This document shows, piece after piece, positions 1 through 64,000 of a DNA stretch of 64,000 nucleotides (within the stretch, counting starts at the first letter, position 1; the number at the start of each line of letters is the position of its first letter). Below the pieces are notes generated by a model. The model saw only the letters and a list, made by a program, of their open reading frames with translations, made no database searches and was not told the DNA's origin. The translations under genes were made by a program, and so were the position numbers. Source of the stretch: Sulfurovum sp. (GTDB lineage: Bacteria > Campylobacterota > Campylobacteria > Campylobacterales > Sulfurovaceae); assembly GCA_027049035.1 (NCBI GenBank), contig JALTVI010000091.1, positions 1 through 64,000 on the forward strand, in the 5' to 3' direction.

Positions 1-1
1 T

Positions 2-430
2 ATTATTGAACCGATGATACATCGTTATGGTATAGAAATTGTAATGAACACAGGTACGGGTTGTATGGTTTACGGATACCCAAACGAATTTTCCCAGGCC
101 CTCCTGAATATTTTGAATAATGCCAAGAATGTCCTGCTGGAGAGACGTATTGAAAATCCAAAAATCCATATTGCAGTGAGCGCAGAGAGTGAGCACGTCG
201 TCATTACGGTTGAAGATAATGCAGGAGGGATTTCAAACAAGTTTATAGACAGAATATTTGATCCCTATTTTTCGACTAAAGAGGAGAAGAACGGAACAGG
301 ACTCGGGCTGTATATGAGCCGAATGATCATAAGCAGACATATGCAGGGTACCATCCGTGTCGAAAACAGAAAGAGGGGTGCATATTTTGAAATATCCCTG
401 CCAAAATCCGATAAAGCCCCGAGAGTGTAA
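2..430 (+). CDS. Sensor histidine kinase, C-terminal part (cut by window edge)
   Basis: The reading frame is open to the left edge, so only the last ~142 residues are present. They form the ATP-binding catalytic domain of a sensor histidine kinase: N box in LLNILNNAKNVL, G1 box VEDNAGGI, F box DRIFDPYFSTK, G2 box GTGLGLYMS. The end strongly resembles that of the kinase at 7556-8911 (DKIFDPYFTTK, GLYMS), so the two are likely paralogues. Its H box and sensor domain lie outside the window. A single-domain response regulator starts 88 nt downstream on the same strand and is the obvious candidate partner. The family is certain; the signal sensed cannot be told. Confidence 0.9.
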   Translation: MIEPMIHRYGIEIVMNTGTGCMVYGYPNEFSQALLNILNNAKNVLLERRIENPKIHIAVSAESEHVVITVEDNAGGISNKFIDRIFDPYFSTKEEKNGTGLGLYMSRMIISRHMQGTIRVENRKRGAYFEISLPKSDKAPRV

Positions 431-518
431 GAATTGTCCTACAGACAGCAGGGGGGGTGAAGCAGGTAGAATATCCAAAGAGTCTACAACAGTAACACAG
501 ATAAAGGGAACTAAAAGC

Positions 519-896
519 ATGGAAAAAAAAATATTGATTGTCGATGATGTAAGGTTCAATATCGAGTTTGAAACCAAGTTGATTGAAAACATTATTGAGG
601 AAACCGGTATCTCTATGAAAGTGGATGAGGCACATACAATAGAAGAGGCGTTGAAGGTTATTGACGACAAAAATATTTATGATGCGATGATTATCGATAT
701 GAATCTTCCTGACGGATCAGGGGTTGAGATTGCCAAGTATGCACGTGAAAAGAGTTCAAAAACAAGATTGGCAGCCTTGACCATCTATCCCAATGAGTAT
801 GAAAAAGAGCGCGGCTACTTTGACCTTTTCATGAAAAAACCGATTATGATAGGGCCCTTTAAACAAAATTTCCTGCGCCTCCTGCAAATTGGGTGA
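519..896 (+). CDS. Single-domain response regulator (REC only)
   Basis: A 125-residue CheY-like receiver with no output domain. The acidic pocket is in ILIVDD, the likely phospho-acceptor Asp is in IIDMNLPDGSG, and a Lys lies in the late MKKP motif. The frame is open upstream to 357, but that 54-residue extension has no family resemblance. ATG 519 has an AAAGGGA ribosome site about 10 nt upstream and begins MEKKILIVDD, as receivers do, so I start there. It lies between a kinase and an EAL protein whose start overlaps or closely follows its end, which suggests one operon passing phosphate to a stand-alone receiver. Confidence 0.85.
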   Translation: MEKKILIVDDVRFNIEFETKLIENIIEETGISMKVDEAHTIEEALKVIDDKNIYDAMIIDMNLPDGSGVEIAKYAREKSSKTRLAALTIYPNEYEKERGYFDLFMKKPIMIGPFKQNFLRLLQIG

Positions 897-918
897 TATC
901 GGTTTTCAGGAAGCCGTA

Positions 919-2187
919 ATGCGAAAGCATGAAGTTGATGCCCTTACCGGACTAGCAACCTACAGTGCTCTTCTTGACTATCTTGAAGAGGAGGGGTCCG
1001 AGATACGGACCGTTTCGCCTGAAGTACTTTATATTGAAATAGATGAACCGGCGCGTTTTAATGATGCATTCGGATATGATACCGATAAACGTATACTGCT
1101 CTATTTTTCCGAAAATATCTCTACCCTGCTTGAAGATGAGCTTTTTGTGCGTATCGGTGTCTACAGTTTTGTCATTGCCAAAAAAAAACCTTCAAGACCG
1201 GGTGAACTGAAACTTCTTGCCGACAAGATTGTCAATCAGCTCCGTGAACCGATGAACCTTGAAGGCAATCTTCTCTATATGACGGCATCGATCGGTATCG
1301 CTTCTTCTGTCAGTCTCAATTCAGGGGCGACACTTGTAAGACAGGCGGAATATGCTATGAAAAAGGCAAAGCGGGAGGGGACAAACCGTATTGTTGTATG
1401 TCATGAGAACGGAGCTTTCTCTTTTGAACATGAACTGAAACTTCTCAGAGATCTTCCGAAGGCAATTGAGAATGGCGAAATCTATTTTGTCTATCAGGGG
1501 CAGTACAGTTATACAGAGAAAACATTTACCGGGGCAGAAATGCTGGCACGCTGGGAGCATCCTGAACTGGGGAATATCCCACCAAATATCTTTATTCCGC
1601 TTGCGGAAAAGAGCGGGATGATCACGCCGTTGATGAATAAAACCCTTATTGAAGTCTCAAAGATGTACAGGGAACTTGAACAAAGGGGGCTTCAATCCTT
1701 TTCCATTGCGCTGAACCTCTCTTTTCAGGTATTGATGGAAGAGAGTTTTCTGGATAATGTCAGGTTTATTCTCGATGCTTACGCTCTAAAAGAGAGACCA
1801 TTGACCTTTGAGATAATGGAAGATACAATCCCCGACCATCTGGAAAGTTTTACATCACGTCTTGACGAGGTAAAGAGGCTTGGTTTTTCGCTTGCGGTGG
1901 ATGACTATGGAACAGGACATACCTCATTGAGGTATTTACTGCACTTTCCTATTGATTATCTGAAAATAGATCGCTCCTTTGTACATAACATTCACCGGGA
2001 CAGACGGAACTTTCTGCTCTTTAAATCGATGATAGATATGGCTGATGCTTTGGGGTTGAAGGTTATTGCCGAGGGGGTTGAAACCCGGGAAGAAGATTCG
2101 GTGCTTCAGCGGTTTGGAGAAATCATCGTTCAGGGATATCTCTATTGCAAACCTCTCAGACAGGAAGCCCTGCTGGCACTTTTGTAG
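919..2187 (+). CDS. Degenerate GGDEF plus EAL protein, probable c-di-GMP phosphodiesterase
   Basis: About 422 residues. The N-terminal half is a GGDEF fold (DALTGLATYS near the start) whose active-site loop reads RIGVYSF instead of GGDEF, so it should not make c-di-GMP. The C-terminal half is an EAL domain that keeps the usual metal and substrate residues: Glu in GAEMLARW (EML for EAL), Asn in NLSF, Glu in FEIMED, the Asp pair in VDDYGTGH, Lys in LKIDRSF and Glu in AEGVE. It should therefore hydrolyse c-di-GMP, with the dead GGDEF domain as a possible GTP sensor. A TTG at 889 would overlap the previous gene; ATG 919 has AGGAAG about 5 nt upstream and is preferred. Confidence 0.85.
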   Translation: MRKHEVDALTGLATYSALLDYLEEEGSEIRTVSPEVLYIEIDEPARFNDAFGYDTDKRILLYFSENISTLLEDELFVRIGVYSFVIAKKKPSRPGELKLLADKIVNQLREPMNLEGNLLYMTASIGIASSVSLNSGATLVRQAEYAMKKAKREGTNRIVVCHENGAFSFEHELKLLRDLPKAIENGEIYFVYQGQYSYTEKTFTGAEMLARWEHPELGNIPPNIFIPLAEKSGMITPLMNKTLIEVSKMYRELEQRGLQSFSIALNLSFQVLMEESFLDNVRFILDAYALKERPLTFEIMEDTIPDHLESFTSRLDEVKRLGFSLAVDDYGTGHTSLRYLLHFPIDYLKIDRSFVHNIHRDRRNFLLFKSMIDMADALGLKVIAEGVETREEDSVLQRFGEIIVQGYLYCKPLRQEALLALL

Positions 2188-2199
2188 CCCCTTGAAGTA

Positions 2200-4251
2200 T
2201 CAGCGTATCTCTTTTGCAAGTGCCAGGGTTTCCTGAATAGCCTTTTTATTAAAAGGTTTCCCGACAAACATATCAAACAGTGTCGCACTCTGCTTGTCTT
2301 TTATGCCATCACCGGAGATAGAAACAGCAAATAGCCTGCTGTCTTTATGTCCATCTTCAAGACTTCTGTACTGCCGGATAACCTCTGAGCCGGATATTGT
2401 AGGCATGTGTTTGTCGAGGTAGGCTATTTGATAGGGCGCATTGCTTTTGTATGCCGACTCCAGCATTTCCAGAGCGGTTTGCCCGTCGGTGACCGTATCG
2501 ATATGACAGAATTCATCTGCGAGTATGGCTTTGATTAATTCCAGGTTGATTTTGTCGTCGTCTGCAACCAGTATTTTCAAAGGCTGGTTCCCCGCAAGGA
2601 ATTCATGCAGTTCATTTGCATAATAGCCGTATTGCGGGACGATTGGGAAAGTGTCTGCTTGCTGCTGGGATAATGAGAGAAAACGCTCTTCCACAATAAG
2701 CAGAGGGATATTACGCTGTTGTGCTTTTTCTTTCAGTGTCTGTGTTGCCATACTTTCATAGCAGATCAGATGAGTGACGCCTTCAGGGATAGTGTCTATT
2801 TTGCCAAATGTTCGGAATTGTGACTTTGATAGACCCATTGAAGTAAGATATCGGGCAATATTCTGGGCACTTGCAAGATTTTTTTTGGAAAGTATAATTC
2901 CTGTTTGTAAAAGCGTATTGTGAATCGGGGCGAACAGTTTCTCCTGATTAGTGACTTCAAGTGGAATGGAAAAGTAGAAACTGCTTCCTTTGTCAAGCTG
3001 GCTTTTGAGCTTAAGTTTGCCTCCAAGTTCACTGACATATTGCGCACAGATTGCCAGTCCCAGTCCTGTACCGCCATACTGCTCTTTTGTATTCTTCTCT
3101 GCCTGAGTGAATGCTTTGAATATCTCTGTCTGTTTTTCCGGTGCAATGCCGATACCGGTATCATTAACAGCGATTTTTACTTTTTTCTTTTCGGGAAGAT
3201 ATTGGACAAGCAGGTTGATCTCGCCGCCTGTCGGCGTAAATTTGTAGGCATTGTTCAGAAGATTCATCAAGACCCGTTTGAGCATCATGGTATCTATGCT
3301 TATCTCCTTTGGAAGTGCCGGATCAATAAATATATTGTAGGTAATCTGTTTGTTGTACATATTGGCAGAGAATGTTTCTGCAACGTCAGCAAAGAATCTG
3401 GTTGGGTTGACTGTCTCCTTTTCCCCTTTGCTTCGCTCACGCTGGCTTGAAATACGGTCAAGAATGGAGGTTGTTAATTCGTTGATGAAGCGAGCACTCT
3501 CCTTGGCATTATGAATGTACTGCAGCAGTCTGTTGTCGTCTATCTGTTCTTCCATGAGTTCCAGAAAACCGAACAGGGAGTTTGCAGGTGTACGAATATC
3601 GTGAACCGTGTTTGCAAGAAAGTTCAGGGTCTGTTCGCTCTCTTCTGTCTGCTGCTGCTGCTGTTGTACCTCTTCGACTTTTTCTACAATATTTTCGGAA
3701 GACTCCATCAGGCGCTGGCTGACATAGATCTCCTCTTCATAATTTTTCATACCAGGGTACATCATGTAGATCACATTTGTCAGAAAAGGAACCAGAGCTT
3801 CAAGAATTTCAAGGTCATCAGGTGTAAAGTTCTTTATTTTTTTGATCGAACTGTAGGCTGTGACCATCCCCAGAAAGTGTTCGTTATCAATGATGGGTAC
3901 TATAATTTTTGATTTGATACGGATATTGTCGGGGTTGTCCACTTCCGGGAGATACTCTTTTTCGCTGGCAAGATAGTTGAAAATACCTCCGCTGAGAGTG
4001 AAAAAGCATTTGGCAAGTACGCCATGCTGGCCGAGCATGGAAATTTCGTTTGTACTGTCATCATCACGTGCACGGACAAGCGAAGCCGTCTCGTTGTGAA
4101 ATACCCAAAGAGATGCATAATCAGTATCCATGACGTGTGTAACAAGGTTTTCGACAATACGGTTTATTTCTGTATTGCTGGCTGCTTTCTGAATTTCCTG
4201 CGTTGTTTCCGATACAAGTTTTTTCAGTTCCGGTAGTGTAATCTGACCCAT
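2200..4251 (-). CDS. GAF-containing hybrid sensor histidine kinase
   Basis: 683 residues, soluble, with no membrane segment. Order: GAF sensor (about 20-165), a Gln-rich coiled segment with six Gln in a row (about 195-201), dimerisation domain with phospho-His in HDIRTP (His 218), catalytic domain (LLNNAYKFTP, DTGIGI, GGTGLGLAI), then a C-terminal receiver (LKILVADDDK; acceptor Asp in YLDKHMP; Lys in VGKPF). As a hybrid it would autophosphorylate, pass phosphate to its own receiver and then need an HPt partner; one is encoded at 9687-10004. It points away from the PAS gene at 4397 and meets the EAL gene tail-to-tail. Confidence 0.9.
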   Translation of the reverse strand: MGQITLPELKKLVSETTQEIQKAASNTEINRIVENLVTHVMDTDYASLWVFHNETASLVRARDDDSTNEISMLGQHGVLAKCFFTLSGGIFNYLASEKEYLPEVDNPDNIRIKSKIIVPIIDNEHFLGMVTAYSSIKKIKNFTPDDLEILEALVPFLTNVIYMMYPGMKNYEEEIYVSQRLMESSENIVEKVEEVQQQQQQTEESEQTLNFLANTVHDIRTPANSLFGFLELMEEQIDDNRLLQYIHNAKESARFINELTTSILDRISSQRERSKGEKETVNPTRFFADVAETFSANMYNKQITYNIFIDPALPKEISIDTMMLKRVLMNLLNNAYKFTPTGGEINLLVQYLPEKKKVKIAVNDTGIGIAPEKQTEIFKAFTQAEKNTKEQYGGTGLGLAICAQYVSELGGKLKLKSQLDKGSSFYFSIPLEVTNQEKLFAPIHNTLLQTGIILSKKNLASAQNIARYLTSMGLSKSQFRTFGKIDTIPEGVTHLICYESMATQTLKEKAQQRNIPLLIVEERFLSLSQQQADTFPIVPQYGYYANELHEFLAGNQPLKILVADDDKINLELIKAILADEFCHIDTVTDGQTALEMLESAYKSNAPYQIAYLDKHMPTISGSEVIRQYRSLEDGHKDSRLFAVSISGDGIKDKQSATLFDMFVGKPFNKKAIQETLALAKEIR

Positions 4252-4290
4252 CTGTATGTTCTCCAGTCCATCTCAATTCTTCATGATGCA

Positions 4291-4296
4291 ATTATA
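4291..4296 (-). promoter_or_regulatory. -10 box for the hybrid kinase
   Basis: A perfect TATAAT on the minus strand about 40 nt upstream of the kinase start. No good -35 is visible, which is usual for sigma-70 promoters of this phylum. Confidence 0.5.
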
Positions 4297-4396
4297 GTAA
4301 AAAAAGAAAATATTGACTGTAGGATAATTCTTACAGACAGGATGAACCTTTTTTGATACTATTTCGGAAAATCATGAGTATAAAGGAGTATGACAG

Positions 4397-4915
4397 ATGG
4401 AAAGACCGACACCTACCGATGTAGAAAAAGAAGTCAGCAGTATCGATATGATCGTATCCAAAGGGGATGCTGAAGGCAATATCACCTATACGAATCCGAT
4501 ATTTATGAAAATTTCAGGGTACAGTCAGGGGGAACTTCTGGACAAACCGCATTCCATATTGAGACACCCGGATATGCCCAAAGCAATCTTCAAATACCTC
4601 TGGGACAATATTTCCGAGGGCAAAGAGGTTCATGCCTATGTAAAAAACCTTTGTAAAGACGGCAGTTACTATTGGGTGCTTGCACAGGTAAGAATGGCCA
4701 AAAACCCGGACGGCTCTTTCAGAAACTATGTTTCAACAAGAAGGCGTGTTGAAGAGGCTGCGAAGGCAACCATATCCGAGCTCTATGCAAAAATGCTTGC
4801 TGCAGAAGAAGAGGGGGGCATGGATGCTTCACTGAAAGTACTTGAGGAGTTTCTCTCGCAACGTGGGCATACGCTTGAAACATTCAATGCCTGTATGGAC
4901 GAATTGAACAAATAA
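4397..4915 (+). CDS. PAS domain protein (Aer/CetB-like redox or energy sensor)
   Basis: 172 residues. A single PAS domain fills about residues 15-115, with the Aer-like signature NITYTNPIFMKISGYS, then LLDKPHSILRHPDMPK and DGSYYWVLAQV. The C-terminal ~50 residues are helical with no kinase or cyclase domain. In this phylum short PAS proteins such as CetB work with membrane partners in energy taxis; I infer a similar adaptor role here. AAGGAG lies 8 nt before the ATG. A roadblock-like gene follows 35 nt later, probably in the same transcript. Confidence 0.8.
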   Translation: MERPTPTDVEKEVSSIDMIVSKGDAEGNITYTNPIFMKISGYSQGELLDKPHSILRHPDMPKAIFKYLWDNISEGKEVHAYVKNLCKDGSYYWVLAQVRMAKNPDGSFRNYVSTRRRVEEAAKATISELYAKMLAAEEEGGMDASLKVLEEFLSQRGHTLETFNACMDELNK

Positions 4916-4950
4916 CAACCAAAACTTAACAATAGAAGGAGAACAACATT

Positions 4951-5340
4951 ATGATCGATTTTAACAATGCAATGAAAAGACTGCGTGCAGTCAACGGTTA
5001 CCTTGGCTCTGCGGTACTGAACTATTCGGGTGAAACACTCTATATTGATAATGAAAATACCGGAACAGATATTGCCTATTCTGCGAGTATCTTCAACGAT
5101 GCCTACAGAATGGTGTCTGAATCTTCACTGGACGTCGGGTTTTCGGAAGCATCTTCCATTGAAGCGAAGACACTTGACGGACATGTATTCCTGATCAACA
5201 GCGCAGGCCAGCTCTCTGATGACAACTTTGCGAAGATCAACGTATTTGCCATTTTCAGAGATGACGGAAATGTTGCTTTGGCAAAAATGGTTATGGACAA
5301 AGCGGCAAAAAAGATGTCTGAAGAGTTGGGACAGATGTAG
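4951..5340 (+). CDS. Roadblock/LC7-like small protein
   Basis: 129 residues with the roadblock (MglB-like) pattern: an N-terminal helix leading to VNGYLGSAVLNYSGETLYID, a central helix, a strand pair (HVFLINSA), then NVFAIFRDDGNVALAK and a long C-terminal helix. Roadblock proteins usually dimerise and act on small GTPases or as scaffolds. No Ras-like GTPase gene is in the window, so the partner is unknown. It sits between a PAS sensor and SixA, which suggests a signalling role. The fold is read from pattern only. AGAAGGAGAA gives a strong ribosome site. Confidence 0.6.
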   Translation: MIDFNNAMKRLRAVNGYLGSAVLNYSGETLYIDNENTGTDIAYSASIFNDAYRMVSESSLDVGFSEASSIEAKTLDGHVFLINSAGQLSDDNFAKINVFAIFRDDGNVALAKMVMDKAAKKMSEELGQM

Positions 5341-5383
5341 GAAAAGGGCATCTTGCCCTCCAAAATGAGAAACGAGGTGTACC

Positions 5384-5914
5384 ATTAAAACACTATATTT
5401 GATCCGACATGCCAAATCGAGCTGGAAAGATATCGATGCCAGTGATTTTGAACGGGGATTGACCAAAAAAGGCAAGAAGAGTATCGAAACGATCGGTTCC
5501 TATCTGATGCTCAGAGGCATTCGCCCGGACCTTATGCTGGCAAGCTGTGCCCGGCGTGCACAGGAGACTGCTGATATGCTGGCGAAAAAACTGGACTTTG
5601 ACGGCAGTATCAACTATATGCAGGAACTCTATTATACCGATACGGAAACACTCCGCCAGATCATTATGATGCAGGAGAGTGATACCGAGCGTATTTTCGT
5701 GGTCGGGCACAATCCCCAGGTAACCGATATGGCGAATATGCTGATAGATGAGCACATCTCAAAAATTCCGGGAATGGGAGTAGTCGCTATTGATTTTGAG
5801 ATAGAACATTGGAGCGAGATAGAGCATATCAAGGGGAAAATGGACTTTTTTATTTTTCCAAAACAGTTCCAGTACTATATTCCAAATCAGATCAGGGCAG
5901 TACTCGGTAAATAG
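5384..5914 (+). CDS. sixA: SixA-like phosphohistidine phosphatase (ATT start)
   Basis: A histidine phosphatase of the RHG superfamily. The catalytic His is in LYLIRHAKSSW and the second His in VVGHNPQVT, about 176 residues as usual for SixA. SixA removes phosphate from HPt domains; a free HPt protein is encoded at 9687. The family begins MKTLYLIRHAK; here the codons before RHAK read ATT AAA ACA CTA TAT TTG. A TGA lies in frame at 5366-5368, and no ATG or GTG occurs before the catalytic site. ATT 5384 has GAGG six nt upstream. The only standard alternative, TTG 5399, would remove the first beta strand. Confidence 0.85.
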   Translation: MKTLYLIRHAKSSWKDIDASDFERGLTKKGKKSIETIGSYLMLRGIRPDLMLASCARRAQETADMLAKKLDFDGSINYMQELYYTDTETLRQIIMMQESDTERIFVVGHNPQVTDMANMLIDEHISKIPGMGVVAIDFEIEHWSEIEHIKGKMDFFIFPKQFQYYIPNQIRAVLGK

Positions 5915-5938
5915 TTAAAGGGTATGATAAAATAGACT

Positions 5939-7540
5939 ATGCGTAAATCACTTCATGAACTTCTTATGAATGCCAAGGATGTCCGGCTGCTCTATGTCGA
6001 AGACAATCATTTTGTCAGAGAGAGTACTGTCGATCTGCTGAAGATGTATTTTTCGGATATTGATGTTGCCGAGAACGGAGAAGAAGGGCTTGAGAAGTAT
6101 AGGGATTTTTATGCACATCAATCCCGCAATTATGACCTTGTTCTGACCGATATCCGGATGCCGAAGTGTAATGGTATTGAAATGATACGGGAAATACAGA
6201 AGCTGAATGACCGTCAGCTGTTTGTTGTCTTCTCTGCACATGATGAGACAAAATATCTGCTTGAGCTGTTGGATCTTGAAGTAACACACTTTATTTCCAA
6301 GCCGATTCAAATCGAACGTTTTGAAAAAGTACTTGGCCATGCCGTGGAGATCATGCTGCAAAGAAAAGAGTACAAAGAGATGACAGAAAGGCTTGCTCTC
6401 GCCAAAAAAATCGCTGAGGAGGCTACGGTACAGAAGAGCCGCTTTCTTGCCAATATGTCTCATGAAATCCGTACACCGCTGAATGCGATCATCGGTTTTA
6501 TCAAGCTGCTTGAAGAGGGTGAACAGAACGAAACCAAACAGAAATATTTGAGAATTATCAAAAACTCTTCCGAATCTCTGCTTCAGATTATCAATGATAT
6601 TTTGGATCTTTCCAAAATTGAAAGCGGAAAACTGACGATCGAGCCCTATAACTTCAATCCCTATGAAGACTTGATTATGATAGCAGAACTTTTTCAGGCC
6701 AAAGCAGCGGAAAAGAAGATCGTTTTTCAAATCAGATACAACAATGATATGCCAAAAATACTGTATGGTGATGCCTTAAGAATCAAGCAGATCTTTACAA
6801 ACCTGCTCTCCAATGCATTGAAGTTTACACCTGAAGGATCAAAGGTGAAGTGTGTTGTCTGGTATAAAAGCGGCAAGCTGAATATCAAGGTCAAAGACTA
6901 CGGCATAGGCATCAGCGAGGAGAAACAGAAGGCAATTTTTGAGCCATTTGTCCAGGCAGACGGTTCGACAGTAAGAAATTATGGCGGTACAGGACTCGGA
7001 CTAAGTATCAGTCTGGAGCTTGCACGTATGCTTGGCGGGACACTGACACTCAAAAGCAAAGAGGGAAAAGGGAGTACCTTTATGCTCTCCATTCCTCTGG
7101 AAGAGGGTAGCGAGATTGAAGCAGACAGCACAGAGGTGAGTCTGGAAAAAGGGCATATTCTGATTGTTGAGGATTATGAAGCGAACAGAATGCTGCTTGG
7201 GATTATGCTGGATAATGCAGGCCTCACCTATGAAATGGCAACAGATGGACTTGAAGCGATTGAAAAATTCAAAAATGGGACATTTGATCTTATTCTAATG
7301 GATGAGAATATGCCCAACATGGGCGGTATGGAGGCAATGAAAGAGATTGTAAAGCTTGAAGAGGCTGAAAATCGTGTACATACTCCCATTGTATCACTCA
7401 CGGCAAATGCGCTACAGGGAGACAGAGAACGCTTTTTGAGTGCCGGATTTGATGATTATATCAGCAAGCCGGTGGAACCGGAGAATTTACTGACCATTAT
7501 AGGTCGTCTTTTGAATGTTTGTCCTGTCAAGGCATATTGA
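5939..7540 (+). CDS. Hybrid histidine kinase, REC-HisKA-HATPase-REC
   Basis: 533 residues, no membrane span. The N-terminal receiver has its acceptor Asp in LVLTDIRMP (Asp 71). The dimerisation domain has its phospho-His in ANMSHEIRTP (His 175). The catalytic domain has NLLSNALKFTP, KDYGIGI and GGTGLGLSI. The C-terminal receiver has Asp in LILMDENMP and Lys in ISKPVEP. A receiver at the N terminus means input may come from another kinase rather than a ligand, so this looks like a relay node. It lies 24 nt after sixA and 15 nt before another kinase gene, probably one operon. Confidence 0.92.
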   Translation: MRKSLHELLMNAKDVRLLYVEDNHFVRESTVDLLKMYFSDIDVAENGEEGLEKYRDFYAHQSRNYDLVLTDIRMPKCNGIEMIREIQKLNDRQLFVVFSAHDETKYLLELLDLEVTHFISKPIQIERFEKVLGHAVEIMLQRKEYKEMTERLALAKKIAEEATVQKSRFLANMSHEIRTPLNAIIGFIKLLEEGEQNETKQKYLRIIKNSSESLLQIINDILDLSKIESGKLTIEPYNFNPYEDLIMIAELFQAKAAEKKIVFQIRYNNDMPKILYGDALRIKQIFTNLLSNALKFTPEGSKVKCVVWYKSGKLNIKVKDYGIGISEEKQKAIFEPFVQADGSTVRNYGGTGLGLSISLELARMLGGTLTLKSKEGKGSTFMLSIPLEEGSEIEADSTEVSLEKGHILIVEDYEANRMLLGIMLDNAGLTYEMATDGLEAIEKFKNGTFDLILMDENMPNMGGMEAMKEIVKLEEAENRVHTPIVSLTANALQGDRERFLSAGFDDYISKPVEPENLLTIIGRLLNVCPVKAY

Positions 7541-7555
7541 TAAGGAGGAAGTGAA

Positions 7556-8911
7556 GTGCCAAGAAAGCATTTTACCGTACAGAAAGTAGAATTGCTGTTG
7601 CGGGTATTGTTGGTACTGGTACTGACAATGGGGTTGATGGCGGTTGTCCGACTATCAGAAGGCGATATACGCCAGTTTACCGCCGATTTTGTATTTATGC
7701 TGATCGCCTTTTGGGGCTATAAACGTATAAAAAGAGATGAAGAACACTACAAAGTTGTTACACGTATTGTTTTTTTTGCAGCAGCAGTGGCATCTCTTTA
7801 TCTGCTGTACAGTCATCCTGATATTCCTATCCGGTTCATTTGGTTCTCAACTGTGGTCTATACGGTCTACTATCTGTTTGACAGGCGTGAAGCCTTTTAC
7901 TGGATAGGTGTATTGACTACCCTTATTTTGATTCTTTTTTTCACAAATAGAGAGAGCTTTTCATTAAGTGTGGTCGACTTTTTTGTCTGGCTGCTCAATA
8001 TAGTGATTGTACTGATGATCTCTCACTGGTATGCCACGATTGAAGAGGAGTCTATACGCCGCTTCAAATATATTCAAAACAGACTCTCGGAAGAGGTACA
8101 GAAAAAAACACAGGAGCTTAAAAAGCGTACCAGGGAACTGGAACTGCTCAATGAGAGTCTGGAAGAACGTATCAGAGAAGAGGTTCGCAAAAACAGTGAG
8201 CAGGAACAGATGCTTTTTAGACAGGCGCGTTATGCACAGATGGGGGAAGTGTTGAGCATGATTGCCCATCAGTGGCGTCAGCCGCTCAATGCCATTGCCC
8301 TGACCAATTCCGGACTGCAGGTAATGAGCAGGCAGGGGAGATGTGATACACAGATAGTGCTGGACAAAACACAACGAATTGAAGAGTATGTGCAGCACCT
8401 TTCCAAAACCATTGATGATTTTAGGAACTTCTTTGTTCAAGACCAGGAGAAGTGTAACCTGATACTTTCTGAGGTTGTAGATGACGCTTTGGAACTGATC
8501 TCCCCCATTCTGGAGCAGGAAGATATACAGATAACGATGGAGGGAAGATGCAATTGTGTCATCTACTCTTATCCCAATGAGATTTTACATGTTGTGCTGA
8601 ACCTGCTAAACAATGCCAAAGATGCACTTGTAATAACCTCAGGGCAGCAGAGAGAGATTATTATACGTATGCACCATGAAGATGATAAGTCGTGCCTGGA
8701 GATCGAAGACAGCGGCAGCGGGATTCCGGAAGAGATCATCGATAAGATTTTTGATCCTTATTTTACGACAAAAGAGGAGAGCGGAGGCACCGGACTTGGG
8801 CTCTATATGTCAAAACTGATTATAGAAAAGCACTGCATGGGGGAACTCTCTGCCGGTAACGGAAAAAGGGGAGCTGTATTTAAAGTACTTTTCCCTGTGG
8901 CTAAAGTGTAG
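7556..8911 (+). CDS. Membrane sensor histidine kinase (HQWRQP type)
   Basis: 451 residues, GTG start with AAGGAGG six nt upstream. About six membrane segments fill residues 11-158, followed by a coiled coil (165-225), an H box AHQWRQPLNAI with the phospho-His at 238, and a catalytic domain (LLNNAKDAL, EDSGSGI, DKIFDPYFTTK, GTGLGLYMS). There is no receiver. The membrane block has no large periplasmic domain, so it may sense within or near the membrane. Its stop overlaps by 11 nt the stop of the convergent LuxR-type regulator, a plausible partner. It is a paralogue of the kinase at the left edge. Confidence 0.92.
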   Translation: MPRKHFTVQKVELLLRVLLVLVLTMGLMAVVRLSEGDIRQFTADFVFMLIAFWGYKRIKRDEEHYKVVTRIVFFAAAVASLYLLYSHPDIPIRFIWFSTVVYTVYYLFDRREAFYWIGVLTTLILILFFTNRESFSLSVVDFFVWLLNIVIVLMISHWYATIEEESIRRFKYIQNRLSEEVQKKTQELKKRTRELELLNESLEERIREEVRKNSEQEQMLFRQARYAQMGEVLSMIAHQWRQPLNAIALTNSGLQVMSRQGRCDTQIVLDKTQRIEEYVQHLSKTIDDFRNFFVQDQEKCNLILSEVVDDALELISPILEQEDIQITMEGRCNCVIYSYPNEILHVVLNLLNNAKDALVITSGQQREIIIRMHHEDDKSCLEIEDSGSGIPEEIIDKIFDPYFTTKEESGGTGLGLYMSKLIIEKHCMGELSAGNGKRGAVFKVLFPVAKV

Positions 8912-9551
8912 GTTCGGTATTGCCAGCAAATGTTTCATAGGCAAAGCGCTGAAGCTGTGCAGTGTTTTCGAGTGAAAGTTTGTCCAAAATACGTGTACGG
9001 TATGTTGAAACTGTTTTGGGGCTGAGCGCCATCTCTTCTGCAATCTCTTTCGGAGACTTTCCCAGTGCTATGAGACTGAGGACTTCAAACTCTCTTTTTG
9101 AAAGGAGGTCCCCCAACGTTTTCTTTTCCGGATCAAGATCTGTTCCAAAAGGCAAAATCTCTTCAAGGGCGCTGCTGATATATTTCTCGCCACGCATTAC
9201 TGTTGTGATGGCATCGATCAGTTCTGCAGAGACGACAGATTTATTGAGGTATCCGAGGGCCCCGCTTTTAAACGCACGCAGGGCATACACCTCTTCCGGA
9301 TATGCACTGAGGACGAGGATAGGCAAAGAAGGGTATTGCGTCTTGATCTGTTCAACGGTTGAGAGACCATTGCTGTCACCGAGATTGAGATCGAGCAGAA
9401 GAAGGTCGACATGCTGCTTCCTCAAAGACTCCAGAAGTTCATGATAACTGGCTGCCTGGAGAGTTACCTGCATGTCACTGTGTGTACCAATGATCATTTC
9501 AAGACCATTACGGATGAGTTCATGATCGTCTGCGATGGCTAACCTTATCAT
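8901..9551 (-). CDS. NarL/LuxR-family response regulator
   Basis: 216 residues: receiver domain (IADDHE; acceptor Asp 54 in LLLDLNLGDS; late Lys in YLNKS) and a C-terminal LuxR helix-turn-helix (LSKREFEVLSLIALGKS, then MALSPKTVSTYR). It should bind DNA as a phosphorylated dimer. It is convergent with the kinase at 7556-8911 and divergent from the HPt gene. Its targets cannot be read from the sequence. Confidence 0.92.
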   Translation of the reverse strand: MIRLAIADDHELIRNGLEMIIGTHSDMQVTLQAASYHELLESLRKQHVDLLLLDLNLGDSNGLSTVEQIKTQYPSLPILVLSAYPEEVYALRAFKSGALGYLNKSVVSAELIDAITTVMRGEKYISSALEEILPFGTDLDPEKKTLGDLLSKREFEVLSLIALGKSPKEIAEEMALSPKTVSTYRTRILDKLSLENTAQLQRFAYETFAGNTEPTL

Positions 9552-9652
9552 TTTTCTCTCTTGGTGTGTGATTGTTTGTTTCGAGATAGTATATCAAACT
9601 ATACAGCATATGTTCTTGAAGTCGATTGTATGGTTTCAAAAAGGAAATAGTG

Positions 9653-9658
9653 TACAAT
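9653..9658 (+). promoter_or_regulatory. -10 box for the HPt gene
   Basis: TACAAT about 29 nt before ATG 9687, in the space between the LuxR-type regulator and the HPt gene. Confidence 0.4.
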
Positions 9659-9686
9659 ATGATATGTCTTGAGAAAAGGAAAAGAG

Positions 9687-10004
9687 ATGATAGATGCGCT
9701 TGTTGAAGAGAGTTTGCAGATAGCAGCCAAAAAGTTTGAGGGGTTTGGATTTCAGGAAGAGCAGATTGAAAAACTGCTCCTTTCCGGCAAACGTGATCTG
9801 GAAGCTGAAATTGAAAAGCTAATGCAGCTTTTGTCGGCAGATGAGCCCGAAAAAGCGGAGATAGACAAAGCACTACATGCATTAAAGGGGCTTTTTTATA
9901 ACCTGGGTAATACAGAAGCCGGGGACAAGATGAATGCACTTCGGGAGGATGAATCTCTGCAACTACAAATTGAAACGCTGCAGGCAGTGCTTCATGGCCG
10001 ATAG
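9687..10004 (+). CDS. Stand-alone HPt phosphotransfer protein
   Basis: 105 residues, all helical. The motif HALKGLFYNLGN matches the HPt active-site pattern His-x-Leu-Lys-Gly, with His 64 as acceptor. Free HPt proteins carry phosphate from hybrid-kinase receivers to terminal regulators; two hybrid kinases and single REC proteins lie within 9 kb, and SixA, which dephosphorylates HPt domains, is in the same island. The frame also opens at TTG 9669, but ATG 9687 has AAGGA six nt upstream. The next gene starts inside its last codons. Confidence 0.75.
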   Translation: MIDALVEESLQIAAKKFEGFGFQEEQIEKLLLSGKRDLEAEIEKLMQLLSADEPEKAEIDKALHALKGLFYNLGNTEAGDKMNALREDESLQLQIETLQAVLHGR

Positions 10005-10653
10005 CAGATACAGGTATGCATGGCAAACCGTACTCCTCTTCCTGCTGGTGACAGGAAGTGTATGGGGAAAATATCAAGCCATGATTGCTCCTGTCAGCAA
10101 AAGCGTAAAGGTACGTATGCTCAAGGGGCACTCCTGGCGTGAGGGGTGTCCGGTGCACTATCGTGATCTGCGGTATCTGACCATGACCTACATCGACTTC
10201 AACGGCAAAGAGCATACAGGAGAGATGATCGTCCATAAGGCTGTTGCCAAAGAAGTGGCCGAAATCTTTGGGAAGCTCTACAGGGCAGACTACCCCATTC
10301 GGCAGATGCGGCTGGTAAGCGACTTTGGCGGCAACGACTGGAAGAGCATCGAAGCAGACAATACATCGGCCTTCAACTGCCGCAGGGCGACAGGCAGCAA
10401 AAAGTGGTCAAAGCACAGCTACGGCAGGGCGATAGACCTCAACTCCATAGAGAACCCCTACATCTCCCGCAGCGGACACATCGCACACAAGGCATCGCTT
10501 AAGTACAGAAAACGGGTACACCGAAACCGCAGCGCTGCAGACAGAGCGGTGTTGTTGCCAAATGACGAAGCGGTCAAGATATTCAAATCGTACGGCTGGC
10601 AGTGGGGCGGTGACTGGAGCGGCGTCAAGGACTACCAGCACTTTTCAAAATAG
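9994..10653 (+). CDS. M15-family D-Ala-D-Ala carboxypeptidase-like protein, secreted
   Basis: About 219 residues. A signal peptide (hydrophobic core VLLFLLVTGSV) leads to an M15-type zinc peptidase domain: HSYGRAIDLN carries the His and Asp ligands and DYQHFSK near the C terminus the last His. Such enzymes trim peptidoglycan stem peptides in the periplasm. The start overlaps the HPt gene by 11 nt, so translation is likely coupled. An upstream in-frame start exists at 9934 but would put a polar stretch before the signal peptide. Base composition is richer in GC than the signalling genes before it, marking the start of the housekeeping block. Confidence 0.8.
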   Translation: MADSRYRYAWQTVLLFLLVTGSVWGKYQAMIAPVSKSVKVRMLKGHSWREGCPVHYRDLRYLTMTYIDFNGKEHTGEMIVHKAVAKEVAEIFGKLYRADYPIRQMRLVSDFGGNDWKSIEADNTSAFNCRRATGSKKWSKHSYGRAIDLNSIENPYISRSGHIAHKASLKYRKRVHRNRSAADRAVLLPNDEAVKIFKSYGWQWGGDWSGVKDYQHFSK

Positions 10654-10665
10654 AGAGGATATTGT

Positions 10666-12114
10666 ATGAAAAAACGCACCAAAATCGTCGCGACCATCGG
10701 GCCGGCATCGGACAGTTACGAAAAGATCGTCGCACTCATCCGTGCCGGAGTCAATGTCTTCAGGCTCAACTTCTCCCACGGTACGCACGACTACCACAGC
10801 GAAGTGCTCGGCCGCATCCGCAAGGCAGTGGCAGAGACGGGGCTTGTTACCGGCGTGCTGCAGGATATCAGCGGTCCCAAAATACGTGTCGGGATGCTGG
10901 AGTCGGATTTTCAGCTCAAAAGCGGTGACGAGCTTGAATTCGTCAAGGAAGATATTGTCGGAAAGCAGATTGCACCGGGCAGATACCGCCTGAGTATCAA
11001 CGAGCCTCAGGTGCTCGACCAGCTGCAGGTAGGAGAGTACATCTACCTCTATAATGGCATCATACGTGCAGTGGTGACACAGACGAGCCCGGATGGGGTG
11101 GTCGTCAAGGTGGAGAACGAGGGGATGCTCTCTTCACGCAAGGGGGTCAACTTCCCCAACACCCGCCTTGGTATCGACGTTCTGACACCAAAGGACAGAA
11201 AAGACATTGCGTGGGGTGTGGCAAACGGTGTCGACTTCATGGCCATATCGTTCGTGCAGTCGGCAAAGGATATACAGCGCGCACGCGAGGTGGTAGATGC
11301 GCACGGCGGCAAGGTACAGCTGCTGGCAAAGATCGAGAAGTTCGATGCGGTAGAGAATATCGACGCGATTCTGGAGGTTTCAGACGGCATTATGGTCGCA
11401 CGCGGCGATCTTGGCATAGAGATCCCCTACTACGAAGTGCCGCTGACACAGAAGATGCTGGTGGAGAAGGCCAACGAGCGCAGCAAACCGGTCATTGTCG
11501 CCACGCAGATGCTGCTTTCGATGACCACCAAAGAGACCGCTTCACGCGCGGAGATAAGCGATGTGGCAAACGCCGTGCTCGACGGTGCGGATGCGGTGAT
11601 GCTTTCCGAGGAGAGCGCCATAGGGCACAACCCCGTGCTTGCGGTGGAGACGATGTTCAAAACGGTGCAGGCGGCAGAGACCTTCTACCCCTTCCACAAG
11701 TTCGATATGTTTCCGATGTACGACCGGGGAGACAAGATCGACGATGCGGCCGTACGGCTTTCGGAGAGTCTGCAGACAGAAGGTATCATTGCGATGACCT
11801 CTTCGGGCGGTTCGGCCAAAAAGACGGCGCGTTACCGTCCAAGCCGGCCTATCTATGCCGTCACACATGATGAGAAGACGGCGCGTACCTTGACGCTGGT
11901 GTGGGGTGTGGTACCGGCATTTTCCGTAAAAGAGGGGAAACTCAGAGAGATGATGGCTGAGGTGATGGCGCAGGGGCTTGAGCGCGGACTGCTGCAAAAG
12001 GAGAGCAGCTACATTCTGGTTGCCGGCGATCCTGCCGGTGTACCGGGCTCAACCAACCTCGTGCGCGTTATCAGCGGTTACGAGATGGAGTATTTTGCCG
12101 CACTGGATGAGTGA
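10666..12114 (+). CDS. pyk: Pyruvate kinase
   Basis: 482 residues, full length. It opens with TKIVATIGPASDSYE, then NFSHGTH, and carries the active-site block IMVARGDLGIEIP and VIVATQMLLSM. The C-terminal domain is present (residues ~350-480). It makes ATP and pyruvate from phosphoenolpyruvate in the cytoplasm. In an autotroph-like relative it may serve glycogen or anaplerotic flux; that is inference. It begins 12 nt after the peptidase gene, with AGAGGA before the ATG. Confidence 0.97.
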   Translation: MKKRTKIVATIGPASDSYEKIVALIRAGVNVFRLNFSHGTHDYHSEVLGRIRKAVAETGLVTGVLQDISGPKIRVGMLESDFQLKSGDELEFVKEDIVGKQIAPGRYRLSINEPQVLDQLQVGEYIYLYNGIIRAVVTQTSPDGVVVKVENEGMLSSRKGVNFPNTRLGIDVLTPKDRKDIAWGVANGVDFMAISFVQSAKDIQRAREVVDAHGGKVQLLAKIEKFDAVENIDAILEVSDGIMVARGDLGIEIPYYEVPLTQKMLVEKANERSKPVIVATQMLLSMTTKETASRAEISDVANAVLDGADAVMLSEESAIGHNPVLAVETMFKTVQAAETFYPFHKFDMFPMYDRGDKIDDAAVRLSESLQTEGIIAMTSSGGSAKKTARYRPSRPIYAVTHDEKTARTLTLVWGVVPAFSVKEGKLREMMAEVMAQGLERGLLQKESSYILVAGDPAGVPGSTNLVRVISGYEMEYFAALDE

Positions 12115-12121
12115 AGCGGGC

Positions 12122-12979
12122 TTAGTTCTTGAATGCGCCGCCGAGCATTCCCTTGATGGCACCTTGAATGTCTGCAGGGTAGATGACGAACTTGGAGTTC
12201 TGACTCTTGCTGATCTGCTCTAGTGAGTTGATGTAGCGGTCGCCAAGCAGGAACATCGCCGGCAGCTCTTTATCCTGAATGTTGTCGGAAATGAGTTTGA
12301 TCGCTTCGGCAGAGGCGTTGGCCAAAGCAACCTGTGCTTCTGCTTCTCTCTTGGCTGCTTCGAGCTTTCCGTCAGCCTCCAAAATGGCAGCGTTCTTGTT
12401 TCCCTCCGCAGTGGTTTCGATGGCGCGGCGTTCGCGCTCGGCTGCTGCCTGGCGCTCCATCGACTCCTGCATTGAGGGACTTGGAGAAATGTCCTGAATT
12501 TCGACACTCTTGATGGTCACACCCCAGTCGGCCACATCGTCGATGATGGCGTCTTTGAGCTTTGCTTTGATGTGCTCACGGTTGCTTAGCGCCTCATCGA
12601 GCGTCATTTCACCCAGGATCGAACGCAGTGTGGTCATAACCAGCTGCTGGATGGCCAGGTGGAAATCTTCGATACCGTAGATGGCGTCACGCGGGTTGGT
12701 GACACGCGCGAAGGTGACGGCATTGGTGGTGATGACGGCGTTGTCACGGGTGATCACCTCCTGTTCGGGGATGTCGAGGATGATGTCACGGGTAGAGACT
12801 TTTTCTCTGACCGATTCGATGTAGGGGACGATGATATTAAGCCCTGGCTTGAGGGTGCGCGCGAACTTTCCAAGCCGCTCGACGACCCACTCCTCCCCCT
12901 GCGGGACGATGTTGATGCCTTTGTAGAGGGTGTAGACGACGCCTGTGGCGATGATGATCAGTACGGTCAATGCTTCCAT
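12122..12979 (-). CDS. SPFH/stomatin-family membrane protein (QmcA-like)
   Basis: 285 residues. An N-terminal membrane anchor (LTVLIIIATGVVYTLY) is followed by a band-7 domain (VPQGEEWVVERLGKF, LDIPEQEVITRDNAV) and a charged coiled coil rich in Ala, Glu and Arg (about 190-245). Paraslipins form membrane rings linked to proteolysis and membrane order, usually paired with an NfeD protein, as here. ATG 12979 has AAGGAGC upstream and begins right after the nfeD stop; the frame extends 14 residues further but those overlap nfeD. Confidence 0.9.
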   Translation of the reverse strand: MEALTVLIIIATGVVYTLYKGINIVPQGEEWVVERLGKFARTLKPGLNIIVPYIESVREKVSTRDIILDIPEQEVITRDNAVITTNAVTFARVTNPRDAIYGIEDFHLAIQQLVMTTLRSILGEMTLDEALSNREHIKAKLKDAIIDDVADWGVTIKSVEIQDISPSPSMQESMERQAAAERERRAIETTAEGNKNAAILEADGKLEAAKREAEAQVALANASAEAIKLISDNIQDKELPAMFLLGDRYINSLEQISKSQNSKFVIYPADIQGAIKGMLGGAFKN

Positions 12980-12980
12980 T

Positions 12981-13457
12981 TTATGCTCCTTGGTTGGTTT
13001 GGTTTTCTGTTGCGGGGGCAACCTCTATCAGCTGCCCGTTGATTTCGACGATCCTGACACGGGTGCCTTTTGGAATGTCGGTTCTGGCTGTGGCGTGCCA
13101 CTGTGTATTGCCCAGTACCGGGGTATCGAACGTAACTTTCCCCCTGCCGTGGGGGTGAATCTCACTTGTGACGGTCCCCAGCGTCTCAAGCCGGTAGTCC
13201 GACTGCCCGCTGTTGGATACCGTATGGTCCTTGAACCACTTCATCCATATCACTACAGAGGCGATGGAGAAGAGCAGCCAGAGCAGGATCTCCACCTGTA
13301 TGGAGAGCTTGAAGAGTATGTCGATGATGCCCACCAGAATGGCCGAAACCCCCAGTGTCAGCATAAAGAAAGTACCTGTACTCATCTCGATGACAATGAG
13401 CAGAACACCGAAGATGACCCAGTGCCACCAGGTCACTTCGTTCAGCAGTGCAATCAC
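12981..13457 (-). CDS. NfeD-family membrane protein (short form)
   Basis: 158 residues, GTG start with AGGAGA upstream. Three or four membrane segments (TWWHWVIFGVLLIVIEM, then FFMLTLGVSAILVGII, ILLWLLFSIASVVIWM) precede a C-terminal OB-fold (LGTVTSEIHPHGRG ... GTRVRIVEINGQ). The serine-protease domain of long NfeD proteins is absent. It is the partner of the SPFH gene one nt downstream. The 346 nt upstream hold a structured repeat and no gene. Confidence 0.88.
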   Translation of the reverse strand: MIALLNEVTWWHWVIFGVLLIVIEMSTGTFFMLTLGVSAILVGIIDILFKLSIQVEILLWLLFSIASVVIWMKWFKDHTVSNSGQSDYRLETLGTVTSEIHPHGRGKVTFDTPVLGNTQWHATARTDIPKGTRVRIVEINGQLIEVAPATENQTNQGA

Positions 13458-13501
13458 GCAGTCTCCTTTTGTTTAGCTATTGAATTTTCTGCAAATCATT
13501 T

Positions 13502-13663
13502 GGTTTCACTCGATGGCGACAAAGGAGCACTCAACCCGCAGGGCGGCGCCTCCATGGCTACGCTTCGCTCCGACCATTCCGGTTCCGAAGCTACGAAAGA
13601 CAAGCAGTTGTCTTTCGCTTACGCTTCTCATGTTTGCGACTGCCAGAGCTATCGAGTGAAACC
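13502..13663 (-). repeat. Structured intergenic repeat, long version (family A)
   Basis: Bounded by a perfect 13-bp inverted repeat, GGTTTCACTCGAT at the left and its complement at the right. Read on the minus strand it matches the 84-bp copy at 18462-18545 over both flanks (CAGTCGCAAAC side and GCTCCTTTGTCGCC side). Here ~80 nt are added at the tip, holding an inner hairpin with 10-bp arms (CGAAAGACAA / TTGTCTTTCG). No target-site duplication is obvious and there is no transposase in the window. It sits between nfeD and the ilvC promoter. Confidence 0.8.
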
Positions 13664-13766
13664 TTACTATTCAAGTTTTCAGAGAATTCTATAAAAAAAG
13701 ATTATAGCATAAAATAAATGTAAACTGAAAGTACTGGTCTGCCGCAGGGCGTAAGCAACATTTGGG

Positions 13767-13772
13767 TATAAT
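13767..13772 (+). promoter_or_regulatory. -10 box for ilvC
   Basis: TATAAT preceded by TTTGGG, 31 nt before the ilvC ATG, in the T-rich context typical of this phylum's sigma-70 promoters. Confidence 0.6.
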
Positions 13773-13800
13773 CGCGAAAATTTTTACACATCAAGGATAA

Positions 13801-14832
<1,032 letters not shown>

Positions 14833-14856
14833 TCTTTTTGACAATTGGCGCTCATC

Positions 14857-14914
14857 TTTGTAGGATGGGCGCAGTCACTTACTATTCGTAAGCTCCTTTG
14901 CCCAAACCTACAAA
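14857..14914. repeat. Structured hairpin repeat, family B, copy 1
   Basis: A compound hairpin: outer stem TTTGTAGG/CCTACAAA, second stem TGGGC/GCCCA, a conserved internal loop (CAGTCA on one side, CTCCTTT on the other), and apical stem CTTAC/GTAAG with a 5-nt loop. A diverged second copy begins 120 bp later. On the minus strand the internal loop reads AAAGGAG against GTGACTG and could form tandem G-A pairs. It is not followed by a T-run, so it does not look like an ilvC terminator. Confidence 0.8.
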
Positions 14915-14976
14915 TCTAAGCACAACTTATCAAAAATCTTCAATTAGTTATATCTTTTTTGCGATTTCACTGCATC

Positions 14977-15034
14977 TTTGGGTGATGGGCTCAGTCAGCT
15001 ACTACTCGTAGCCTCCTTCGCCCAAACACCCAAA
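14977..15034. repeat. Structured hairpin repeat, family B, copy 2
   Basis: Same architecture as copy 1 with compensatory changes: outer stem TTTGGGTG/CACCCAAA, second stem TGGGC/GCCCA, apical stem GCTAC/GTAGC. The internal loop (CAGTCA and CTCCTTC) is nearly unchanged. About 35 nt beyond each copy are also similar (AAATCTA...AAAAATCTT), so the duplicated unit is about 120 bp. Confidence 0.8.
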
Positions 15035-15060
15035 TCTACAGCAAACTCACAAAAAATCTT

Positions 15061-15200
15061 GAGTTTACATTATTTAACTTTTCTTCATTTGGAACCGGAA
15101 ATTCATTTCCGGCCCTGGGGAAGATACACCTAAAGGCATACACTTCGTTAAATCTTCGCTTCCAAAGGTGCTTTAAGTTTCACTTCAACCAAGCCATGCC
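15061..15200. other. Gene-free stretch with further hairpins
   Basis: No credible ORF. It has a near-perfect palindrome at 15095-15112 (CCGGAAAT, two bases, ATTTCCGG) and a looser pairing of CACCT (15127-15131) with AGGTG (15166-15170). Their role is unknown. Confidence 0.5.
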
Positions 15201-15203
15201 AAA

Positions 15204-15256
15204 TTTCCTCATTCCTCATTCCTCATTCCTCATTCCTCATTCCTCATTCCTCATTC
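15204..15256. repeat. Heptanucleotide tandem repeat (ATTCCTC)n
   Basis: Six perfect copies of ATTCCTC at 15211-15252, with a partial copy on each side. It ends 6 nt before a TATAAT box and occupies the place of the -35 region for the gene at 15295. Seven-base repeats are prone to slipped-strand copy change, which would alter promoter geometry. Confidence 0.9.
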
Positions 15257-15262
15257 TTTTGC

Positions 15263-15268
15263 TATAAT
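15263..15268 (+). promoter_or_regulatory. -10 box for the YibQ-like gene
   Basis: TATAAT 26 nt before ATG 15295, directly after the ATTCCTC tandem repeat. Confidence 0.6.
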
Positions 15269-15294
15269 GCCGTACTTCAAACAGGTGGAGCGCT

Positions 15295-16362
15295 ATGGCA
15301 CCAGGTACCGGGAAAAAGAGAACGACAAAATCGACATCGGGCAAAAGCGCGGCTAAGAAAAGTACCACGAATACCAAAAAGAAAACATCACCACGCAAAA
15401 AGCGAACGAGCAAAAAGAAGTCTCAAAAGTCAAACGCTTTTCTGAAAGTGTTTCTGATACTCCTGGCCATGTCATTGCTGGTGGGGGTAGGGTACTGCCT
15501 TGGCAGCTGCTGGCAGAAAACGGAAAGTGCACCGAAAAAAGCGCATGCACAAACAGCCAAAAAACATCAGCAAAAGCCTGCGAAGAAGCCGGTGAAGCCA
15601 AAAGAGAAAATCCATCAGGTTAAAACGAAGCCGCAGACAAAACCTGTGTCAGAACCAATAACGCTTCAGCCTTTTGCCAAACATGTTAGACTGGCCTACA
15701 GAGGAGAGCGGCCGCGGCTGGTGATCATCATCGATGATGTCCATACGCAGCAGCAGCTTCATGACATTGCACATATAGGCTATCCGGTAACGCCCTCTAT
15801 CTTCCCGCCCTATACGCTCTCACCACACACACCGAGGCTTGCGCGCAATGCGGTACACTATATGATACACCTGCCCATGGAGTCCGGCAGTGCGAAGTTC
15901 AATACGCAGAGCAAAACACTGATGTCAGGTTTCAGCAGAGCACAGATGGAGGCACGTATAAAGGAGCTTCGCAGGCTTTTCCCCAGAGCGCACTTCATCA
16001 ACAACCATACCGGTTCGGTCTTCACCGCCAACGAAGCGGCAATGAACCGGCTCTATGAGGCGATGCGAAAAGAGGGGTTTATCTTCATCGACAGCCGTAC
16101 TTCTGCCAAGTCGAAGGCGGGAAAGATCGCACATGCCCACGGTGACGTTTATGTGGCACGCGATATCTTCCTGGACAACGTGCAGTCGGTTCCTGCCATT
16201 CACAAGCAGTTGAAAAAGGCAGTCAGGTTAGCGAAGAAGAATGGCTACGCCATTGCTATCGGACATCCGCACAAAGCGACGATTGCGGCACTCAAAAGTG
16301 CCAAACCACTTTTAAAAGGTGTAGACGTGGTCTATATTGACGACATATTCAGGGTTGAGTGA
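15295..16362 (+). CDS. Divergent polysaccharide deacetylase (YibQ-like) with Lys-rich N terminus
   Basis: 355 residues. The first ~48 residues are very rich in Lys, Ser and Thr, then one membrane segment (VFLILLAMSLLVGVGYC), a Lys/Pro/Gln-rich linker (to ~130), and a divergent deacetylase domain: VIIIDDVH, MIHLPMES, FINNHTGS, FIDSRTS and IAIGHPH. Members of this family are envelope proteins without proven activity in most species. The basic head would lie in the cytoplasm and could bind nucleic acid or anionic lipid; that is inference. The gene has its own promoter beside a heptamer repeat and meets the DoxX gene tail-to-tail 3 nt away. Confidence 0.8.
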   Translation: MAPGTGKKRTTKSTSGKSAAKKSTTNTKKKTSPRKKRTSKKKSQKSNAFLKVFLILLAMSLLVGVGYCLGSCWQKTESAPKKAHAQTAKKHQQKPAKKPVKPKEKIHQVKTKPQTKPVSEPITLQPFAKHVRLAYRGERPRLVIIIDDVHTQQQLHDIAHIGYPVTPSIFPPYTLSPHTPRLARNAVHYMIHLPMESGSAKFNTQSKTLMSGFSRAQMEARIKELRRLFPRAHFINNHTGSVFTANEAAMNRLYEAMRKEGFIFIDSRTSAKSKAGKIAHAHGDVYVARDIFLDNVQSVPAIHKQLKKAVRLAKKNGYAIAIGHPHKATIAALKSAKPLLKGVDVVYIDDIFRVE

Positions 16363-16365
16363 GAA

Positions 16366-16749
16366 CTAGTCTCTTTTCACCGCATAGCTTCCAGAGCCTA
16401 TGAAGACGATGGCAAGTGCGCCAAGCAGAAAGAATATCGCACTCTCCGCACCCCACGCTCCATAGGCGCCAAGAGAGGTGATACCTCTAAAGCCCGTCAG
16501 CCACAGGGCAACAAGCATGTTAACGGCAATGATCCCGGCCCATATACGGCTGTAGAAACCGATAACGAGCATGAACGGGGCGATGATTTCTCCGATGTAG
16601 ACACCGTAGGCCAGCCAGCCAGGTGCACCATGTGCATGCAGCATTCCCTCGATGAACCCGATGCCGTGCTGCAGTTTGTAGATGCCGTGAAAGAGCATCA
16701 ACCCTCCGACCATCACCCTTAAAATCAGTTTTCCAATATTCTCCGGCAT
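16366..16749 (-). CDS. DoxX-family membrane protein
   Basis: 127 residues with four predicted membrane helices (ILRVMVGGLMLFHGIYKL, VYIGEIIAPFMLVIGFY, AGIIAVNMLVALWL, IFFLLGALAIVFIGS) in the DoxX pattern. DoxX proteins are linked to sulfur or thiol redox chemistry or membrane stress in other bacteria; its exact role here is not known. The frame is open for 23 more codons, but ATG 16749 has GAGGAAAC upstream and begins MPENIGKLILRV, the family start. Confidence 0.82.
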   Translation of the reverse strand: MPENIGKLILRVMVGGLMLFHGIYKLQHGIGFIEGMLHAHGAPGWLAYGVYIGEIIAPFMLVIGFYSRIWAGIIAVNMLVALWLTGFRGITSLGAYGAWGAESAIFFLLGALAIVFIGSGSYAVKRD

Positions 16750-16770
16750 CGTTTCCTCTTTTTTGGAACG

Positions 16771-16776
16771 ATTATA
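16771..16776 (-). promoter_or_regulatory. -10 box for the DoxX gene
   Basis: TATAAT on the minus strand, 21 nt before the ATG. A 12-bp perfect palindrome ACCAAATTTGGT (16778-16789) lies immediately upstream, in the spacer. Confidence 0.55.
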
Positions 16777-16777
16777 C

Positions 16778-16789
16778 ACCAAATTTGGT
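16778..16789. promoter_or_regulatory. Palindrome ACCAAATTTGGT, candidate operator
   Basis: A perfect 12-bp palindrome between the divergent DoxX and dprA genes, next to the DoxX -10 box. A looser relative (CCAA, seven A/T, TTGG) occurs at 16829-16843 upstream of dprA. A regulator bound here could affect both genes; none is identified. Confidence 0.35.
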
Positions 16790-16872
16790 TTCAAACAAAA
16801 AGTATGACAAAACGACATATTTTTAGCACCAATATATATTTGGATGTACCATTAAAGAAAAAAGGAACACCG

Positions 16873-17652
16873 ATGAGCCAAATGGTGCCCCATACCGTCA
16901 CCGAACTTGATGCAATGCGGAAATACCCGCCGGAACTTTTCTACCGCGGTGATCTTTCACTGCTCGAGCGTCCAAAGGTCTCCATTGTCGGTACGCGTAC
17001 CCCGTCGCTCTATACACAGCAGATGACAGAGGAGATTGCCAAAGCGCTGGCCAAACGAGGTGTCTGTATCGTAAGCGGTGCGGCGATGGGCGTGGATGCT
17101 TTGGCGCATAGGGCAGCAGGTGCGGACAATACCATTGCCGTACTTGGCTGCGGACTGGATATACGCTATCCGGCGATCAACAGCGAGCTTATTGTTTCTA
17201 TAGAGCGCAAGGGATTGCTGCTGAGCCCTTTCAACGACGGGTTTCGGGCGACCAACTGGAGTTTTGTGGTGCGTAACGAACTAGTCGTGGCACTTGGTGA
17301 GATGTTGATTGTAACGGAAGCCGACCCAAAAAGCGGTTCTTTGCGTTCGGTCGAGTATGCGTTAAAAATGGGCAAAAAGGTGTATGTACTGCCGCACCAT
17401 TTGGGAGAGAGCAGGGGGACCCACGATCTGATTGTAAGCGGTGATGCCGAAGTGATCTGGGATATCGAAGCGTTTGCCGCGAAGTTTGGAGAGGCGGTGG
17501 AGCGTGAAGTGCCCAAAGATGATTTTTTCTATTTCTGCCAGAAGATGCCCACGCTTGACGAGGCGCTGGCCAGTTTTGGCGAGCGGGTGTACGAAGCGGA
17601 GCTTGAGGGGGTCGTTGCGATACGCAACGGTATCGTGCGGCTTACTTGCTAA
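16873..17652 (+). CDS. dprA: DNA-processing protein DprA
   Basis: About 259 residues, the compact Rossmann-fold form without an obvious C-terminal winged helix. Motifs: VSIVGTRTPS, IVSGAAMGVDALAHRAA, IAVLGCGLDIRYP, and the late SGSLRSVEYALKMGKKV and ESRGTHDLI. DprA loads RecA on incoming single strands in natural transformation, so the organism may be competent; no other competence gene is in the window. The frame is open from 16804, but ATG 16873 has AAAGGAAC just upstream. Its stop overlaps by 11 nt the stop of the convergent thioredoxin-like gene. Confidence 0.88.
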   Translation: MSQMVPHTVTELDAMRKYPPELFYRGDLSLLERPKVSIVGTRTPSLYTQQMTEEIAKALAKRGVCIVSGAAMGVDALAHRAAGADNTIAVLGCGLDIRYPAINSELIVSIERKGLLLSPFNDGFRATNWSFVVRNELVVALGEMLIVTEADPKSGSLRSVEYALKMGKKVYVLPHHLGESRGTHDLIVSGDAEVIWDIEAFAAKFGEAVEREVPKDDFFYFCQKMPTLDEALASFGERVYEAELEGVVAIRNGIVRLTC

Positions 17653-18157
17653 GCTGTGTGAAGAGCTCTTCGAGTGCCGATTCGGGAAGCATGCCTGCCT
17701 GAATATACTGCACATCCCCTTTTTTGTCAAGTGCCAAAAGGAAAGGAATGCTGCCCTGCCACTGTGCTCTTTGTGAAATGTAGCTGACAAAGAGATGTTC
17801 TTCTGCACCGGAGACAACAGTATAGTTGATGCCTTTCTGTTTTACAAAACGCTTCAGTTCGCTTTTGTCGTACCCCTGTACCTCGACGGCGATGATGGCG
17901 AGTTTGCCTTTGTGTTTCTTCTGCATGTCAATGAGATGCGGGATGCTCATCAGACAGGGCGGGCACTTGTGGCCGAAGAATTCCAAGAAGACCACTTTGC
18001 CTTCCATACCGGAGATTTTGAGACCCTCGGGTGTACCGGTGATGGTGTAGCTTTTGCCGTTGATATCTTTGATTTGGAGGCTTGACTTCTTCCCCTGAGC
18101 CTGTGTGGTGCTTACAAGTGCAAGTGTCAGCAGGAGTGCCGTGAGTAATTTTTTCAT
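17642..18157 (-). CDS. TlpA-like periplasmic thioredoxin
   Basis: About 171 residues. A signal peptide (MKKLLTALLLTLALVS) leads to a TlpA-type thioredoxin domain with the CPPC active site in FFGHKCPPCLMSIPHL. CPPC with a signal peptide fits a periplasmic thiol reductase or cytochrome c maturation helper, which suits a genome with many CxxCH proteins, but the substrate is unknown. Start at ATG 18157; the frame extends 13 codons further without reason. Convergent with dprA. Confidence 0.82.
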   Translation of the reverse strand: MKKLLTALLLTLALVSTTQAQGKKSSLQIKDINGKSYTITGTPEGLKISGMEGKVVFLEFFGHKCPPCLMSIPHLIDMQKKHKGKLAIIAVEVQGYDKSELKRFVKQKGINYTVVSGAEEHLFVSYISQRAQWQGSIPFLLALDKKGDVQYIQAGMLPESALEELFTQLSK

Positions 18158-18194
18158 AAATGTCAACCTTTGTTGTAGTATTCGTCTTAGTGAC

Positions 18195-18200
18195 ATTATA
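18195..18200 (-). promoter_or_regulatory. -10 box for the TlpA-like gene
   Basis: TATAAT on the minus strand about 38 nt before the ATG. Confidence 0.5.
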
Positions 18201-18261
18201 GATAGTATACATTAACCATTATGTAATAATTGTGAAATTTCGGGAAAGTTTTGAAAAAATC

Positions 18262-18381
18262 TAAGAGCACCAAGGCGGATTTTAAAAGGAGGAGGAAAAA
18301 TCTATGAAAAAGGAGACCAAAATGAAAATCTTTTATAGGGGAGGAGGAGATTTTATTTTTGGTACATCCTTGATGCTCTTA
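18262..18381. repeat. Long-range inverted repeat enclosing a short ORF
   Basis: Arms TAAGAGCACCAAGG (18262-18275) and CCTTGATGCTCTTA (18368-18381) pair over 14 positions with one C/A mismatch. Between them lies purine-rich sequence with three AGGAG-type motifs, and AAAATCT/AGATTTT arms that could pair inside. A 27-codon ORF starts within the loop and runs through the right arm. Confidence 0.7.
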
Positions 18382-18387
18382 TGGTGA
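18304..18387 (+). CDS. Candidate 27-residue small protein
   Basis: ATG 18304 is preceded at 8 nt by AAGGAGGAGG, the strongest ribosome site in this part of the window. The 27-residue product begins MKKETKMKIFYRGGG and ends in a hydrophobic FGTSLMLLW, so it might contact a membrane. I recognise no family. It lies in a 480-nt gap between tlpA-like and nagZ, inside an inverted repeat that could fold its mRNA. It could also be a non-coding RNA rich in Shine-Dalgarno-like motifs. Real translation is unproven. Confidence 0.4.
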   Translation: MKKETKMKIFYRGGGDFIFGTSLMLLW

Positions 18388-18461
18388 AAGTATAGAGCGA
18401 CAAGTTTAACCGAACACTAATATGCAATAGATTTACTAATAGGATGATTTCTGAAAATAGC

Positions 18462-18545
18462 GGTTTCACTCGATAGCTCTGGCAGTCGCAAACGGCAAAG
18501 CCGCCCTTCGGGTTGAGTGCTCCTTTGTCGCCATCGAGTGAAACC
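18462..18545 (+). repeat. Structured intergenic repeat, short version (family A)
   Basis: 84 bp bounded by perfect 13-bp arms (GGTTTCACTCGAT and complement). Inside are CAGTCG on one side and CTCCTTT on the other, as in family B, and two small tip hairpins (GGC-AAA-GCC and CCC-TTC-GGG). It is inverted relative to the 162-bp copy at 13502-13663. It sits 93 nt before nagZ. Confidence 0.85.
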
Positions 18546-18637
18546 TTGGTAGTGGACTATTCAGAGAGCTTAATAGTGAATAGTGAAGAGTTTTGGTATG
18601 CTTTTCTTCTGAAAAGCTTTTATTGAATGGAGAAAGT

Positions 18638-19717
18638 ATGATAAAACGTGTTGTTGTGGGGGTGGCTGTGGCTGCTTCCGTGTTGAGTGCCGGCGTGCCG
18701 CTGGAGCAGAAGATAGGGCAGATGCTGATGGTGGGGTTTCACGGTACCTCTGCAAAGCCAGACTCGAAGATATGCAGAGCGATAAAAGAGTACAATCTTG
18801 GTGCGGTCATTCTGTTCGACTACAATCCGGTCGACAAAAGCAAGCCGAAGAACATAGACTCCAAAGCGCAGGTAGCCAGACTGACCAAGGAGCTTCAGGC
18901 GTGCAGCCGTGACCATAAGCTTCTGATCGCAGTGGATCAGGAGGGCGGCAGGGTACAGCGCCTCAAGAGCAGATACGGTTTTTACGGCAAGTTCCCGAGG
19001 GCGGCCGATGTGGTCCGGTCAGGCAATATGGAGCAGACCTATACGAAGATGGCAAAAGAGCTTAAAAGTGTAGGTATCAACTACGACCTCGCACCGGTGG
19101 TAGACCTTGATATCAACCCTAAAAACCACGTCATCCATAGACTTGGACGCTCTTTTGGCAAAGACCCCAGAACGGTAGAGAAGTATGCCTCCATCTTTAT
19201 CGATGCGATGCACCGCTACGGGGTACTGACTTCACTCAAGCACTTTCCAGGTCACGGCTCTTCGGTGGGCGATACCCACAAGGGATTTGTGGATGTGACG
19301 AATCTGTGGAAGCCTGTAGAGCTGGAGCCCTACAGACTGCTTCAAGACAAGGCCGATACGGTGATGGTGGCACACGTCTTCAACAAAAAGATAGATCCGA
19401 AATATCCTGCAACACTCTCAAGAAAAACGGTAGAAGGCCTGCTTAGAAACAAGATAGGCTTTAACGGAGTGGTGATTACAGACGATCTGCAGATGGGGGC
19501 GATCAGCCAGAAGTATTCGCTTAAAAAGACGCTGGAGCTTGCCATCGATGCGGGAGATGACATCCTGCTCTTTGGCAATCAGCTCGATCCGCGAAAAGTG
19601 GTGTCGACCAAAAAACTGGTAGAGACCATCAAAACGCTGATACTTGAGGGAAAGGTCTCCAAAGCACGTATAGAGAAATCCTACGCGCGTATCCAGAGAC
19701 TCAAAAAGCGCCTTTAG
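18638..19717 (+). CDS. nagZ: Beta-N-acetylhexosaminidase, glycoside hydrolase family 3
   Basis: 359 residues, single-domain GH3. The catalytic loop is [16 protein letters not shown] with its Asp-His dyad, and the nucleophile Asp is in [11 protein letters not shown]. Substrate residues include [10 protein letters not shown]. It removes N-acetylglucosamine from muropeptides. Unlike the cytoplasmic enzyme of enterics, this one starts with a hydrophobic leader ([15 protein letters not shown]), so it may act in the periplasm. ATG 18638 has GGAGA upstream; the frame opens 15 codons earlier. It overlaps the convergent helicase gene by 4 nt. Confidence 0.9.
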
Positions 19718-20952
19718 GCTCTGGCACGTGAATTTCTGTTTCCGTTGCGTGAAGAAGCGCTGCGTGAACGGTTTCTATTCTGCTGCTTCTTCTGGATCGG
19801 CTCGGCTTTGATGCTTGGGTCCGGTCTGTACCCATCAATCTGTACCTTTTCGATCTTGGACTTGGTGAAGCGTTCGATATCGGCAAGGAGCTTGTGCTCG
19901 TCGATACAGACAAGTGATACCGCTTCACCGCTCTGTCCGGCACGTCCGGTACGTCCAATACGGTGGACATAGTCTTCGGGGACGTTTGGCAGTTCGTAGT
20001 TGACCACGTGTGGCAGCTGGTCGATGTCGATGCCTCTGGCGGCGATATCGGTAGCCACCAGCACTTCGATGGCGTTGGATTTGAATCCTGCCAGCGCTTT
20101 GATACGTGCACCCTGTGATTTGTCACCGTGAATGGCCGCTGCGCGGATACCCGCTTCGCCAAGCTGCTTTGTCAGTCTGTTGGCACCGTGTTTGGTACGT
20201 GTGAAGACGAGCACCTGTGACCACTTCTTCTCTTTGATAAGCTGTGTAAGCAGGGCTCTTTTGCGTGCCTTGTCCACCGGGTGAACCACCTGGCTTATTT
20301 TTGTAGCTGTGGTGTTTTCACGTGCGACTTCGATGAGTACGGGGTCATGCAGCAGGCCGGAGGCAAGCTGTTTGATCTCTTTGGAGAAAGTGGCTGAAAA
20401 GAGCAGTGTCTGCTTCTGCTTTGGCATCATCTTCATCAGTTTCTTGATGTCGTGAATGAAGCCCATATCGAGCATTCTGTCCGCTTCATCAAGAACGAGT
20501 GTCTCAAGGGCGGTAAAGTCGATGCCCTTCTGTCCTGCAATATCAAGCAGTCTGCCAGGCGTGGCGACAACGATCTCCACCCCTTTTCTAAGTGCGGCAA
20601 GCTGTGGGTTGATACCCACACCGCCGAAGATGACGGTAGAGGAGTGGGGAAGATACTTTCCGTAGGTCTTAATGCTCTCCTCCACCTGCGCAGCAAGTTC
20701 ACGTGTGGGGGTAAGTACCAGTACACGGATCTGCTTTGGATTCATCTTTGGCTGTGTCTGTGAAAGACGCTGCAGAATAGGAAGAGTGAAGCCGGCGGTT
20801 TTGCCTGTGCCTGTCTGTGCTGCGGCAAGTACATCTTTGCCTTCTATGACGGTAGGGATTGCTTTTGCCTGAATGGGGGTTGGAGCGGTGTAGCCTGTTT
20901 CTTTGATCGCTTTTAGAAGAGCTTCGTTAAGCCCCAGAGTTGTAAATGACAT
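19714..20952 (-). CDS. DEAD-box RNA helicase (RhlE-like)
   Basis: 412 residues with all helicase motifs: Q motif ([10 protein letters not shown]), [46 protein letters not shown] and [10 protein letters not shown]. The C-terminal ~30 residues are a basic Arg/Asn/Ser tail, probably for RNA contact. It remodels RNA in ribosome assembly or decay. The upstream 259 nt to the TetR gene hold no gene and show a weak promoter only. Confidence 0.95.
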
Positions 20953-21159
20953 AAATATCCTAATGTTGTATGTTGTTTGCCAAGCCGCCGCATTGAAAAT
21001 GGCCGGTTCGGGGCTAAGTAGTGTGGTTTAATTATTGCACCTTGAAAGTGTTAGGCAGAAAAGAAGTCGTTGAACCGATATACGCTAAATTTATACCGCA
21101 GTATAGCGTAATAATCGGCGTTTATGTTAATGGTATGTAGAATTTTAAGAAAAAAGGAC

Positions 21160-21165
21160 TATAAT
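21160..21165 (+). promoter_or_regulatory. -10 box of the tetR-efflux operon
   Basis: TATAAT 46 nt before the TetR start, immediately upstream of the palindromic operator. Confidence 0.6.
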
Positions 21166-21174
21166 TTTTTAAAT

Positions 21175-21187
21175 TGACCGACGGTCA
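21175..21187. promoter_or_regulatory. TetR-type operator TGACCGACGGTCA
   Basis: A perfect 6+1+6 palindrome extended on the right by GTCA, the pattern bound by many AcrR/TetR repressors. It lies about 10 nt after the -10 box, so a bound repressor would block transcription of its own gene and the efflux genes after it. Confidence 0.75.
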
Positions 21188-21211
21188 GTCATTTTTTAAA
21201 ACAGGATCGAT

Positions 21212-21817
21212 ATGGCTATCATAGTAGACAAAGAACAAAAACGAAGAGACATTGCACTCTCCGCAAAAGAGATCGTTCTTGAAAAAGGGATACAGAACCT
21301 TACCATCTCCGCCATCGCCAAAGAGGCGGGTATTGGAAAGGGAACATTTTATGAGTACTTTAAGAGCAAGGAGGAGCTGCTTTTTGAACTGGTGGAAATT
21401 TTGATGCTTGCACACAACAAGCGTATCGAAGCTCAGCTTGAAGAGGCAGAAAATACGGCTGAAAAGATCAAGATTTTCTCCAATTTTTTCTATGATGAAA
21501 AGAGCGGTGAACTGCGTCAACTCTATAAAATGTTCACCGGTATTTCGCTGCTCTCTCCGCAAGAGGAGATGAAAGCGTTCCAGACGGAGTGCTTTGATTA
21601 CTACTACAACTGGTTTGAGAAGATCATTGAAGAGGGGATCGCCGGCAAAGAGTTGAACCCCGCAGCACGGCAGATGACCGGCGCGATGTTCGCTACGGCA
21701 AAGGGGATGTTTATCATTGCACAAACCACCAACCGAAACAGTGATCTTAAAAGTGAAATACACAGCTATGTCGATACGCTGATGCGACTGCTCTCATGTG
21801 CGGGAGAGAGAATATGA
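21212..21817 (+). CDS. TetR/AcrR-family repressor of the efflux operon
   Basis: 201 residues. N-terminal TetR helix-turn-helix: IVLEKGIQNLTISAIAKEAG followed by GKGTFYEYFKSKEEL. The C-terminal ligand domain is divergent, as usual. Its operator lies just upstream and its stop overlaps the start of the TolC-like gene (ATGA), so it is the first gene of the efflux operon and probably represses it until an inducer binds. Inducer unknown. Confidence 0.92.
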   Translation: MAIIVDKEQKRRDIALSAKEIVLEKGIQNLTISAIAKEAGIGKGTFYEYFKSKEELLFELVEILMLAHNKRIEAQLEEAENTAEKIKIFSNFFYDEKSGELRQLYKMFTGISLLSPQEEMKAFQTECFDYYYNWFEKIIEEGIAGKELNPAARQMTGAMFATAKGMFIIAQTTNRNSDLKSEIHSYVDTLMRLLSCAGERI

Positions 21818-23073
21818 AAAAGACACTCTTTGTATTTATATCATCCGTTGTGCTTCCCTATGCAGCAGGACTCTCCACATTTATCGACCACGCCCAAAAG
21901 TCCAACGGACAGATCAAAGCCAAAGAGATTACTATCAAATCGAAAGCTCAGGAGGTCGAGTCTGCAAAAAGTGCCTACTGGCCCACGCTCGATGTCGGCG
22001 GCAGCTACAGTGCGTTGAATCCCTCTACCATTGTGCAGCCGGGGCGTACGACAACGGTTTATGCCGGTGTACATCTGGAGATCTACGACGGCGGGCGCAA
22101 AGCGGCTGTATTGAGGGCCAAAGAGTATGCAAAGGAGGCGTCGCTCTTTGAAAAGGAGGCGTTTTCCAAGAGTGTGACACTGCAGATCGTGCAGCACTAC
22201 TATGCCATCAAGAAATTGCAGGCGAATCTGCAGGCGTTAAGAGAGCGCTCCAAAGAGCTTGCGGCACAGATTGCACGTGTGAAGCGATTCAAGCTTACGG
22301 GTCTTGCCACGCAGGAGGCGGTGGACAAGCTGCAGGCGGTCTATGACAACAACCGCTATACGATCGAGAGCCTCAAACTCAACATCCAGACAGCACGGGA
22401 GAACCTCAGACTCTTAAGCAGTATCGATGCGACACATCTTGGCAACAGCCGTTTTGTCTCACCGAACGGTGTACATTTCGAGTGGTTTGATGCCATCAAG
22501 CTCATGCGTGCACAGGCCAGTGCCGTAGGTGAAAATGCCAAGGCGATTGATGCGAACTATCTGCCGCAGGTTGGGATTAGCGACATTTATCACCGTTCGA
22601 ATTTCGACGATACAGGAACGCTTCCACCGATATTCGGTGTAGGAGGAAGTGACGTCTTTTTGGTGGATCATGAGAATGAAGTGAAACTTTCGCTCAATAT
22701 GCGTCTTTTTGACAAGGGACGCATGAAGCATGAGAGTGAAGCGGTGCGGCTGCAGAAACTTGCACTGGAGAGCGAACTTGCCCATGCGAAAAAGGAGCAG
22801 CTGATGCACTTCAGGCTGGCAGGCAAGACGCTTGAGACGACACGGGCGAAGATGAGAAGTGCCAAGAGCGCGCTAAGAGCGGCGGAAAGTACTTACAAAA
22901 CCATCCGCAAAAAGTTCGAAGCGGGACTGGTCGATGATATCGCCTACCTCGATGCACTGGCGCAGAAGACGCTTGCGGAAGCACGCTACAAAGAGACGCT
23001 GTATGACTATGAGATCAAAAAGTCGCTCTACTATTACTATGCGGGCAAGGACCCAAGGGAGTTTGTAAGATGA
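21814..23073 (+). CDS. TolC-family outer membrane efflux protein
   Basis: About 419 residues with a signal peptide (KKTLFVFISSVVLPYAAG) and two outer-membrane-efflux repeats of long helices, for example VESAKSAYWPTLDVGGSYS near the start and AAESTYKTIRKKFEAGLVD near the end. It forms the outer membrane duct of a tripartite pump. ATG 21814 overlaps the tetR stop by four nt; an earlier in-frame start at 21796 adds six residues before the signal peptide. The adaptor gene again overlaps by four nt. Confidence 0.9.
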   Translation: MKKTLFVFISSVVLPYAAGLSTFIDHAQKSNGQIKAKEITIKSKAQEVESAKSAYWPTLDVGGSYSALNPSTIVQPGRTTTVYAGVHLEIYDGGRKAAVLRAKEYAKEASLFEKEAFSKSVTLQIVQHYYAIKKLQANLQALRERSKELAAQIARVKRFKLTGLATQEAVDKLQAVYDNNRYTIESLKLNIQTARENLRLLSSIDATHLGNSRFVSPNGVHFEWFDAIKLMRAQASAVGENAKAIDANYLPQVGISDIYHRSNFDDTGTLPPIFGVGGSDVFLVDHENEVKLSLNMRLFDKGRMKHESEAVRLQKLALESELAHAKKEQLMHFRLAGKTLETTRAKMRSAKSALRAAESTYKTIRKKFEAGLVDDIAYLDALAQKTLAEARYKETLYDYEIKKSLYYYYAGKDPREFVR

Positions 23074-23780
23074 AAAAGATTGTATTGAACCTGATGCTGG
23101 CGATGATTGCCCTCAGGGCAGAAGAGATCTATGCAACGTTCAATGTCGAAGCCAAACGGCATGCGGACCTGGCCTTTACGGCTACGGGAATCGTGGGCAA
23201 TGTCTATGTCGATATCGCCTCAATCGTCAAAAAGGATGAGGTGCTCGCGACGCTTGAGAACAGCGATGCCAAGGCATCCTTGGAAATCGCAAAGACGGCA
23301 CTCAAATATGCCAAGCGTGACTACGAGCGCCAATTGAAGGTCAAAAAGCTGGTCGATGAGGCTCAGTTTGACACGTTTGCTTTCAAGTATGAACATGCCA
23401 AGGCGCAGGTGGCGCTGCAGCAGGCACTCTATGACAAAACCGTCCTGAAAGCGCCTTTTGACGGGGTTATTTATGAAAAAATGGTTGAAGCGGGTGATGC
23501 GGTCAGCGGCGCGATGATACGTACTGTTTTCAAGATTCAGAGCATCAAGGCGCGCAAACTGGTGCTGGAGATCGACCAGAAGTACTGGAAAAAGGTGAAA
23601 CCGGGTCTGACCTTCCGCTACCGTGTCGACGGAGACGCCAACGAGTACAGCGGCACCATCGCCAAGGTTTATCCATATGCCGACAGCGGCAACCGCAAAC
23701 TGCATGCAGAGGTGGAAGCAGAAGGGTTTGCCCCGGGGCTCTTTGGTACCGGATACATTCTCATTCCGGAAACGAAGTAG
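23070..23780 (+). CDS. RND efflux periplasmic adaptor (membrane fusion protein)
   Basis: 236 residues, shorter than the usual 350-400. A signal peptide precedes a barrel strand and a lipoyl half-motif (VDIASIVKKDEVLATL), a short coiled-coil hairpin (about 60-115), the second lipoyl half (LKAPFDGVIYEKMVEAGD), and a beta-barrel domain. It links the RND pump to the TolC duct. The short hairpin suggests a compact adaptor. Overlaps the TolC gene by four nt. Confidence 0.88.
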   Translation: MKKIVLNLMLAMIALRAEEIYATFNVEAKRHADLAFTATGIVGNVYVDIASIVKKDEVLATLENSDAKASLEIAKTALKYAKRDYERQLKVKKLVDEAQFDTFAFKYEHAKAQVALQQALYDKTVLKAPFDGVIYEKMVEAGDAVSGAMIRTVFKIQSIKARKLVLEIDQKYWKKVKPGLTFRYRVDGDANEYSGTIAKVYPYADSGNRKLHAEVEAEGFAPGLFGTGYILIPETK

Positions 23781-23789
23781 GGCGGATAG

Positions 23790-26700
23790 ATGTATAAACT
23801 AGCGATCAACCGTCCCATAGCGACGCTGATGTATGTCTTTACGCTGGTCATCTTCGGATGGCTAAGCTTCAAGAGCATGCCCTCTTCTCTCTTTCCAAAC
23901 GTCGACTTTCCGATGGTCACCATCAAGACCATCTACCCCGGTGCTGATGCCGATACGGTGGAGTCACAGGTAACCGAAAAGATCGAAGAGGCTATTTCGC
24001 GCATCGGCGGTGTGGATGCCATCACCTCTACCAGCTCCGAGGGCGCTTCGGTGGTGATGGTCAAGTTCTTCCTGGAGCGCGATATCGACGAAGCGACCAA
24101 TGATGTGCGTGACAAGGTCGCTGCCGTGGAGCTTCCAAAGAATGCCAAGGTGCCGCTGGTCAGCAAGCTTGATATCGGCGGCGCACCGGTGGTCAATGTC
24201 TTCCTTACTGCCAAGAACGATACGCTGCAGAACCTGATGCTCTTTGCCGACGAGAAGGCAAAACCGGCCCTGCAGAAGATCAACGGCGTAGGGGCCATCA
24301 ACATCATCGGATACCGCGACCGTGAGGTAAAGATCTTCCCCGATATCGAAAAGCTCAACAAATTCGGCATCACCGTACGTGAACTCAACGAAATGGTCAA
24401 GCGGGAGAATGTCAAGATCGGCGGCGGAAAGCTCATCACCAAAAAGCGGGAGTTTATTCTAAAAACGCGTGCCGACGCATTGAGTGTTCAGCAGCTGGAG
24501 AATATCATCCTCAAAGACGACATACGCCTGCGCGATGTCGCCAAAGTGGTCGATACCCTCAGTGATCCCGACAGTTACGCCTCCTACAACGGCACGCCGG
24601 GCGTAATGCTCGAAGTGCAGAAGATCTCCGGCACCAATACGCTTGAAGTGGTTAAGCGCGTCAAGGAGGCACTGCCGCAGCTGCAGCAGCTGGCCAAAGA
24701 GAAATACGGCATTCAGATCGTGCAGGATACGACACCGTTCATTATCCACTCGCTCAAAGATGTGGAGTTCGATCTCATTTACGGTGCGTTCCTGGCAGTC
24801 ATCATCATCTTCGGCTTTCTGCGCAACTTCACCATCACCATCGTTTCGGCACTCTCCATTCCCATCGCCATTATGGGTACGATCGCGCTGATGGACTTTA
24901 TGGGGTTTGACCTCAACAAGATGACGCTGATAGGCCTGACGCTCTCCATTGGTATCATTATCGACGATGCCATTGTCGTGCTGGAGAACATCTACAAGAA
25001 GATGGAAGCGGGTATGGGCAAATTCGAAGCGGCGGTGGAGGGGGTCAAAGAGATGGCCTTTGCCATTTTGGCTATCTCTGCGATGCTGCTGGCGGTATTC
25101 ATTCCGGTATCGCACATGAGCGGCATTGTCGGAAAGTTCTTCGAGAGTTTCGCGATGACGGTAGGTTTTGCGGTCATCATCTCCTATACCGTAGCGATGA
25201 GTTTCATGCCAAGCCTCAGTGCGCGGGTACTCAACAAGGGCGAGAGCCATTTCTACAATATGACCGAACCTTTTTTCAAAGCGATGGAGCGTGTGTATGA
25301 CGCGATTTTGAAACGGGCACTCCGCTTCAAGGTACTTACACTGCTGCTGGTCCTTGGCGTCTTTGTGGGCTCACTGGCACTCTTTCCTAAAATAGGTATG
25401 GACTTCATCCCCAAAGAGGACAAGGCGGAATTCGAGGTGAAACTGCGTGCCAAGCCCGGCATTTCGCTTGAAGAGATGATTCGTCAGGCCAAGGCGGTGG
25501 AGGCGAAGATACGCGAAGACAAGAATGTGCTTTTTACCACGCTCAGTGTCGGTTACAACAGTGTACGTGAAAAAAACAAGGCACTGATCTACGTCAAACT
25601 GGTGCCAAAAGGGCAGCGAACGCTCAACCAGGAAGAGGTTATTCAGCAGACCAGAGAGAACCTCAAACCCTACGCAAAGCGTATGTTCATTACCGCTGCG
25701 GCGATTCCGAGCATCAAGGGTGCGGGAGTTTCCGTGCCCTACCAGATCGTGCTGACCTCCGATTCGTTCAAGTCGCTTGAGGCTGCAAAGGAGAAGCTGA
25801 TGGCATACCTTGCCAAAAAGAAGGGGTTTGTCGATATCGACAGCAATATGGATGAGGGCAAACCGCAGATAGACATCAACATCCTGCGTGAAAATGCCAA
25901 CCGCCTTGGCATCTCCGCTTCGCAGATCGCGCAGGCGATCGCCATTGCCTTTTCAAGCGACCTTGAGATCAGCTATTTCGAAGAGAAAGGAAAGCAGTAC
26001 AACATTACGCTGCGCTTTGATGATGCCCACCGTGTGAGCCTGGAGGATATTAAGAAGATCCAGCTGCGCGCGGCCAACGGAGAGCTGGTATTCCTTGACG
26101 GTCTGGTGAGCTTCAATCCCTCCACCTCCCTCTCTGCGATCTACCACTTCAACCGCCAGCGCCAGGTGACGGTCTACTCAGACCTCTTCGGGCTCGACCT
26201 TGGCGGTGCGGTCAACTACACCAAGGCAGGTATCGACAAACTGCTGCCGCCGGATGTGCACTACAAGTTCACAGGCTTTGCCGAAGAGATGGTCAAGACG
26301 AACAAGGCGTTCGGTGCTGCACTGGGGCTTTCGGTCATTTTGATGTTCATCATTCTGGCGATTCTGTACGAGTCGCTCATTCAGCCGGTCATCATCATGA
26401 TGGCGCTGCCGCTGAGTATTATCGGAGTGATGGTTGCACTCTTTTTAAGCGGCCAGCACTTCAGCCTCTTTGTCATGATCGGTTTCATGCTGCTGATGGG
26501 GATGGTCGGCAAGAACGCCGTACTGCTTGTCGATTTCGCCAACGATGCAGTCGCACGCGGTAAAGATGCCGACGCAGCGCTGCTTGAAGCCGGAGAGAAG
26601 CGTTTAAGACCGATTCTGATGACCACGATCGCGATGGTCTTTGCAATGCTGCCGCTGGCGGTGAGCCATTCGCTCGGAAGTGAAACCAAGGCACCGATGG

Positions 26701-26831
26701 CCATTGCGGTCATCGGCGGCCTGCTCAGTTCCATGGTGCTGACACTGGTGGTCGTTCCCGTTATCTACCGTATGATCAACCCGATAGACCGATGGCTGCG
26801 TAAATGGTATGAGGGCAGGATTGAGGAATAA
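23790..26831 (+). CDS. RND-family efflux permease
   Basis: 1013 residues, full length. Twelve membrane helices in the AcrB pattern: TM1 (PIATLMYVFTLVIFGW), the proton-relay Asp pair in TM4 (GIIIDDAIVVLENI), and TM10-12 with MLLMGMVGKNAVLLVDFAN and RLRPILMTTIAMVFAMLPL. Two large periplasmic loops form the pore and docking domains. It is the proton-driven pump of the tripartite system whose regulator, duct and adaptor precede it. Substrates cannot be assigned by motif; hydrophobic drugs or solvents are the usual case. Confidence 0.95.
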   Translation: MYKLAINRPIATLMYVFTLVIFGWLSFKSMPSSLFPNVDFPMVTIKTIYPGADADTVESQVTEKIEEAISRIGGVDAITSTSSEGASVVMVKFFLERDIDEATNDVRDKVAAVELPKNAKVPLVSKLDIGGAPVVNVFLTAKNDTLQNLMLFADEKAKPALQKINGVGAINIIGYRDREVKIFPDIEKLNKFGITVRELNEMVKRENVKIGGGKLITKKREFILKTRADALSVQQLENIILKDDIRLRDVAKVVDTLSDPDSYASYNGTPGVMLEVQKISGTNTLEVVKRVKEALPQLQQLAKEKYGIQIVQDTTPFIIHSLKDVEFDLIYGAFLAVIIIFGFLRNFTITIVSALSIPIAIMGTIALMDFMGFDLNKMTLIGLTLSIGIIIDDAIVVLENIYKKMEAGMGKFEAAVEGVKEMAFAILAISAMLLAVFIPVSHMSGIVGKFFESFAMTVGFAVIISYTVAMSFMPSLSARVLNKGESHFYNMTEPFFKAMERVYDAILKRALRFKVLTLLLVLGVFVGSLALFPKIGMDFIPKEDKAEFEVKLRAKPGISLEEMIRQAKAVEAKIREDKNVLFTTLSVGYNSVREKNKALIYVKLVPKGQRTLNQEEVIQQTRENLKPYAKRMFITAAAIPSIKGAGVSVPYQIVLTSDSFKSLEAAKEKLMAYLAKKKGFVDIDSNMDEGKPQIDINILRENANRLGISASQIAQAIAIAFSSDLEISYFEEKGKQYNITLRFDDAHRVSLEDIKKIQLRAANGELVFLDGLVSFNPSTSLSAIYHFNRQRQVTVYSDLFGLDLGGAVNYTKAGIDKLLPPDVHYKFTGFAEEMVKTNKAFGAALGLSVILMFIILAILYESLIQPVIIMMALPLSIIGVMVALFLSGQHFSLFVMIGFMLLMGMVGKNAVLLVDFANDAVARGKDADAALLEAGEKRLRPILMTTIAMVFAMLPLAVSHSLGSETKAPMAIAVIGGLLSSMVLTLVVVPVIYRMINPIDRWLRKWYEGRIEE

Positions 26832-26832
26832 G

Positions 26833-27999
26833 ATGAAGCACATAGACAAAAATGTAGTGATGTTGGGATGGGTGAGTTTTTTCACCGATATGGCTTCGGC
26901 TATGATCACCCCCATACTGCCGATTTTTGTCGTGCTGGTCCTGCATGAGGGGATGGACAAACTGGGGATCATCGTCGCCGTTGCCACCTTTGTCTCCTAT
27001 GCGCTGCGACTGCTCTCTGGCTACATTTCCGACCGGTACGGTATTGTCAAGCCGCTGGTAGTGGGAGGGTATGCGCTCTCTGCTCTGAGCAAACCGCTGC
27101 TTGGCCTGACCCATGGCTACAAAAGCATTGCCGCACTCAAGGCGCTCGAGCGTTTTGGCAAGGGGATGCGCTCCGCCCCCAAAGACCTGATGCTCTCAAC
27201 ATACAGCCAAAAGAATGCTTCAGGCAGAACGTTCGGCTTTCACAAAACGATGGATATCGCCGGGGAGCTGAGCGGTATTCTCACTCTTTTGGGGGTGCTG
27301 TGGTATTTCGGCCAGAGCGAAACCGTGATCCGTGCCATCTTCTATGTCACTCTGCTGCCAGGTATCATCGGTGTGGTGATCGTTCTCTTTTTTGTGGAGG
27401 ATATTCCCCGTGTACAAAGAGATATAAAAGAGAAATTTGTCTTGACACAAAAAGATAAAAAGAGTATTGCCTCGCTTCTTTTCTACTTCTTTTTTCTCTT
27501 TTTTATGTTCAGTGATGCCTTTTTTACGATGCAGGCGGAGAAAACAGGCATTGCTGTTGCGTTCATCCCTCTGCTGTTCGCACTCTCGGCAGGGGTGCAG
27601 ACGGTGACAAGCTACTGGTTCGGCGTGCTCATCGATCGTTTCGGGCCAGAGCGTATGCTGATGTTTGCCTATGGCTGCGGGGTTGTTGCACAGGGGCTGC
27701 TCTATTGGCAGCACCCACTTGCCACCTGGGCGGCGTTTGCATTTTTCGGACTCTTTACGGTCGCATCGCTCAATGCCAACCGGGCTTTCATCTCCCAGTC
27801 TGCGGACAACCGCGGGTCGGTCTATGGAGTATTCTATGCCGGCGTGGCACTCTTTGGCGCCTTGGGTGCTTTTGTAAGCGGACAGATATGGGAGCACTTC
27901 GGCATGTCAAACGCACTGCTCTTCTCGCTTGCGGGAACATCAGCTCTGGCACTGCTGTTTGGAGGAAGAGTACTATGGGTGCAAAAGCGTGTACATTGA
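26833..27999 (+). CDS. MFS transporter
   Basis: 388 residues with about twelve membrane helices. It has the MFS loop 2-3 motif (GYISDRYGIVKPL) and RFGKGMRSAPKDLMLS, seen in a subgroup of drug-type MFS exporters. It begins one nt after the RND stop, so it belongs to the same operon and would come under the same TetR control. Substrate unknown. The frame is open 8 codons upstream into the RND gene; ATG 26833 is preferred. Confidence 0.88.
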   Translation: MKHIDKNVVMLGWVSFFTDMASAMITPILPIFVVLVLHEGMDKLGIIVAVATFVSYALRLLSGYISDRYGIVKPLVVGGYALSALSKPLLGLTHGYKSIAALKALERFGKGMRSAPKDLMLSTYSQKNASGRTFGFHKTMDIAGELSGILTLLGVLWYFGQSETVIRAIFYVTLLPGIIGVVIVLFFVEDIPRVQRDIKEKFVLTQKDKKSIASLLFYFFFLFFMFSDAFFTMQAEKTGIAVAFIPLLFALSAGVQTVTSYWFGVLIDRFGPERMLMFAYGCGVVAQGLLYWQHPLATWAAFAFFGLFTVASLNANRAFISQSADNRGSVYGVFYAGVALFGALGAFVSGQIWEHFGMSNALLFSLAGTSALALLFGGRVLWVQKRVH

Positions 28000-28068
28000 T
28001 GGCATAAGGATATGAGAAATTGGAGCAATGTGTGCTATGATACGACCCATAAAACAGGAAGGAATGAA

Positions 28069-30015
28069 ATGAACAAGGGACGATTCAAGTTCGCGACAAA
28101 CTTCATTGTGATTTTTCTGCTGGTAAGTTTCTTTACCCGTATGGTGCTGCTCGCACTGACATTTAATCTGGCCGATACGGCACCGATAGAACTCCTCAAA
28201 GTCTTTGCGACCGGGATGTTCTATGATTTTGTGGCCGTGTCGTATTACCTGATCCCCTTTGTGATCTATCTGATTGTGGTACCGCGGAAGATCTTCAACT
28301 CCAGAGTGCACAAGATCATTGCCCTGCTGGTTTACTTCGCGGTGATCTATTCTGTGGTATTCAACGGCTTCAGTGAATACTTCTTCTGGGAAGAGTTTGG
28401 CAAACGCTTCAACTTCATTGCGGTCGATTATCTTGTCTATACCCATGAAGTGATCCACAATATCCTCGAATCGTATCCGATTCCGCTGCTGCTGGTAATC
28501 ATTCTGATGATCACCGCGGCACTTTTCTATGCCAATCATAAAAAGAGCAGTCTGCATAAAGAGGCATTCTCCTGTGAAATGTCCTTTGGGCAGCGTCTGA
28601 AGATAGGCAGTGTCTACCTTGCCCTGCCGCTGCTCTTTTTCATGATGCTCGACAAGCAGACACTCGCCGAGCGCATTCCCAATAAGTTCGACCAGGAGCT
28701 GGCCAAGAATGGACTCTATTCGCTCTTCAGTGCATTCAGGCACAACGAGCTTGACTATGAAGAGTTCTACAAGACACTCGATGAGAAGGCTGTATTTGCA
28801 CGTCTGCATACACTGCTCAAGCGTGACAATGCGCATTTTGTCTCTGACAATCTGCACAATATCGCAAGAGAGGTGCATTATGAAGGGGCGCCTCAGAAGC
28901 ACAATGTCATTCTGATCATGGTCGAGAGTCTCAGTGCGGAGTATCTTGGAGTATTCGGTGACAAGCGCGGACTGACGCCGCATCTGGATGCATTGACGAA
29001 GAAATCACTCTTCTTTACAAACCTTTACGCTACAGGCACCCGGACGGTGCGGGGAATGGAGGCGGTTACGCTCTCTCTGCCGCCGACCCCCGGGCGCAGC
29101 ATCGTCAAGCGTCCTGACTGTCAGGGGCTGGATTCCGCCGGTGTGGTGTTTGGCAAGCTGGGGTATGAGAATAAGTTCATCTATGCCGGACACGGCTACT
29201 TTGACAATATGAACTACTTCTTCTCCAACAACGGTTTCAAAGTGGTAGACCGTTTCGATTTTGCCGACGATGAGGTGACCTTTGCCAATGTATGGGGGGT
29301 GTGTGACGAAGATCTTCTGAACAAGGTTGCCAAAGAGGCGGACAGCTCCTATGCCAAAGGAAAACCCTTTTTCAGTTTTGTTATGACCACCTCCAACCAC
29401 CGCCCTTTTACCTACCCGGATGGCAGGATAGATATTCCCTCCCACACAGGACGTGACGGAGGTGTGAAATATACCGACTATGCGATCAACAAATTTCTGG
29501 AAGAGGCAAAAAGCAAACCCTGGTTTGACAATACCATTTTTGTCATCGTCGCAGACCACAACGGCGGCAGTGCCGGAAAGACAGCCCTGCCGGTATGGCG
29601 TTACAAGATACCGCTGATCATCTATGCGCCGAAGTTGATAGTGCCTGCCAAGATTGACAAGCTTGCTTCACAAATCGATGTGGTGCCGACACTGCTGGGG
29701 CTTCTGAACCAAAGCTACGAAGCGAAGTTTTACGGAGACGATATTTTGAGGTCGGACCATAAAGAGCGGGCTTTCATCGGGAACTATCAGAAGCTTGGAC
29801 TGCTAAGAGGGGGTGCGTTAACGGTACTTTCTCCTGACAAAACAGTGCAGCGTTACCGCATCGAAAAGCAGACACTCTACAGTGTGAAGTATGCAGAAAA
29901 AAAACCGAAAGAGGCCGATGTCAACGATACGGTTAGCTACTATCAGAGTGCCAGTTGGCTCTACAAGCATCACATGCTTGGTGATGAAAATCTCTCCAAA
30001 GAGGTGCCTCAGTAG
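28069..30015 (+). CDS. LTA synthase-like membrane sulfatase (phosphoglycerol/phosphoethanolamine transferase type)
   Basis: 648 residues. Five membrane helices (to ~190) are followed by a periplasmic sulfatase-fold domain: metal-binding Glu in LIMVESLSAEY, nucleophile Thr in GTRTVRGMEA, and VADHNGGSAG near the C-terminal metal site. The family moves phosphoglycerol or similar groups from lipid to envelope glycans. In a Gram-negative cell an OpgB- or EptA-like decoration of glucan or lipid is likely. ATG 28069 has AGGAAGGA upstream; ATG 28012 has its AAGGAT too close. It overlaps ruvX by 7 nt, tail-to-tail. Confidence 0.85.
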   Translation: MNKGRFKFATNFIVIFLLVSFFTRMVLLALTFNLADTAPIELLKVFATGMFYDFVAVSYYLIPFVIYLIVVPRKIFNSRVHKIIALLVYFAVIYSVVFNGFSEYFFWEEFGKRFNFIAVDYLVYTHEVIHNILESYPIPLLLVIILMITAALFYANHKKSSLHKEAFSCEMSFGQRLKIGSVYLALPLLFFMMLDKQTLAERIPNKFDQELAKNGLYSLFSAFRHNELDYEEFYKTLDEKAVFARLHTLLKRDNAHFVSDNLHNIAREVHYEGAPQKHNVILIMVESLSAEYLGVFGDKRGLTPHLDALTKKSLFFTNLYATGTRTVRGMEAVTLSLPPTPGRSIVKRPDCQGLDSAGVVFGKLGYENKFIYAGHGYFDNMNYFFSNNGFKVVDRFDFADDEVTFANVWGVCDEDLLNKVAKEADSSYAKGKPFFSFVMTTSNHRPFTYPDGRIDIPSHTGRDGGVKYTDYAINKFLEEAKSKPWFDNTIFVIVADHNGGSAGKTALPVWRYKIPLIIYAPKLIVPAKIDKLASQIDVVPTLLGLLNQSYEAKFYGDDILRSDHKERAFIGNYQKLGLLRGGALTVLSPDKTVQRYRIEKQTLYSVKYAEKKPKEADVNDTVSYYQSASWLYKHHMLGDENLSKEVPQ

Positions 30016-30398
30016 ATACCGAGATAGCGCTCGAGAATGATTTTGGCGGCAATAGAGTCGACCCTGCCGTCTTTCTTGTGCCGAAACTGTCCGGCAGTCA
30101 GTTCCTGTGCTTCGAAACTGCTTCCCTGCTCGTCCTGGTAGACTACGGGAATGTCAAGTTCCAGCAGTCCGACAAAGTGCCTGATGCGCCGCTCCATCTC
30201 CGCTTCGCTCGAACCGCCTTTTGGCAGTCCGACTACCAGCTTTTCAATCTCCCACTCCTCCAAAAAGGCTTTCACGTCACGTGCGGCCTGATTGCGGTTT
30301 TTTCTGAGTATGGCATTCTGTGGCAGTACGATCTTTCCGTCCAGGCAGATAGCCGTTCCGATACGTTTGAGTCCGACGTCGATACTTGCAGTTTTCAT
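30009..30398 (-). CDS. ruvX: RuvX/YqgF-family putative pre-16S rRNA nuclease
   Basis: 129 residues, RNase H-like fold: catalytic Asp in ASIDVGLKRIG, VVGLPKGG, and the Glu of YQDEQGSSFEA. Final Asp region in KDGRVDSIAAKIIL. In E. coli YqgF trims pre-16S rRNA. Single gene, with TATACT about 6-11 nt upstream of its ATG on the minus strand, so the mRNA leader would be very short. Confidence 0.9.
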   Translation of the reverse strand: MKTASIDVGLKRIGTAICLDGKIVLPQNAILRKNRNQAARDVKAFLEEWEIEKLVVGLPKGGSSEAEMERRIRHFVGLLELDIPVVYQDEQGSSFEAQELTAGQFRHKKDGRVDSIAAKIILERYLGIY

Positions 30399-30521
30399 AG
30401 CGAGAGTATAGCCAAATTTGCTACAATGAATATTGTATTGGAGTGTAATAATATTTATTTATACTGAATACGGAGTTTTTTTTATCTTCTTGATGTAAAA
30501 TAGTGTTTTGGAGGTTGTATT

Positions 30522-32669
30522 ATGAAAAAACTGTTTTTTGCGTATTGTATAGGTGCGGCAACACTGCTCTTTGCCGGAACGGCGGTTTCTGCCCCTCAGG
30601 ACAGCTTTTGGGTATGGATAGCACTTTTCGCCCTTGCCGTGATTGGGGTACTGATTCTGTTTGTCTCGTCACGCCAGACAAAAAGGATTGAGAAGATGCA
30701 TCGGGAGATGCTTGAAAAGCAGAAAGAGATCGAACAGTCCCAGACACTCTTTTTGGCCAATATCAGTGAAAATATTCATGAGATCATTGCAAAAAACTAT
30801 CAGGATGCCGCATTTGTGTCCGATGCGACAGAGGAGGAGGCAGCCTCAACCCCGAAAGGAAAACGACGGAAACTGGTTGATGTGACCAATGATCTCATCG
30901 AGTTTCTCAGACTAAAGTCGAAAAAAGTCGAGATTACACATGAAAAGTTCAACCTCAACAATGTACTCAATGAAGTCTCCGGCTCTGTATGCTCGCAATT
31001 TAAAGGAAGTGAAGTAGAACTGATCTTCGATATTGACTCCAACATCCCGCGTTACCTTATAGGCGATGCACGCAATCTTGAAAAGACACTGCACAATCTG
31101 CTGGAGTATGTACTCAGTGAGGTCGACAGCGGTGAAGTAACGCTTGAGATAGCGATGTTCGGCAATTACGAAGAGCAGATCGAACTGCAGTTCAAACTCA
31201 GTGACAGAGGACAGGGGCTGAGTGAGGCGAAGATGGAGTCTCTTTTCATCCCAGCCTATGATGAGGAGAGCAAAACATACAAAGGATTGGGGCTTTTCGT
31301 TGCAAAGTCACTGATTGGGATGATGCAGGGTGAGCTGGTGGTCGACAGTGTAGAAGGAAAGGGAACGACCTTTACCCTGACACTGCCTTTCGAGATGCTC
31401 GATCCGACCAACCGGCGTAACTACCGGCTGCCTGAGAAAGTGTTGACAGCCAAAAAAGTTTTCATTGTCGACAGAAGCTACAACGCTGCTTTGGCGATCA
31501 AAAAGATGTTTGCCTATTTCCGACACGATGTCAAGGTTGTCACCAAAGAGGAGTTTCTCGGGAAGATGCATAATCTGACGCCTTATGATATTGTCGTACT
31601 TAACATGTCGCTCTTCAATCCGCGTACGGTAGAGTATCTTGAGAAGCTGAAAAAGGAGAAAGAGCTCAAGGTTATTGCACTCAATGCACTGCTGCAGAAA
31701 GATGAGGAGGAGAAACACTCCGAACTTATTGACAAAGTACTGAGTAAGCCGGCGAACCAGGAGCGGGTCTTTGAACTGATAATCAATCTCTTTACACCAC
31801 AGCGTGTTCAGAAGAGCAAAGAGGAGGAGAAAAGCCATGATACGCACGGGCTTACGTACCGTGGTGAAATTCAGGAAGCCCCTCATATTACACAACAGAG
31901 TTTCCGTGAATTTTCAGGAAAGCGTCTGCTGATTGTCGAAGATGACATCATCAACCAGAAAGTTCTGACCAATATTCTCAAGGTTTCAGGAATGGAAATC
32001 GCTATCGCCAACAACGGGCGCGAAGCGGTCAATATGGTCAAGGAGAGCCTGGAGTCCTTTGACTTGGTGCTGATGGATATCAACATGCCGGTGATGGATG
32101 GGTATGTCGCTACACAGATGATACGGCTTGAGAGCGAATACGACAATCTTCCAATTGTCGCTTTTACAGCGCTTGCTCTTGAGAGTGAGCGGGAGAAGAT
32201 CTTCAATAGCGGGATGAACGCCTATCTGACAAAGCCGCTCAATATCGGTAAACTCTTTACGGTTTTCAAAATGTATATGCCGGGCAGTGCGGCACAGGAG
32301 CAGAGAACGCAGGAGCGAAAAGTCATTGACACCGATGTGCTTGATGTTGGCAAGGGGATTGGATATGCCAACGGCAACGAAGGGTTCTATATGGAGATTC
32401 TGCAGGAGTTTCTCGATGCCTACGGAAACAGCGGAGAACTTTTCGCCAAACTGGTGAGGGAGCACCGCTATGAGCAGGTGAAGATGCTCTGTCTGGATAT
32501 GAAGGGTCTTACCGGCAGTATCGGAGCGACACAGATGTACCAGCTGATTGCCAAAATTCACCAGAAGGTGATCTACCATCAAGAGGAGATGCTCACGGAG
32601 TATATCGATGCCTATGAGAAGGAGCTTGGACGGCTGCGATATGAAATCGAGCGCTATCTGGCACTTTGA
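30522..32669 (+). CDS. Degenerate hybrid histidine kinase (pseudokinase) with one intact receiver
   Basis: 715 residues. A signal peptide or first membrane helix and a second helix (VWIALFALAVIGVLILFV) precede a HisKA-like region where the usual SHEIRTP reads SENIHEI, so the acceptor His is lost. The catalytic domain keeps DRGQGL and GLGL, but the second N-box Asn is Glu (NLLEYVL). Receiver 1 has Asn at the acceptor site (VVLNMSLF). Receiver 2 is intact (LVLMDINMPVMDG, LTKPL). The HPt-like end has Leu for His (LCLDMKGLTGSIGA). It may be a signal-gathering scaffold fed by other kinases. Confidence 0.8.
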   Translation: MKKLFFAYCIGAATLLFAGTAVSAPQDSFWVWIALFALAVIGVLILFVSSRQTKRIEKMHREMLEKQKEIEQSQTLFLANISENIHEIIAKNYQDAAFVSDATEEEAASTPKGKRRKLVDVTNDLIEFLRLKSKKVEITHEKFNLNNVLNEVSGSVCSQFKGSEVELIFDIDSNIPRYLIGDARNLEKTLHNLLEYVLSEVDSGEVTLEIAMFGNYEEQIELQFKLSDRGQGLSEAKMESLFIPAYDEESKTYKGLGLFVAKSLIGMMQGELVVDSVEGKGTTFTLTLPFEMLDPTNRRNYRLPEKVLTAKKVFIVDRSYNAALAIKKMFAYFRHDVKVVTKEEFLGKMHNLTPYDIVVLNMSLFNPRTVEYLEKLKKEKELKVIALNALLQKDEEEKHSELIDKVLSKPANQERVFELIINLFTPQRVQKSKEEEKSHDTHGLTYRGEIQEAPHITQQSFREFSGKRLLIVEDDIINQKVLTNILKVSGMEIAIANNGREAVNMVKESLESFDLVLMDINMPVMDGYVATQMIRLESEYDNLPIVAFTALALESEREKIFNSGMNAYLTKPLNIGKLFTVFKMYMPGSAAQEQRTQERKVIDTDVLDVGKGIGYANGNEGFYMEILQEFLDAYGNSGELFAKLVREHRYEQVKMLCLDMKGLTGSIGATQMYQLIAKIHQKVIYHQEEMLTEYIDAYEKELGRLRYEIERYLAL

Positions 32670-32687
32670 TTGGATGCAGCATAACCG

Positions 32688-33578
32688 TTAGCGTATTTCT
32701 GCAATGAATGCATCCCTCTGGATACTTTTGCGTACCTTTTCCCGAATGGGGAGTGTTTCAGCCCTGGTAGCATACGGGCCAATCAGCAGTTTGTTGATCG
32801 TCTGCCCGTTACGCGGGAAGCTGATGATTTTGTAGTGCAGTCCTGCGCGGCTGATCTTGTAGAGAAGGTCCGCTTTCGGACGTCCGATGAACGATCCCAC
32901 TTGCACATAGAAATGTCCTGTTTTGCCTTTGGGCTCGAGCTGCCGCATCGGTGCCTGAATGACGATGGCTTTACTCTTGCCTTTTGAAGCGGCTGTTACA
33001 GGTTCTTTGACTGCAGAAGGGATTTTTTTAGACTCTTTCCATGGAGTTGCAGCCTGTACGACTTTGAGTCTCTCTTCAGGCAGATATCTGCGGCATACAC
33101 GCAGCCGTTTTTTGTAGTAGGGGGAGGTGAAGAGGTTGGAGTAGACCACCTCTTTTTTAGTGGTGCTTGCATGGGTAAACCATCCGTCCCCCAGATACAT
33201 GCCCACATGGGTGATCTTTCTTGGATGCTGTCTGTCAGTGGCGAAGAAGATCAAATCACCATACTGCAGTTCATTGACTTTCACCTTTTTACCCACCTTC
33301 GCCTGCTCTCTTGCCACACGTGGGATTTCAATGCCCATCGAGCCGTACATGTAGTAGGTAAAGCCGGAACAGTCGAAACGGTCCGGTCCCTCTTCTGCCC
33401 AAACGTAGGGGCTTCCCTGCAGCTGCTTGACCATCTTTTCAAGGTTCTTTCTGTCGGGTGTGTAGCGTACTTCCGGTTTGATGACTTCGTAGTGTGGGTT
33501 TTTGGGAAAGGGGTTCGGTTTGCATCCGGAAAAGATGAAGAGAGAAAGTGTGGCCGTGGCAAGATAAAGAGGTTTCAT
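32688..33578 (-). CDS. NlpC/P60 lipoprotein with C-terminal SPOR domain
   Basis: 296 residues. A lipoprotein signal (LATATLSLFIFSGC) is followed by an NlpC/P60 cysteine peptidase domain (catalytic Cys in RFDCSGFTYYMYG, His in KITHVGMYLG, HASTTKK) and a SPOR domain (FYVQVGSFIGRPKADLL) that binds denuded glycan strands. It should cleave peptidoglycan stem peptides at division or growth sites. GTG 33596 is an alternative start; ATG 33578 starts the lipoprotein signal. It is a paralogue of the next gene upstream. Confidence 0.88.
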   Translation of the reverse strand: MKPLYLATATLSLFIFSGCKPNPFPKNPHYEVIKPEVRYTPDRKNLEKMVKQLQGSPYVWAEEGPDRFDCSGFTYYMYGSMGIEIPRVAREQAKVGKKVKVNELQYGDLIFFATDRQHPRKITHVGMYLGDGWFTHASTTKKEVVYSNLFTSPYYKKRLRVCRRYLPEERLKVVQAATPWKESKKIPSAVKEPVTAASKGKSKAIVIQAPMRQLEPKGKTGHFYVQVGSFIGRPKADLLYKISRAGLHYKIISFPRNGQTINKLLIGPYATRAETLPIREKVRKSIQRDAFIAEIR

Positions 33579-33584
33579 GGGGCA

Positions 33585-33590
33585 ATTATA
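33585..33590 (-). promoter_or_regulatory. -10 box at the start of the NlpC/P60-SPOR gene
   Basis: TATAAT on the minus strand, only 6 nt before ATG 33578. Transcription would begin at or next to the ATG, giving a leaderless or nearly leaderless mRNA. No ribosome site sits at normal distance from this ATG. Confidence 0.45.
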
Positions 33591-33620
33591 GAACACTCCT
33601 CTTTAAAGCAAGGCGCAACC

Positions 33621-34250
33621 CTAACCGTGTCTTGGCACAGCATGTTTCGGCAGCCCCTTGTCGGGTGTCCAGGGAGTAGTGTATCGCATGCTGGTCTCCT
33701 CCATTTTCTGCAGCGGTGCATTGCAGTTCATATATTTTTTGCGCTCGTCCAGACTGAGATAACGGCGGCACACTTTGATGCGGCGCATATACTTGGGTTC
33801 CTCTCTGAAGTTTGTCAGCACCACTTTGCGCTTTTTGCTGCTCGCTTCGGCAAACCATCCGTTGCCAAGATAGATACCCACATGGCTGATGCGTTTGCTG
33901 CGTTTGTTGGTGCTGCCAAAGAAAATCAGGTCGCCGTACTGCAGATCCTTGAAGGTAACTTTTTTCCCCACCTTCGCCTGCTCTCTCGCAGTACGGGGGA
34001 TTTCGATACCCATTTTGCCGTAAATGTTATAGGTCAGCCCCGAGCAGTCGAAGGCGTATGGCCCCTCCTCTGCCCAGACATAGGGCTTGCCAAGGTAGGA
34101 GTCCAGAAGTGCCTGAATGTTCTTTCGGTTCGGTTTGCAGACAGGTTGGGGTTTGATGATGTCATAGTTGGGATAGTGGTAGGGTTTTTTCTCTGCACAG
34201 CCCTGCAGAAGCAAGAGTGTGGCAAGCGTATAGAGGAACAGTTTCGGCAT
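33621..34250 (-). CDS. NlpC/P60 lipoprotein without SPOR domain
   Basis: 209 residues. Lipoprotein signal (LYTLATLLLLQGC), then an NlpC/P60 domain with catalytic Cys in AFDCSGLTYNIYG and His in RISHVGIYLGNGWF. It shares long stretches with the following gene (KPYVWAEEGP / SPYVWAEEGP; EIPRTAREQAKVGKKV), so the pair arose by tandem duplication; here the C terminus is a short polar tail instead of SPOR. Likely a peptidoglycan endopeptidase at the outer membrane. Confidence 0.88.
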   Translation of the reverse strand: MPKLFLYTLATLLLLQGCAEKKPYHYPNYDIIKPQPVCKPNRKNIQALLDSYLGKPYVWAEEGPYAFDCSGLTYNIYGKMGIEIPRTAREQAKVGKKVTFKDLQYGDLIFFGSTNKRSKRISHVGIYLGNGWFAEASSKKRKVVLTNFREEPKYMRRIKVCRRYLSLDERKKYMNCNAPLQKMEETSMRYTTPWTPDKGLPKHAVPRHG

Positions 34251-34261
34251 GGTGTCCCCTT

Positions 34262-35281
34262 TTAAAGGATGAGCATTGCATCTCCGTAGGAGAAGAAACG
34301 GTAACGCTGAGCAATAGCCTCTTGATACAATTGTAACGTTTTTTCTCTTCCAATAAAAGCGCTCACAAGCATTATGAGCGTACTTTTGGGCAAATGGAAG
34401 TTGGTGAGCAGATGGGTGACACGCTGCGGGGGATTGTGGGGGTTGAGAAAGAGGTCACACTCTCCCTCTGTCTTTCCGGTACGGGTGTAGTATTCTATGG
34501 TACGTGTCACGGTCGTGCCGATTGCCAGTACCGGCACAGTGGTATCCAGTACGGCTGCCGCCTCTTTGGGGATATGGAAGTACTCCGAGTGCATAGGATG
34601 GTCAAGAATATTGTCGGCTTCGACCGGCTTGAAGGTGCCTGCACCCACATGGAGTGTCAGGGTATGGGTTGGGTGTGCAGATTTGAGCGCTTTGAAAAGT
34701 TCCGGTGTGAAGTGCAGTGAAGCTGTGGGGGCGGCGACAGCGCCGGCTTCTCGGGCGAAGAGGGTCTGATAGTCGCGTTCATCGGTCTCTCTATCCTCTC
34801 GCTGCATGTAGGGGGGCAGGGGAATATGGCCGATTGCATCGAGCAGCTGCACAAGATTTTCAAAGCGTAGCATCTCTCCGTTTTGGGTGAAAGTGACGAT
34901 ACGCGAACCGTCTTCGTTGAGGGTTTTAACCGTGGCAACAAGATCTTCATCAAAAAAGAGCTGTGTTCCCTCACGTACTTTTCCGCGTATCATGACAAGA
35001 GAACGGTAGGCATCAAGAGTTTTGTTGAAGAGCAGCTCTACCTTTCCGCCACTCTCTTTTTTGCCGAAGATACGTGCTTTGATGACACGGGTGTCATTCA
35101 GAAAGACATCACACTCGGGCAGAAAGTCAAGCAAACGGCTGAACGTGGTGTGGGTTACAGTGTCGCTTTTGCGATCGTAGACGAGGAGTTTCGCACTGTC
35201 TCTTGGGTAAACCGGCTCGGAAGCGATCAGCTCCTCGGGAAGGTCGTAGTCGTAACGTACTGTCAGCAGTTCGGCAGACAT
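34262..35281 (-). CDS. queA: S-adenosylmethionine:tRNA ribosyltransferase-isomerase
   Basis: 339 residues, usual length. Family motifs: YDLPEELIASEPVYPRDSAK at the start, DCDVFLNDTRVIKAR-type segment, PLPPYMQR, TASLHFTPEL, HVGAGTFKPVE, MHSEYFHI and TNFHLPKSTL. It builds epoxyqueuosine in tRNA wobble positions. It begins right after the tatC stop, so tatB-tatC-queA probably share a transcript. Confidence 0.96.
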   Translation of the reverse strand: MSAELLTVRYDYDLPEELIASEPVYPRDSAKLLVYDRKSDTVTHTTFSRLLDFLPECDVFLNDTRVIKARIFGKKESGGKVELLFNKTLDAYRSLVMIRGKVREGTQLFFDEDLVATVKTLNEDGSRIVTFTQNGEMLRFENLVQLLDAIGHIPLPPYMQREDRETDERDYQTLFAREAGAVAAPTASLHFTPELFKALKSAHPTHTLTLHVGAGTFKPVEADNILDHPMHSEYFHIPKEAAAVLDTTVPVLAIGTTVTRTIEYYTRTGKTEGECDLFLNPHNPPQRVTHLLTNFHLPKSTLIMLVSAFIGREKTLQLYQEAIAQRYRFFSYGDAMLIL

Positions 35282-36298
35282 TTATGCCTTCTGTGAGGAT
35301 GCTTCGTCAGTTTCATCCTCTTCCTCATCTTCATCCGGTTTTTCAGGATTGACCGCAGCGACGATGAGAATGGAGACACCGTAAAGAATGACAAGCGGTG
35401 CAGCCATCAGAAGCTGTGTCAGAATATCCGGCGGTGTCAGCAGGGCTGCAATGAGGAAGATGATGACAATAGCGTACTTGAAGAAGTCTTTGAGGGTACG
35501 GTCGGTCACCAGCCCCAGCAGTGCAAGGAAGTAGGCGAATACCGGCAGTTCGAACGCCAGCCCGAAGCCCAGCATGATCTTGGTGAAGAATCCGACATAA
35601 TCCTCGATGTTGATCAGCGGTGTATAGAGGAAGGCTCCGAAGGTAATGAGGAACTGGAAGCCGAACGGGGTAACGATGTAGTAGGCAAACATCACCCCGA
35701 TCAGGAACATCACCGATCCTCCGATGACAAAGGGGAGCACCATCTTCTTCTCATGGCTGTAGAGTCCAGGTGCAACAAAGAGCCAGAGCTGGTAGAGAAT
35801 GTAGGGCATCGCCAGCAGCAGGGCGGCAAAGAAGGAGACTTTCAGTGCGACAAAGAAAGCACCGCCGACCTGGTGGGTGGTGATCTGTCCGTTGAAGGTG
35901 TTGTGCGGCGAGAGGCTGTTGGAGCTGTTGTTCTCCATATCGGCAAGCATATTGGTCAGTTCTTTGGCCGAGGCGGCAGCCTTTTGCAGCAGCTGTGCCA
36001 GTTTGCCGTTGGTCTCTTTGGAGGCTGCATCGAGGTTGCTGCTCAACTCCGCCGCTTTTTTCGACGGGAGGGAGACGGTGAGGTGCTGCTCCTCCTGCTT
36101 CATCTTCCAGGTCGCTTTGTCCTGCGACTCAATAATGCGTCCTACCTGCACCAGCGCATCGTTCAGCGGCTGGGTGATCCATGTCAATATCTGGTTGTGG
36201 AAAGTAAAGGTGACAATAAAGGCAATGAAGACCGAAAGTACGGAGAGGCCGAGGCGCTTGCGCAGCTCTGCCAGGTGGGGGCGCAGCTCTTCAAACAT
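35282..36298 (-). CDS. tatC: Sec-independent translocase TatC with enlarged first periplasmic loop
   Basis: 338 residues against about 250 for the family. The N terminus (LRPHLAELRKRL) and six membrane helices are recognisable, with PYILYQLWLFVAPGLYSHEK, then GFFTKIMLGFGLAFELPVFAY. Between TM1 and the family's conserved loop there is an extra ~90 residues (about 50-142), polar, Ala/Lys/Ser-rich and probably coiled, ending near HNTFNGQITTHQVGG. The C terminus is acidic. With TatB it exports folded proteins. Its ATG shares one base with the tatB stop. Confidence 0.93.
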   Translation of the reverse strand: MFEELRPHLAELRKRLGLSVLSVFIAFIVTFTFHNQILTWITQPLNDALVQVGRIIESQDKATWKMKQEEQHLTVSLPSKKAAELSSNLDAASKETNGKLAQLLQKAAASAKELTNMLADMENNSSNSLSPHNTFNGQITTHQVGGAFFVALKVSFFAALLLAMPYILYQLWLFVAPGLYSHEKKMVLPFVIGGSVMFLIGVMFAYYIVTPFGFQFLITFGAFLYTPLINIEDYVGFFTKIMLGFGLAFELPVFAYFLALLGLVTDRTLKDFFKYAIVIIFLIAALLTPPDILTQLLMAAPLVILYGVSILIVAAVNPEKPDEDEEEDETDEASSQKA

Positions 36299-36771
36299 CA
36301 GTTGTTCCCCTTTTCATCTTCCGTCGGCATTGGAGCCTTCTCTTCATCTGTATCGGTCGTTTTGAACGTGCGCTCTTTTTTCTTCAGTGTTACACTCTCC
36401 ATTTTGGGTTCGACCTGGACTGTCGGACGGTTGTCGTCGGCGTAGGGGCTGTTGTTCTTGGCAGGTGCAGAGGCGGGACTCTCCTCAACGGCGGCAGGCT
36501 CGTCGAGGATGTCGTCCATCGAAATGTTTTTGAACCCCTGCAGCTCTTCGGTGGCACTGTCGAGCTGGCGCTTGTAGCTCATCGCCTCCTCTTTGAGGTC
36601 TGCTATGCGCATCTCCTCTTCCAGGGAGCTCTTGGCTTCGTTGACGGTCTTCTTGACACTTTTGAACAATTTGGCAATCTGCACCATCGCTTCGGGAAGC
36701 TTGTCGGGCCCCAGAAAGAGAATGGCGATGACTGCAATGAGAAGTAATTCGGTAAATCCGATGCCAAACAT
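36298..36771 (-). CDS. tatB: Sec-independent translocase TatB
   Basis: 157 residues. One membrane helix at the N terminus (TELLLIAVIAILFLGPDKLP), the amphipathic helix with Phe-Gly hinge equivalent at LGPDKLPE, then a long charged helix and a disordered tail (residues ~75-157). Length and the start MFGIGFTELL fit TatB better than TatA. It recruits twin-arginine substrates to TatC, encoded next with a one-base overlap. No tatA is in the window. Confidence 0.88.
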   Translation of the reverse strand: MFGIGFTELLLIAVIAILFLGPDKLPEAMVQIAKLFKSVKKTVNEAKSSLEEEMRIADLKEEAMSYKRQLDSATEELQGFKNISMDDILDEPAAVEESPASAPAKNNSPYADDNRPTVQVEPKMESVTLKKKERTFKTTDTDEEKAPMPTEDEKGNN

Positions 36772-36809
36772 ACGCTGCCTTCGTAATAGAGTGGGGGTAT
36801 TTTAACAAA

Positions 36810-37865
36810 TTATCCTAAAAGGTAGAGCGCAAGGGCGTCGGCGATGAAAAAGTCGGGGTTGTAAAAACGCTCCGCCGTCTGGGTCAGCTTCTCCTCTGCA
36901 ACGAGTGTGTAGGCACGTTCAAGGTAGGCTTGCGGCAGTATGGTTTTGTCGATACCGACACGGCTGCGCAGCCCTAGAAAGATCGCTTCGGTGAGCAGGT
37001 CGTTTCGGCTAAGGTGCTCCTCCTCTGTTTTCAGCGGGTCTGCGATGTAGGCCTCGATACCGCTTTGGGGGTAGAAGCGGGTGTTTTTCAGAAATCCGAC
37101 CGCACCCGCGCCTGCACCAATGTAGTCTTTAAGCTCCCAGTAGCCGAGATTGTGACGGCTTTGCCAGGTGCCAAAGTTCGAGATCTCGTAGTGCTCAAAG
37201 CCGTGCGCCTTGACCTGCTCTGCAACGAAGAAGGCAAGAGAGTCGTTCTCCTGGCGTACCTGCGGGGTAGCGGCGAACTTCGTGCCGCTTTCTATGGTCA
37301 GTTCGTAGGCGGAGAGATGGTCGATGGGGAGTGAAAAGGCGGTTTCTATATCTTTTTCAAGCAGTGCCTGCGTATCGCCATTGAAGTTGTAGATGAGGTC
37401 GAGTGAGAGGTGTTCGAAACCCAGTGCATGGGCGGTGTGTATGGCCTTTTTGGCCTGCTCTGGAGTATGGGCGCGGTTGAGGGCTCCCAGTTTGTCGGCA
37501 TCAAAGCTCTGTACACCGAAACTGACGCGGTTGACGCCAAGCTGCTTCATTCCTGAAAGCCAGCTCTTTGTCGCCGAGTTGGGGTTGGCTTCGGTGGTGA
37601 TCTCGGCATCTCCGGAAAGATAAGGTGCAAGCAGTTCGAAGAGGGGTGCATAGAGCTCCGGTGCGACGGTGGAAGGGGTGCCGCCGCCGATGAAAAGGGT
37701 TTCGATGCTTCCGTTTTTGGCACTGAAGCGTTCGAGTTCGAAGCGAAGCTGTTTTTCGAGAGCCTGCATGTAGGCTTGACGGGTATCGAACTTGTCGACA
37801 TAGGAGTTGAAGCTGCAATAGTGGCATTTGGAGTCACAGTAGGGGATGTGCAGGTAGGCTAACAA
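36810..37865 (-). CDS. hemW: Radical SAM protein HemW (heme chaperone; coproporphyrinogen III oxidase-like)
   Basis: 351 residues, TTG start (TTG-TTA-GCC gives MLAYLHIPYC, as in the family). The Fe-S motif is CDSKCHYCSF: Cys-x3-Cys-x2-Cys followed by Phe rather than the fourth Cys of HemN, which marks HemW. Other motifs are FIGGGTPS and GVQSFD. HemW hands heme to proteins rather than making protoporphyrinogen. Upstream of it is a 113-nt divergent region with rppH. Confidence 0.88.
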   Translation of the reverse strand: MLAYLHIPYCDSKCHYCSFNSYVDKFDTRQAYMQALEKQLRFELERFSAKNGSIETLFIGGGTPSTVAPELYAPLFELLAPYLSGDAEITTEANPNSATKSWLSGMKQLGVNRVSFGVQSFDADKLGALNRAHTPEQAKKAIHTAHALGFEHLSLDLIYNFNGDTQALLEKDIETAFSLPIDHLSAYELTIESGTKFAATPQVRQENDSLAFFVAEQVKAHGFEHYEISNFGTWQSRHNLGYWELKDYIGAGAGAVGFLKNTRFYPQSGIEAYIADPLKTEEEHLSRNDLLTEAIFLGLRSRVGIDKTILPQAYLERAYTLVAEEKLTQTAERFYNPDFFIADALALYLLG

Positions 37866-37978
37866 AATGGCTCGCTTTCATTCGTCTGTAATCGTATTTT
37901 AGATAGAATCATATCAGAAATTTCAGAGCAAGTCTCTAAATAATCAGTTTTAAAATTTATCGAAGATGAGTGTGAAGT

Positions 37979-38452
37979 ATGCAAAAGAAAAAGCGTTATC
38001 GCCCAAACGTTGCAGCGATCATACTCTCTCCAAAATATCCGGAAAAGTGCGAATTTTTCATCGCCCACCGAAGTGATATCAAAAATGCCTGGCAGTTTCC
38101 CCAAGGGGGGATCGACGAGGGGGAGACGCCACAGGAGGCGTTGCGCAGGGAGCTTCTCGAAGAGATCGGATGCAACGACATTGAGATACTCGGAGAATTT
38201 CCCGAGTGGATCACCTATGACTTTCCAAAAGTGGCCAGAGGCAAGTGCTACCCTTTCGACGGGCAGACGCAGAAGTACTTTCTCGTCCGTCTCAAGGAGG
38301 ATGCCAAGATCGACCTCAAGGCGTTTGAGATACCGGAATTTGAAGAGTATGAGTTCGTTGAATACGAAGAGTTGTTCAAGCGTGTGACCTACTTTAAACG
38401 CAAAGTTTATCGGAAGGTGATCGACTATTTTATGCAGCAAGGATTGATATAG
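37979..38452 (+). CDS. rppH: RNA pyrophosphohydrolase (Nudix)
   Basis: 157 residues. The start [18 protein letters not shown] and [13 protein letters not shown] lead into a full Nudix box (GX5EX7[21 protein letters not shown]). The C-terminal [13 protein letters not shown] is typical of RppH. It removes pyrophosphate from mRNA 5' ends and starts decay. One nt separates it from lysC; rppH-lysC-hobA-holB is a recurrent order in this phylum as I know it. Confidence 0.92.
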
Positions 38453-38453
38453 A

Positions 38454-39659
38454 ATGTTAGTGGTACAGAAATACGGCGGAACGAGTGTCGGTGACCTCGA
38501 CCGCATCGAAAATGTCGCCAACCGTGTCGCCAAAGCACGGGATGAGGGTAAAGATCTTGTCGTGGTCGTCTCTGCGATGAGCGGGGAGACCAACAAGCTC
38601 ATCTCCTATGCCGAGCACTTTACGAAGCAGCCGGCAAAAAAAGAGATGGATATGCTGCTCAGCTCCGGAGAGCGCGTTACGGCGGCACTCCTCTCCATCG
38701 CACTGCAGGCGAAAGGCTATGATGCCGTTGCGATGACGGGACGCCAGGCGGGCATTGTGACTGACGACCTGCACACCTATGCCCGTATCGAGAAGATCGA
38801 TCCAAGCGCGATGCAAAAGGCCATTGGTGAAGGCAAGATCGTCATTGTTGCCGGCTTCCAGGGGGTGAACAAGGACGGTTCTGTCACCACACTTGGACGC
38901 GGCGGCTCAGACCTTTCGGCTGTCGCGCTTGCGGGTGCACTGCATGCGGACCAGTGTGAGATATACTCAGATGTCGACGGCATCTACACGACCGATCCGC
39001 GCATCGAACCCAAGGCGAAGAAACTCGATACGATAAGCTACGATGAGATGCTCGAACTCTCCAGCCTTGGCGCGAAAGTACTGCAGAACCGTTCGGTGGA
39101 ACTTGCTAAGAAGCTGGGGGTCAAGCTCTATGCCAGGAGCAGTTTTACAGAGAATGAAGGAACATTAATTACAGAGGAGACGGAAAATATGGAAGAGGTA
39201 CTGGTAAGCGGCGTAGTGCTTGACAAGAATCAGGCGAGAGTGACCCTCAGAGGGGTTTCGGACAGACCGGGCATTGCTGCGGAGATCTTCACCAAACTGG
39301 CTGAAGAGAACATCAATGTCGATATGATCATCCAGAATGTTGGTACGGACGGCAAGACGAACCTCGGCTTTACTGTTCCTCAGAGTGAACTTGAAAATGC
39401 CAAAAAGGTTGTTTCGTCATTTGATCACGATATCGAGGGTGCAGACTACGACGAGAATGTCTGCAAAGTCTCCGTTGTCGGTGTGGGTATGAAGTCTCAC
39501 TCGGGTGTGGCTGCGAAAGCGTTCAATGCACTGGCTGAGAACAACATCAATATCCAGATGATCTCCACTTCAGAGATCAAGGTTTCGATGATCATCGACG
39601 AAAAGTACGGTGAGCTGGCTATCCGTACGCTTCACGAAGCCTACGAATTGGACAAGTAA
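38454..39659 (+). CDS. lysC: Aspartate kinase
   Basis: 401 residues, monofunctional. [16 protein letters not shown] opens the kinase domain; [25 protein letters not shown] and [11 protein letters not shown] follow. Two C-terminal ACT domains ([28 protein letters not shown]) should give feedback control by lysine and/or threonine. It commits aspartate to lysine, diaminopimelate, threonine and methionine. It is second in the rppH-lysC-hobA-holB run. Confidence 0.97.
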
Positions 39660-39665
39660 CCTACC

Positions 39666-40211
39666 GTGCAGCAGCTTCTGAAGTGGACACTGGAGACGAT
39701 CCGTGAAGAGGACTGTTTCTCGTGGATGGAGGAGCACCGCTACGAGTGGGCACCGCTTGTCAAAAGTGCCATCGACCAGATTCTCGAAGGCAAAACGGTA
39801 CTGCTGCTAACAGATGTTCCGCGCAAGTGGTTTGGAAAGTATGTACTTGAGCACATCAACGATACGGCAAAGAACCGTCCTCTGCTGCCGGTCTTTCCGA
39901 TGGCGAAAATGTATCCCGCTTTGGGGACACTGACCTCCAGCCAGGAGCTTGAACTCTTTGAGGATATGCTCGAACTCGCCTACCCCAACGGTTACTTCAT
40001 CTGGTATATCGGCAAGGGTGACCACCCCTTTACTAAGCTGGCGTTCCGCTGTGATGACAGTTTCCTGTGGCTGATGGATGAAGAGGTGGAGAACAGTTTT
40101 CTGTTTAGAAGCAGTGACGAGATGCTTGACATCAAACTGTTGCAGCTCTACAAACTCTTCGACCAGACCCTTTCCCAGGCACTCTTTGGAGAGCTCGACC
40201 TTGAATCCTGA
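39666..40211 (+). CDS. hobA: HobA, DnaA-binding replication initiation factor
   Basis: 181 residues, GTG start 6 nt after lysC. The pattern matches HobA: LLKWTLETIREEDCFSWMEE, LLTDVPRKWFGKYVLEHIN, YFIWYIGKGDHP, DSFLWLMDEEVENSF and LDIKLLQLYKLFDQTLS. HobA is a tetramer, a structural relative of DiaA, that binds domain I of DnaA and promotes assembly at the origin. It is known only in Campylobacterota, so it is the best taxonomic marker in the window. It overlaps holB by 11 nt. Confidence 0.9.
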   Translation: MQQLLKWTLETIREEDCFSWMEEHRYEWAPLVKSAIDQILEGKTVLLLTDVPRKWFGKYVLEHINDTAKNRPLLPVFPMAKMYPALGTLTSSQELELFEDMLELAYPNGYFIWYIGKGDHPFTKLAFRCDDSFLWLMDEEVENSFLFRSSDEMLDIKLLQLYKLFDQTLSQALFGELDLES

Positions 40212-40839
40212 CCTTTCGCTTCGCAGCCAAGTACTCATCAGCGGAGATATCGAGGGTACTGTCGAGCAGTTACGAAAGCTTAAGAGGGAAGAACGCATTG
40301 TCGAGATATGCAAGCTCGACCCAAAGGACGATGCGTTCAAGGTCGAAGATGCCAAACTGGCTATTGAAAAAGCCTATCTTGCCAGCGAGGAGATCACTGT
40401 CATCATCCTTGCGGCAAAGAGTTTCTCTCCCATTGTCCAGAATAAACTGCTCAAGGTGATTGAAGAGCCTCCAAAGAACAAGGAGTTTATCCTTGTGACT
40501 GCCAGCAAGGCGACCATTCTGCCGACGATCCGTTCGCGTCTTCCTGTCAAGGTGCTTGCTCAGACGGTTGAAGAGGAGATGCTTGGGCTGGATGTGGCAC
40601 AGCTCACGCTTTCTGGAGTCTATGACTTCGTACAGACATATAAACGCACTGATGCCAAGCGTATGAAACAGCTGGTAGAGCGCATTGTCAAAACGGCCAT
40701 CACTTCCGAAAGATTCGATCTGGACGACAAGACGCTCAAACTCTTCAGTGATGCCTATGTCGCGCTCGATGTCGGTTCCCCGCCGCAGTTTGTACTTAAT
40801 ACACTGCTTCTGAAGCTGCTTGCCAAAAAGCGAAAGTAG
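40201..40839 (+). CDS. holB: DNA polymerase III subunit delta' (short form)
   Basis: About 212 residues. Clamp-loader features: IILAAKSFSPIVQNKLLKVI, EEPPKNKEFILVTAS, TIRSRLPVKV (SRC-like region) . There is no zinc module and no Walker A, as usual for short delta' subunits. The best start is TTG 40201 (MNPDLSLRSQ), inside the last codons of hobA, with GGAGA about 10 nt before; the frame extends further into hobA without sense. Coupled translation ties clamp loading to initiation factors. Confidence 0.85.
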   Translation: MNPDLSLRSQVLISGDIEGTVEQLRKLKREERIVEICKLDPKDDAFKVEDAKLAIEKAYLASEEITVIILAAKSFSPIVQNKLLKVIEEPPKNKEFILVTASKATILPTIRSRLPVKVLAQTVEEEMLGLDVAQLTLSGVYDFVQTYKRTDAKRMKQLVERIVKTAITSERFDLDDKTLKLFSDAYVALDVGSPPQFVLNTLLLKLLAKKRK

Positions 40840-40870
40840 TTCTGTTTAGTTTGATCGTTAATATTTATAC

Positions 40871-40876
40871 TATAAT
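40871..40876 (+). promoter_or_regulatory. -10 box for the DUF805 gene
   Basis: TATAAT about 46 nt before ATG 40923, in the gap after holB. Confidence 0.5.
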
Positions 40877-40922
40877 ATCCCAATTTGAATGAAACGATTT
40901 TTTATGTGTAAGGAGCATAACG

Positions 40923-41441
40923 ATGTTAAAAGTCTATTTTGGCCAGTGGCGTGACGGCCGGCTGAAGCGTCTGCCCTATCTGGGGTACTATTTTTTGCTG
41001 ATCTTCCTGATGATGCTGCTCATTGGTGGCGTGATTATGGCTGCGGGTGCCGCTGAGAGTATGATGGGGATGGATATCGCTGCTGTTCAGGCAATGCTCA
41101 TAGCGAAGTTCGGTATGGTGATGATCTTTGCGATCTTTCTTTTCATGATCGCCATGGGGGTAGCTAATGTCAACATCATGGCAAAACGGATCCGTGACAT
41201 GGGACTTCCCGCATGGTGGACGATTCTTGGGATTATCACTGTCTCCATACTGCTGAATCTGCTTTTCCCGGTACAGGAAGTCTCCGTTGCCACTGCTGTG
41301 ATTGACAACGGCGGTATGCCTTCGGCCTCCTTTGCCGCACACGGTACGACAGCGGGGTGGATCACGCAGCTTTACGATATGCTTATATTCCTCGCTCTAG
41401 TGCTGATCCCCAGTGACTTTTTCAAAAAAAGCGTAGTGTAG
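40923..41441 (+). CDS. DUF805-like membrane protein
   Basis: 172 residues with three or four membrane helices (YYFLLIFLMMLLIGGVIM, MVMIFAIFLFMIAMGV, WTILGIITVSILLNLLF, LYDMLIFLALVLIP). The segment NIMAKRIRDMGLPAWW matches the DUF805 signature (arginine-rich loop before Trp). Function of the family is unknown. It has its own promoter and lies 9 nt before folP. Confidence 0.75.
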   Translation: MLKVYFGQWRDGRLKRLPYLGYYFLLIFLMMLLIGGVIMAAGAAESMMGMDIAAVQAMLIAKFGMVMIFAIFLFMIAMGVANVNIMAKRIRDMGLPAWWTILGIITVSILLNLLFPVQEVSVATAVIDNGGMPSASFAAHGTTAGWITQLYDMLIFLALVLIPSDFFKKSVV

Positions 41442-41450
41442 GAGATTTAA

Positions 41451-44587
<3,137 letters not shown>

Positions 44588-45046
44588 TTACGCTTCGTTG
44601 AAGATATTGACGAGCTCATCTTTGCTCGTTTTGAGATAATCTTTTTTGATCACTTTCTTGATCTTCGATTTTGTCGTGCTGTCAAGCAGTGCTTCTACCT
44701 CTTTTTCAATCGGCTCCGGGATGGAGACAAAGAGTCTTCCTTTTGCATCCTGTGCAACGGCATTGATATCTTTGGCAAGATATTCGATGACCCTTTTTTT
44801 GATCTCCAGTTCAAGGTTGTGCTCTTCGGCGATCCCGCCTTTGAAGCGTCCCGCTTCATCGGTTACGATATCCTGCAGTTTTTTGTGTGCATCGATGTAG
44901 TCTTTGGCTGTGACAAGGTCCAGTTTGATTTCAAACTCTTTGAGCCCCGCTTCGGCTTCAAGCGTTCTGGGGTTCGCTTCATAGACTTTCAACTCTCCCA
45001 GACTTGCAACAACAACGCTGTCTCCGACTTTTATTTTTCCAGGCAT
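44588..45046 (-). CDS. Host-attachment-like protein (PF10116-type)
   Basis: 152 residues, soluble. The pattern fits the attachment-protein family (small alpha/beta with GDSVVVASLGELKVYEANPR at the start and a C-terminal YLKTSKDELVNIF resembling its helix). The name comes from plant-associated bacteria; a host role should not be assumed here. ATG 45046 has AAAGGAGG upstream; the frame stays open another 70 codons but that part is not protein-like. Confidence 0.65.
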   Translation of the reverse strand: MPGKIKVGDSVVVASLGELKVYEANPRTLEAEAGLKEFEIKLDLVTAKDYIDAHKKLQDIVTDEAGRFKGGIAEEHNLELEIKKRVIEYLAKDINAVAQDAKGRLFVSIPEPIEKEVEALLDSTTKSKIKKVIKKDYLKTSKDELVNIFNEA

Positions 45047-45082
45047 GCTTGCCTCCTTTTGGTAAGATGTATTTCTACTGCT

Positions 45083-45088
45083 ATTATA
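45083..45088 (-). promoter_or_regulatory. -10 box for the host-attachment-like gene
   Basis: TATAAT on the minus strand, 36 nt before the ATG. Confidence 0.5.
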
Positions 45089-45198
45089 GAATGTTTTGGC
45101 AGAGAAAAAGGCAAGTTTGGTTGCAAAATCTCTTAATGACCCCTTTTTTGATAGAATACGGGAACAAAACGCAGAGATGACGTAAAAAAAGAGGTGCA

Positions 45199-45912
45199 AT
45201 GAGACTGGACAAATACCTTGTGGAAGAGGGCTACTTCGAGAGCCGAAACCGTGCACTTGAAGCGATCAAGAGCGGTATGGTGACTGTGAACGGGAAAAAG
45301 GCCAAGCCCTCGGTCAAGATCGATGCCGAAACGCTTGTGGAAGTGGCGGATGCAAAGTTCTATGTCAGCCGTGCCGCACGCAAGCTTGAAGCCTTTTTGG
45401 GAGAGCATCCTGTCGATATAGAGGGGAAGCGGGTGCTTGACATCGGCTCTTCGACCGGCGGTTTTGCACAGATCGTTCTGGAACAGGATGCCGAAAGTCT
45501 CGATTGTGTGGATGTGGGCAGTGACCAGCTTCACAGGGCAATACGCAACGATCCGCGCGTCAGCGTCTATGAGGGAACGGATATCAGAGCGTTTGAGAAG
45601 CAGGGCTCCTACGGGCTCATCACCTGCGACGTCTCCTTTATCTCCATTTTGCAGATCATTGACAGCATAGACGCATTTGCCGACAGCGGTACGGAGATGG
45701 TGATTCTCTACAAGCCGCAGTTTGAAGTGGGCAGAGAGGTCAGGCGTGACAGCCGCGGTGTGGTACTCGATGCTGATGCGATCGCGCGGAAAAAAGAGGC
45801 GTTTGAAGCAGAAGCCGAAAAACGGGGATGGAAACTGATGGCACAGAGACCGTCGCAGCTTGCCGGCAAAGAGGGCAATCAGGAATATTTGTACCACTTT
45901 GTGAAAAGTTAA
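45199..45912 (+). CDS. tlyA: TlyA-family rRNA 2'-O-methyltransferase
   Basis: 237 residues. N-terminal S4 RNA-binding domain (MRLDKYLVEEGYFESRNRAL, MVTVNGKKA) and a C-terminal FtsJ-type methyltransferase with SAM loop VLDIGSSTGGFAQIVL, then YKPQFEVGREV. In other bacteria TlyA methylates 16S and 23S rRNA at capreomycin-related sites; it was once called hemolysin A. TAGAAT at 45152-45157 is a fair -10. Its stop lies inside a heptamer repeat leading to ribF. Confidence 0.92.
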   Translation: MRLDKYLVEEGYFESRNRALEAIKSGMVTVNGKKAKPSVKIDAETLVEVADAKFYVSRAARKLEAFLGEHPVDIEGKRVLDIGSSTGGFAQIVLEQDAESLDCVDVGSDQLHRAIRNDPRVSVYEGTDIRAFEKQGSYGLITCDVSFISILQIIDSIDAFADSGTEMVILYKPQFEVGREVRRDSRGVVLDADAIARKKEAFEAEAEKRGWKLMAQRPSQLAGKEGNQEYLYHFVKS

Positions 45913-45931
45913 AAGTTAAAAGTTAAAAGTT
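45904..45931. repeat. Heptanucleotide tandem repeat (AAAAGTT)4
   Basis: Four perfect copies of AAAAGTT, followed by AAAA and the ribF ATG. The first copy contains the tlyA stop codon; the rest form the whole tlyA-ribF spacer, where a ribosome site would normally be. Confidence 0.92.
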
Positions 45932-45935
45932 AAAA

Positions 45936-46748
45936 ATGAAAATTGAGAACAGTATCAGATCTATTGCGATTGGCTCTTTTGACGGTATGCATGTTGCACA
46001 CCAGGCACTCATTGAACGTGTCGAAACGGTAGCGGTTATCGAGCGTAACGGTGGTTATCTAACCCCCGGGTACAGACGTACCGAATTTACCCAAAAGCCC
46101 TGCGCTTTTTACCATTTTGATAAAATCCGTCATCTTTCTCCGGAAGCGTTCGTTGCCAAGCTGAGAGAAGATTTTCCAAGGCTTGAAAAAATCGTGGTCG
46201 GGTACGACTTTGCATTCGGAAAGAACAAAGAGGGGAGTGCTTCACATCTGGAAAGGCTCTTTGAAGGGGAGGTGAAGATTGTCGGTGAAATCTCCATAAA
46301 GGGTATCTCCGTACATTCACGGACCATCAAAGCGTTTTTGAGAGAGGGGAATATATCGCAGGCGAATCTGCTGCTTGGCAGAGCGTACCACATTGAGGGT
46401 GAGGTTGTAGCGGGACAGGGACTTGGGAGAGAAAAACTGGTTCCTACGATCAATTTGAGGGTGCACCGCTATCAGCTGCCAATGGAAGGGGTTTACAGGA
46501 CAGCGACGAAAGTAGACGGTGTATGGCTGCCGAGTGTGAGCTTCCTGGGACACCGTATTTCAACAGATGGTACCTACGCGGTGGAGAGTCATATTATCGA
46601 CCGTACGATTGAAACAGAACCTGGGTGTGAAGTGTCAGTACGTTTTGAGGCGTTTTTGCGCGAAAACAGAAAGTTCGAGAGTCTGGAGAGTCTCAAAGCG
46701 CAGATCGATGCAGACATAGAGGCTGCGCGAAACGGAGCGGAAGTTTAA
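45936..46748 (+). CDS. ribF: Bifunctional riboflavin kinase / FAD synthetase
   Basis: 270 residues. The FAD synthetase half has SIAIGSFDGMHVAHQALI and VVGYDFAFGKNKEG; the kinase half has GEVVAGQGLGREKLVPTINL and PMEGVYRT. It makes FMN and FAD. There is no Shine-Dalgarno sequence; the 23 nt before the ATG consist of the AAAAGTT repeat, so translation may depend on coupling with tlyA. The last 4 nt overlap the convergent diguanylate cyclase gene. Confidence 0.9.
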   Translation: MKIENSIRSIAIGSFDGMHVAHQALIERVETVAVIERNGGYLTPGYRRTEFTQKPCAFYHFDKIRHLSPEAFVAKLREDFPRLEKIVVGYDFAFGKNKEGSASHLERLFEGEVKIVGEISIKGISVHSRTIKAFLREGNISQANLLLGRAYHIEGEVVAGQGLGREKLVPTINLRVHRYQLPMEGVYRTATKVDGVWLPSVSFLGHRISTDGTYAVESHIIDRTIETEPGCEVSVRFEAFLRENRKFESLESLKAQIDADIEAARNGAEV

Positions 46749-48556
46749 ATGCTGTAGTTGGGGTTGGTACAGTAGCTGGAAGCATCGGTACGATAGTAGG
46801 CAATTTGGTTCTTCCCGCCGCGTTTGGCTCTGTACATCGCTTCATCGGCACGTTCGAGCAGTGTTTCAGGGGAGTCGGCATCATTGGGATAGAGTGACGC
46901 ACCGATACTCATGCCGACCTGCAGTCTGATACCGTCGACAGTAAATACCCTTTCAGATATGGCACGCAGTTTTTCAAGAATAGTCTGCAGGTATTCGAAA
47001 CTTTTGAGCTCTTCGATAAGAATGACAAACTCATCCCCGCCGAAACGACAGACGGTATCCTCTTTGCGCAGTATCTCTCTAAAGGTGCCTGCCACCTCTT
47101 TGAGCACTTCGTCTCCTACCGAGTGGCCGTACGTGTCGTTGATGGGCTTGAAGTTGTCAAGGTCACAGAAGATGACTGCAATACACTTGTTGAAACGGTT
47201 GGCATGGTTGATGGCATGTTCGAGCCGGTCATTAAGGAGCAGACGGTTGGAGAGCCCGGTAAGCGGATCATGGGTAGCCAGATAGGCCTGCTGCTGGGCA
47301 TCTTTTCGCTGGTGTGTCACATCGGAGAAGATACCGATGTAGTTCTCCACTTCCCCCTTGTCGTTTTTGATGGCATTGACACTGAGCCACTCGATATAGA
47401 TCTCACCGTTTTTCTTACGGTTGGTGATCTCCCCCTGCCAGTACCCGTTCAGTTCGATCTGCTCCCACATCTGGTTGTAGAAGTGCCTGTCGTGTTTGCC
47501 GGATTTGAGCAGTTTCGGATCTTTGCCTATCACATCCTGCGGTGCATAGCCGGTAATATCGACGAAAGAGTCGTTGACATGGACAATACGGTTCTGGGCA
47601 TTGGTGATGAGTACGCCGTCCATTGTATGCTCAAAGACTGCCGAGGACATCTTCAGAGAGGTGATGTTCTGTGCATTGTTGATCGCCGACCCTATGATAG
47701 AAGAGGCGGTACTGAGCATCTCTACATCGGTTTCAGTCAGCTCCTGACGGTTGCTGTTCCCAATACCAAGAAAGCCCCACCACTTCTCATTGACAAAGAT
47801 GGGAAGAATGAGGAGCGAATCGATGGCGAATGCCTGGAGAATGCGCTGTTTGGAACGGTCGTAATCTTTGATGCATCCATTGACAAGCTCTCCCCGTTCA
47901 AGCTGTTTTTTCCAGCGCATGAGGTGGTGCTTTTTGTAGTGCAGCTGTTTTTTCCCACGCACGCGAGGAATATCTGTAATGGCGATGACCTGTCTGGCAG
48001 TCTCCCATGATGCATCATTCTGGTAGAGGAAAACCGCAGCAGTTTCGGATGCCTGTTTGAGGTGGAAAAGCTCCTGGTAGAGTGCCGCTTTCCAGTCTGC
48101 CTGCTGCAGGAAGCTGTGGGACATCTGATTGATCGCATGCAGGATCTTCTGCTGGCGGTTGAGTTCGGCCCTAATGCGCTTTTTCTCCAGAGCATCATCA
48201 CAGAGCGGCTGGATCACCTGTCCGAAGACTTTGGCCTCGAAAGGTTTGGAGAAGAACTGGTTGACGCCGAATTTGATCGCCTGCAGCAGAATGTCGCGGT
48301 TTTCAAAGTTGGTGAAGATGGCAATCTTGACATGTTCGTCGAGTTTTCGTATCTGCTCGACCATCTCCAGCCCGCCCATGCGGGGCATATTGATATCTGT
48401 AAGCACGATTTCGGGACGGTACTCTTTGAAGAGTGCAAGCCCCTCCTCACCGTTGGAAGCGACTATGACATGGTCTGCATACCTGTCGAGCATGCGTGTC
48501 AGTATGGCAGTGGTGATTTTGTCGTCGTCTACGACGAGTACGGTAAGCTGCTGCAC
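46745..48556 (-). CDS. REC-GAF-PAS-GGDEF response regulator, diguanylate cyclase
   Basis: 603 residues, GTG start with AGGGGAAC upstream. Receiver (VLVVDDDKI, acceptor Asp in IVLTDINMPRMGG, FSKPFE), GAF-like domain (about 150-295), PAS domain (MDGVLITNAQNRIVHVND and PQDVIGKDPKLLKSGKHD), and GGDEF domain with intact CRFGGDEFVIL. Five residues before GGDEF is RKED, a match to the RxxD inhibitory site. It should make c-di-GMP under phosphorylation and GAF/PAS control, with product inhibition, and could oppose the EAL protein at 919-2187. Confidence 0.93.
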   Translation of the reverse strand: MQQLTVLVVDDDKITTAILTRMLDRYADHVIVASNGEEGLALFKEYRPEIVLTDINMPRMGGLEMVEQIRKLDEHVKIAIFTNFENRDILLQAIKFGVNQFFSKPFEAKVFGQVIQPLCDDALEKKRIRAELNRQQKILHAINQMSHSFLQQADWKAALYQELFHLKQASETAAVFLYQNDASWETARQVIAITDIPRVRGKKQLHYKKHHLMRWKKQLERGELVNGCIKDYDRSKQRILQAFAIDSLLILPIFVNEKWWGFLGIGNSNRQELTETDVEMLSTASSIIGSAINNAQNITSLKMSSAVFEHTMDGVLITNAQNRIVHVNDSFVDITGYAPQDVIGKDPKLLKSGKHDRHFYNQMWEQIELNGYWQGEITNRKKNGEIYIEWLSVNAIKNDKGEVENYIGIFSDVTHQRKDAQQQAYLATHDPLTGLSNRLLLNDRLEHAINHANRFNKCIAVIFCDLDNFKPINDTYGHSVGDEVLKEVAGTFREILRKEDTVCRFGGDEFVILIEELKSFEYLQTILEKLRAISERVFTVDGIRLQVGMSIGASLYPNDADSPETLLERADEAMYRAKRGGKNQIAYYRTDASSYCTNPNYSI

Positions 48557-48795
48557 GTTCCCCTGTCCGATATTTGTTTTGTTTATCTATTGACTTTGTA
48601 TATTATAATCTCTTTTTCTTTGTCTCTCTGCAAAAAAGGGAAAAATCGTACTTTTCTGCATTCAAAGTATACTTTTTGGACAACTTTCATCAATAAAATA
48701 GATGAGTAGCGAAGGAGTGTTGCATAAAACTGTTGATGCATGGTGAAGTTATGCTACAATCGTGCTATCTATTAATAACGTTAAAGGAGTGTGTG

Positions 48796-49506
48796 GTGGA
48801 GAAAGATACTGTCTTTGCCAGTCCTATAGAGAAAAAATTCGAATTTGATAGTGCTGTAGCGGCTGTTTTTGACGATATGCTTTCCCGCTCGGTTCCCTTC
48901 TACGATGAGGTGCGCAGGCTCATTATTTCACTGATCCTCTCGGATGCCCGTGAAGGGATGCGTGTGCTCGACCTTGGCTCCTCCACGGCAAAGTTTCTGC
49001 TCGATCTTCACAGCAAATCGCATCTCTCTATGCAGCTTACCGGTATTGACAACTCCCCGGCGATGCTTGAGCGCGCGCAGCAGAAGTGTCATGCTTTCGG
49101 TGCCGATATCACGCTGGAGCTGGCAGATATGCTCACTTATGATTTTGGCAAAGAGGATGTGATTGTCGCAAACTATACCCTGCAGTTCATCCGTCCGCTG
49201 CAGCGCACTTCACTGGTAAAGCGGATCGCCGATGCGCTGGAGGAGGATGGCATGTTCATCTTCTCCGAAAAGGTGGTCTTTGAAGAGAAAAAACTTGACA
49301 AGCAGATGATCGATATCTACTATGCATACAAGCGTTCACAGGGCTACAGCGAATATGAGATCGCGCAGAAGCGTGAAGCGTTGGAGAATGTCCTTGTTCC
49401 CTTTACTATCGAAGAGAATATCCGTATGTGCAAAGAGGCGGGTTTTAGCCGTGTGGATACCATTTTTCAGTGGGCGAACTTCGTGACCTTTGTGGCGAAA
49501 AAGTAA
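48796..49506 (+). CDS. cmoA: Carboxy-S-adenosyl-L-methionine synthase
   Basis: 236 residues. SAM-binding loop [15 protein letters not shown], then [25 protein letters not shown] and [16 protein letters not shown], all typical of CmoA. It makes carboxy-SAM for cmo5U at tRNA wobble uridine. GTG 48796 with AAGGAG six nt upstream is the best start; upstream frame is not protein-like. TACAAT at 48755-48760 may be its -10. cmoB is not in the window. Downstream lies a 264-nt gap with DnaA-box-like sites. Confidence 0.92.
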
Positions 49507-49540
49507 CACTTCTGTGGTATCTCCCGTAGTTTCGGGCTTC

Positions 49541-49672
49541 ATTATTTAATATGAGTTATTCACCACTTATTCACCATGTGAAAAAGTCAGATTTGGAAAG
49601 TGACGGTCAGAGCGGAGTTTATTATTTAATATCACTTTTTCACACGCTATTCACAGTGTGAAATGTGAAAAT
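49541..49672. other. Duplicated AT-rich plus DnaA-box-like module
   Basis: Two copies of a module exactly 80 bp apart. Each starts with ATTATTTAATAT (49541-49552; 49621-49632), then three spaced nonamers. Module 1: TTATTCACC at 49556 and at 49567, TGTGAAAAA (reverse) at 49577. Module 2: TTTTTCACA at 49636, CTATTCACA at 49647, TGTGAAATG (reverse) at 49657, with one more reverse site at 49664. The TTCAC core matches what I know of Campylobacterota DnaA boxes. The inner pair of each module also forms TTCAC-N3-GTGAA palindromes, so a dimeric regulator is an alternative. Confidence 0.6.
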
Positions 49673-49731
49673 TTTTTAACATATTTTCAGGATTGTCTGC
49701 TAAAGCGTACTCTTTTTCATCGTTTTTCGGC

Positions 49732-49737
49732 TATAAT
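49732..49737 (+). promoter_or_regulatory. -10 box for DAHP synthase
   Basis: TATAAT 33 nt before the ATG, preceded by TTTTTCGGC. It lies about 60 nt after the last DnaA-like site. Confidence 0.6.
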
Positions 49738-49770
49738 CTTCGCAATTTATTTTATGCAAGGAAGCAACCT

Positions 49771-51120
49771 ATGAGCTGGACACCCGAAAGCTGGAGAGAT
49801 TTTCCTATCAAACAACAACCCGCCTATCCTGACAAAGAGGCGCTTGAGCGTGTAGAGCAGGAGCTCAAGAAGTACCCGCCGCTGATCTTTGCCGGAGAGG
49901 CGCGAAGACTCAAAGAGAAGCTTGCCGCCGCGGGACGCGGTGAAGCCTTTCTGCTTCAGGGCGGCGACTGTGCCGAGAGCTTTGCGGACTTCAATGCGCA
50001 GAATATCAAGAATCTCTTCAAGCTGATGCTGCAGATGAACATGGTGCTGATGTACTCTACGGGCAAACCGGTGGTCAAAGTGGGGCGTATTGCAGGTCAG
50101 TTCGCCAAGCCGAGATCGTCTGACTTCGAAGAGAAAGACGGCGTCAAACTGCCAAGCTACCGCGGTGACATCATCAACTCCATCGAGTTCAGTGAAGAGG
50201 CGCGTGTACCGAAGCCTGAGAATATGCTGCGCGCCTACAACCAGTCGGCGGCTACACTCAATCTGCTGCGCGCTTTTTCACGCGGCGGTCTGGCAGACCT
50301 CAACAAAGTCCACCAGTGGAACCTCGACTTCATCAAGGACAACCCGCTGGGCAAGCGTTACGATGAACTCAGTGACAAGATCGACCGTGCCATGAAGTTC
50401 ATGGCAGCCTGCGGATTGACCAGTGACCTTGTACCGCAGCTGCATCAGACCACACTCTACACATCGCACGAAGCGCTGCTGCTCAACTACGAAGAGGCGC
50501 TTACCAGACAGGACAGCGAAACGGGAGAGTGGTACGACTGCTCTGCGCATATGCTCTGGATCGGTGACAGAACGCGCGATCTTAACGAAGCGCACATCGA
50601 GTACTTCAGAGGCATCCAAAACCCGGTAGGGTGTAAAGTGGGACCGACGATGCAGCCTGACGAACTGCTGCAGCTGATCGATGCGCTCAACCCCGAAAAT
50701 GAAGAGGGAAGACTCAACCTGATCGTCCGTATGGGTGCGGACAAGATTGCGGAACTCTATCCGCCGCTGCTAAAAGTCGTACGTGATGCGGGCAAGAATG
50801 TCGTCTGGACAATCGACCCGATGCATGGCAATGTAGAGAAGTCATCCACAGGCTTCAAGACAAGAGACTTTGATAATATCCTCTCCGAAGTGAAGCAGTT
50901 CTTCCAGATCCATCAGGAGATGGGAACGGTTGCGGCGGGTATCCACCTGGAGATGACCGGAAACGATGTGACCGAGTGTACCGGAAGTACATCGTGTGCC
51001 ATTACCGCAGAGGGGCTTGCAAGCCGCTACCACACACAGTGCGATCCGCGTCTGAATGCGTCGCAGGCGCTTGAGCTTGCCTTTATGATCTCCGATACGA
51101 TCTGCGACAACTGCAACTAA
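49771..51120 (+). CDS. Class II (plant-type) 3-deoxy-7-phosphoheptulonate synthase
   Basis: 449 residues. Class II DAHP synthase signature: [20 protein letters not shown] at the start, [33 protein letters not shown]-like [39 protein letters not shown] and [17 protein letters not shown]. It performs the first step of the shikimate pathway; aroE and trpE are nearby but not in the same operon. ATG 49771 has AAGGAAG. It ends at a clear terminator. Confidence 0.96.
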
Positions 51121-51137
51121 ACAGTTTTCACGTTTCG

Positions 51138-51171
51138 GGGTGCGATCCGGTCGCACCCGCTTCTTTCCTTT
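51138..51171 (+). terminator. Intrinsic terminator after DAHP synthase
   Basis: Perfect 8-bp GC-rich stem GGGTGCGA/TCGCACCC with a 5-nt loop, followed by a T-rich run (CTTCTTTCCTTT). It lies between convergent genes and may serve both. Confidence 0.8.
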
Positions 51172-52366
51172 ACTTTACAGTAAAGATATTTTCCCCGTTT
51201 TCATATCTGTAAGTAAGTGCCATATGGTGAATGTCCAGAATACTCTTGACAATGTAGAGCCCCAGCCCCAGACCGCCTTTTGAGGTATGGAAAGGCTTGA
51301 AGTACTCTTCGAGCGGTTCAGAAAGCGCTTCACCCCTGTTTTTGATATTGAGATGGTCCGTGTCTATCGTGACTGTGACATGTTTGTCGGTAGAATATTT
51401 GATGGCATTGTCGAGCAGGTTTTTGACCACGAGCGTGAAGAGTTCAAAGTCTACCTTCAGGATATAATCTTTTTTGATCTCCACATCCACAAGCCTGCTT
51501 GGATGTTCGACCATCAGCAGGTCGATACTGGCTTCGACCAGGTCACTCATCTTGTAAGGTTTCAGGGTAAGTTCAAAGTTCTTGGAGGTAATCTTCTCTA
51601 TCTTTGCGAATTCGTCTATGAGCAGGTTGAGCCGTTCAAAGATGCCGTGCATTCTCTGTTTACTCTTCTCATCGGGGAGCATTTCGCTCATCAGACGCCC
51701 CTTGGCAATGGGGGTTTTGAGTTCATGCATGATCGCACGCAAAAAGAGCTGGCGCGACTGCAGCAGTTCACGAATCATCGTGACGGCATGGTCGAATTCG
51801 TTGGCTACTTCGGCAATTTCATCATGTCTGTCGCTGGCGCAGTGAATGTCGAGGTTCCCCTCCGAAAAACGCTTTATCTTCTCTTTGAGCTCCGAGAGCG
51901 GTCTCAGTGAGCGGATGACCCAGAAGTAGAGCATGACAATCAATAGAAATACGATGGAGAAGACGATGATCCGTTTGAGCGGGTATTTGGGTTTGTTCTT
52001 GTTTTTCAAAAAGAGTTTGAATCGGTCGTTGTTGATGAGAATAACCCGCTGCAGCCGAAAGGTGCCTACGGCATACTTTTTGTACTTTCCCTTCTCTTTG
52101 AAGAAACGCTCTATCTGTACCACCTTGCCCTTGTCTTTGATGAGAGAGAAGTTCTGTGACTCAAGATAGGCTTCGTCTATCTTGCCGGTTTTGAGATAGT
52201 AGTTGTAGAGATAGTGCGCGATGGCACGCTCTCTGATGTCGTTGAGCTCTTCGTACTTGGCATGGTCATACTTGATGGACCCGATAAAGAGGGCTGCCAG
52301 CAGTAAAAGCGTGATGGAGAAGATCAGCTTGATCTTGCTCCGGAGCGAGGTGAAGTGTTTAAACAA
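51170..52366 (-). CDS. ArsS-like sensor histidine kinase
   Basis: 398 residues, TTG start overlapping the response regulator by 8 nt. Two membrane helices (IKLIFSITLLLLAALFIGSI; IIVFSIVFLLIVMLYFWVI) flank a ~100-residue periplasmic sensor; then HAMP (SLRPLSELKEKIKRF), H box IMHELKTPIAKG, NLLDNAIKYS and a short G box (SKGGLGLGLYIVKS). The layout matches the ArsS acid-sensing family of Campylobacterota; the actual signal is not shown by sequence. Confidence 0.88.
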   Translation of the reverse strand: MFKHFTSLRSKIKLIFSITLLLLAALFIGSIKYDHAKYEELNDIRERAIAHYLYNYYLKTGKIDEAYLESQNFSLIKDKGKVVQIERFFKEKGKYKKYAVGTFRLQRVILINNDRFKLFLKNKNKPKYPLKRIIVFSIVFLLIVMLYFWVIRSLRPLSELKEKIKRFSEGNLDIHCASDRHDEIAEVANEFDHAVTMIRELLQSRQLFLRAIMHELKTPIAKGRLMSEMLPDEKSKQRMHGIFERLNLLIDEFAKIEKITSKNFELTLKPYKMSDLVEASIDLLMVEHPSRLVDVEIKKDYILKVDFELFTLVVKNLLDNAIKYSTDKHVTVTIDTDHLNIKNRGEALSEPLEEYFKPFHTSKGGLGLGLYIVKSILDIHHMALTYRYENGENIFTVK

Positions 52367-53015
52367 GCTTGTACCCTACGCCGCGGACTGCCTGAATACG
52401 TTTGTGGTCGCCGATCTTGGAGCGTATTTTGGAGATGATGACATCGAGGCTCTTGCCCTGTGAATCGATGCTCATCGTTGCTGAGGAGTTGATGATCTGC
52501 TCACGCGACTGTGTCATCCCCTGGTTTTTTACCAGTAGGGAAAGCACTTCGAACTCTGCCGGTGTCAGGTTGAGCGGCTCACCTTTGTAGTAGATGGTGT
52601 CCCCCTTGATTTCGAAGTCGCTTTTGGGTGCTGCTTTGTTCGTTTTGCCTTCTCCTTTTTGTACACGGTTGAGAATAGCCATAATGCGGGCATACATCTC
52701 TTTGGGGTCGTAGGGCTTGGGGAGGTAGTCGTAGGCGCCCAGCTCGAAGCTCTGCACCTTGTCGTTGATATCGGAGCGCGCCGAGGAGATGATGACGGGA
52801 ATGTCATATTTTCGTACCAGCTCTTCACACACCTCAAGTCCGTCCATGCCCGGAAGTGTCAGGTCGAGGATCACCAGGTCAAACTTCTTTACGCCGGCAC
52901 TGAGGCCCAGAAACGGGTCTTCGTAGTTGGTCACTTTAATGTCGAATTGCGATAGGTATTCGCTGAGTAGTTCGGCAAATTCCGGATCGTCTTCGATCAT
53001 GAGTACGTTTATCAT
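52359..53015 (-). CDS. OmpR/ArsR-like response regulator
   Basis: 218 residues. Receiver (MIEDDPEF, acceptor Asp in LVILDLTLPGMDG, LPKPYDP) and winged-helix output (LTPAEFEVLSLLVKNQGM, VISKIRSKIGD, RGVGYKLV). Partner of the kinase that follows with an 8-nt overlap. AAGGAAC lies before the ATG and TATAAT further upstream. Confidence 0.93.
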   Translation of the reverse strand: MINVLMIEDDPEFAELLSEYLSQFDIKVTNYEDPFLGLSAGVKKFDLVILDLTLPGMDGLEVCEELVRKYDIPVIISSARSDINDKVQSFELGAYDYLPKPYDPKEMYARIMAILNRVQKGEGKTNKAAPKSDFEIKGDTIYYKGEPLNLTPAEFEVLSLLVKNQGMTQSREQIINSSATMSIDSQGKSLDVIISKIRSKIGDHKRIQAVRGVGYKLV

Positions 53016-53041
53016 AGAGTTCCTTCTGTCTGTTTACCTTT

Positions 53042-53047
53042 ATTATA
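53042..53047 (-). promoter_or_regulatory. -10 box for the ArsR/ArsS-like operon
   Basis: TATAAT on the minus strand 26 nt before the response regulator ATG, in the 61-nt gap after the cytochrome gene. Confidence 0.6.
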
Positions 53048-53076
53048 GAGCTTTAAGGTTAATTAAAGGCAAACCG

Positions 53077-54411
53077 CTACTTTTGCGGCAGCGGTGCTTC
53101 CATTTTGTCCCACTCGAGCATGCCCCACTTTTCAAGATCTTTCTGCAGACTTTCAAGCGTTCTCTCCTTGTGGCAGGCGTAGCAGGCGTTGGTCTCGGGC
53201 GGCATACCGAAGCGTTTGGTCTCGGCAGGGTAGGTAAAGGCAAAACGGTGGGAGCGTACTGTAAGCGGTGATTTGCCCGTATGTTTTCCCGTTTTTGGCA
53301 TGTGGCATTCGATACAGAGAGAACCCTTGGAGTCAGCCTTGTGATGGGTGTGCGCCTCGAGGCTCTCCTGGTGCGGTCCGATGACCGAGCCGAAGCTGTG
53401 GCACTTCATACACGCCTGGTTGCCTTCGGGCTTTTTTGCCGTATTGGTCAGTTTGTGCGGATCGTGGCAGTTGATACAGGTGATACCGTGTTTGTACATC
53501 GCATCGTGCACATACTCGTTGCCCTGCGTGCGGTTCTTCTTGGCCGCACCGTTGGGCCAGAACTCTTTGGTCGCACTGCCGGGTGTGAATGGTGCAGGGA
53601 GTTTGTAGTCAACCAGCGGCTTGCCGGGTTCATACCCTTTGGGATAGTCCGTCGCCGTCATCCAGAGATCTTTGGCGTTTGCTCCTTCAGTCTGCATACG
53701 CTTGTCACGGTTGCGCATATGGCACTGCAGGCAGACTTCGTTGGTGCGGATGGGGTCGGCAAGGCTTGCCTTGAAGACCGGATTGTTCGGATCTTCGGCG
53801 TGTTTGCTTCCGGGACCGTGACAGCTTTCACAGGCGATGGCGGGTTCTATACGTTTGCCTGTGGCCATGTAGCCGGTGAAGTGGCAGCCGTCGCAGGTGG
53901 TGGAGGTGGGGAACTGCCGGTTGTCATGCGGATAGGAGTCGTGGTACCAGTACTTGTAGGGTTTGAAGTTCTGCCACTTGCCTGTCTGCGTATTCCACTG
54001 GTAGTTACCCAGACGGTAATCATCTTTGCCGTTGATCTTTGCAGGGATCATATAGCGCTGCTTGAATTTGCTGCCGATGGTATAGACCGCCTCTTTGAGG
54101 GTGAAGTCGGCATCCTCAGGCAGTTTGGAGAAGTCGGCAACGACGACGCCAGGGTCTTTTCTGATATCCTGGATCATCTTCGAGTGCATCGAAGCTTTCC
54201 AGTCATGGTACTTCTCTTTGTGGCACTCTTTACACTTTTGGGAGCCTACAAAGGCTGCCTCTTTCTGTTCGGCAAGCTGTAGGTCGACATTGAGACCGAC
54301 ACGGGGTTTGGTAAGCTGCTGGTAGTAGGGAGCGATCTTTGGCATATTGCCCCAGATGAACGCGGCAACAAGCAGCAGCGTAAGTGTTAGCCAAAAGAGT
54401 ATCTTTTTCAT
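53077..54411 (-). CDS. Octaheme c-type cytochrome, membrane-anchored
   Basis: 444 residues. One N-terminal membrane helix (ILFWLTLTLLLVAAFIWG), then eight CxxCH sites: CKECH, CDGCH, CESCH, CLQCH, CINCH, CMKCH, CIECH and CYACH. The first lies in GSQKCKECHKEKYHDWKAS, typical of the cytochrome c554/c' group. It should sit in the periplasm and pass electrons; donor and acceptor are unknown. Its ATG overlaps the aroE stop (ATGA), so it is co-translated with a shikimate enzyme, an odd pairing. No obvious catalytic motif such as CxxCK is present. Confidence 0.88.
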   Translation of the reverse strand: MKKILFWLTLTLLLVAAFIWGNMPKIAPYYQQLTKPRVGLNVDLQLAEQKEAAFVGSQKCKECHKEKYHDWKASMHSKMIQDIRKDPGVVVADFSKLPEDADFTLKEAVYTIGSKFKQRYMIPAKINGKDDYRLGNYQWNTQTGKWQNFKPYKYWYHDSYPHDNRQFPTSTTCDGCHFTGYMATGKRIEPAIACESCHGPGSKHAEDPNNPVFKASLADPIRTNEVCLQCHMRNRDKRMQTEGANAKDLWMTATDYPKGYEPGKPLVDYKLPAPFTPGSATKEFWPNGAAKKNRTQGNEYVHDAMYKHGITCINCHDPHKLTNTAKKPEGNQACMKCHSFGSVIGPHQESLEAHTHHKADSKGSLCIECHMPKTGKHTGKSPLTVRSHRFAFTYPAETKRFGMPPETNACYACHKERTLESLQKDLEKWGMLEWDKMEAPLPQK

Positions 54412-55211
54412 AGTTCAAAAGCCTTTTGCATATGGTGTTTAATCTGTTCGAAATCGAAACGGTGGCCGGTAAAGTGTTCGAAAGCGATAATACCCTGATA
54501 GAGCAGCATATCGCTGCCGTCTTTGGTGGGTTTGCCGTGTGTCTTTGCCAGCTTCAGAAAGGGTGTCTCTTTGCCGTAGATGACATCGACGCACGCCTTT
54601 GCTTCCGGAATGACAGCATCGAGAATGCTCTGTGGTGCAGGAAGGCTCTCATCCTCAAGCCCTGCGGAGGTCATATTGACGACAAGGTCGTACGCTTTGG
54701 GAGTGAAACTTTCGAACATTGCCGTTTTGAAGCCCTCCTTGGCAAACTTCTCAAGGCGCGGCGCACTGCGGTTGAGAATGGTCACATCGTAACCTGCTTC
54801 CTTGAGAATGACAGCGGTCGACTGCGCCGTACCGCCGGCACCAAGAAATAGGACCGTTTTGATGTTGTCAAACTCACCGATGGCTTTGAGAAAACCAGGT
54901 GCGTCGGTATTGTAGCCGTAGAGCTTCCCCTCTTTTTCGACGATGGTATTGACCGCTTCCACCTTTTTGGCAAAATCGTCCAGCACGTCACAGGCGTTAT
55001 AGGCGTGCTCCTTGTGTGGTACCGTAATATTAATACCCTTGAGCCCGAGTGCGAAAAAGGTCTTGCGAAGCGCTTCACCGTTTTCAAGCCGGTAGCGGTT
55101 GTAGCAGCCATCAAGTCCGAGCCCTTTGAAAGCGAGGTTGTGCATAAGCGGTGATTTGGAGTGGGAAACGGGGTTGCCGAAGATGGCAAAAAGGTGTTTG
55201 GCCATAGGCAT
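54408..55211 (-). CDS. aroE: Shikimate dehydrogenase
   Basis: 267 residues. Substrate loop FGNPVSHSKSPLMHN, catalytic Lys in NITVPHKEHAY, NAD(P) loop FLGAGGTAQSTAVIL, DLVVNMTSAGL and DMLLYQGI. It reduces 3-dehydroshikimate. Two ATGs (55211 and 55205) are both possible; AAGGAT lies before the first. It opens a two-gene operon with the octaheme cytochrome. Confidence 0.95.
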   Translation of the reverse strand: MPMAKHLFAIFGNPVSHSKSPLMHNLAFKGLGLDGCYNRYRLENGEALRKTFFALGLKGINITVPHKEHAYNACDVLDDFAKKVEAVNTIVEKEGKLYGYNTDAPGFLKAIGEFDNIKTVLFLGAGGTAQSTAVILKEAGYDVTILNRSAPRLEKFAKEGFKTAMFESFTPKAYDLVVNMTSAGLEDESLPAPQSILDAVIPEAKACVDVIYGKETPFLKLAKTHGKPTKDGSDMLLYQGIIAFEHFTGHRFDFEQIKHHMQKAFEL

Positions 55212-55235
55212 GGATCCTTAAAAGAGTGTGGTGTA

Positions 55236-55241
55236 ATTATA
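55236..55241 (-). promoter_or_regulatory. -10 box for aroE within an imperfect palindrome
   Basis: TATAAT on the minus strand about 25 nt before the ATG. It lies within AGAGTGTGGT...ACCACTCT, an inverted repeat with a two-base bulge, which may be an operator. Confidence 0.5.
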
Positions 55242-55395
55242 CCACTCTAAACTTTTCTGTTTTGCCGACTTGGCATATGAAGCAGAAAAAAGTTTTCTAT
55301 ATGCCATTCTTCAAATGCCAAAAGTGCTATATACTTTCGCATATATTCAATTACCTTTCCGAAGATCGGAATGAGAAAAAACGAAAAGAGCGACA

Positions 55396-55641
55396 ATGCA
55401 AAAGCTGATAGCGTTACACCGTATGCAAATGAAATGCTATGCCGCATACAGAGAGGGCAAGATAACGATCGAAACGTATCTGTCGCAGATAAAGCCTGTC
55501 GATGAGGCGATCGACAGGGTGGAGACGGCTACGCTTCGGGGCACTCTTGGTGTGAAAGAAGCATGCGCACCATATATTCGGAAGCAAGAAACTCCGGAAG
55601 GCTCTGACGGTAGGTTTGAAGTTCCCTACCTTGCTCAATAA
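55396..55641 (+). CDS. Small protein of unknown function
   Basis: 81 codons. The product (MQKLIALHRMQMKCYAAYRE at the start, then YLSQIKPVDEAIDRVE) looks like a natural helical protein, and the first 44 codons lie in otherwise empty sequence. However, its last 113 nt overlap the end of the XRE gene on the other strand and no strong ribosome site precedes it (AAAAGAG). I do not recognise a family. It may be a real accessory gene or chance. Confidence 0.4.
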   Translation: MQKLIALHRMQMKCYAAYREGKITIETYLSQIKPVDEAIDRVETATLRGTLGVKEACAPYIRKQETPEGSDGRFEVPYLAQ

Positions 55642-56458
55642 TCATACTCTTGTAGTGTCTGTAGTTCATGTTGCGTGTCAGTTTGACGGCATCCTCCATC
55701 ATGGTTGCAAAACCGACTTCCAGCGTCACATCCTGATTGGCGATGAGGTGGGCGAAGTAGCGGATAAACAGGAGTGATGCACTCTTTTCATTAAGTGCGA
55801 AAAAGGAGATGACATAACTGCATCCTGGCTCTTCGAACGTGGCGAAGTCATCGAAGCCGAGTTCTTTCTCTTTCAACTCAAGCGACATCACCTTTTCAAA
55901 GACATCCGGTTTCAGCCGTAGTGCAAAGAGCAGGCCAAAGAAGTGGCCTTTGTAGGTGGAGACAAAAAAGGTGTTGCTTGGATGCAGCGCCCACGCTTTG
56001 AAGTCTTCGTCGTCAAGGCCGGTGAATCTTTGATTGAAACCTTGATCGAGGTCGACATTGAACTGGGCAACCTCATCGAGTATTTCGGTATTGCGAAGCT
56101 GTTTGACAACAAGGTCTCCGGCAGCGGTCATCTTTTCCGGAAAGCGCATGACCAGCTCTTTGCTTTTGCCGCCGAGCATATTTTTCATGCCCGTTTCACA
56201 TATTTGGGCTTCGGTTTCATCGGCAGTGAGGTGATCCCAACACGGCATCGCTTTTCCGGTACGCTGCTGAAAGTAGCGCAGCACACTTGTCTGTCTGGCG
56301 GCACTGGGTTTGGTGATACCGCGCTCCCACTTGCTGAGGGTACTGGTGTCAAGCCCTTCAAAGTGCTTTGTGTCGAAGCTGTATAGGTCATGCACAAGTT
56401 GTTCCTGTGTCAACCCATTTCGTTCCCGGCACGATTTGAGGTAGTTGCTGAAGTACAT
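55529..56458 (-). CDS. XRE-family transcriptional regulator with C-terminal sensor domain
   Basis: 309 residues. N-terminal XRE helix-turn-helix (YLKSCRERNGLTQEQLVHDL, LDTSTLSKWERGITKP). The C-terminal ~200 residues look like a divergent acetyltransferase-type fold (FFGLLFALRLKPDVF, CSYVISFFALNEKS, TLEVGFATMMEDAVKL) and may bind a ligand. It is divergent from the nuclease-like gene, and both sit between aroE and trpE in a more AT-rich patch, suggesting an acquired pair. Confidence 0.78.
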   Translation of the reverse strand: MYFSNYLKSCRERNGLTQEQLVHDLYSFDTKHFEGLDTSTLSKWERGITKPSAARQTSVLRYFQQRTGKAMPCWDHLTADETEAQICETGMKNMLGGKSKELVMRFPEKMTAAGDLVVKQLRNTEILDEVAQFNVDLDQGFNQRFTGLDDEDFKAWALHPSNTFFVSTYKGHFFGLLFALRLKPDVFEKVMSLELKEKELGFDDFATFEEPGCSYVISFFALNEKSASLLFIRYFAHLIANQDVTLEVGFATMMEDAVKLTRNMNYRHYKSMIIEQGRELQTYRQSLPEFLASEYMVRMLLSHQECPEA

Positions 56459-56604
56459 GTATATCTACTCCCTCCTGTTTCGTACAGTATAGCAAAGGCG
56501 TGATTAGAAAAAAGTAGGCATTTAAAAAAGAATTTTTTTTGAAAATGACCTTCTGTAAATTTTTTGAAAAGTATATACTTAAAAAAAGTAGGAGGTAGAG
56601 CGTT

Positions 56605-57245
56605 ATGGAAATAGTTATTGGCTTATTTCTATTTGGATTGATTGGGTTAAAACTGTTACGTAAGACAAAGAAGTATGTACGTATGAGTACTGGTCGAAAG
56701 AAAAGAGATCAGTATGTTAAATCTTCAAAACGGGGAAGAGGAATAGAATATGACTACAGTACCAAGATAGTATCCACCCAACATCACAAAGAGATAGAAA
56801 AACTTCCATCGGTTGTTGTAAAAAATATTATTGATGGGGATACAGTCGATATTGTGTGTAATGAGGTGCGGGAACGGATTAGGTTGGATGCGATTGACTG
56901 TCCAGAAGATGGTCAGGAGTGGGGAGATATTGCAACGATGGGATTAATCAAGCTGATTGATGGACGAAAAAAGGTAAAACTCGAAAGACATGGAACGGAT
57001 ATATACGGAAGAACGATTGGTACTTTGTTCGTATATGATTCAGAAAAAAAGTGCTGGTTGAATGTCAGTGAGCGGATGGTAACATTGGACATGCATGGGT
57101 GATGCCCGGTTTTTGCAACCATTTGCCGTGGCAGAGAAAAAGAAGGCTTATGGAGCTTGGCAGTTGGGCAAGATCTAAAAAGGTTGGGTTATGGAAAAGA
57201 GAAGATCCCATTCCACCATGGCAATGGCGAAAAGAGTATATATAA
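56605..57245 (+). pseudogene. Staphylococcal-nuclease-like protein, frameshifted near the C terminus
   Basis: An N-terminal membrane helix (IVIGLFLFGLIGLKLL) precedes a nuclease domain: VKNIIDGDTVDIV, RIRLDAIDCPEDGQEWG, DIYGRTIGTLFV. The frame stops at 57102 in an out-of-place TLDMHG. In the -1 frame the family's ending continues exactly where expected: GHAWVMPGFCN, then GSWARSKKVGLW and PIPPWQWRKEYI, to a stop at 57245. Restoring one G at TTGG (57085-57088) joins them (MVTLGHAWVMP). It is a recent pseudogene, a sequencing error, or a frameshift product. Very AT-rich compared with its neighbours. AGGAGG precedes the ATG. Confidence 0.85.
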
Positions 57246-57263
57246 TACGAAAGAGATAGCCTC

Positions 57264-58670
57264 TTAAAGCGACTCCATCTCTTTAAGTGTCGCCAGAAGG
57301 GCACCCAGTTTGTTTTTGACTTCGAGGTACTCCAGTTCCGGTACGGAGTCGGCCACGACGCCTGCACCGGCCTGCAGTACGATTTTCTCTCTGTCTATCA
57401 GCGAGGTACGGATGGCGATGGCAGAGTCCATATTGCCATTGAAGGCGAAGTAGCCTACCGAACCGGAGTAGAAGCCGCGTTTGAGTCCTTCGAATTTGGC
57501 GATGAGCTCCATCGCCTTGATCTTGGGCGCACCTGTCATGGTGCCTGCGGTAAAGGTCGCGGCAAAGAGGTCGAACATGTCTTTGTCGTCCCTAAGTACG
57601 GCTTCGACATCGGAGACCATATGCATGACATGGCTGTAGCGCTCTACACGCATCATGTCGGTCACTTCTACCGTACCCGTTTTTGCCACACGCCCCACAT
57701 CGTTGCGCCCAAGGTCGATAAGCATCAGGTGCTCTGCACACTCTTTGGGGTCGTTCAGCATCTCCTCTTCGAGTTCCTTGTCACGTTTGGCATCTTTGCC
57801 TCGTTTGCGTGTTCCGGCGATGGGGCGAAGGAGTATTTCGCCATCGGTCAGCCGCACCATGACTTCCGGACTAGAGCCGCAGATGGAGAAATCTTCGTAA
57901 TCGAGCAGAAAGAGGTAAGGGGAGGGGTTCTTCGAACGCAGTACCCGGTAGAAGCTGAGCGGGTCTATCTTCCCTTTTTGTGTGTAGCGGTTGGAGAGCA
58001 GAATCTGGAAGATGTCTCCCGACCGGATATGCTCTTTCGATTCGACAACCAGCTGTTTGAAGCGCTCTTCGTCGATGCTGAACTCACCCTCTCCGTCGAG
58101 CTCCACCGGTTTTAGCGGCATTGGGGAGAAGGGCTCGTTCACGAGGTTCTCTATCTCTTCAAGTGCCTCTGCCATAGAGTCGTCATTGAGAATGAAGGTC
58201 AGTTTGGCACTCTTGTGGGAGTAGGCAATGATAATCTTTGGCCGTACCATATCGAAGTCTGGTGTATCGAGTGTGTCGAGCAGCGGGTCCATACTCTCTT
58301 CCAGTACCGGTTCGAAAACCTTGACCATATCGTAGGCGATAAAACCGATGAAACCGTCGACAAAGGAGAAGCCGACCTCTTCAGCCTTTTTTTTGTATAT
58401 GGCCTGGTTGATATTGGCATAGTAGTCTTTGAGGAAAGTAAAGGGATCCTCTTCCAGTACGCGTACATGTCCCTCGCTGTCGGTATGTGTGGTGATTTTG
58501 TTTTTGTATACAACTCTCTCTTTGGCACCGATGGTGATGAAAGAGAAGTTGCCGTCGCTGGTATTGACGACGCTTTCGAAAAGCATCGTGATCTCATTGG
58601 GAAAACGCTCTTTGATCTCGCCATAGAGCGCAACGGGAGTGAGTTGGTCGAAGAGTACTGTCTTGTGCAT
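57264..58670 (-). CDS. trpE: Anthranilate synthase component I
   Basis: 468 residues. Chorismate-binding domain with GSSPEVMVRL, RPIAGTRKRG (Ala rather than the Lys of PabB), DLGRNDVGRVAKTG, VMHMVSDVEAVL, FTAGTMTGAPKIKAMEL and QAGAGVVADS. The N-terminal TMLFESVVNT resembles the tryptophan feedback site LLES. It makes anthranilate for tryptophan. No trpG is next to it; a SPOR gene precedes it by 8 nt on the same strand. Confidence 0.93.
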   Translation of the reverse strand: MHKTVLFDQLTPVALYGEIKERFPNEITMLFESVVNTSDGNFSFITIGAKERVVYKNKITTHTDSEGHVRVLEEDPFTFLKDYYANINQAIYKKKAEEVGFSFVDGFIGFIAYDMVKVFEPVLEESMDPLLDTLDTPDFDMVRPKIIIAYSHKSAKLTFILNDDSMAEALEEIENLVNEPFSPMPLKPVELDGEGEFSIDEERFKQLVVESKEHIRSGDIFQILLSNRYTQKGKIDPLSFYRVLRSKNPSPYLFLLDYEDFSICGSSPEVMVRLTDGEILLRPIAGTRKRGKDAKRDKELEEEMLNDPKECAEHLMLIDLGRNDVGRVAKTGTVEVTDMMRVERYSHVMHMVSDVEAVLRDDKDMFDLFAATFTAGTMTGAPKIKAMELIAKFEGLKRGFYSGSVGYFAFNGNMDSAIAIRTSLIDREKIVLQAGAGVVADSVPELEYLEVKNKLGALLATLKEMESL

Positions 58671-58678
58671 CCTGTCTC

Positions 58679-59434
58679 CTACTTCTTGACCACGAAGGCA
58701 CTCTTGTTGATAAGGTCTCTTACGCGGACAATTGCACGGTCAGCCGCCTCTCTGCTCTTGTATGGTCCGATGCGTACCTTGTGCATACCCTTTTCATCCA
58801 TGATCTTGTAGGTATAGTGGTACTTGCGGAGTGTTTGGATAAGCCTGGAGTCGTTTGACGGCATATTTTTGTAGGAGGCCACCTGGATGTAGAATCCGCC
58901 CGTTGCAGCAGCAGGGACCGGTTTTTTCTTCGGTGAGACCGTTGCTGCTTTTTGGGGTGTACTGTATGTGTCTTTCGGAAGTGCCACCACCTCTTTTTTT
59001 ACAGGTATTTTGGCAGCAGGTGCCGGTGTGGCTGCTTCAGGTTTTGGAGCGGCAGGTTTGGATGCAGCTTTCGGAGCGGCTTCAGGAACTTTTGGCTTCT
59101 CCTCAATTGTGACAGTCTCCTCTTTCACTTCTTCCTCTTCGGGGGCTTTGATTTCGCTTTCAATCATTTTGGAGAGTTCAGCCTGATCATCGTCCTTGGC
59201 TGTTTCCTCTTTTGAATCGTTTTCAAGTGTCAGTTCGGGATCGATCATGACAGCAGTATCATCATTGAGTGCGGCATTGTCGGCATCAGGGTCTTTGAGA
59301 ATGATTTTGGTCAGGATGATCGCAACGATCAAAACGACAATAAGCAGGGCGATAATGGTCAGAACACCCTTTGCTTTGCTCTCTTTTGCACGGGGGGTAT
59401 CAATAATGAGGTCATCTAGGTTGTGATCTTGCAT
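58679..59434 (-). CDS. SPOR-domain envelope protein
   Basis: 251 residues. A cytoplasmic head, one membrane helix (VLTIIALLIVVLIVAIILTK), a long Glu- then Ala/Pro/Lys-rich linker (about 60-170), and a C-terminal SPOR domain (GGFYIQVASYKNMPSND, HKVRIGPYKSREAADRA). It should bind denuded peptidoglycan at the septum. Length and layout resemble FtsN or DamX without clear identity to either. It heads a transcript with trpE 8 nt downstream. Confidence 0.88.
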   Translation of the reverse strand: MQDHNLDDLIIDTPRAKESKAKGVLTIIALLIVVLIVAIILTKIILKDPDADNAALNDDTAVMIDPELTLENDSKEETAKDDDQAELSKMIESEIKAPEEEEVKEETVTIEEKPKVPEAAPKAASKPAAPKPEAATPAPAAKIPVKKEVVALPKDTYSTPQKAATVSPKKKPVPAAATGGFYIQVASYKNMPSNDSRLIQTLRKYHYTYKIMDEKGMHKVRIGPYKSREAADRAIVRVRDLINKSAFVVKK

Positions 59435-59468
59435 AATAGGGGAGTTCTCCGCGTATAATTTTGCACTT

Positions 59469-59474
59469 ATTATA
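59469..59474 (-). promoter_or_regulatory. -10 box for the SPOR-trpE operon
   Basis: TATAAT on the minus strand about 35 nt before the SPOR gene ATG. Confidence 0.55.
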
Positions 59475-59517
59475 CCCTAAGAGATGTTATAGAAACGTTT
59501 TTGGTAAATGAGAAGAA

Positions 59518-59543
59518 GAACACCCCGGCAGAGCGGAGTGTTC
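59518..59543 (-). terminator. Intrinsic terminator after the heptaheme cytochrome
   Basis: Read on the minus strand, GAACAC and GTGTTC arms extended by CC/GG pairs form a hairpin, followed by TTCTTCTCATTT. It lies 19 nt past the cytochrome stop. Confidence 0.65.
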
Positions 59544-59561
59544 GGAGGTGATGGCGGAAGA

Positions 59562-61928
59562 TTACTTCCAGCCGTCTTTGACGATTTTCGTCGATTTTTT
59601 GTAAGGGTATTTCTTGACAAGCTGCTTGACTGAAAGCTTCTGGTCACCCTCTCTCATGAAGTGCGCCAGTGTAACTGCTGCCCAGTAGTCGTTTGCATAC
59701 TTGGTACCCTCGAGCTGTACCGGAACACCGTTTTTGTTGACAGTGTGACATGCCGCACAGGTAACCGGACCTGCATACTTGCCGTCTGGCGAGTACTGAA
59801 GTGCCTGCTCATGAGTTGTCACGTCAACTGTTCTCTCTTTGCCGTCGAATCTTGTGGAGTAGAGTCCGTGTGCCGATTCGTGACATGTCTGACATGCGAT
59901 GCTGCCGTGCGCCTTGGAGTATCTGAAGAGTGAATACTTGTTAGGCTGGTCGATTGGGAAGTATTTCCCGCCTGTATTCTGCTCGACAAACGGTGCAAGG
60001 TGACAGTCCGCACAGTGAGGTTCAGACGCTGCAAGCCACCAGTCGTTACCGCCGGATGCCGCTTTGTACGGTACATCGCCGCCTTTTGGATGGTTCCATG
60101 GCTTCAGGTCAAGTTTGCCGTCTTTACCGACATTCTTCACAAGGGTTGCAGATTCATGCTTGGTGTAGTAGTTGACCACTTCGTTGTCCGCACCGATAGC
60201 TTTCGGATCGGCAAGTGCAGCAAATTTCTTCATATCTCCGCCTGCAACGGCTTTGACAATCTCTTTGAGAGATTTGTTTCTGATAGTTTTGCCTTCCTGC
60301 TTGGAGTCATGTGTGATGTTGTCATATTTGTACATTGCCTGTGCCACTTTGGTGTGACAGTTGGTACAGTAGAGACCTCTCATCTGCTTGACAGGTTTGC
60401 CGTGCTCATCTTTCATAGAGACATTTTTCAGCTGCCATTTACCGTATGCGTTCAGGAAGAACGGCGGTTTGGCGTTAGGGTTGGAGTGTGCGTCACGTCT
60501 TACATAACATCCGCCGCCAGATTTTCTGATGTCGCCTTTGGCAAAACGTCCCTCACCGTATCTGTCTGTTACACGGAACGGGTTGGTGTCGTCATTCATG
60601 TTCGGGTTCTGGAAGTGGGTAGGGTGACAGCTTTGGCATGACTGTGTTCTTCCCGCTGCATCAGGCATCGGTACCATTGCAAGGTGGAAACCGTGAATCG
60701 CTTCGGTAAGCGGCTTGGCCTTGACTGCCTTATAGCCTGTCGCAACCGGTCTTGGCTCCTGCAGGTTTCCTGAAACGTTGTCTCCGTGACAGTCTGCACA
60801 GTTGACTTCACCGACTTTTCCAAGTCTATTGCCCGGTGCGTCATGCTTGTAGTCACTGAGGAACTGTGTACCATGGTGCGCATCGTGCAGCGAGAGGATG
60901 TTGATGGAAGCTTCGGAGAGTCTTGCCATATATTCACTCTCATCCGGGTAGCTCTTCCAGTAAGCGTATTCCTGGTCTGAGAACTTCAGCCCCTCGTCTC
61001 TTGCCATCTGTGCCGCTTTACCGTTTCTGGAGTGACAGGCGTAACAGTTTGGAATATCGACCGGGTTGGTACCGAAGTAGCGGTAAGGCTGACCTTTTTT
61101 ATTGGTGATCGCTTTGCCGGTATTGTCGTGCAGTTCAACCTGCGAGTACTGGAATGGTTGGAAATCTTTTTGTGTGATGGAACGGATGGTTCCTCTTCTG
61201 GTGCTGTCGTTGAATGCAGTAAGCGGCAGTCCGAGTGCATCCCAGAGGTGTGAAGCGGTCAAAATCAGCTTGACATTCTTTACCGGAGGCACGAGGGTGT
61301 CTGTCATAACGACATTGCCGCCGTCTTTTCCGGCATACTCAAGGTATCCGCCTGACATTGGTTTTCCGGATGGTCCCGCATCGATCTTGACTTTGATCTG
61401 GTGTCCGATACGCAGTCTGTCTTTGTCGGTCGCTCCCTGTGGAATGGTACCTTCAAGGTCTTTGTAGATGAAGAGGTGTCCCCAGACATAGTTGGCTACG
61501 TTGTCACCCGGAGAGTCGAAGTGGCCGTCACCGTCGACATCTTTTGGAACAGACCAGTACTTCATCTTGTTACCCTCGGAGTACGAGTTGTCTCTGGTGT
61601 TATAGTAGAGCTTTACTTTGTCTTCGGGTGAGAGCAGTTTGGGCATTTTGCCGTTTGTACCGGACTGGATCGCCTGTGCCTGAATAGAGTTGTAAGGCGG
61701 AATGACACAGCAGTAGCTCATCTCAAACCCTACACAGTGCATCCCCAGTTCATAGTTGATGAAGATGTTGTAGTCGTTTTTGGGCTGATAGGCCGTTTTG
61801 CCTTTGACTTTTACTTTCTTCAGTTTATCGAGCGAAAACGGGGGTTTCTTGTCGTAGCCTGAAGAGGCAAAAGTGACCGTTGCAAGCAGTGAAGCGGCGA
61901 CGGTACTTTTTAAGATTGTCGAAATCAT
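59562..61928 (-). CDS. Large heptaheme c-type cytochrome with N-terminal non-heme domain
   Basis: About 788 residues with a signal peptide (ILKSTVAASLLATVTFASS). Seven CxxCH sites: CYACH, CADCH, CQSCH, CTNCH, CADCH, CQTCH and CAACH, all after residue ~300. The first 300 residues have no heme site but carry GMHCVGFEMSYCCV, a Cys cluster that could bind metal or form a disulfide. I do not recognise a named enzyme. It is periplasmic and stands alone with its own terminator. ATG 61928 has AAGGAGAC upstream; the 14 codons before are not signal-like. Confidence 0.88.
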   Translation of the reverse strand: MISTILKSTVAASLLATVTFASSGYDKKPPFSLDKLKKVKVKGKTAYQPKNDYNIFINYELGMHCVGFEMSYCCVIPPYNSIQAQAIQSGTNGKMPKLLSPEDKVKLYYNTRDNSYSEGNKMKYWSVPKDVDGDGHFDSPGDNVANYVWGHLFIYKDLEGTIPQGATDKDRLRIGHQIKVKIDAGPSGKPMSGGYLEYAGKDGGNVVMTDTLVPPVKNVKLILTASHLWDALGLPLTAFNDSTRRGTIRSITQKDFQPFQYSQVELHDNTGKAITNKKGQPYRYFGTNPVDIPNCYACHSRNGKAAQMARDEGLKFSDQEYAYWKSYPDESEYMARLSEASINILSLHDAHHGTQFLSDYKHDAPGNRLGKVGEVNCADCHGDNVSGNLQEPRPVATGYKAVKAKPLTEAIHGFHLAMVPMPDAAGRTQSCQSCHPTHFQNPNMNDDTNPFRVTDRYGEGRFAKGDIRKSGGGCYVRRDAHSNPNAKPPFFLNAYGKWQLKNVSMKDEHGKPVKQMRGLYCTNCHTKVAQAMYKYDNITHDSKQEGKTIRNKSLKEIVKAVAGGDMKKFAALADPKAIGADNEVVNYYTKHESATLVKNVGKDGKLDLKPWNHPKGGDVPYKAASGGNDWWLAASEPHCADCHLAPFVEQNTGGKYFPIDQPNKYSLFRYSKAHGSIACQTCHESAHGLYSTRFDGKERTVDVTTHEQALQYSPDGKYAGPVTCAACHTVNKNGVPVQLEGTKYANDYWAAVTLAHFMREGDQKLSVKQLVKKYPYKKSTKIVKDGWK

Positions 61929-61947
61929 TTTTAGTCTCCTTTTAAAT

Positions 61948-61961
61948 TTGATTACGCTCAA
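61948..61961. promoter_or_regulatory. FNR/CRP-like half-palindrome TTGATTACGCTCAA
   Basis: TTGAT-N4-CTCAA is one base from the FNR-type TTGAT-N4-ATCAA. It lies 20 nt before the heptaheme cytochrome ATG, so it would more likely block than activate. Low certainty. Confidence 0.25.
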
Positions 61962-62114
61962 TTTTTGCATCTAAATGATTAAGAACGCTTTAAAAATGGT
62001 CGAAAATAGAAGATTTTTTTAATTTATGTGTATAAGTTAAAGTGATTTATATTGTGGGGTAATGGGCATGATAAGGTGAGCATATAAAAGTCAAATATGA
62101 AATGAATTACCCAT

Positions 62115-62160
62115 AAAGTCTATTGGATTTATAGACTTTAGAGCCCCGCTCTCATCGGGG
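62115..62160. terminator. Two adjacent hairpins after the MORN-repeat gene
   Basis: CCCCG/CGGGG (62144-62160) overlaps the stop codon of the minus-strand gene; AAAGTCTAT/ATAGACTTT (62115-62139) is a perfect 9-bp stem just beyond. Neither is followed by a clear T-run, so termination is likely but not proven. Confidence 0.5.
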
Positions 62161-62826
62161 TTTGTGGTGGTTTGGGTTGAAATCAAGTCCCTGAAGCAGC
62201 TGTTGTGTCGCATCGGGTTTTTTGGACTGAATCTCTTTCATGACCTCAATGGGTCTGTCCATTTTGAACGTGTCTGTTTTGATGATTTTCCCCTCTTTGT
62301 CATACCAGGTCTGTTTTCCCTCTTTATATCCGTTGATATAGTTCACTTTGGAAGCGAGTTTGCCGTTGGTATGGTACTCTTTTTGAATCCCCTCTTTTTT
62401 CCCATGTTTATAGTTTACTTCGAGAGCAAGCGCCCCGGTACTGAAATACTCTCTGTAGGGTCCCTCTTTTCTGTCGTTAACATAGTTGACCTCCGCACGC
62501 TTTTTGCCGTTGCTGTAGTAGAGGATGTTCGGGCCGTGACGCATCCCATGTTTGTAGGTGATGGTCTCGAGCAATTTCCCAGCCTGGTCATACCACTTCA
62601 TGATACCTTCGCGTTTGCCCTCGACATACTGCACCTCATAGGCGAGTGCGCCGGTATCGTAGTAGACCTTTTCCATACCGTGTTTGATACCCTCTTTGGT
62701 TTTGGTTCGTGTACCCTCTTTGTATTCTATGCGTGATTTGACTACACCATTTTTGAAATGGTCGGTGAAAAGCTCGGCATGCAGCAGTGTGCAGGCAAGC
62801 AGTCCCAGACTAAGTACTTTTTTCAT
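62152..62826 (-). CDS. MORN-repeat periplasmic protein (YwqK-like)
   Basis: 224 residues. Signal peptide (KVLSLGLLACTLLHA), then about seven tandem MORN-type repeats of ~23 residues, for example KHGMEKVYYDTGALAYEVQY, REGIMKWYDQAGKLLETI, RHGPNILYYSNGKKRAEV and KEGIQKEYHTNGKLASKV. Database names often call this family an antitoxin, but there is no toxin nearby and the product is exported. Role unknown. Confidence 0.82.
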   Translation of the reverse strand: MKKVLSLGLLACTLLHAELFTDHFKNGVVKSRIEYKEGTRTKTKEGIKHGMEKVYYDTGALAYEVQYVEGKREGIMKWYDQAGKLLETITYKHGMRHGPNILYYSNGKKRAEVNYVNDRKEGPYREYFSTGALALEVNYKHGKKEGIQKEYHTNGKLASKVNYINGYKEGKQTWYDKEGKIIKTDTFKMDRPIEVMKEIQSKKPDATQQLLQGLDFNPNHHKPR

Positions 62827-62932
62827 TGTTGTGCTCCCGTTTGTGTTTGTCTTGCGAGGCTAATCTTACAGCGTAATCGGTAATACATAACTTATTGTAC
62901 TCTATAAAAAAGAATTATTAATGGTGATGGGC

Positions 62933-62938
62933 TATAAT
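62933..62938 (+). promoter_or_regulatory. -10 box for the NrfJ-like gene
   Basis: TATAAT 31 nt before ATG 62970, in the divergent region with the MORN-repeat gene. Confidence 0.6.
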
Positions 62939-62969
62939 ATGCTGACTACAATGATTAGAGGAAGAGACT

Positions 62970-63671
62970 ATGTTTAAAACAATCACAATGGTAGTATTGC
63001 TTTCAGGTACGCTGTTGGCAGCTACAGGTGCTTCGCCTTCAAAAGAAGCAGTCCGTTACGGAAAGGTGCTTGAGAAAAAGGAGGTGATGGGATATGTCTA
63101 TCTCAAAGTTGATGAAAACGGTACGAAACGGTGGGTGGCTATCGCCAAAGCGCCGGTGGAGATCGGAGATACGATAGGATACGATACGCATACGGTGATG
63201 AAGCACTTCAAGAGCAAGAGTCTCGGGCGGGAATTCGATGAGATTGTCTTTGCCAACGAAGTCTATCTGCCGACAAAGCAGCAGTCCCCGTCGAGCATGA
63301 AAGCGGTATTGGCAAAAGATATCGAAGCGGCGAAAGAGACGCTGCAGGTAAAGGATTTCAAAGAGAAACCTTTCTATACGGTTGAAGAGCTGCACCGCTG
63401 GCGCAGGCAGCTTGCAGGCAAAGAGGTTCACATCAAGGCGAAGATCTACAAGGTCTCCAGGCAGATCATGAAGCGTGACTGGGTGCACCTTGGCGACGGT
63501 ACGGGCAATGAGAAGAAGCTAACGGACGACATTGTCTTTACGGCTAAGAAAGCAGATGTCAAAGCGGGTGATGAGGTGATCGCCAAAGCAAAAATCGTAG
63601 TGGACAAAGATTTCGGTTATGGCTACTTTTACCGCGTCATGGGAGAAGATGCCACATTTAAGAAGCAATAA
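62970..63671 (+). CDS. Periplasmic OB-fold protein (NrfJ-like)
   Basis: 233 residues with a signal peptide (TITMVVLLSGTLLAATGA). Residues ~15-95 hold a first domain (GYVYLKVDENGTKRWVAIAK, VEIGDTIGYDT); the C-terminal part (VHIKAKIYKVSRQIMKRDWV, HLGDGTGNEKK, VDKDFGYGYFYRVM) is an OB-like strand set resembling NrfJ, linked to nitrite reductase clusters. No nrf genes are in the window, so the role is open. Confidence 0.65.
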   Translation: MFKTITMVVLLSGTLLAATGASPSKEAVRYGKVLEKKEVMGYVYLKVDENGTKRWVAIAKAPVEIGDTIGYDTHTVMKHFKSKSLGREFDEIVFANEVYLPTKQQSPSSMKAVLAKDIEAAKETLQVKDFKEKPFYTVEELHRWRRQLAGKEVHIKAKIYKVSRQIMKRDWVHLGDGTGNEKKLTDDIVFTAKKADVKAGDEVIAKAKIVVDKDFGYGYFYRVMGEDATFKKQ

Positions 63672-63695
63672 ATATTACGTTAACTTATCTAATGT

Positions 63696-63701
63696 ATAAT
63701 A
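63696..63701 (+). promoter_or_regulatory. -10 box for the small exported protein gene
   Basis: TATAAT 38 nt before ATG 63740, just after the NrfJ-like gene. Confidence 0.55.
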
Positions 63702-63739
63702 TTGTCAAAAATAAGACAACCCGATTATGAGGAGAAACA

Positions 63740-63994
63740 ATGAAGTATATTGTGCCGTTACTGTTGGTGGCCACTTTTGCCAGTGCCGGATTCTTTAATG
63801 AAAACGGTGAAAAAGAGAGAGCGCAGCGTCTTGAAAATCAACGTCTGTGCAAACTTTTTACCGAAAAAGCGGAAGAGTATAAAAAGCATATGCGCGATGA
63901 TATTCTTGCCAAAACGACACTGGCCTCCTATGAGCATCGTGCAGAACTTTTCTGTTCACGTGCCCAGCCTGAAGAGGGCAACAGCAGCAAATAG
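63740..63994 (+). CDS. Small exported protein of unknown function
   Basis: 84 residues. A clear signal peptide (KYIVPLLLVATFASAG) leaves a ~67-residue, highly charged helical mature protein with two Cys (LCKLF and LFCSRA) that could form a disulfide in the periplasm. AGGAGAAA precedes the ATG. I recognise no family. The stop is 6 nt before the window edge, so later operon partners are not visible. Confidence 0.7.
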   Translation: MKYIVPLLLVATFASAGFFNENGEKERAQRLENQRLCKLFTEKAEEYKKHMRDDILAKTTLASYEHRAELFCSRAQPEEGNSSK

Positions 63995-64000
63995 GGCTTT

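Follow-up and report, generated by a model that had tools for sequence, protein, structure and literature searches.

Tandem ERIC-like hairpin elements behind ilvC in Sulfurovum: covarying stems, a core found in several phyla and co-evolution with gene ends

Background

ERIC, the enterobacterial repeat on which ERIC-PCR typing is based, was recognised around 1990; to our knowledge, neither a mover nor a function has been settled for it. It is tabulated with a terminal inverted repeat with TA ends and a target duplication (PMC2229807), and its range has been reviewed as Enterobacteriaceae and Vibrionaceae (PMC10969869). No earlier report of ERIC-type elements outside the Gammaproteobacteria was found in the mostly open-access literature that was searched.

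Other known systems bear a partial likeness to the elements described here. REP/REPIN sequences, which go with RAYT (Y1 transposase), are likewise small structured intergenic repeats. Integron attC sites are palindromic sites behind an ORF, and it is their bottom strand that folds; in contrast, no attC boxes are seen by eye in the present elements, which have no integron context and lie behind ordinary chromosomal genes. MITEs are recognised by terminal inverted repeats, target duplication and a lack of coding capacity.

Results

Two hairpins behind ilvC

The window is the whole stretch of DNA analysed, 64,000 nucleotides of Sulfurovum sp. (contig JALTVI010000091.1). The ilvC gene (ketol-acid reductoisomerase; NCBIfam NF004017, 564.7 bits) lies at 13804-14832 on the plus strand and is followed by two hairpins, arranged head-to-tail with a spacing of 120 bp. 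A single element is a four-stem hairpin of about 125 nt. From the outside in, it consists of stem P0, stem P1, a short stem, stems P2 and P3, an internal loop of CAGTCA and CTCCTT, and stem P4 with a tip of five bases.

Copy 1 spans 14822-14949 (plus strand, from stem coordinates) when the gene-end stem P0 is included; the match of covariance model R1, described below, covers 14829-14941 (119 bits). The 5' arm of P0, AACTAATT (14823-14830), is formed by the last codons and stop of ilvC and pairs with AATTAGTT (14942-14949); the 5' arm is backed by co-evolution of orthologous gene ends and by a permutation test. Inside it, P1 pairs TTTTTGA (14835-14841) with TCAAAAA (14930-14936), P2 pairs TTTGTAGG (14857-14864) with CCTACAAA (14907-14914), and P3 pairs TGGGC (14866-14870) with GCCCA (14900-14904). 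The conserved core, CAGTCA-P4-CTCCTT with CTTAC/GTAAG as P4, occupies 14872-14898; on the minus strand it reads AAGGAG...TGACTG, which is of the ERIC type and is predicted, by inference from the sequence, to form tandem G.A pairs.

Copy 2 (about 14955-15056, plus strand; R1 match 14949-15061, 129 bits) has the same plan, save that P0 is weak. P1 begins with TTTTTTG (14955-14961, paired with 15050-15056), P2 pairs TTTGGGTG (14977-14984) with CACCCAAA (15027-15034), and P3 begins with TGGGC (14986-14990, paired with 15020-15024). The core lies at 14992-15018, with GCTAC/GTAGC as P4 and the same minus-strand reading, AAGGAG...TGACTG. As DNA, both hairpins fold far better than shuffled sequences (z -5.7 to -7.5; 0/200 shuffles), and the core pattern is not expected to occur by chance within the window.

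A preliminary description, made without database searches, had placed two compound hairpins between 14857 and 15034, and they are where it put them. It is also correct that three P2 pairs and two P4 pairs are altered on both arms between the copies, and that the TGGGC/GCCCA stem and the CAGTCA/CTCCTT loop are identical in both. It missed P1 and P0, which lie outside that range, as well as the reach into the coding end of ilvC and the ERIC-like nature of the elements.

Copies in the genus and their position

A loose pattern search revealed further copies in the window's genome, and six of these were used to build covariance model R1. R1 gives 15 matches at E<=1 in that genome; nine are strong (E below 1e-17), and a few of the 15 are reverse-strand or tandem echoes. 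It also finds 2-11 matches each in 11 of 12 further genomes of the genus, so that relatives are present in 12 of the 13 genomes examined. Among 249 Campylobacterota genomes, 33 have a match at E<=1e-4, representing 15 of 55 genera. Records named Sulfurovum carry very similar elements behind rplS and ilvC. An exact-pattern search of viral contigs gave no match.

Sulfurovum copies are found singly or head-to-tail, directly 3' of stop codons and in one orientation. Fifty-two of 57 genus copies examined start at the stop codon of a gene on the same strand; those that do not include second tandem copies. The genes directly upstream include ilvC, fusA, rplS, guaA, murF, tsf and grpE. NCBIfam supports the naming of ilvC, elongation factor G, guaA and a PorB-like subunit, all from long sequences. 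The names tsf, grpE, sucD, purB and purM rest on C-terminal fragments, each of which hits the expected family at a score below its whole-protein cut-off; murF and rplS are what we take two further genes to be from their sequence. One genome has a copy between grpE and dnaK, 26 nt upstream of the next start. No clear target duplication is seen at the Sulfurovum copies.

Covariation and co-evolution with gene ends

Four or more stems covary. Across 36 copies, 93.5% of pair cells are standard pairs, compared with 68.4% after shuffling (0/500 shuffles reach 93.5%), and sliding the partner reduces standard pairs to 31-43%. The covariation score is 0.617 against 0.177 for shuffled alignments, and double changes occur at 26 of 34 pairs. 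All but the first six copies were retrieved with a model that takes structure into account and so favours paired sequences, and the 36-copy alignment was fitted to that model; tests independent of the model's alignment agree with the result.

The gene's last codons form part of the outermost stem, and the two evolve together; the pairing includes the stop codon itself. Mean complementarity between the gene end and the 3' flank beyond P1 is 6.54, compared with 4.63 when partners are permuted (maximum of 2000 permutations, 5.58), with most of the signal coming from about a third of copies. Among ilvC orthologues, one species has the gene end AAACTAACTAA paired with TTAGTTAGTTT, and a second has GACAAACTGA paired with TCAGTTTGTC. 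In rplS orthologues, the corresponding stem pairs are GAAAGTAA/TTACTTTC, GAAAATAA/TTATTTTC and GAAAATAG/CTATTTTC.

The preliminary description had claimed that the structure is under selection, and is not a chance palindrome or simple terminator. Selection cannot be proved from two copies alone; 36 copies suffice, and the claim is further supported by the co-evolving outer stems of the ilvC and rplS orthologues and by the occurrence of the same core in other phyla.

Which strand folds

In a single strand that folds, whether RNA or DNA, G.U (G.T) is better tolerated than A.C. The elements show an excess of A.C mismatches when read on the gene-sense strand. A strict count of isolated mismatches in a strand-symmetric self-alignment gives 71 A.C and 7 G.U. 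By region, with repeated contexts counted once, the A.C:G.U ratio is 42:11 in P1-P3 (p 2e-5), 15:7 in P0 and 46:0 in the short stem beside loop 2, where fixed positions may be included. The model-fitted alignment gives a milder ratio of 44:24, while control hairpins at the same loci give 51:50. The excess is also seen in Bacteroidota copies (29:12) and in enterobacterial ERIC (25:7), although the ERIC copies have no gene-orientation bias. The known mutation bias of a transcribed coding strand, C to T, would push the opposite way.

This asymmetry is observed directly; from it we infer that the AGGAG...TGACTG strand, opposite the gene, is the one selected to fold. The preliminary description had left open whether the site acts as RNA or DNA, and on that question the asymmetry favours the strand opposite the gene. 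RNAalifold on 57 sequences from many phyla gives -3.3 kcal/mol for the plus strand and -9.2 kcal/mol for the minus strand. On the AGGAG strand the apparent loop, GAAGGAG opposite TGACTGA, can be read from the sequence as G.A, A.G, A-T, G-C, G.A, A.G and G.T; this pairing is inferred.

Relationship to ERIC

The conserved core, which reads CAGTCA..CTCCTT on one strand and AGGAG..TGACTG on its complement, is the ERIC core, that of primers ERIC1R and ERIC2 as quoted in the literature; this criterion for membership is met. The elements share with ERIC/IRU/RU-1 the pattern AGGAG-NNTAC-loop-GTANN-TGACT, with the same internal loop between two stems, as well as the CGGTCA/CTCCCG covariation and the A.C excess on the same strand. 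Enterobacterial ERIC copies covary too. Both are long imperfect palindromes of similar length (ERIC, 127 bp) dispersed intergenically, and the ERIC criterion of a multi-copy, dispersed, intergenic imperfect palindrome of about 127 bp is met by the Sulfurovum elements.

Other criteria are not met. The window copy does not conform to the full ERIC consensus around the core (AAGGCGG ... CCAACGCA), and the terminal repeat with TA ends is absent; Sulfurovum outer stems are gene-specific and have no constant end. In contrast to ERIC, the Sulfurovum copies have other outer stems that enter host codons, lack the TATACCC end, and lie strictly behind stop codons in one orientation, with nine strong copies in the window's genome. 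Because the outer consensus and terminal repeat were tested and not met, the window copies are classed as ERIC-like, in one superfamily with ERIC, and not as ERIC.

The elements are related to ERIC. Model R2 was built from 25 enterobacterial ERIC copies only, without any Sulfurovum sequence; R1 and R2 thus have no sequence in common. At E<=1e-3, R2 matches 11 of 249 Campylobacterota genomes from 9 genera (best E 1.9e-8), and six of these places coincide with R1 matches (two each in genomes G087 and G151, one each in G236 and G274). At Sulfurovum loci, R2 matches fall on the elements and on the AGGAG strand, but weakly (best 2.5e-4). Copy 1 of the window is matched at 14845-14927 on the minus strand with 18.3 bits (E 0.022), and a search of the window's own genome with R2 gives no match at E<=1e-3. 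The full ERIC consensus is better met in other Campylobacterota (locus L365, E 2e-8; L357, E 2.8e-6).

A scan of 84,980 species genomes found the core in Sulfurovum, other Campylobacterota, Bacteroidota, Bacillota (Lysinibacillus, Sporosarcina and Clostridia), enterobacteria and others; the elements therefore exceed the reviewed range of ERIC. The spread covers at least these groups; by our estimate, some 10 matches may be due to chance. Most matches have the ERIC-like flanking motifs CTGCGTTG and GCCTTG.

Relatives in other phyla and in rRNA operons

One Bacteroidota genome, G025, contains 147 near-identical copies of about 150 bp that have long inverted ends (AGTGTCTGTC/GACAGACACT) and are bordered by 4-bp direct repeats. 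The criteria for a MITE are met in this genome. Its copies share with the Sulfurovum elements the core, flanking motifs of the CGTTA/GCCT type, the folded strand and head-to-tail arrays; they differ in their inverted ends, direct repeats and high number of near-identical copies. Twenty left ends without a listed core were read in G025 in search of an autonomous partner, and none enclosed a transposase gene. In some G025 copies (L395-L414) the core is replaced by other hairpins, or further hairpins are nested.

Head-to-tail arrays with a unit of about element length occur in both G025 and Pantoea; at L348, L350 and L351, three or four ERIC-like units are almost identical in sequence. Two Pantoea arrays in one genome differ in their terminal stems (ATACCC/GGGTAT and ATCCCC/GGGGAT), which indicates that the end is kept as a stem more than as a sequence.

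Elements are also found in rRNA and tRNA operons. At 15 such loci in Bacillota, enterobacteria and one other bacterium, the AGGAG strand is always the transcribed one; these elements lie in the 23S-5S spacer (L121, L124, L129, L140, L147, L153, L160, L163, L185 and L187), between tRNAs (L117, L139, L152 and L171) or before 16S (L142). The reverse holds in Campylobacterota, where the opposite strand is transcribed in copies within a 16S-23S spacer and within a 23S intervening sequence. The latter are in G274, where three 23S rRNA copies (L354-L356) carry an ERIC-like element inside an intervening sequence, in what we take to be the helix-45 region; this is the same element family, but inside an rRNA gene, and the host stem is an rRNA helix.

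In the pan-bacterial set, the Sulfurovum orientation is favoured 33:6 between same-direction gene pairs; this set includes several Sulfurovum loci. The idea that orientation is set by transcription or replication was rejected as a general rule, since enterobacterial ERIC is unbiased (++4, --8) and both orientations are seen in rRNA operons. The gene-specific outer stems and the 23S copy had suggested that the element inserts into the loop of an existing terminator, but this is unsupported; in relatives that lack the element, matching arms are not seen.

Discussion

Proposed explanation

On balance, and by a modest margin, we favour the view that both copies behind ilvC are ERIC-type miniature non-autonomous mobile palindromes that took up their place at gene 3' ends long ago and are recognised when folded as single strands. 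In this view, the selected AGGAG strand would fold into one long rod, its "loops" being tandem G.A pairs with G-T/G-U wobbles on either side. Recognition of the folded strand, whether by a mobility factor or by one of the host, would depend on its shape and G.A core rather than on fixed terminal sequences; the strand is more likely to be DNA, with RNA possible. In Sulfurovum the copies would have occupied gene 3' ends for a long time, and the upstream mRNA would also carry them as a 3'-UTR hairpin.

Single-strand recognition, the preference for DNA over RNA and the mobility of the Sulfurovum lineage are all inferred, without transcript data behind them. No transposase or other factor was found for the Sulfurovum elements. 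Mobility is supported only by analogy, from its signs in relatives (the G025 copies and the Pantoea and Bacteroidota arrays); against it, Sulfurovum copies look fixed and lack the ERIC terminal repeat. The weak match of the window copy to the ERIC model also counts against this explanation. A purely selfish element would not be predicted to show persistent co-evolution of P0 with host codons. Strict 3'-end position and single orientation in Sulfurovum suggest a host role, for which no benefit has been shown.

A bolder reading is possible. The core, in which two stems of the AGGAG strand would enclose a pair of tandem G.A modules, may be a pan-bacterial recognition signal carried by miniature elements with differing ends; an unidentified, widely conserved factor would read the folded single strand, and the last codons of the host gene in Sulfurovum would have joined the folded unit. 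An ERIC core common to several phyla, with one strand apparently selected to fold and stems recruiting host codons, provides new handles on ERIC, namely a recognition motif and a strand, and opens many independent genomes to the search for a factor.

Alternative explanations

The strongest alternative is a cis-acting hairpin in the 3' UTR of the sense mRNA, which would serve as a 3'-end stabiliser, processing site or terminator and be maintained because the upstream gene benefits from it. In its favour are the same-strand stop codon at the start of 52/57 genus copies, the co-evolving pairing of the coding end with the 3' UTR in P0, and the housekeeping nature of the upstream genes; in addition, ERIC RNA is reported to affect mRNA stability in Yersinia in an orientation-dependent manner (PMC2229807, citing De Gregorio 2005). 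However, A.C exceeds G.U on the sense strand, the opposite of what a sense RNA predicts; because this asymmetry points to the opposite strand, a simple 3'-UTR RNA on the sense strand is not the interpretation that fits best. There is also no consistent U-tract after the stem, the copy between grpE and dnaK is poorly placed for a terminator, ERIC copies show no orientation bias, and rRNA and tRNA operons contain some copies in both orientations. We consider this explanation unlikely.

Paired changes could also arise by templated (quasi-palindrome) mutation, in which one arm is copied from the other during replication without structural selection. Long imperfect palindromes are known substrates for templated correction, and the palindromy extends into flanking coding sequence. 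However, this process should erase internal loops, and here the loops are unpaired and nearly unchanged in almost every copy, across phyla; it is also strand-neutral and therefore cannot yield 42:11. There is very little to recommend it.

An antisense small RNA from the opposite strand of the gene 3' end is equally hard to sustain. It would fit folding of the AGGAG strand and the transcription of that strand at the 15 rRNA/tRNA operon loci, but the other strand is transcribed in Campylobacterota rRNA contexts and the family is found in all orientations.

Ordinary intrinsic terminators or chance palindromes would fit the position behind genes and the terminator-like hairpins present at the same place in some relatives without the element, but are practically ruled out by a core common to several phyla, covariation in 36 copies and the lack of a T-tract; a G+C-rich stem followed by a U-tract was not met in the element sequences.

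Among known families, a search of Rfam 15 gave none at the elements at gathering score; the best sub-threshold match is a microRNA family (E 0.088). The intrastrand triplex motif of PMC4666352 was rejected as a different sequence. A REP/RAYT system was likewise rejected: 19 of 20 Y1_Tnp loci read lack the element, so a RAYT gene flanked by the repeat is not observed, and the single element near a Y1_Tnp gene (L263) is weak.

Other repeats near the elements and the loci examined

At L249, L254, L256 and L257, Y1 transposase (RAYT-like) genes are flanked by inverted AGGGGTCAGGTGATAATGATAACT repeats, which are unrelated to the element. Another palindromic repeat family (GTCATCCCG...CGGGATCTTGA) lies downstream of elements at L006 and L231.

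At fusA and rplS, the inner module is of a short or a long type (the latter with GCTTTGTTCCGTT) within the same outer stem, as seen by comparing L087, L088, L089 and L102 with L003 and L008; inner hairpins at these genes look as if they might have been exchanged.

In the window, heptad repeats (TTCCTCA, TTACTCA, TTACCCG etc.) are present at 15205-15256, between the element and the next gene. They lie immediately 5' of a TATAAT-like -10 box and are possibly part of a promoter; similar 7-bp arrays are found at L003, L004, L006 and L008.
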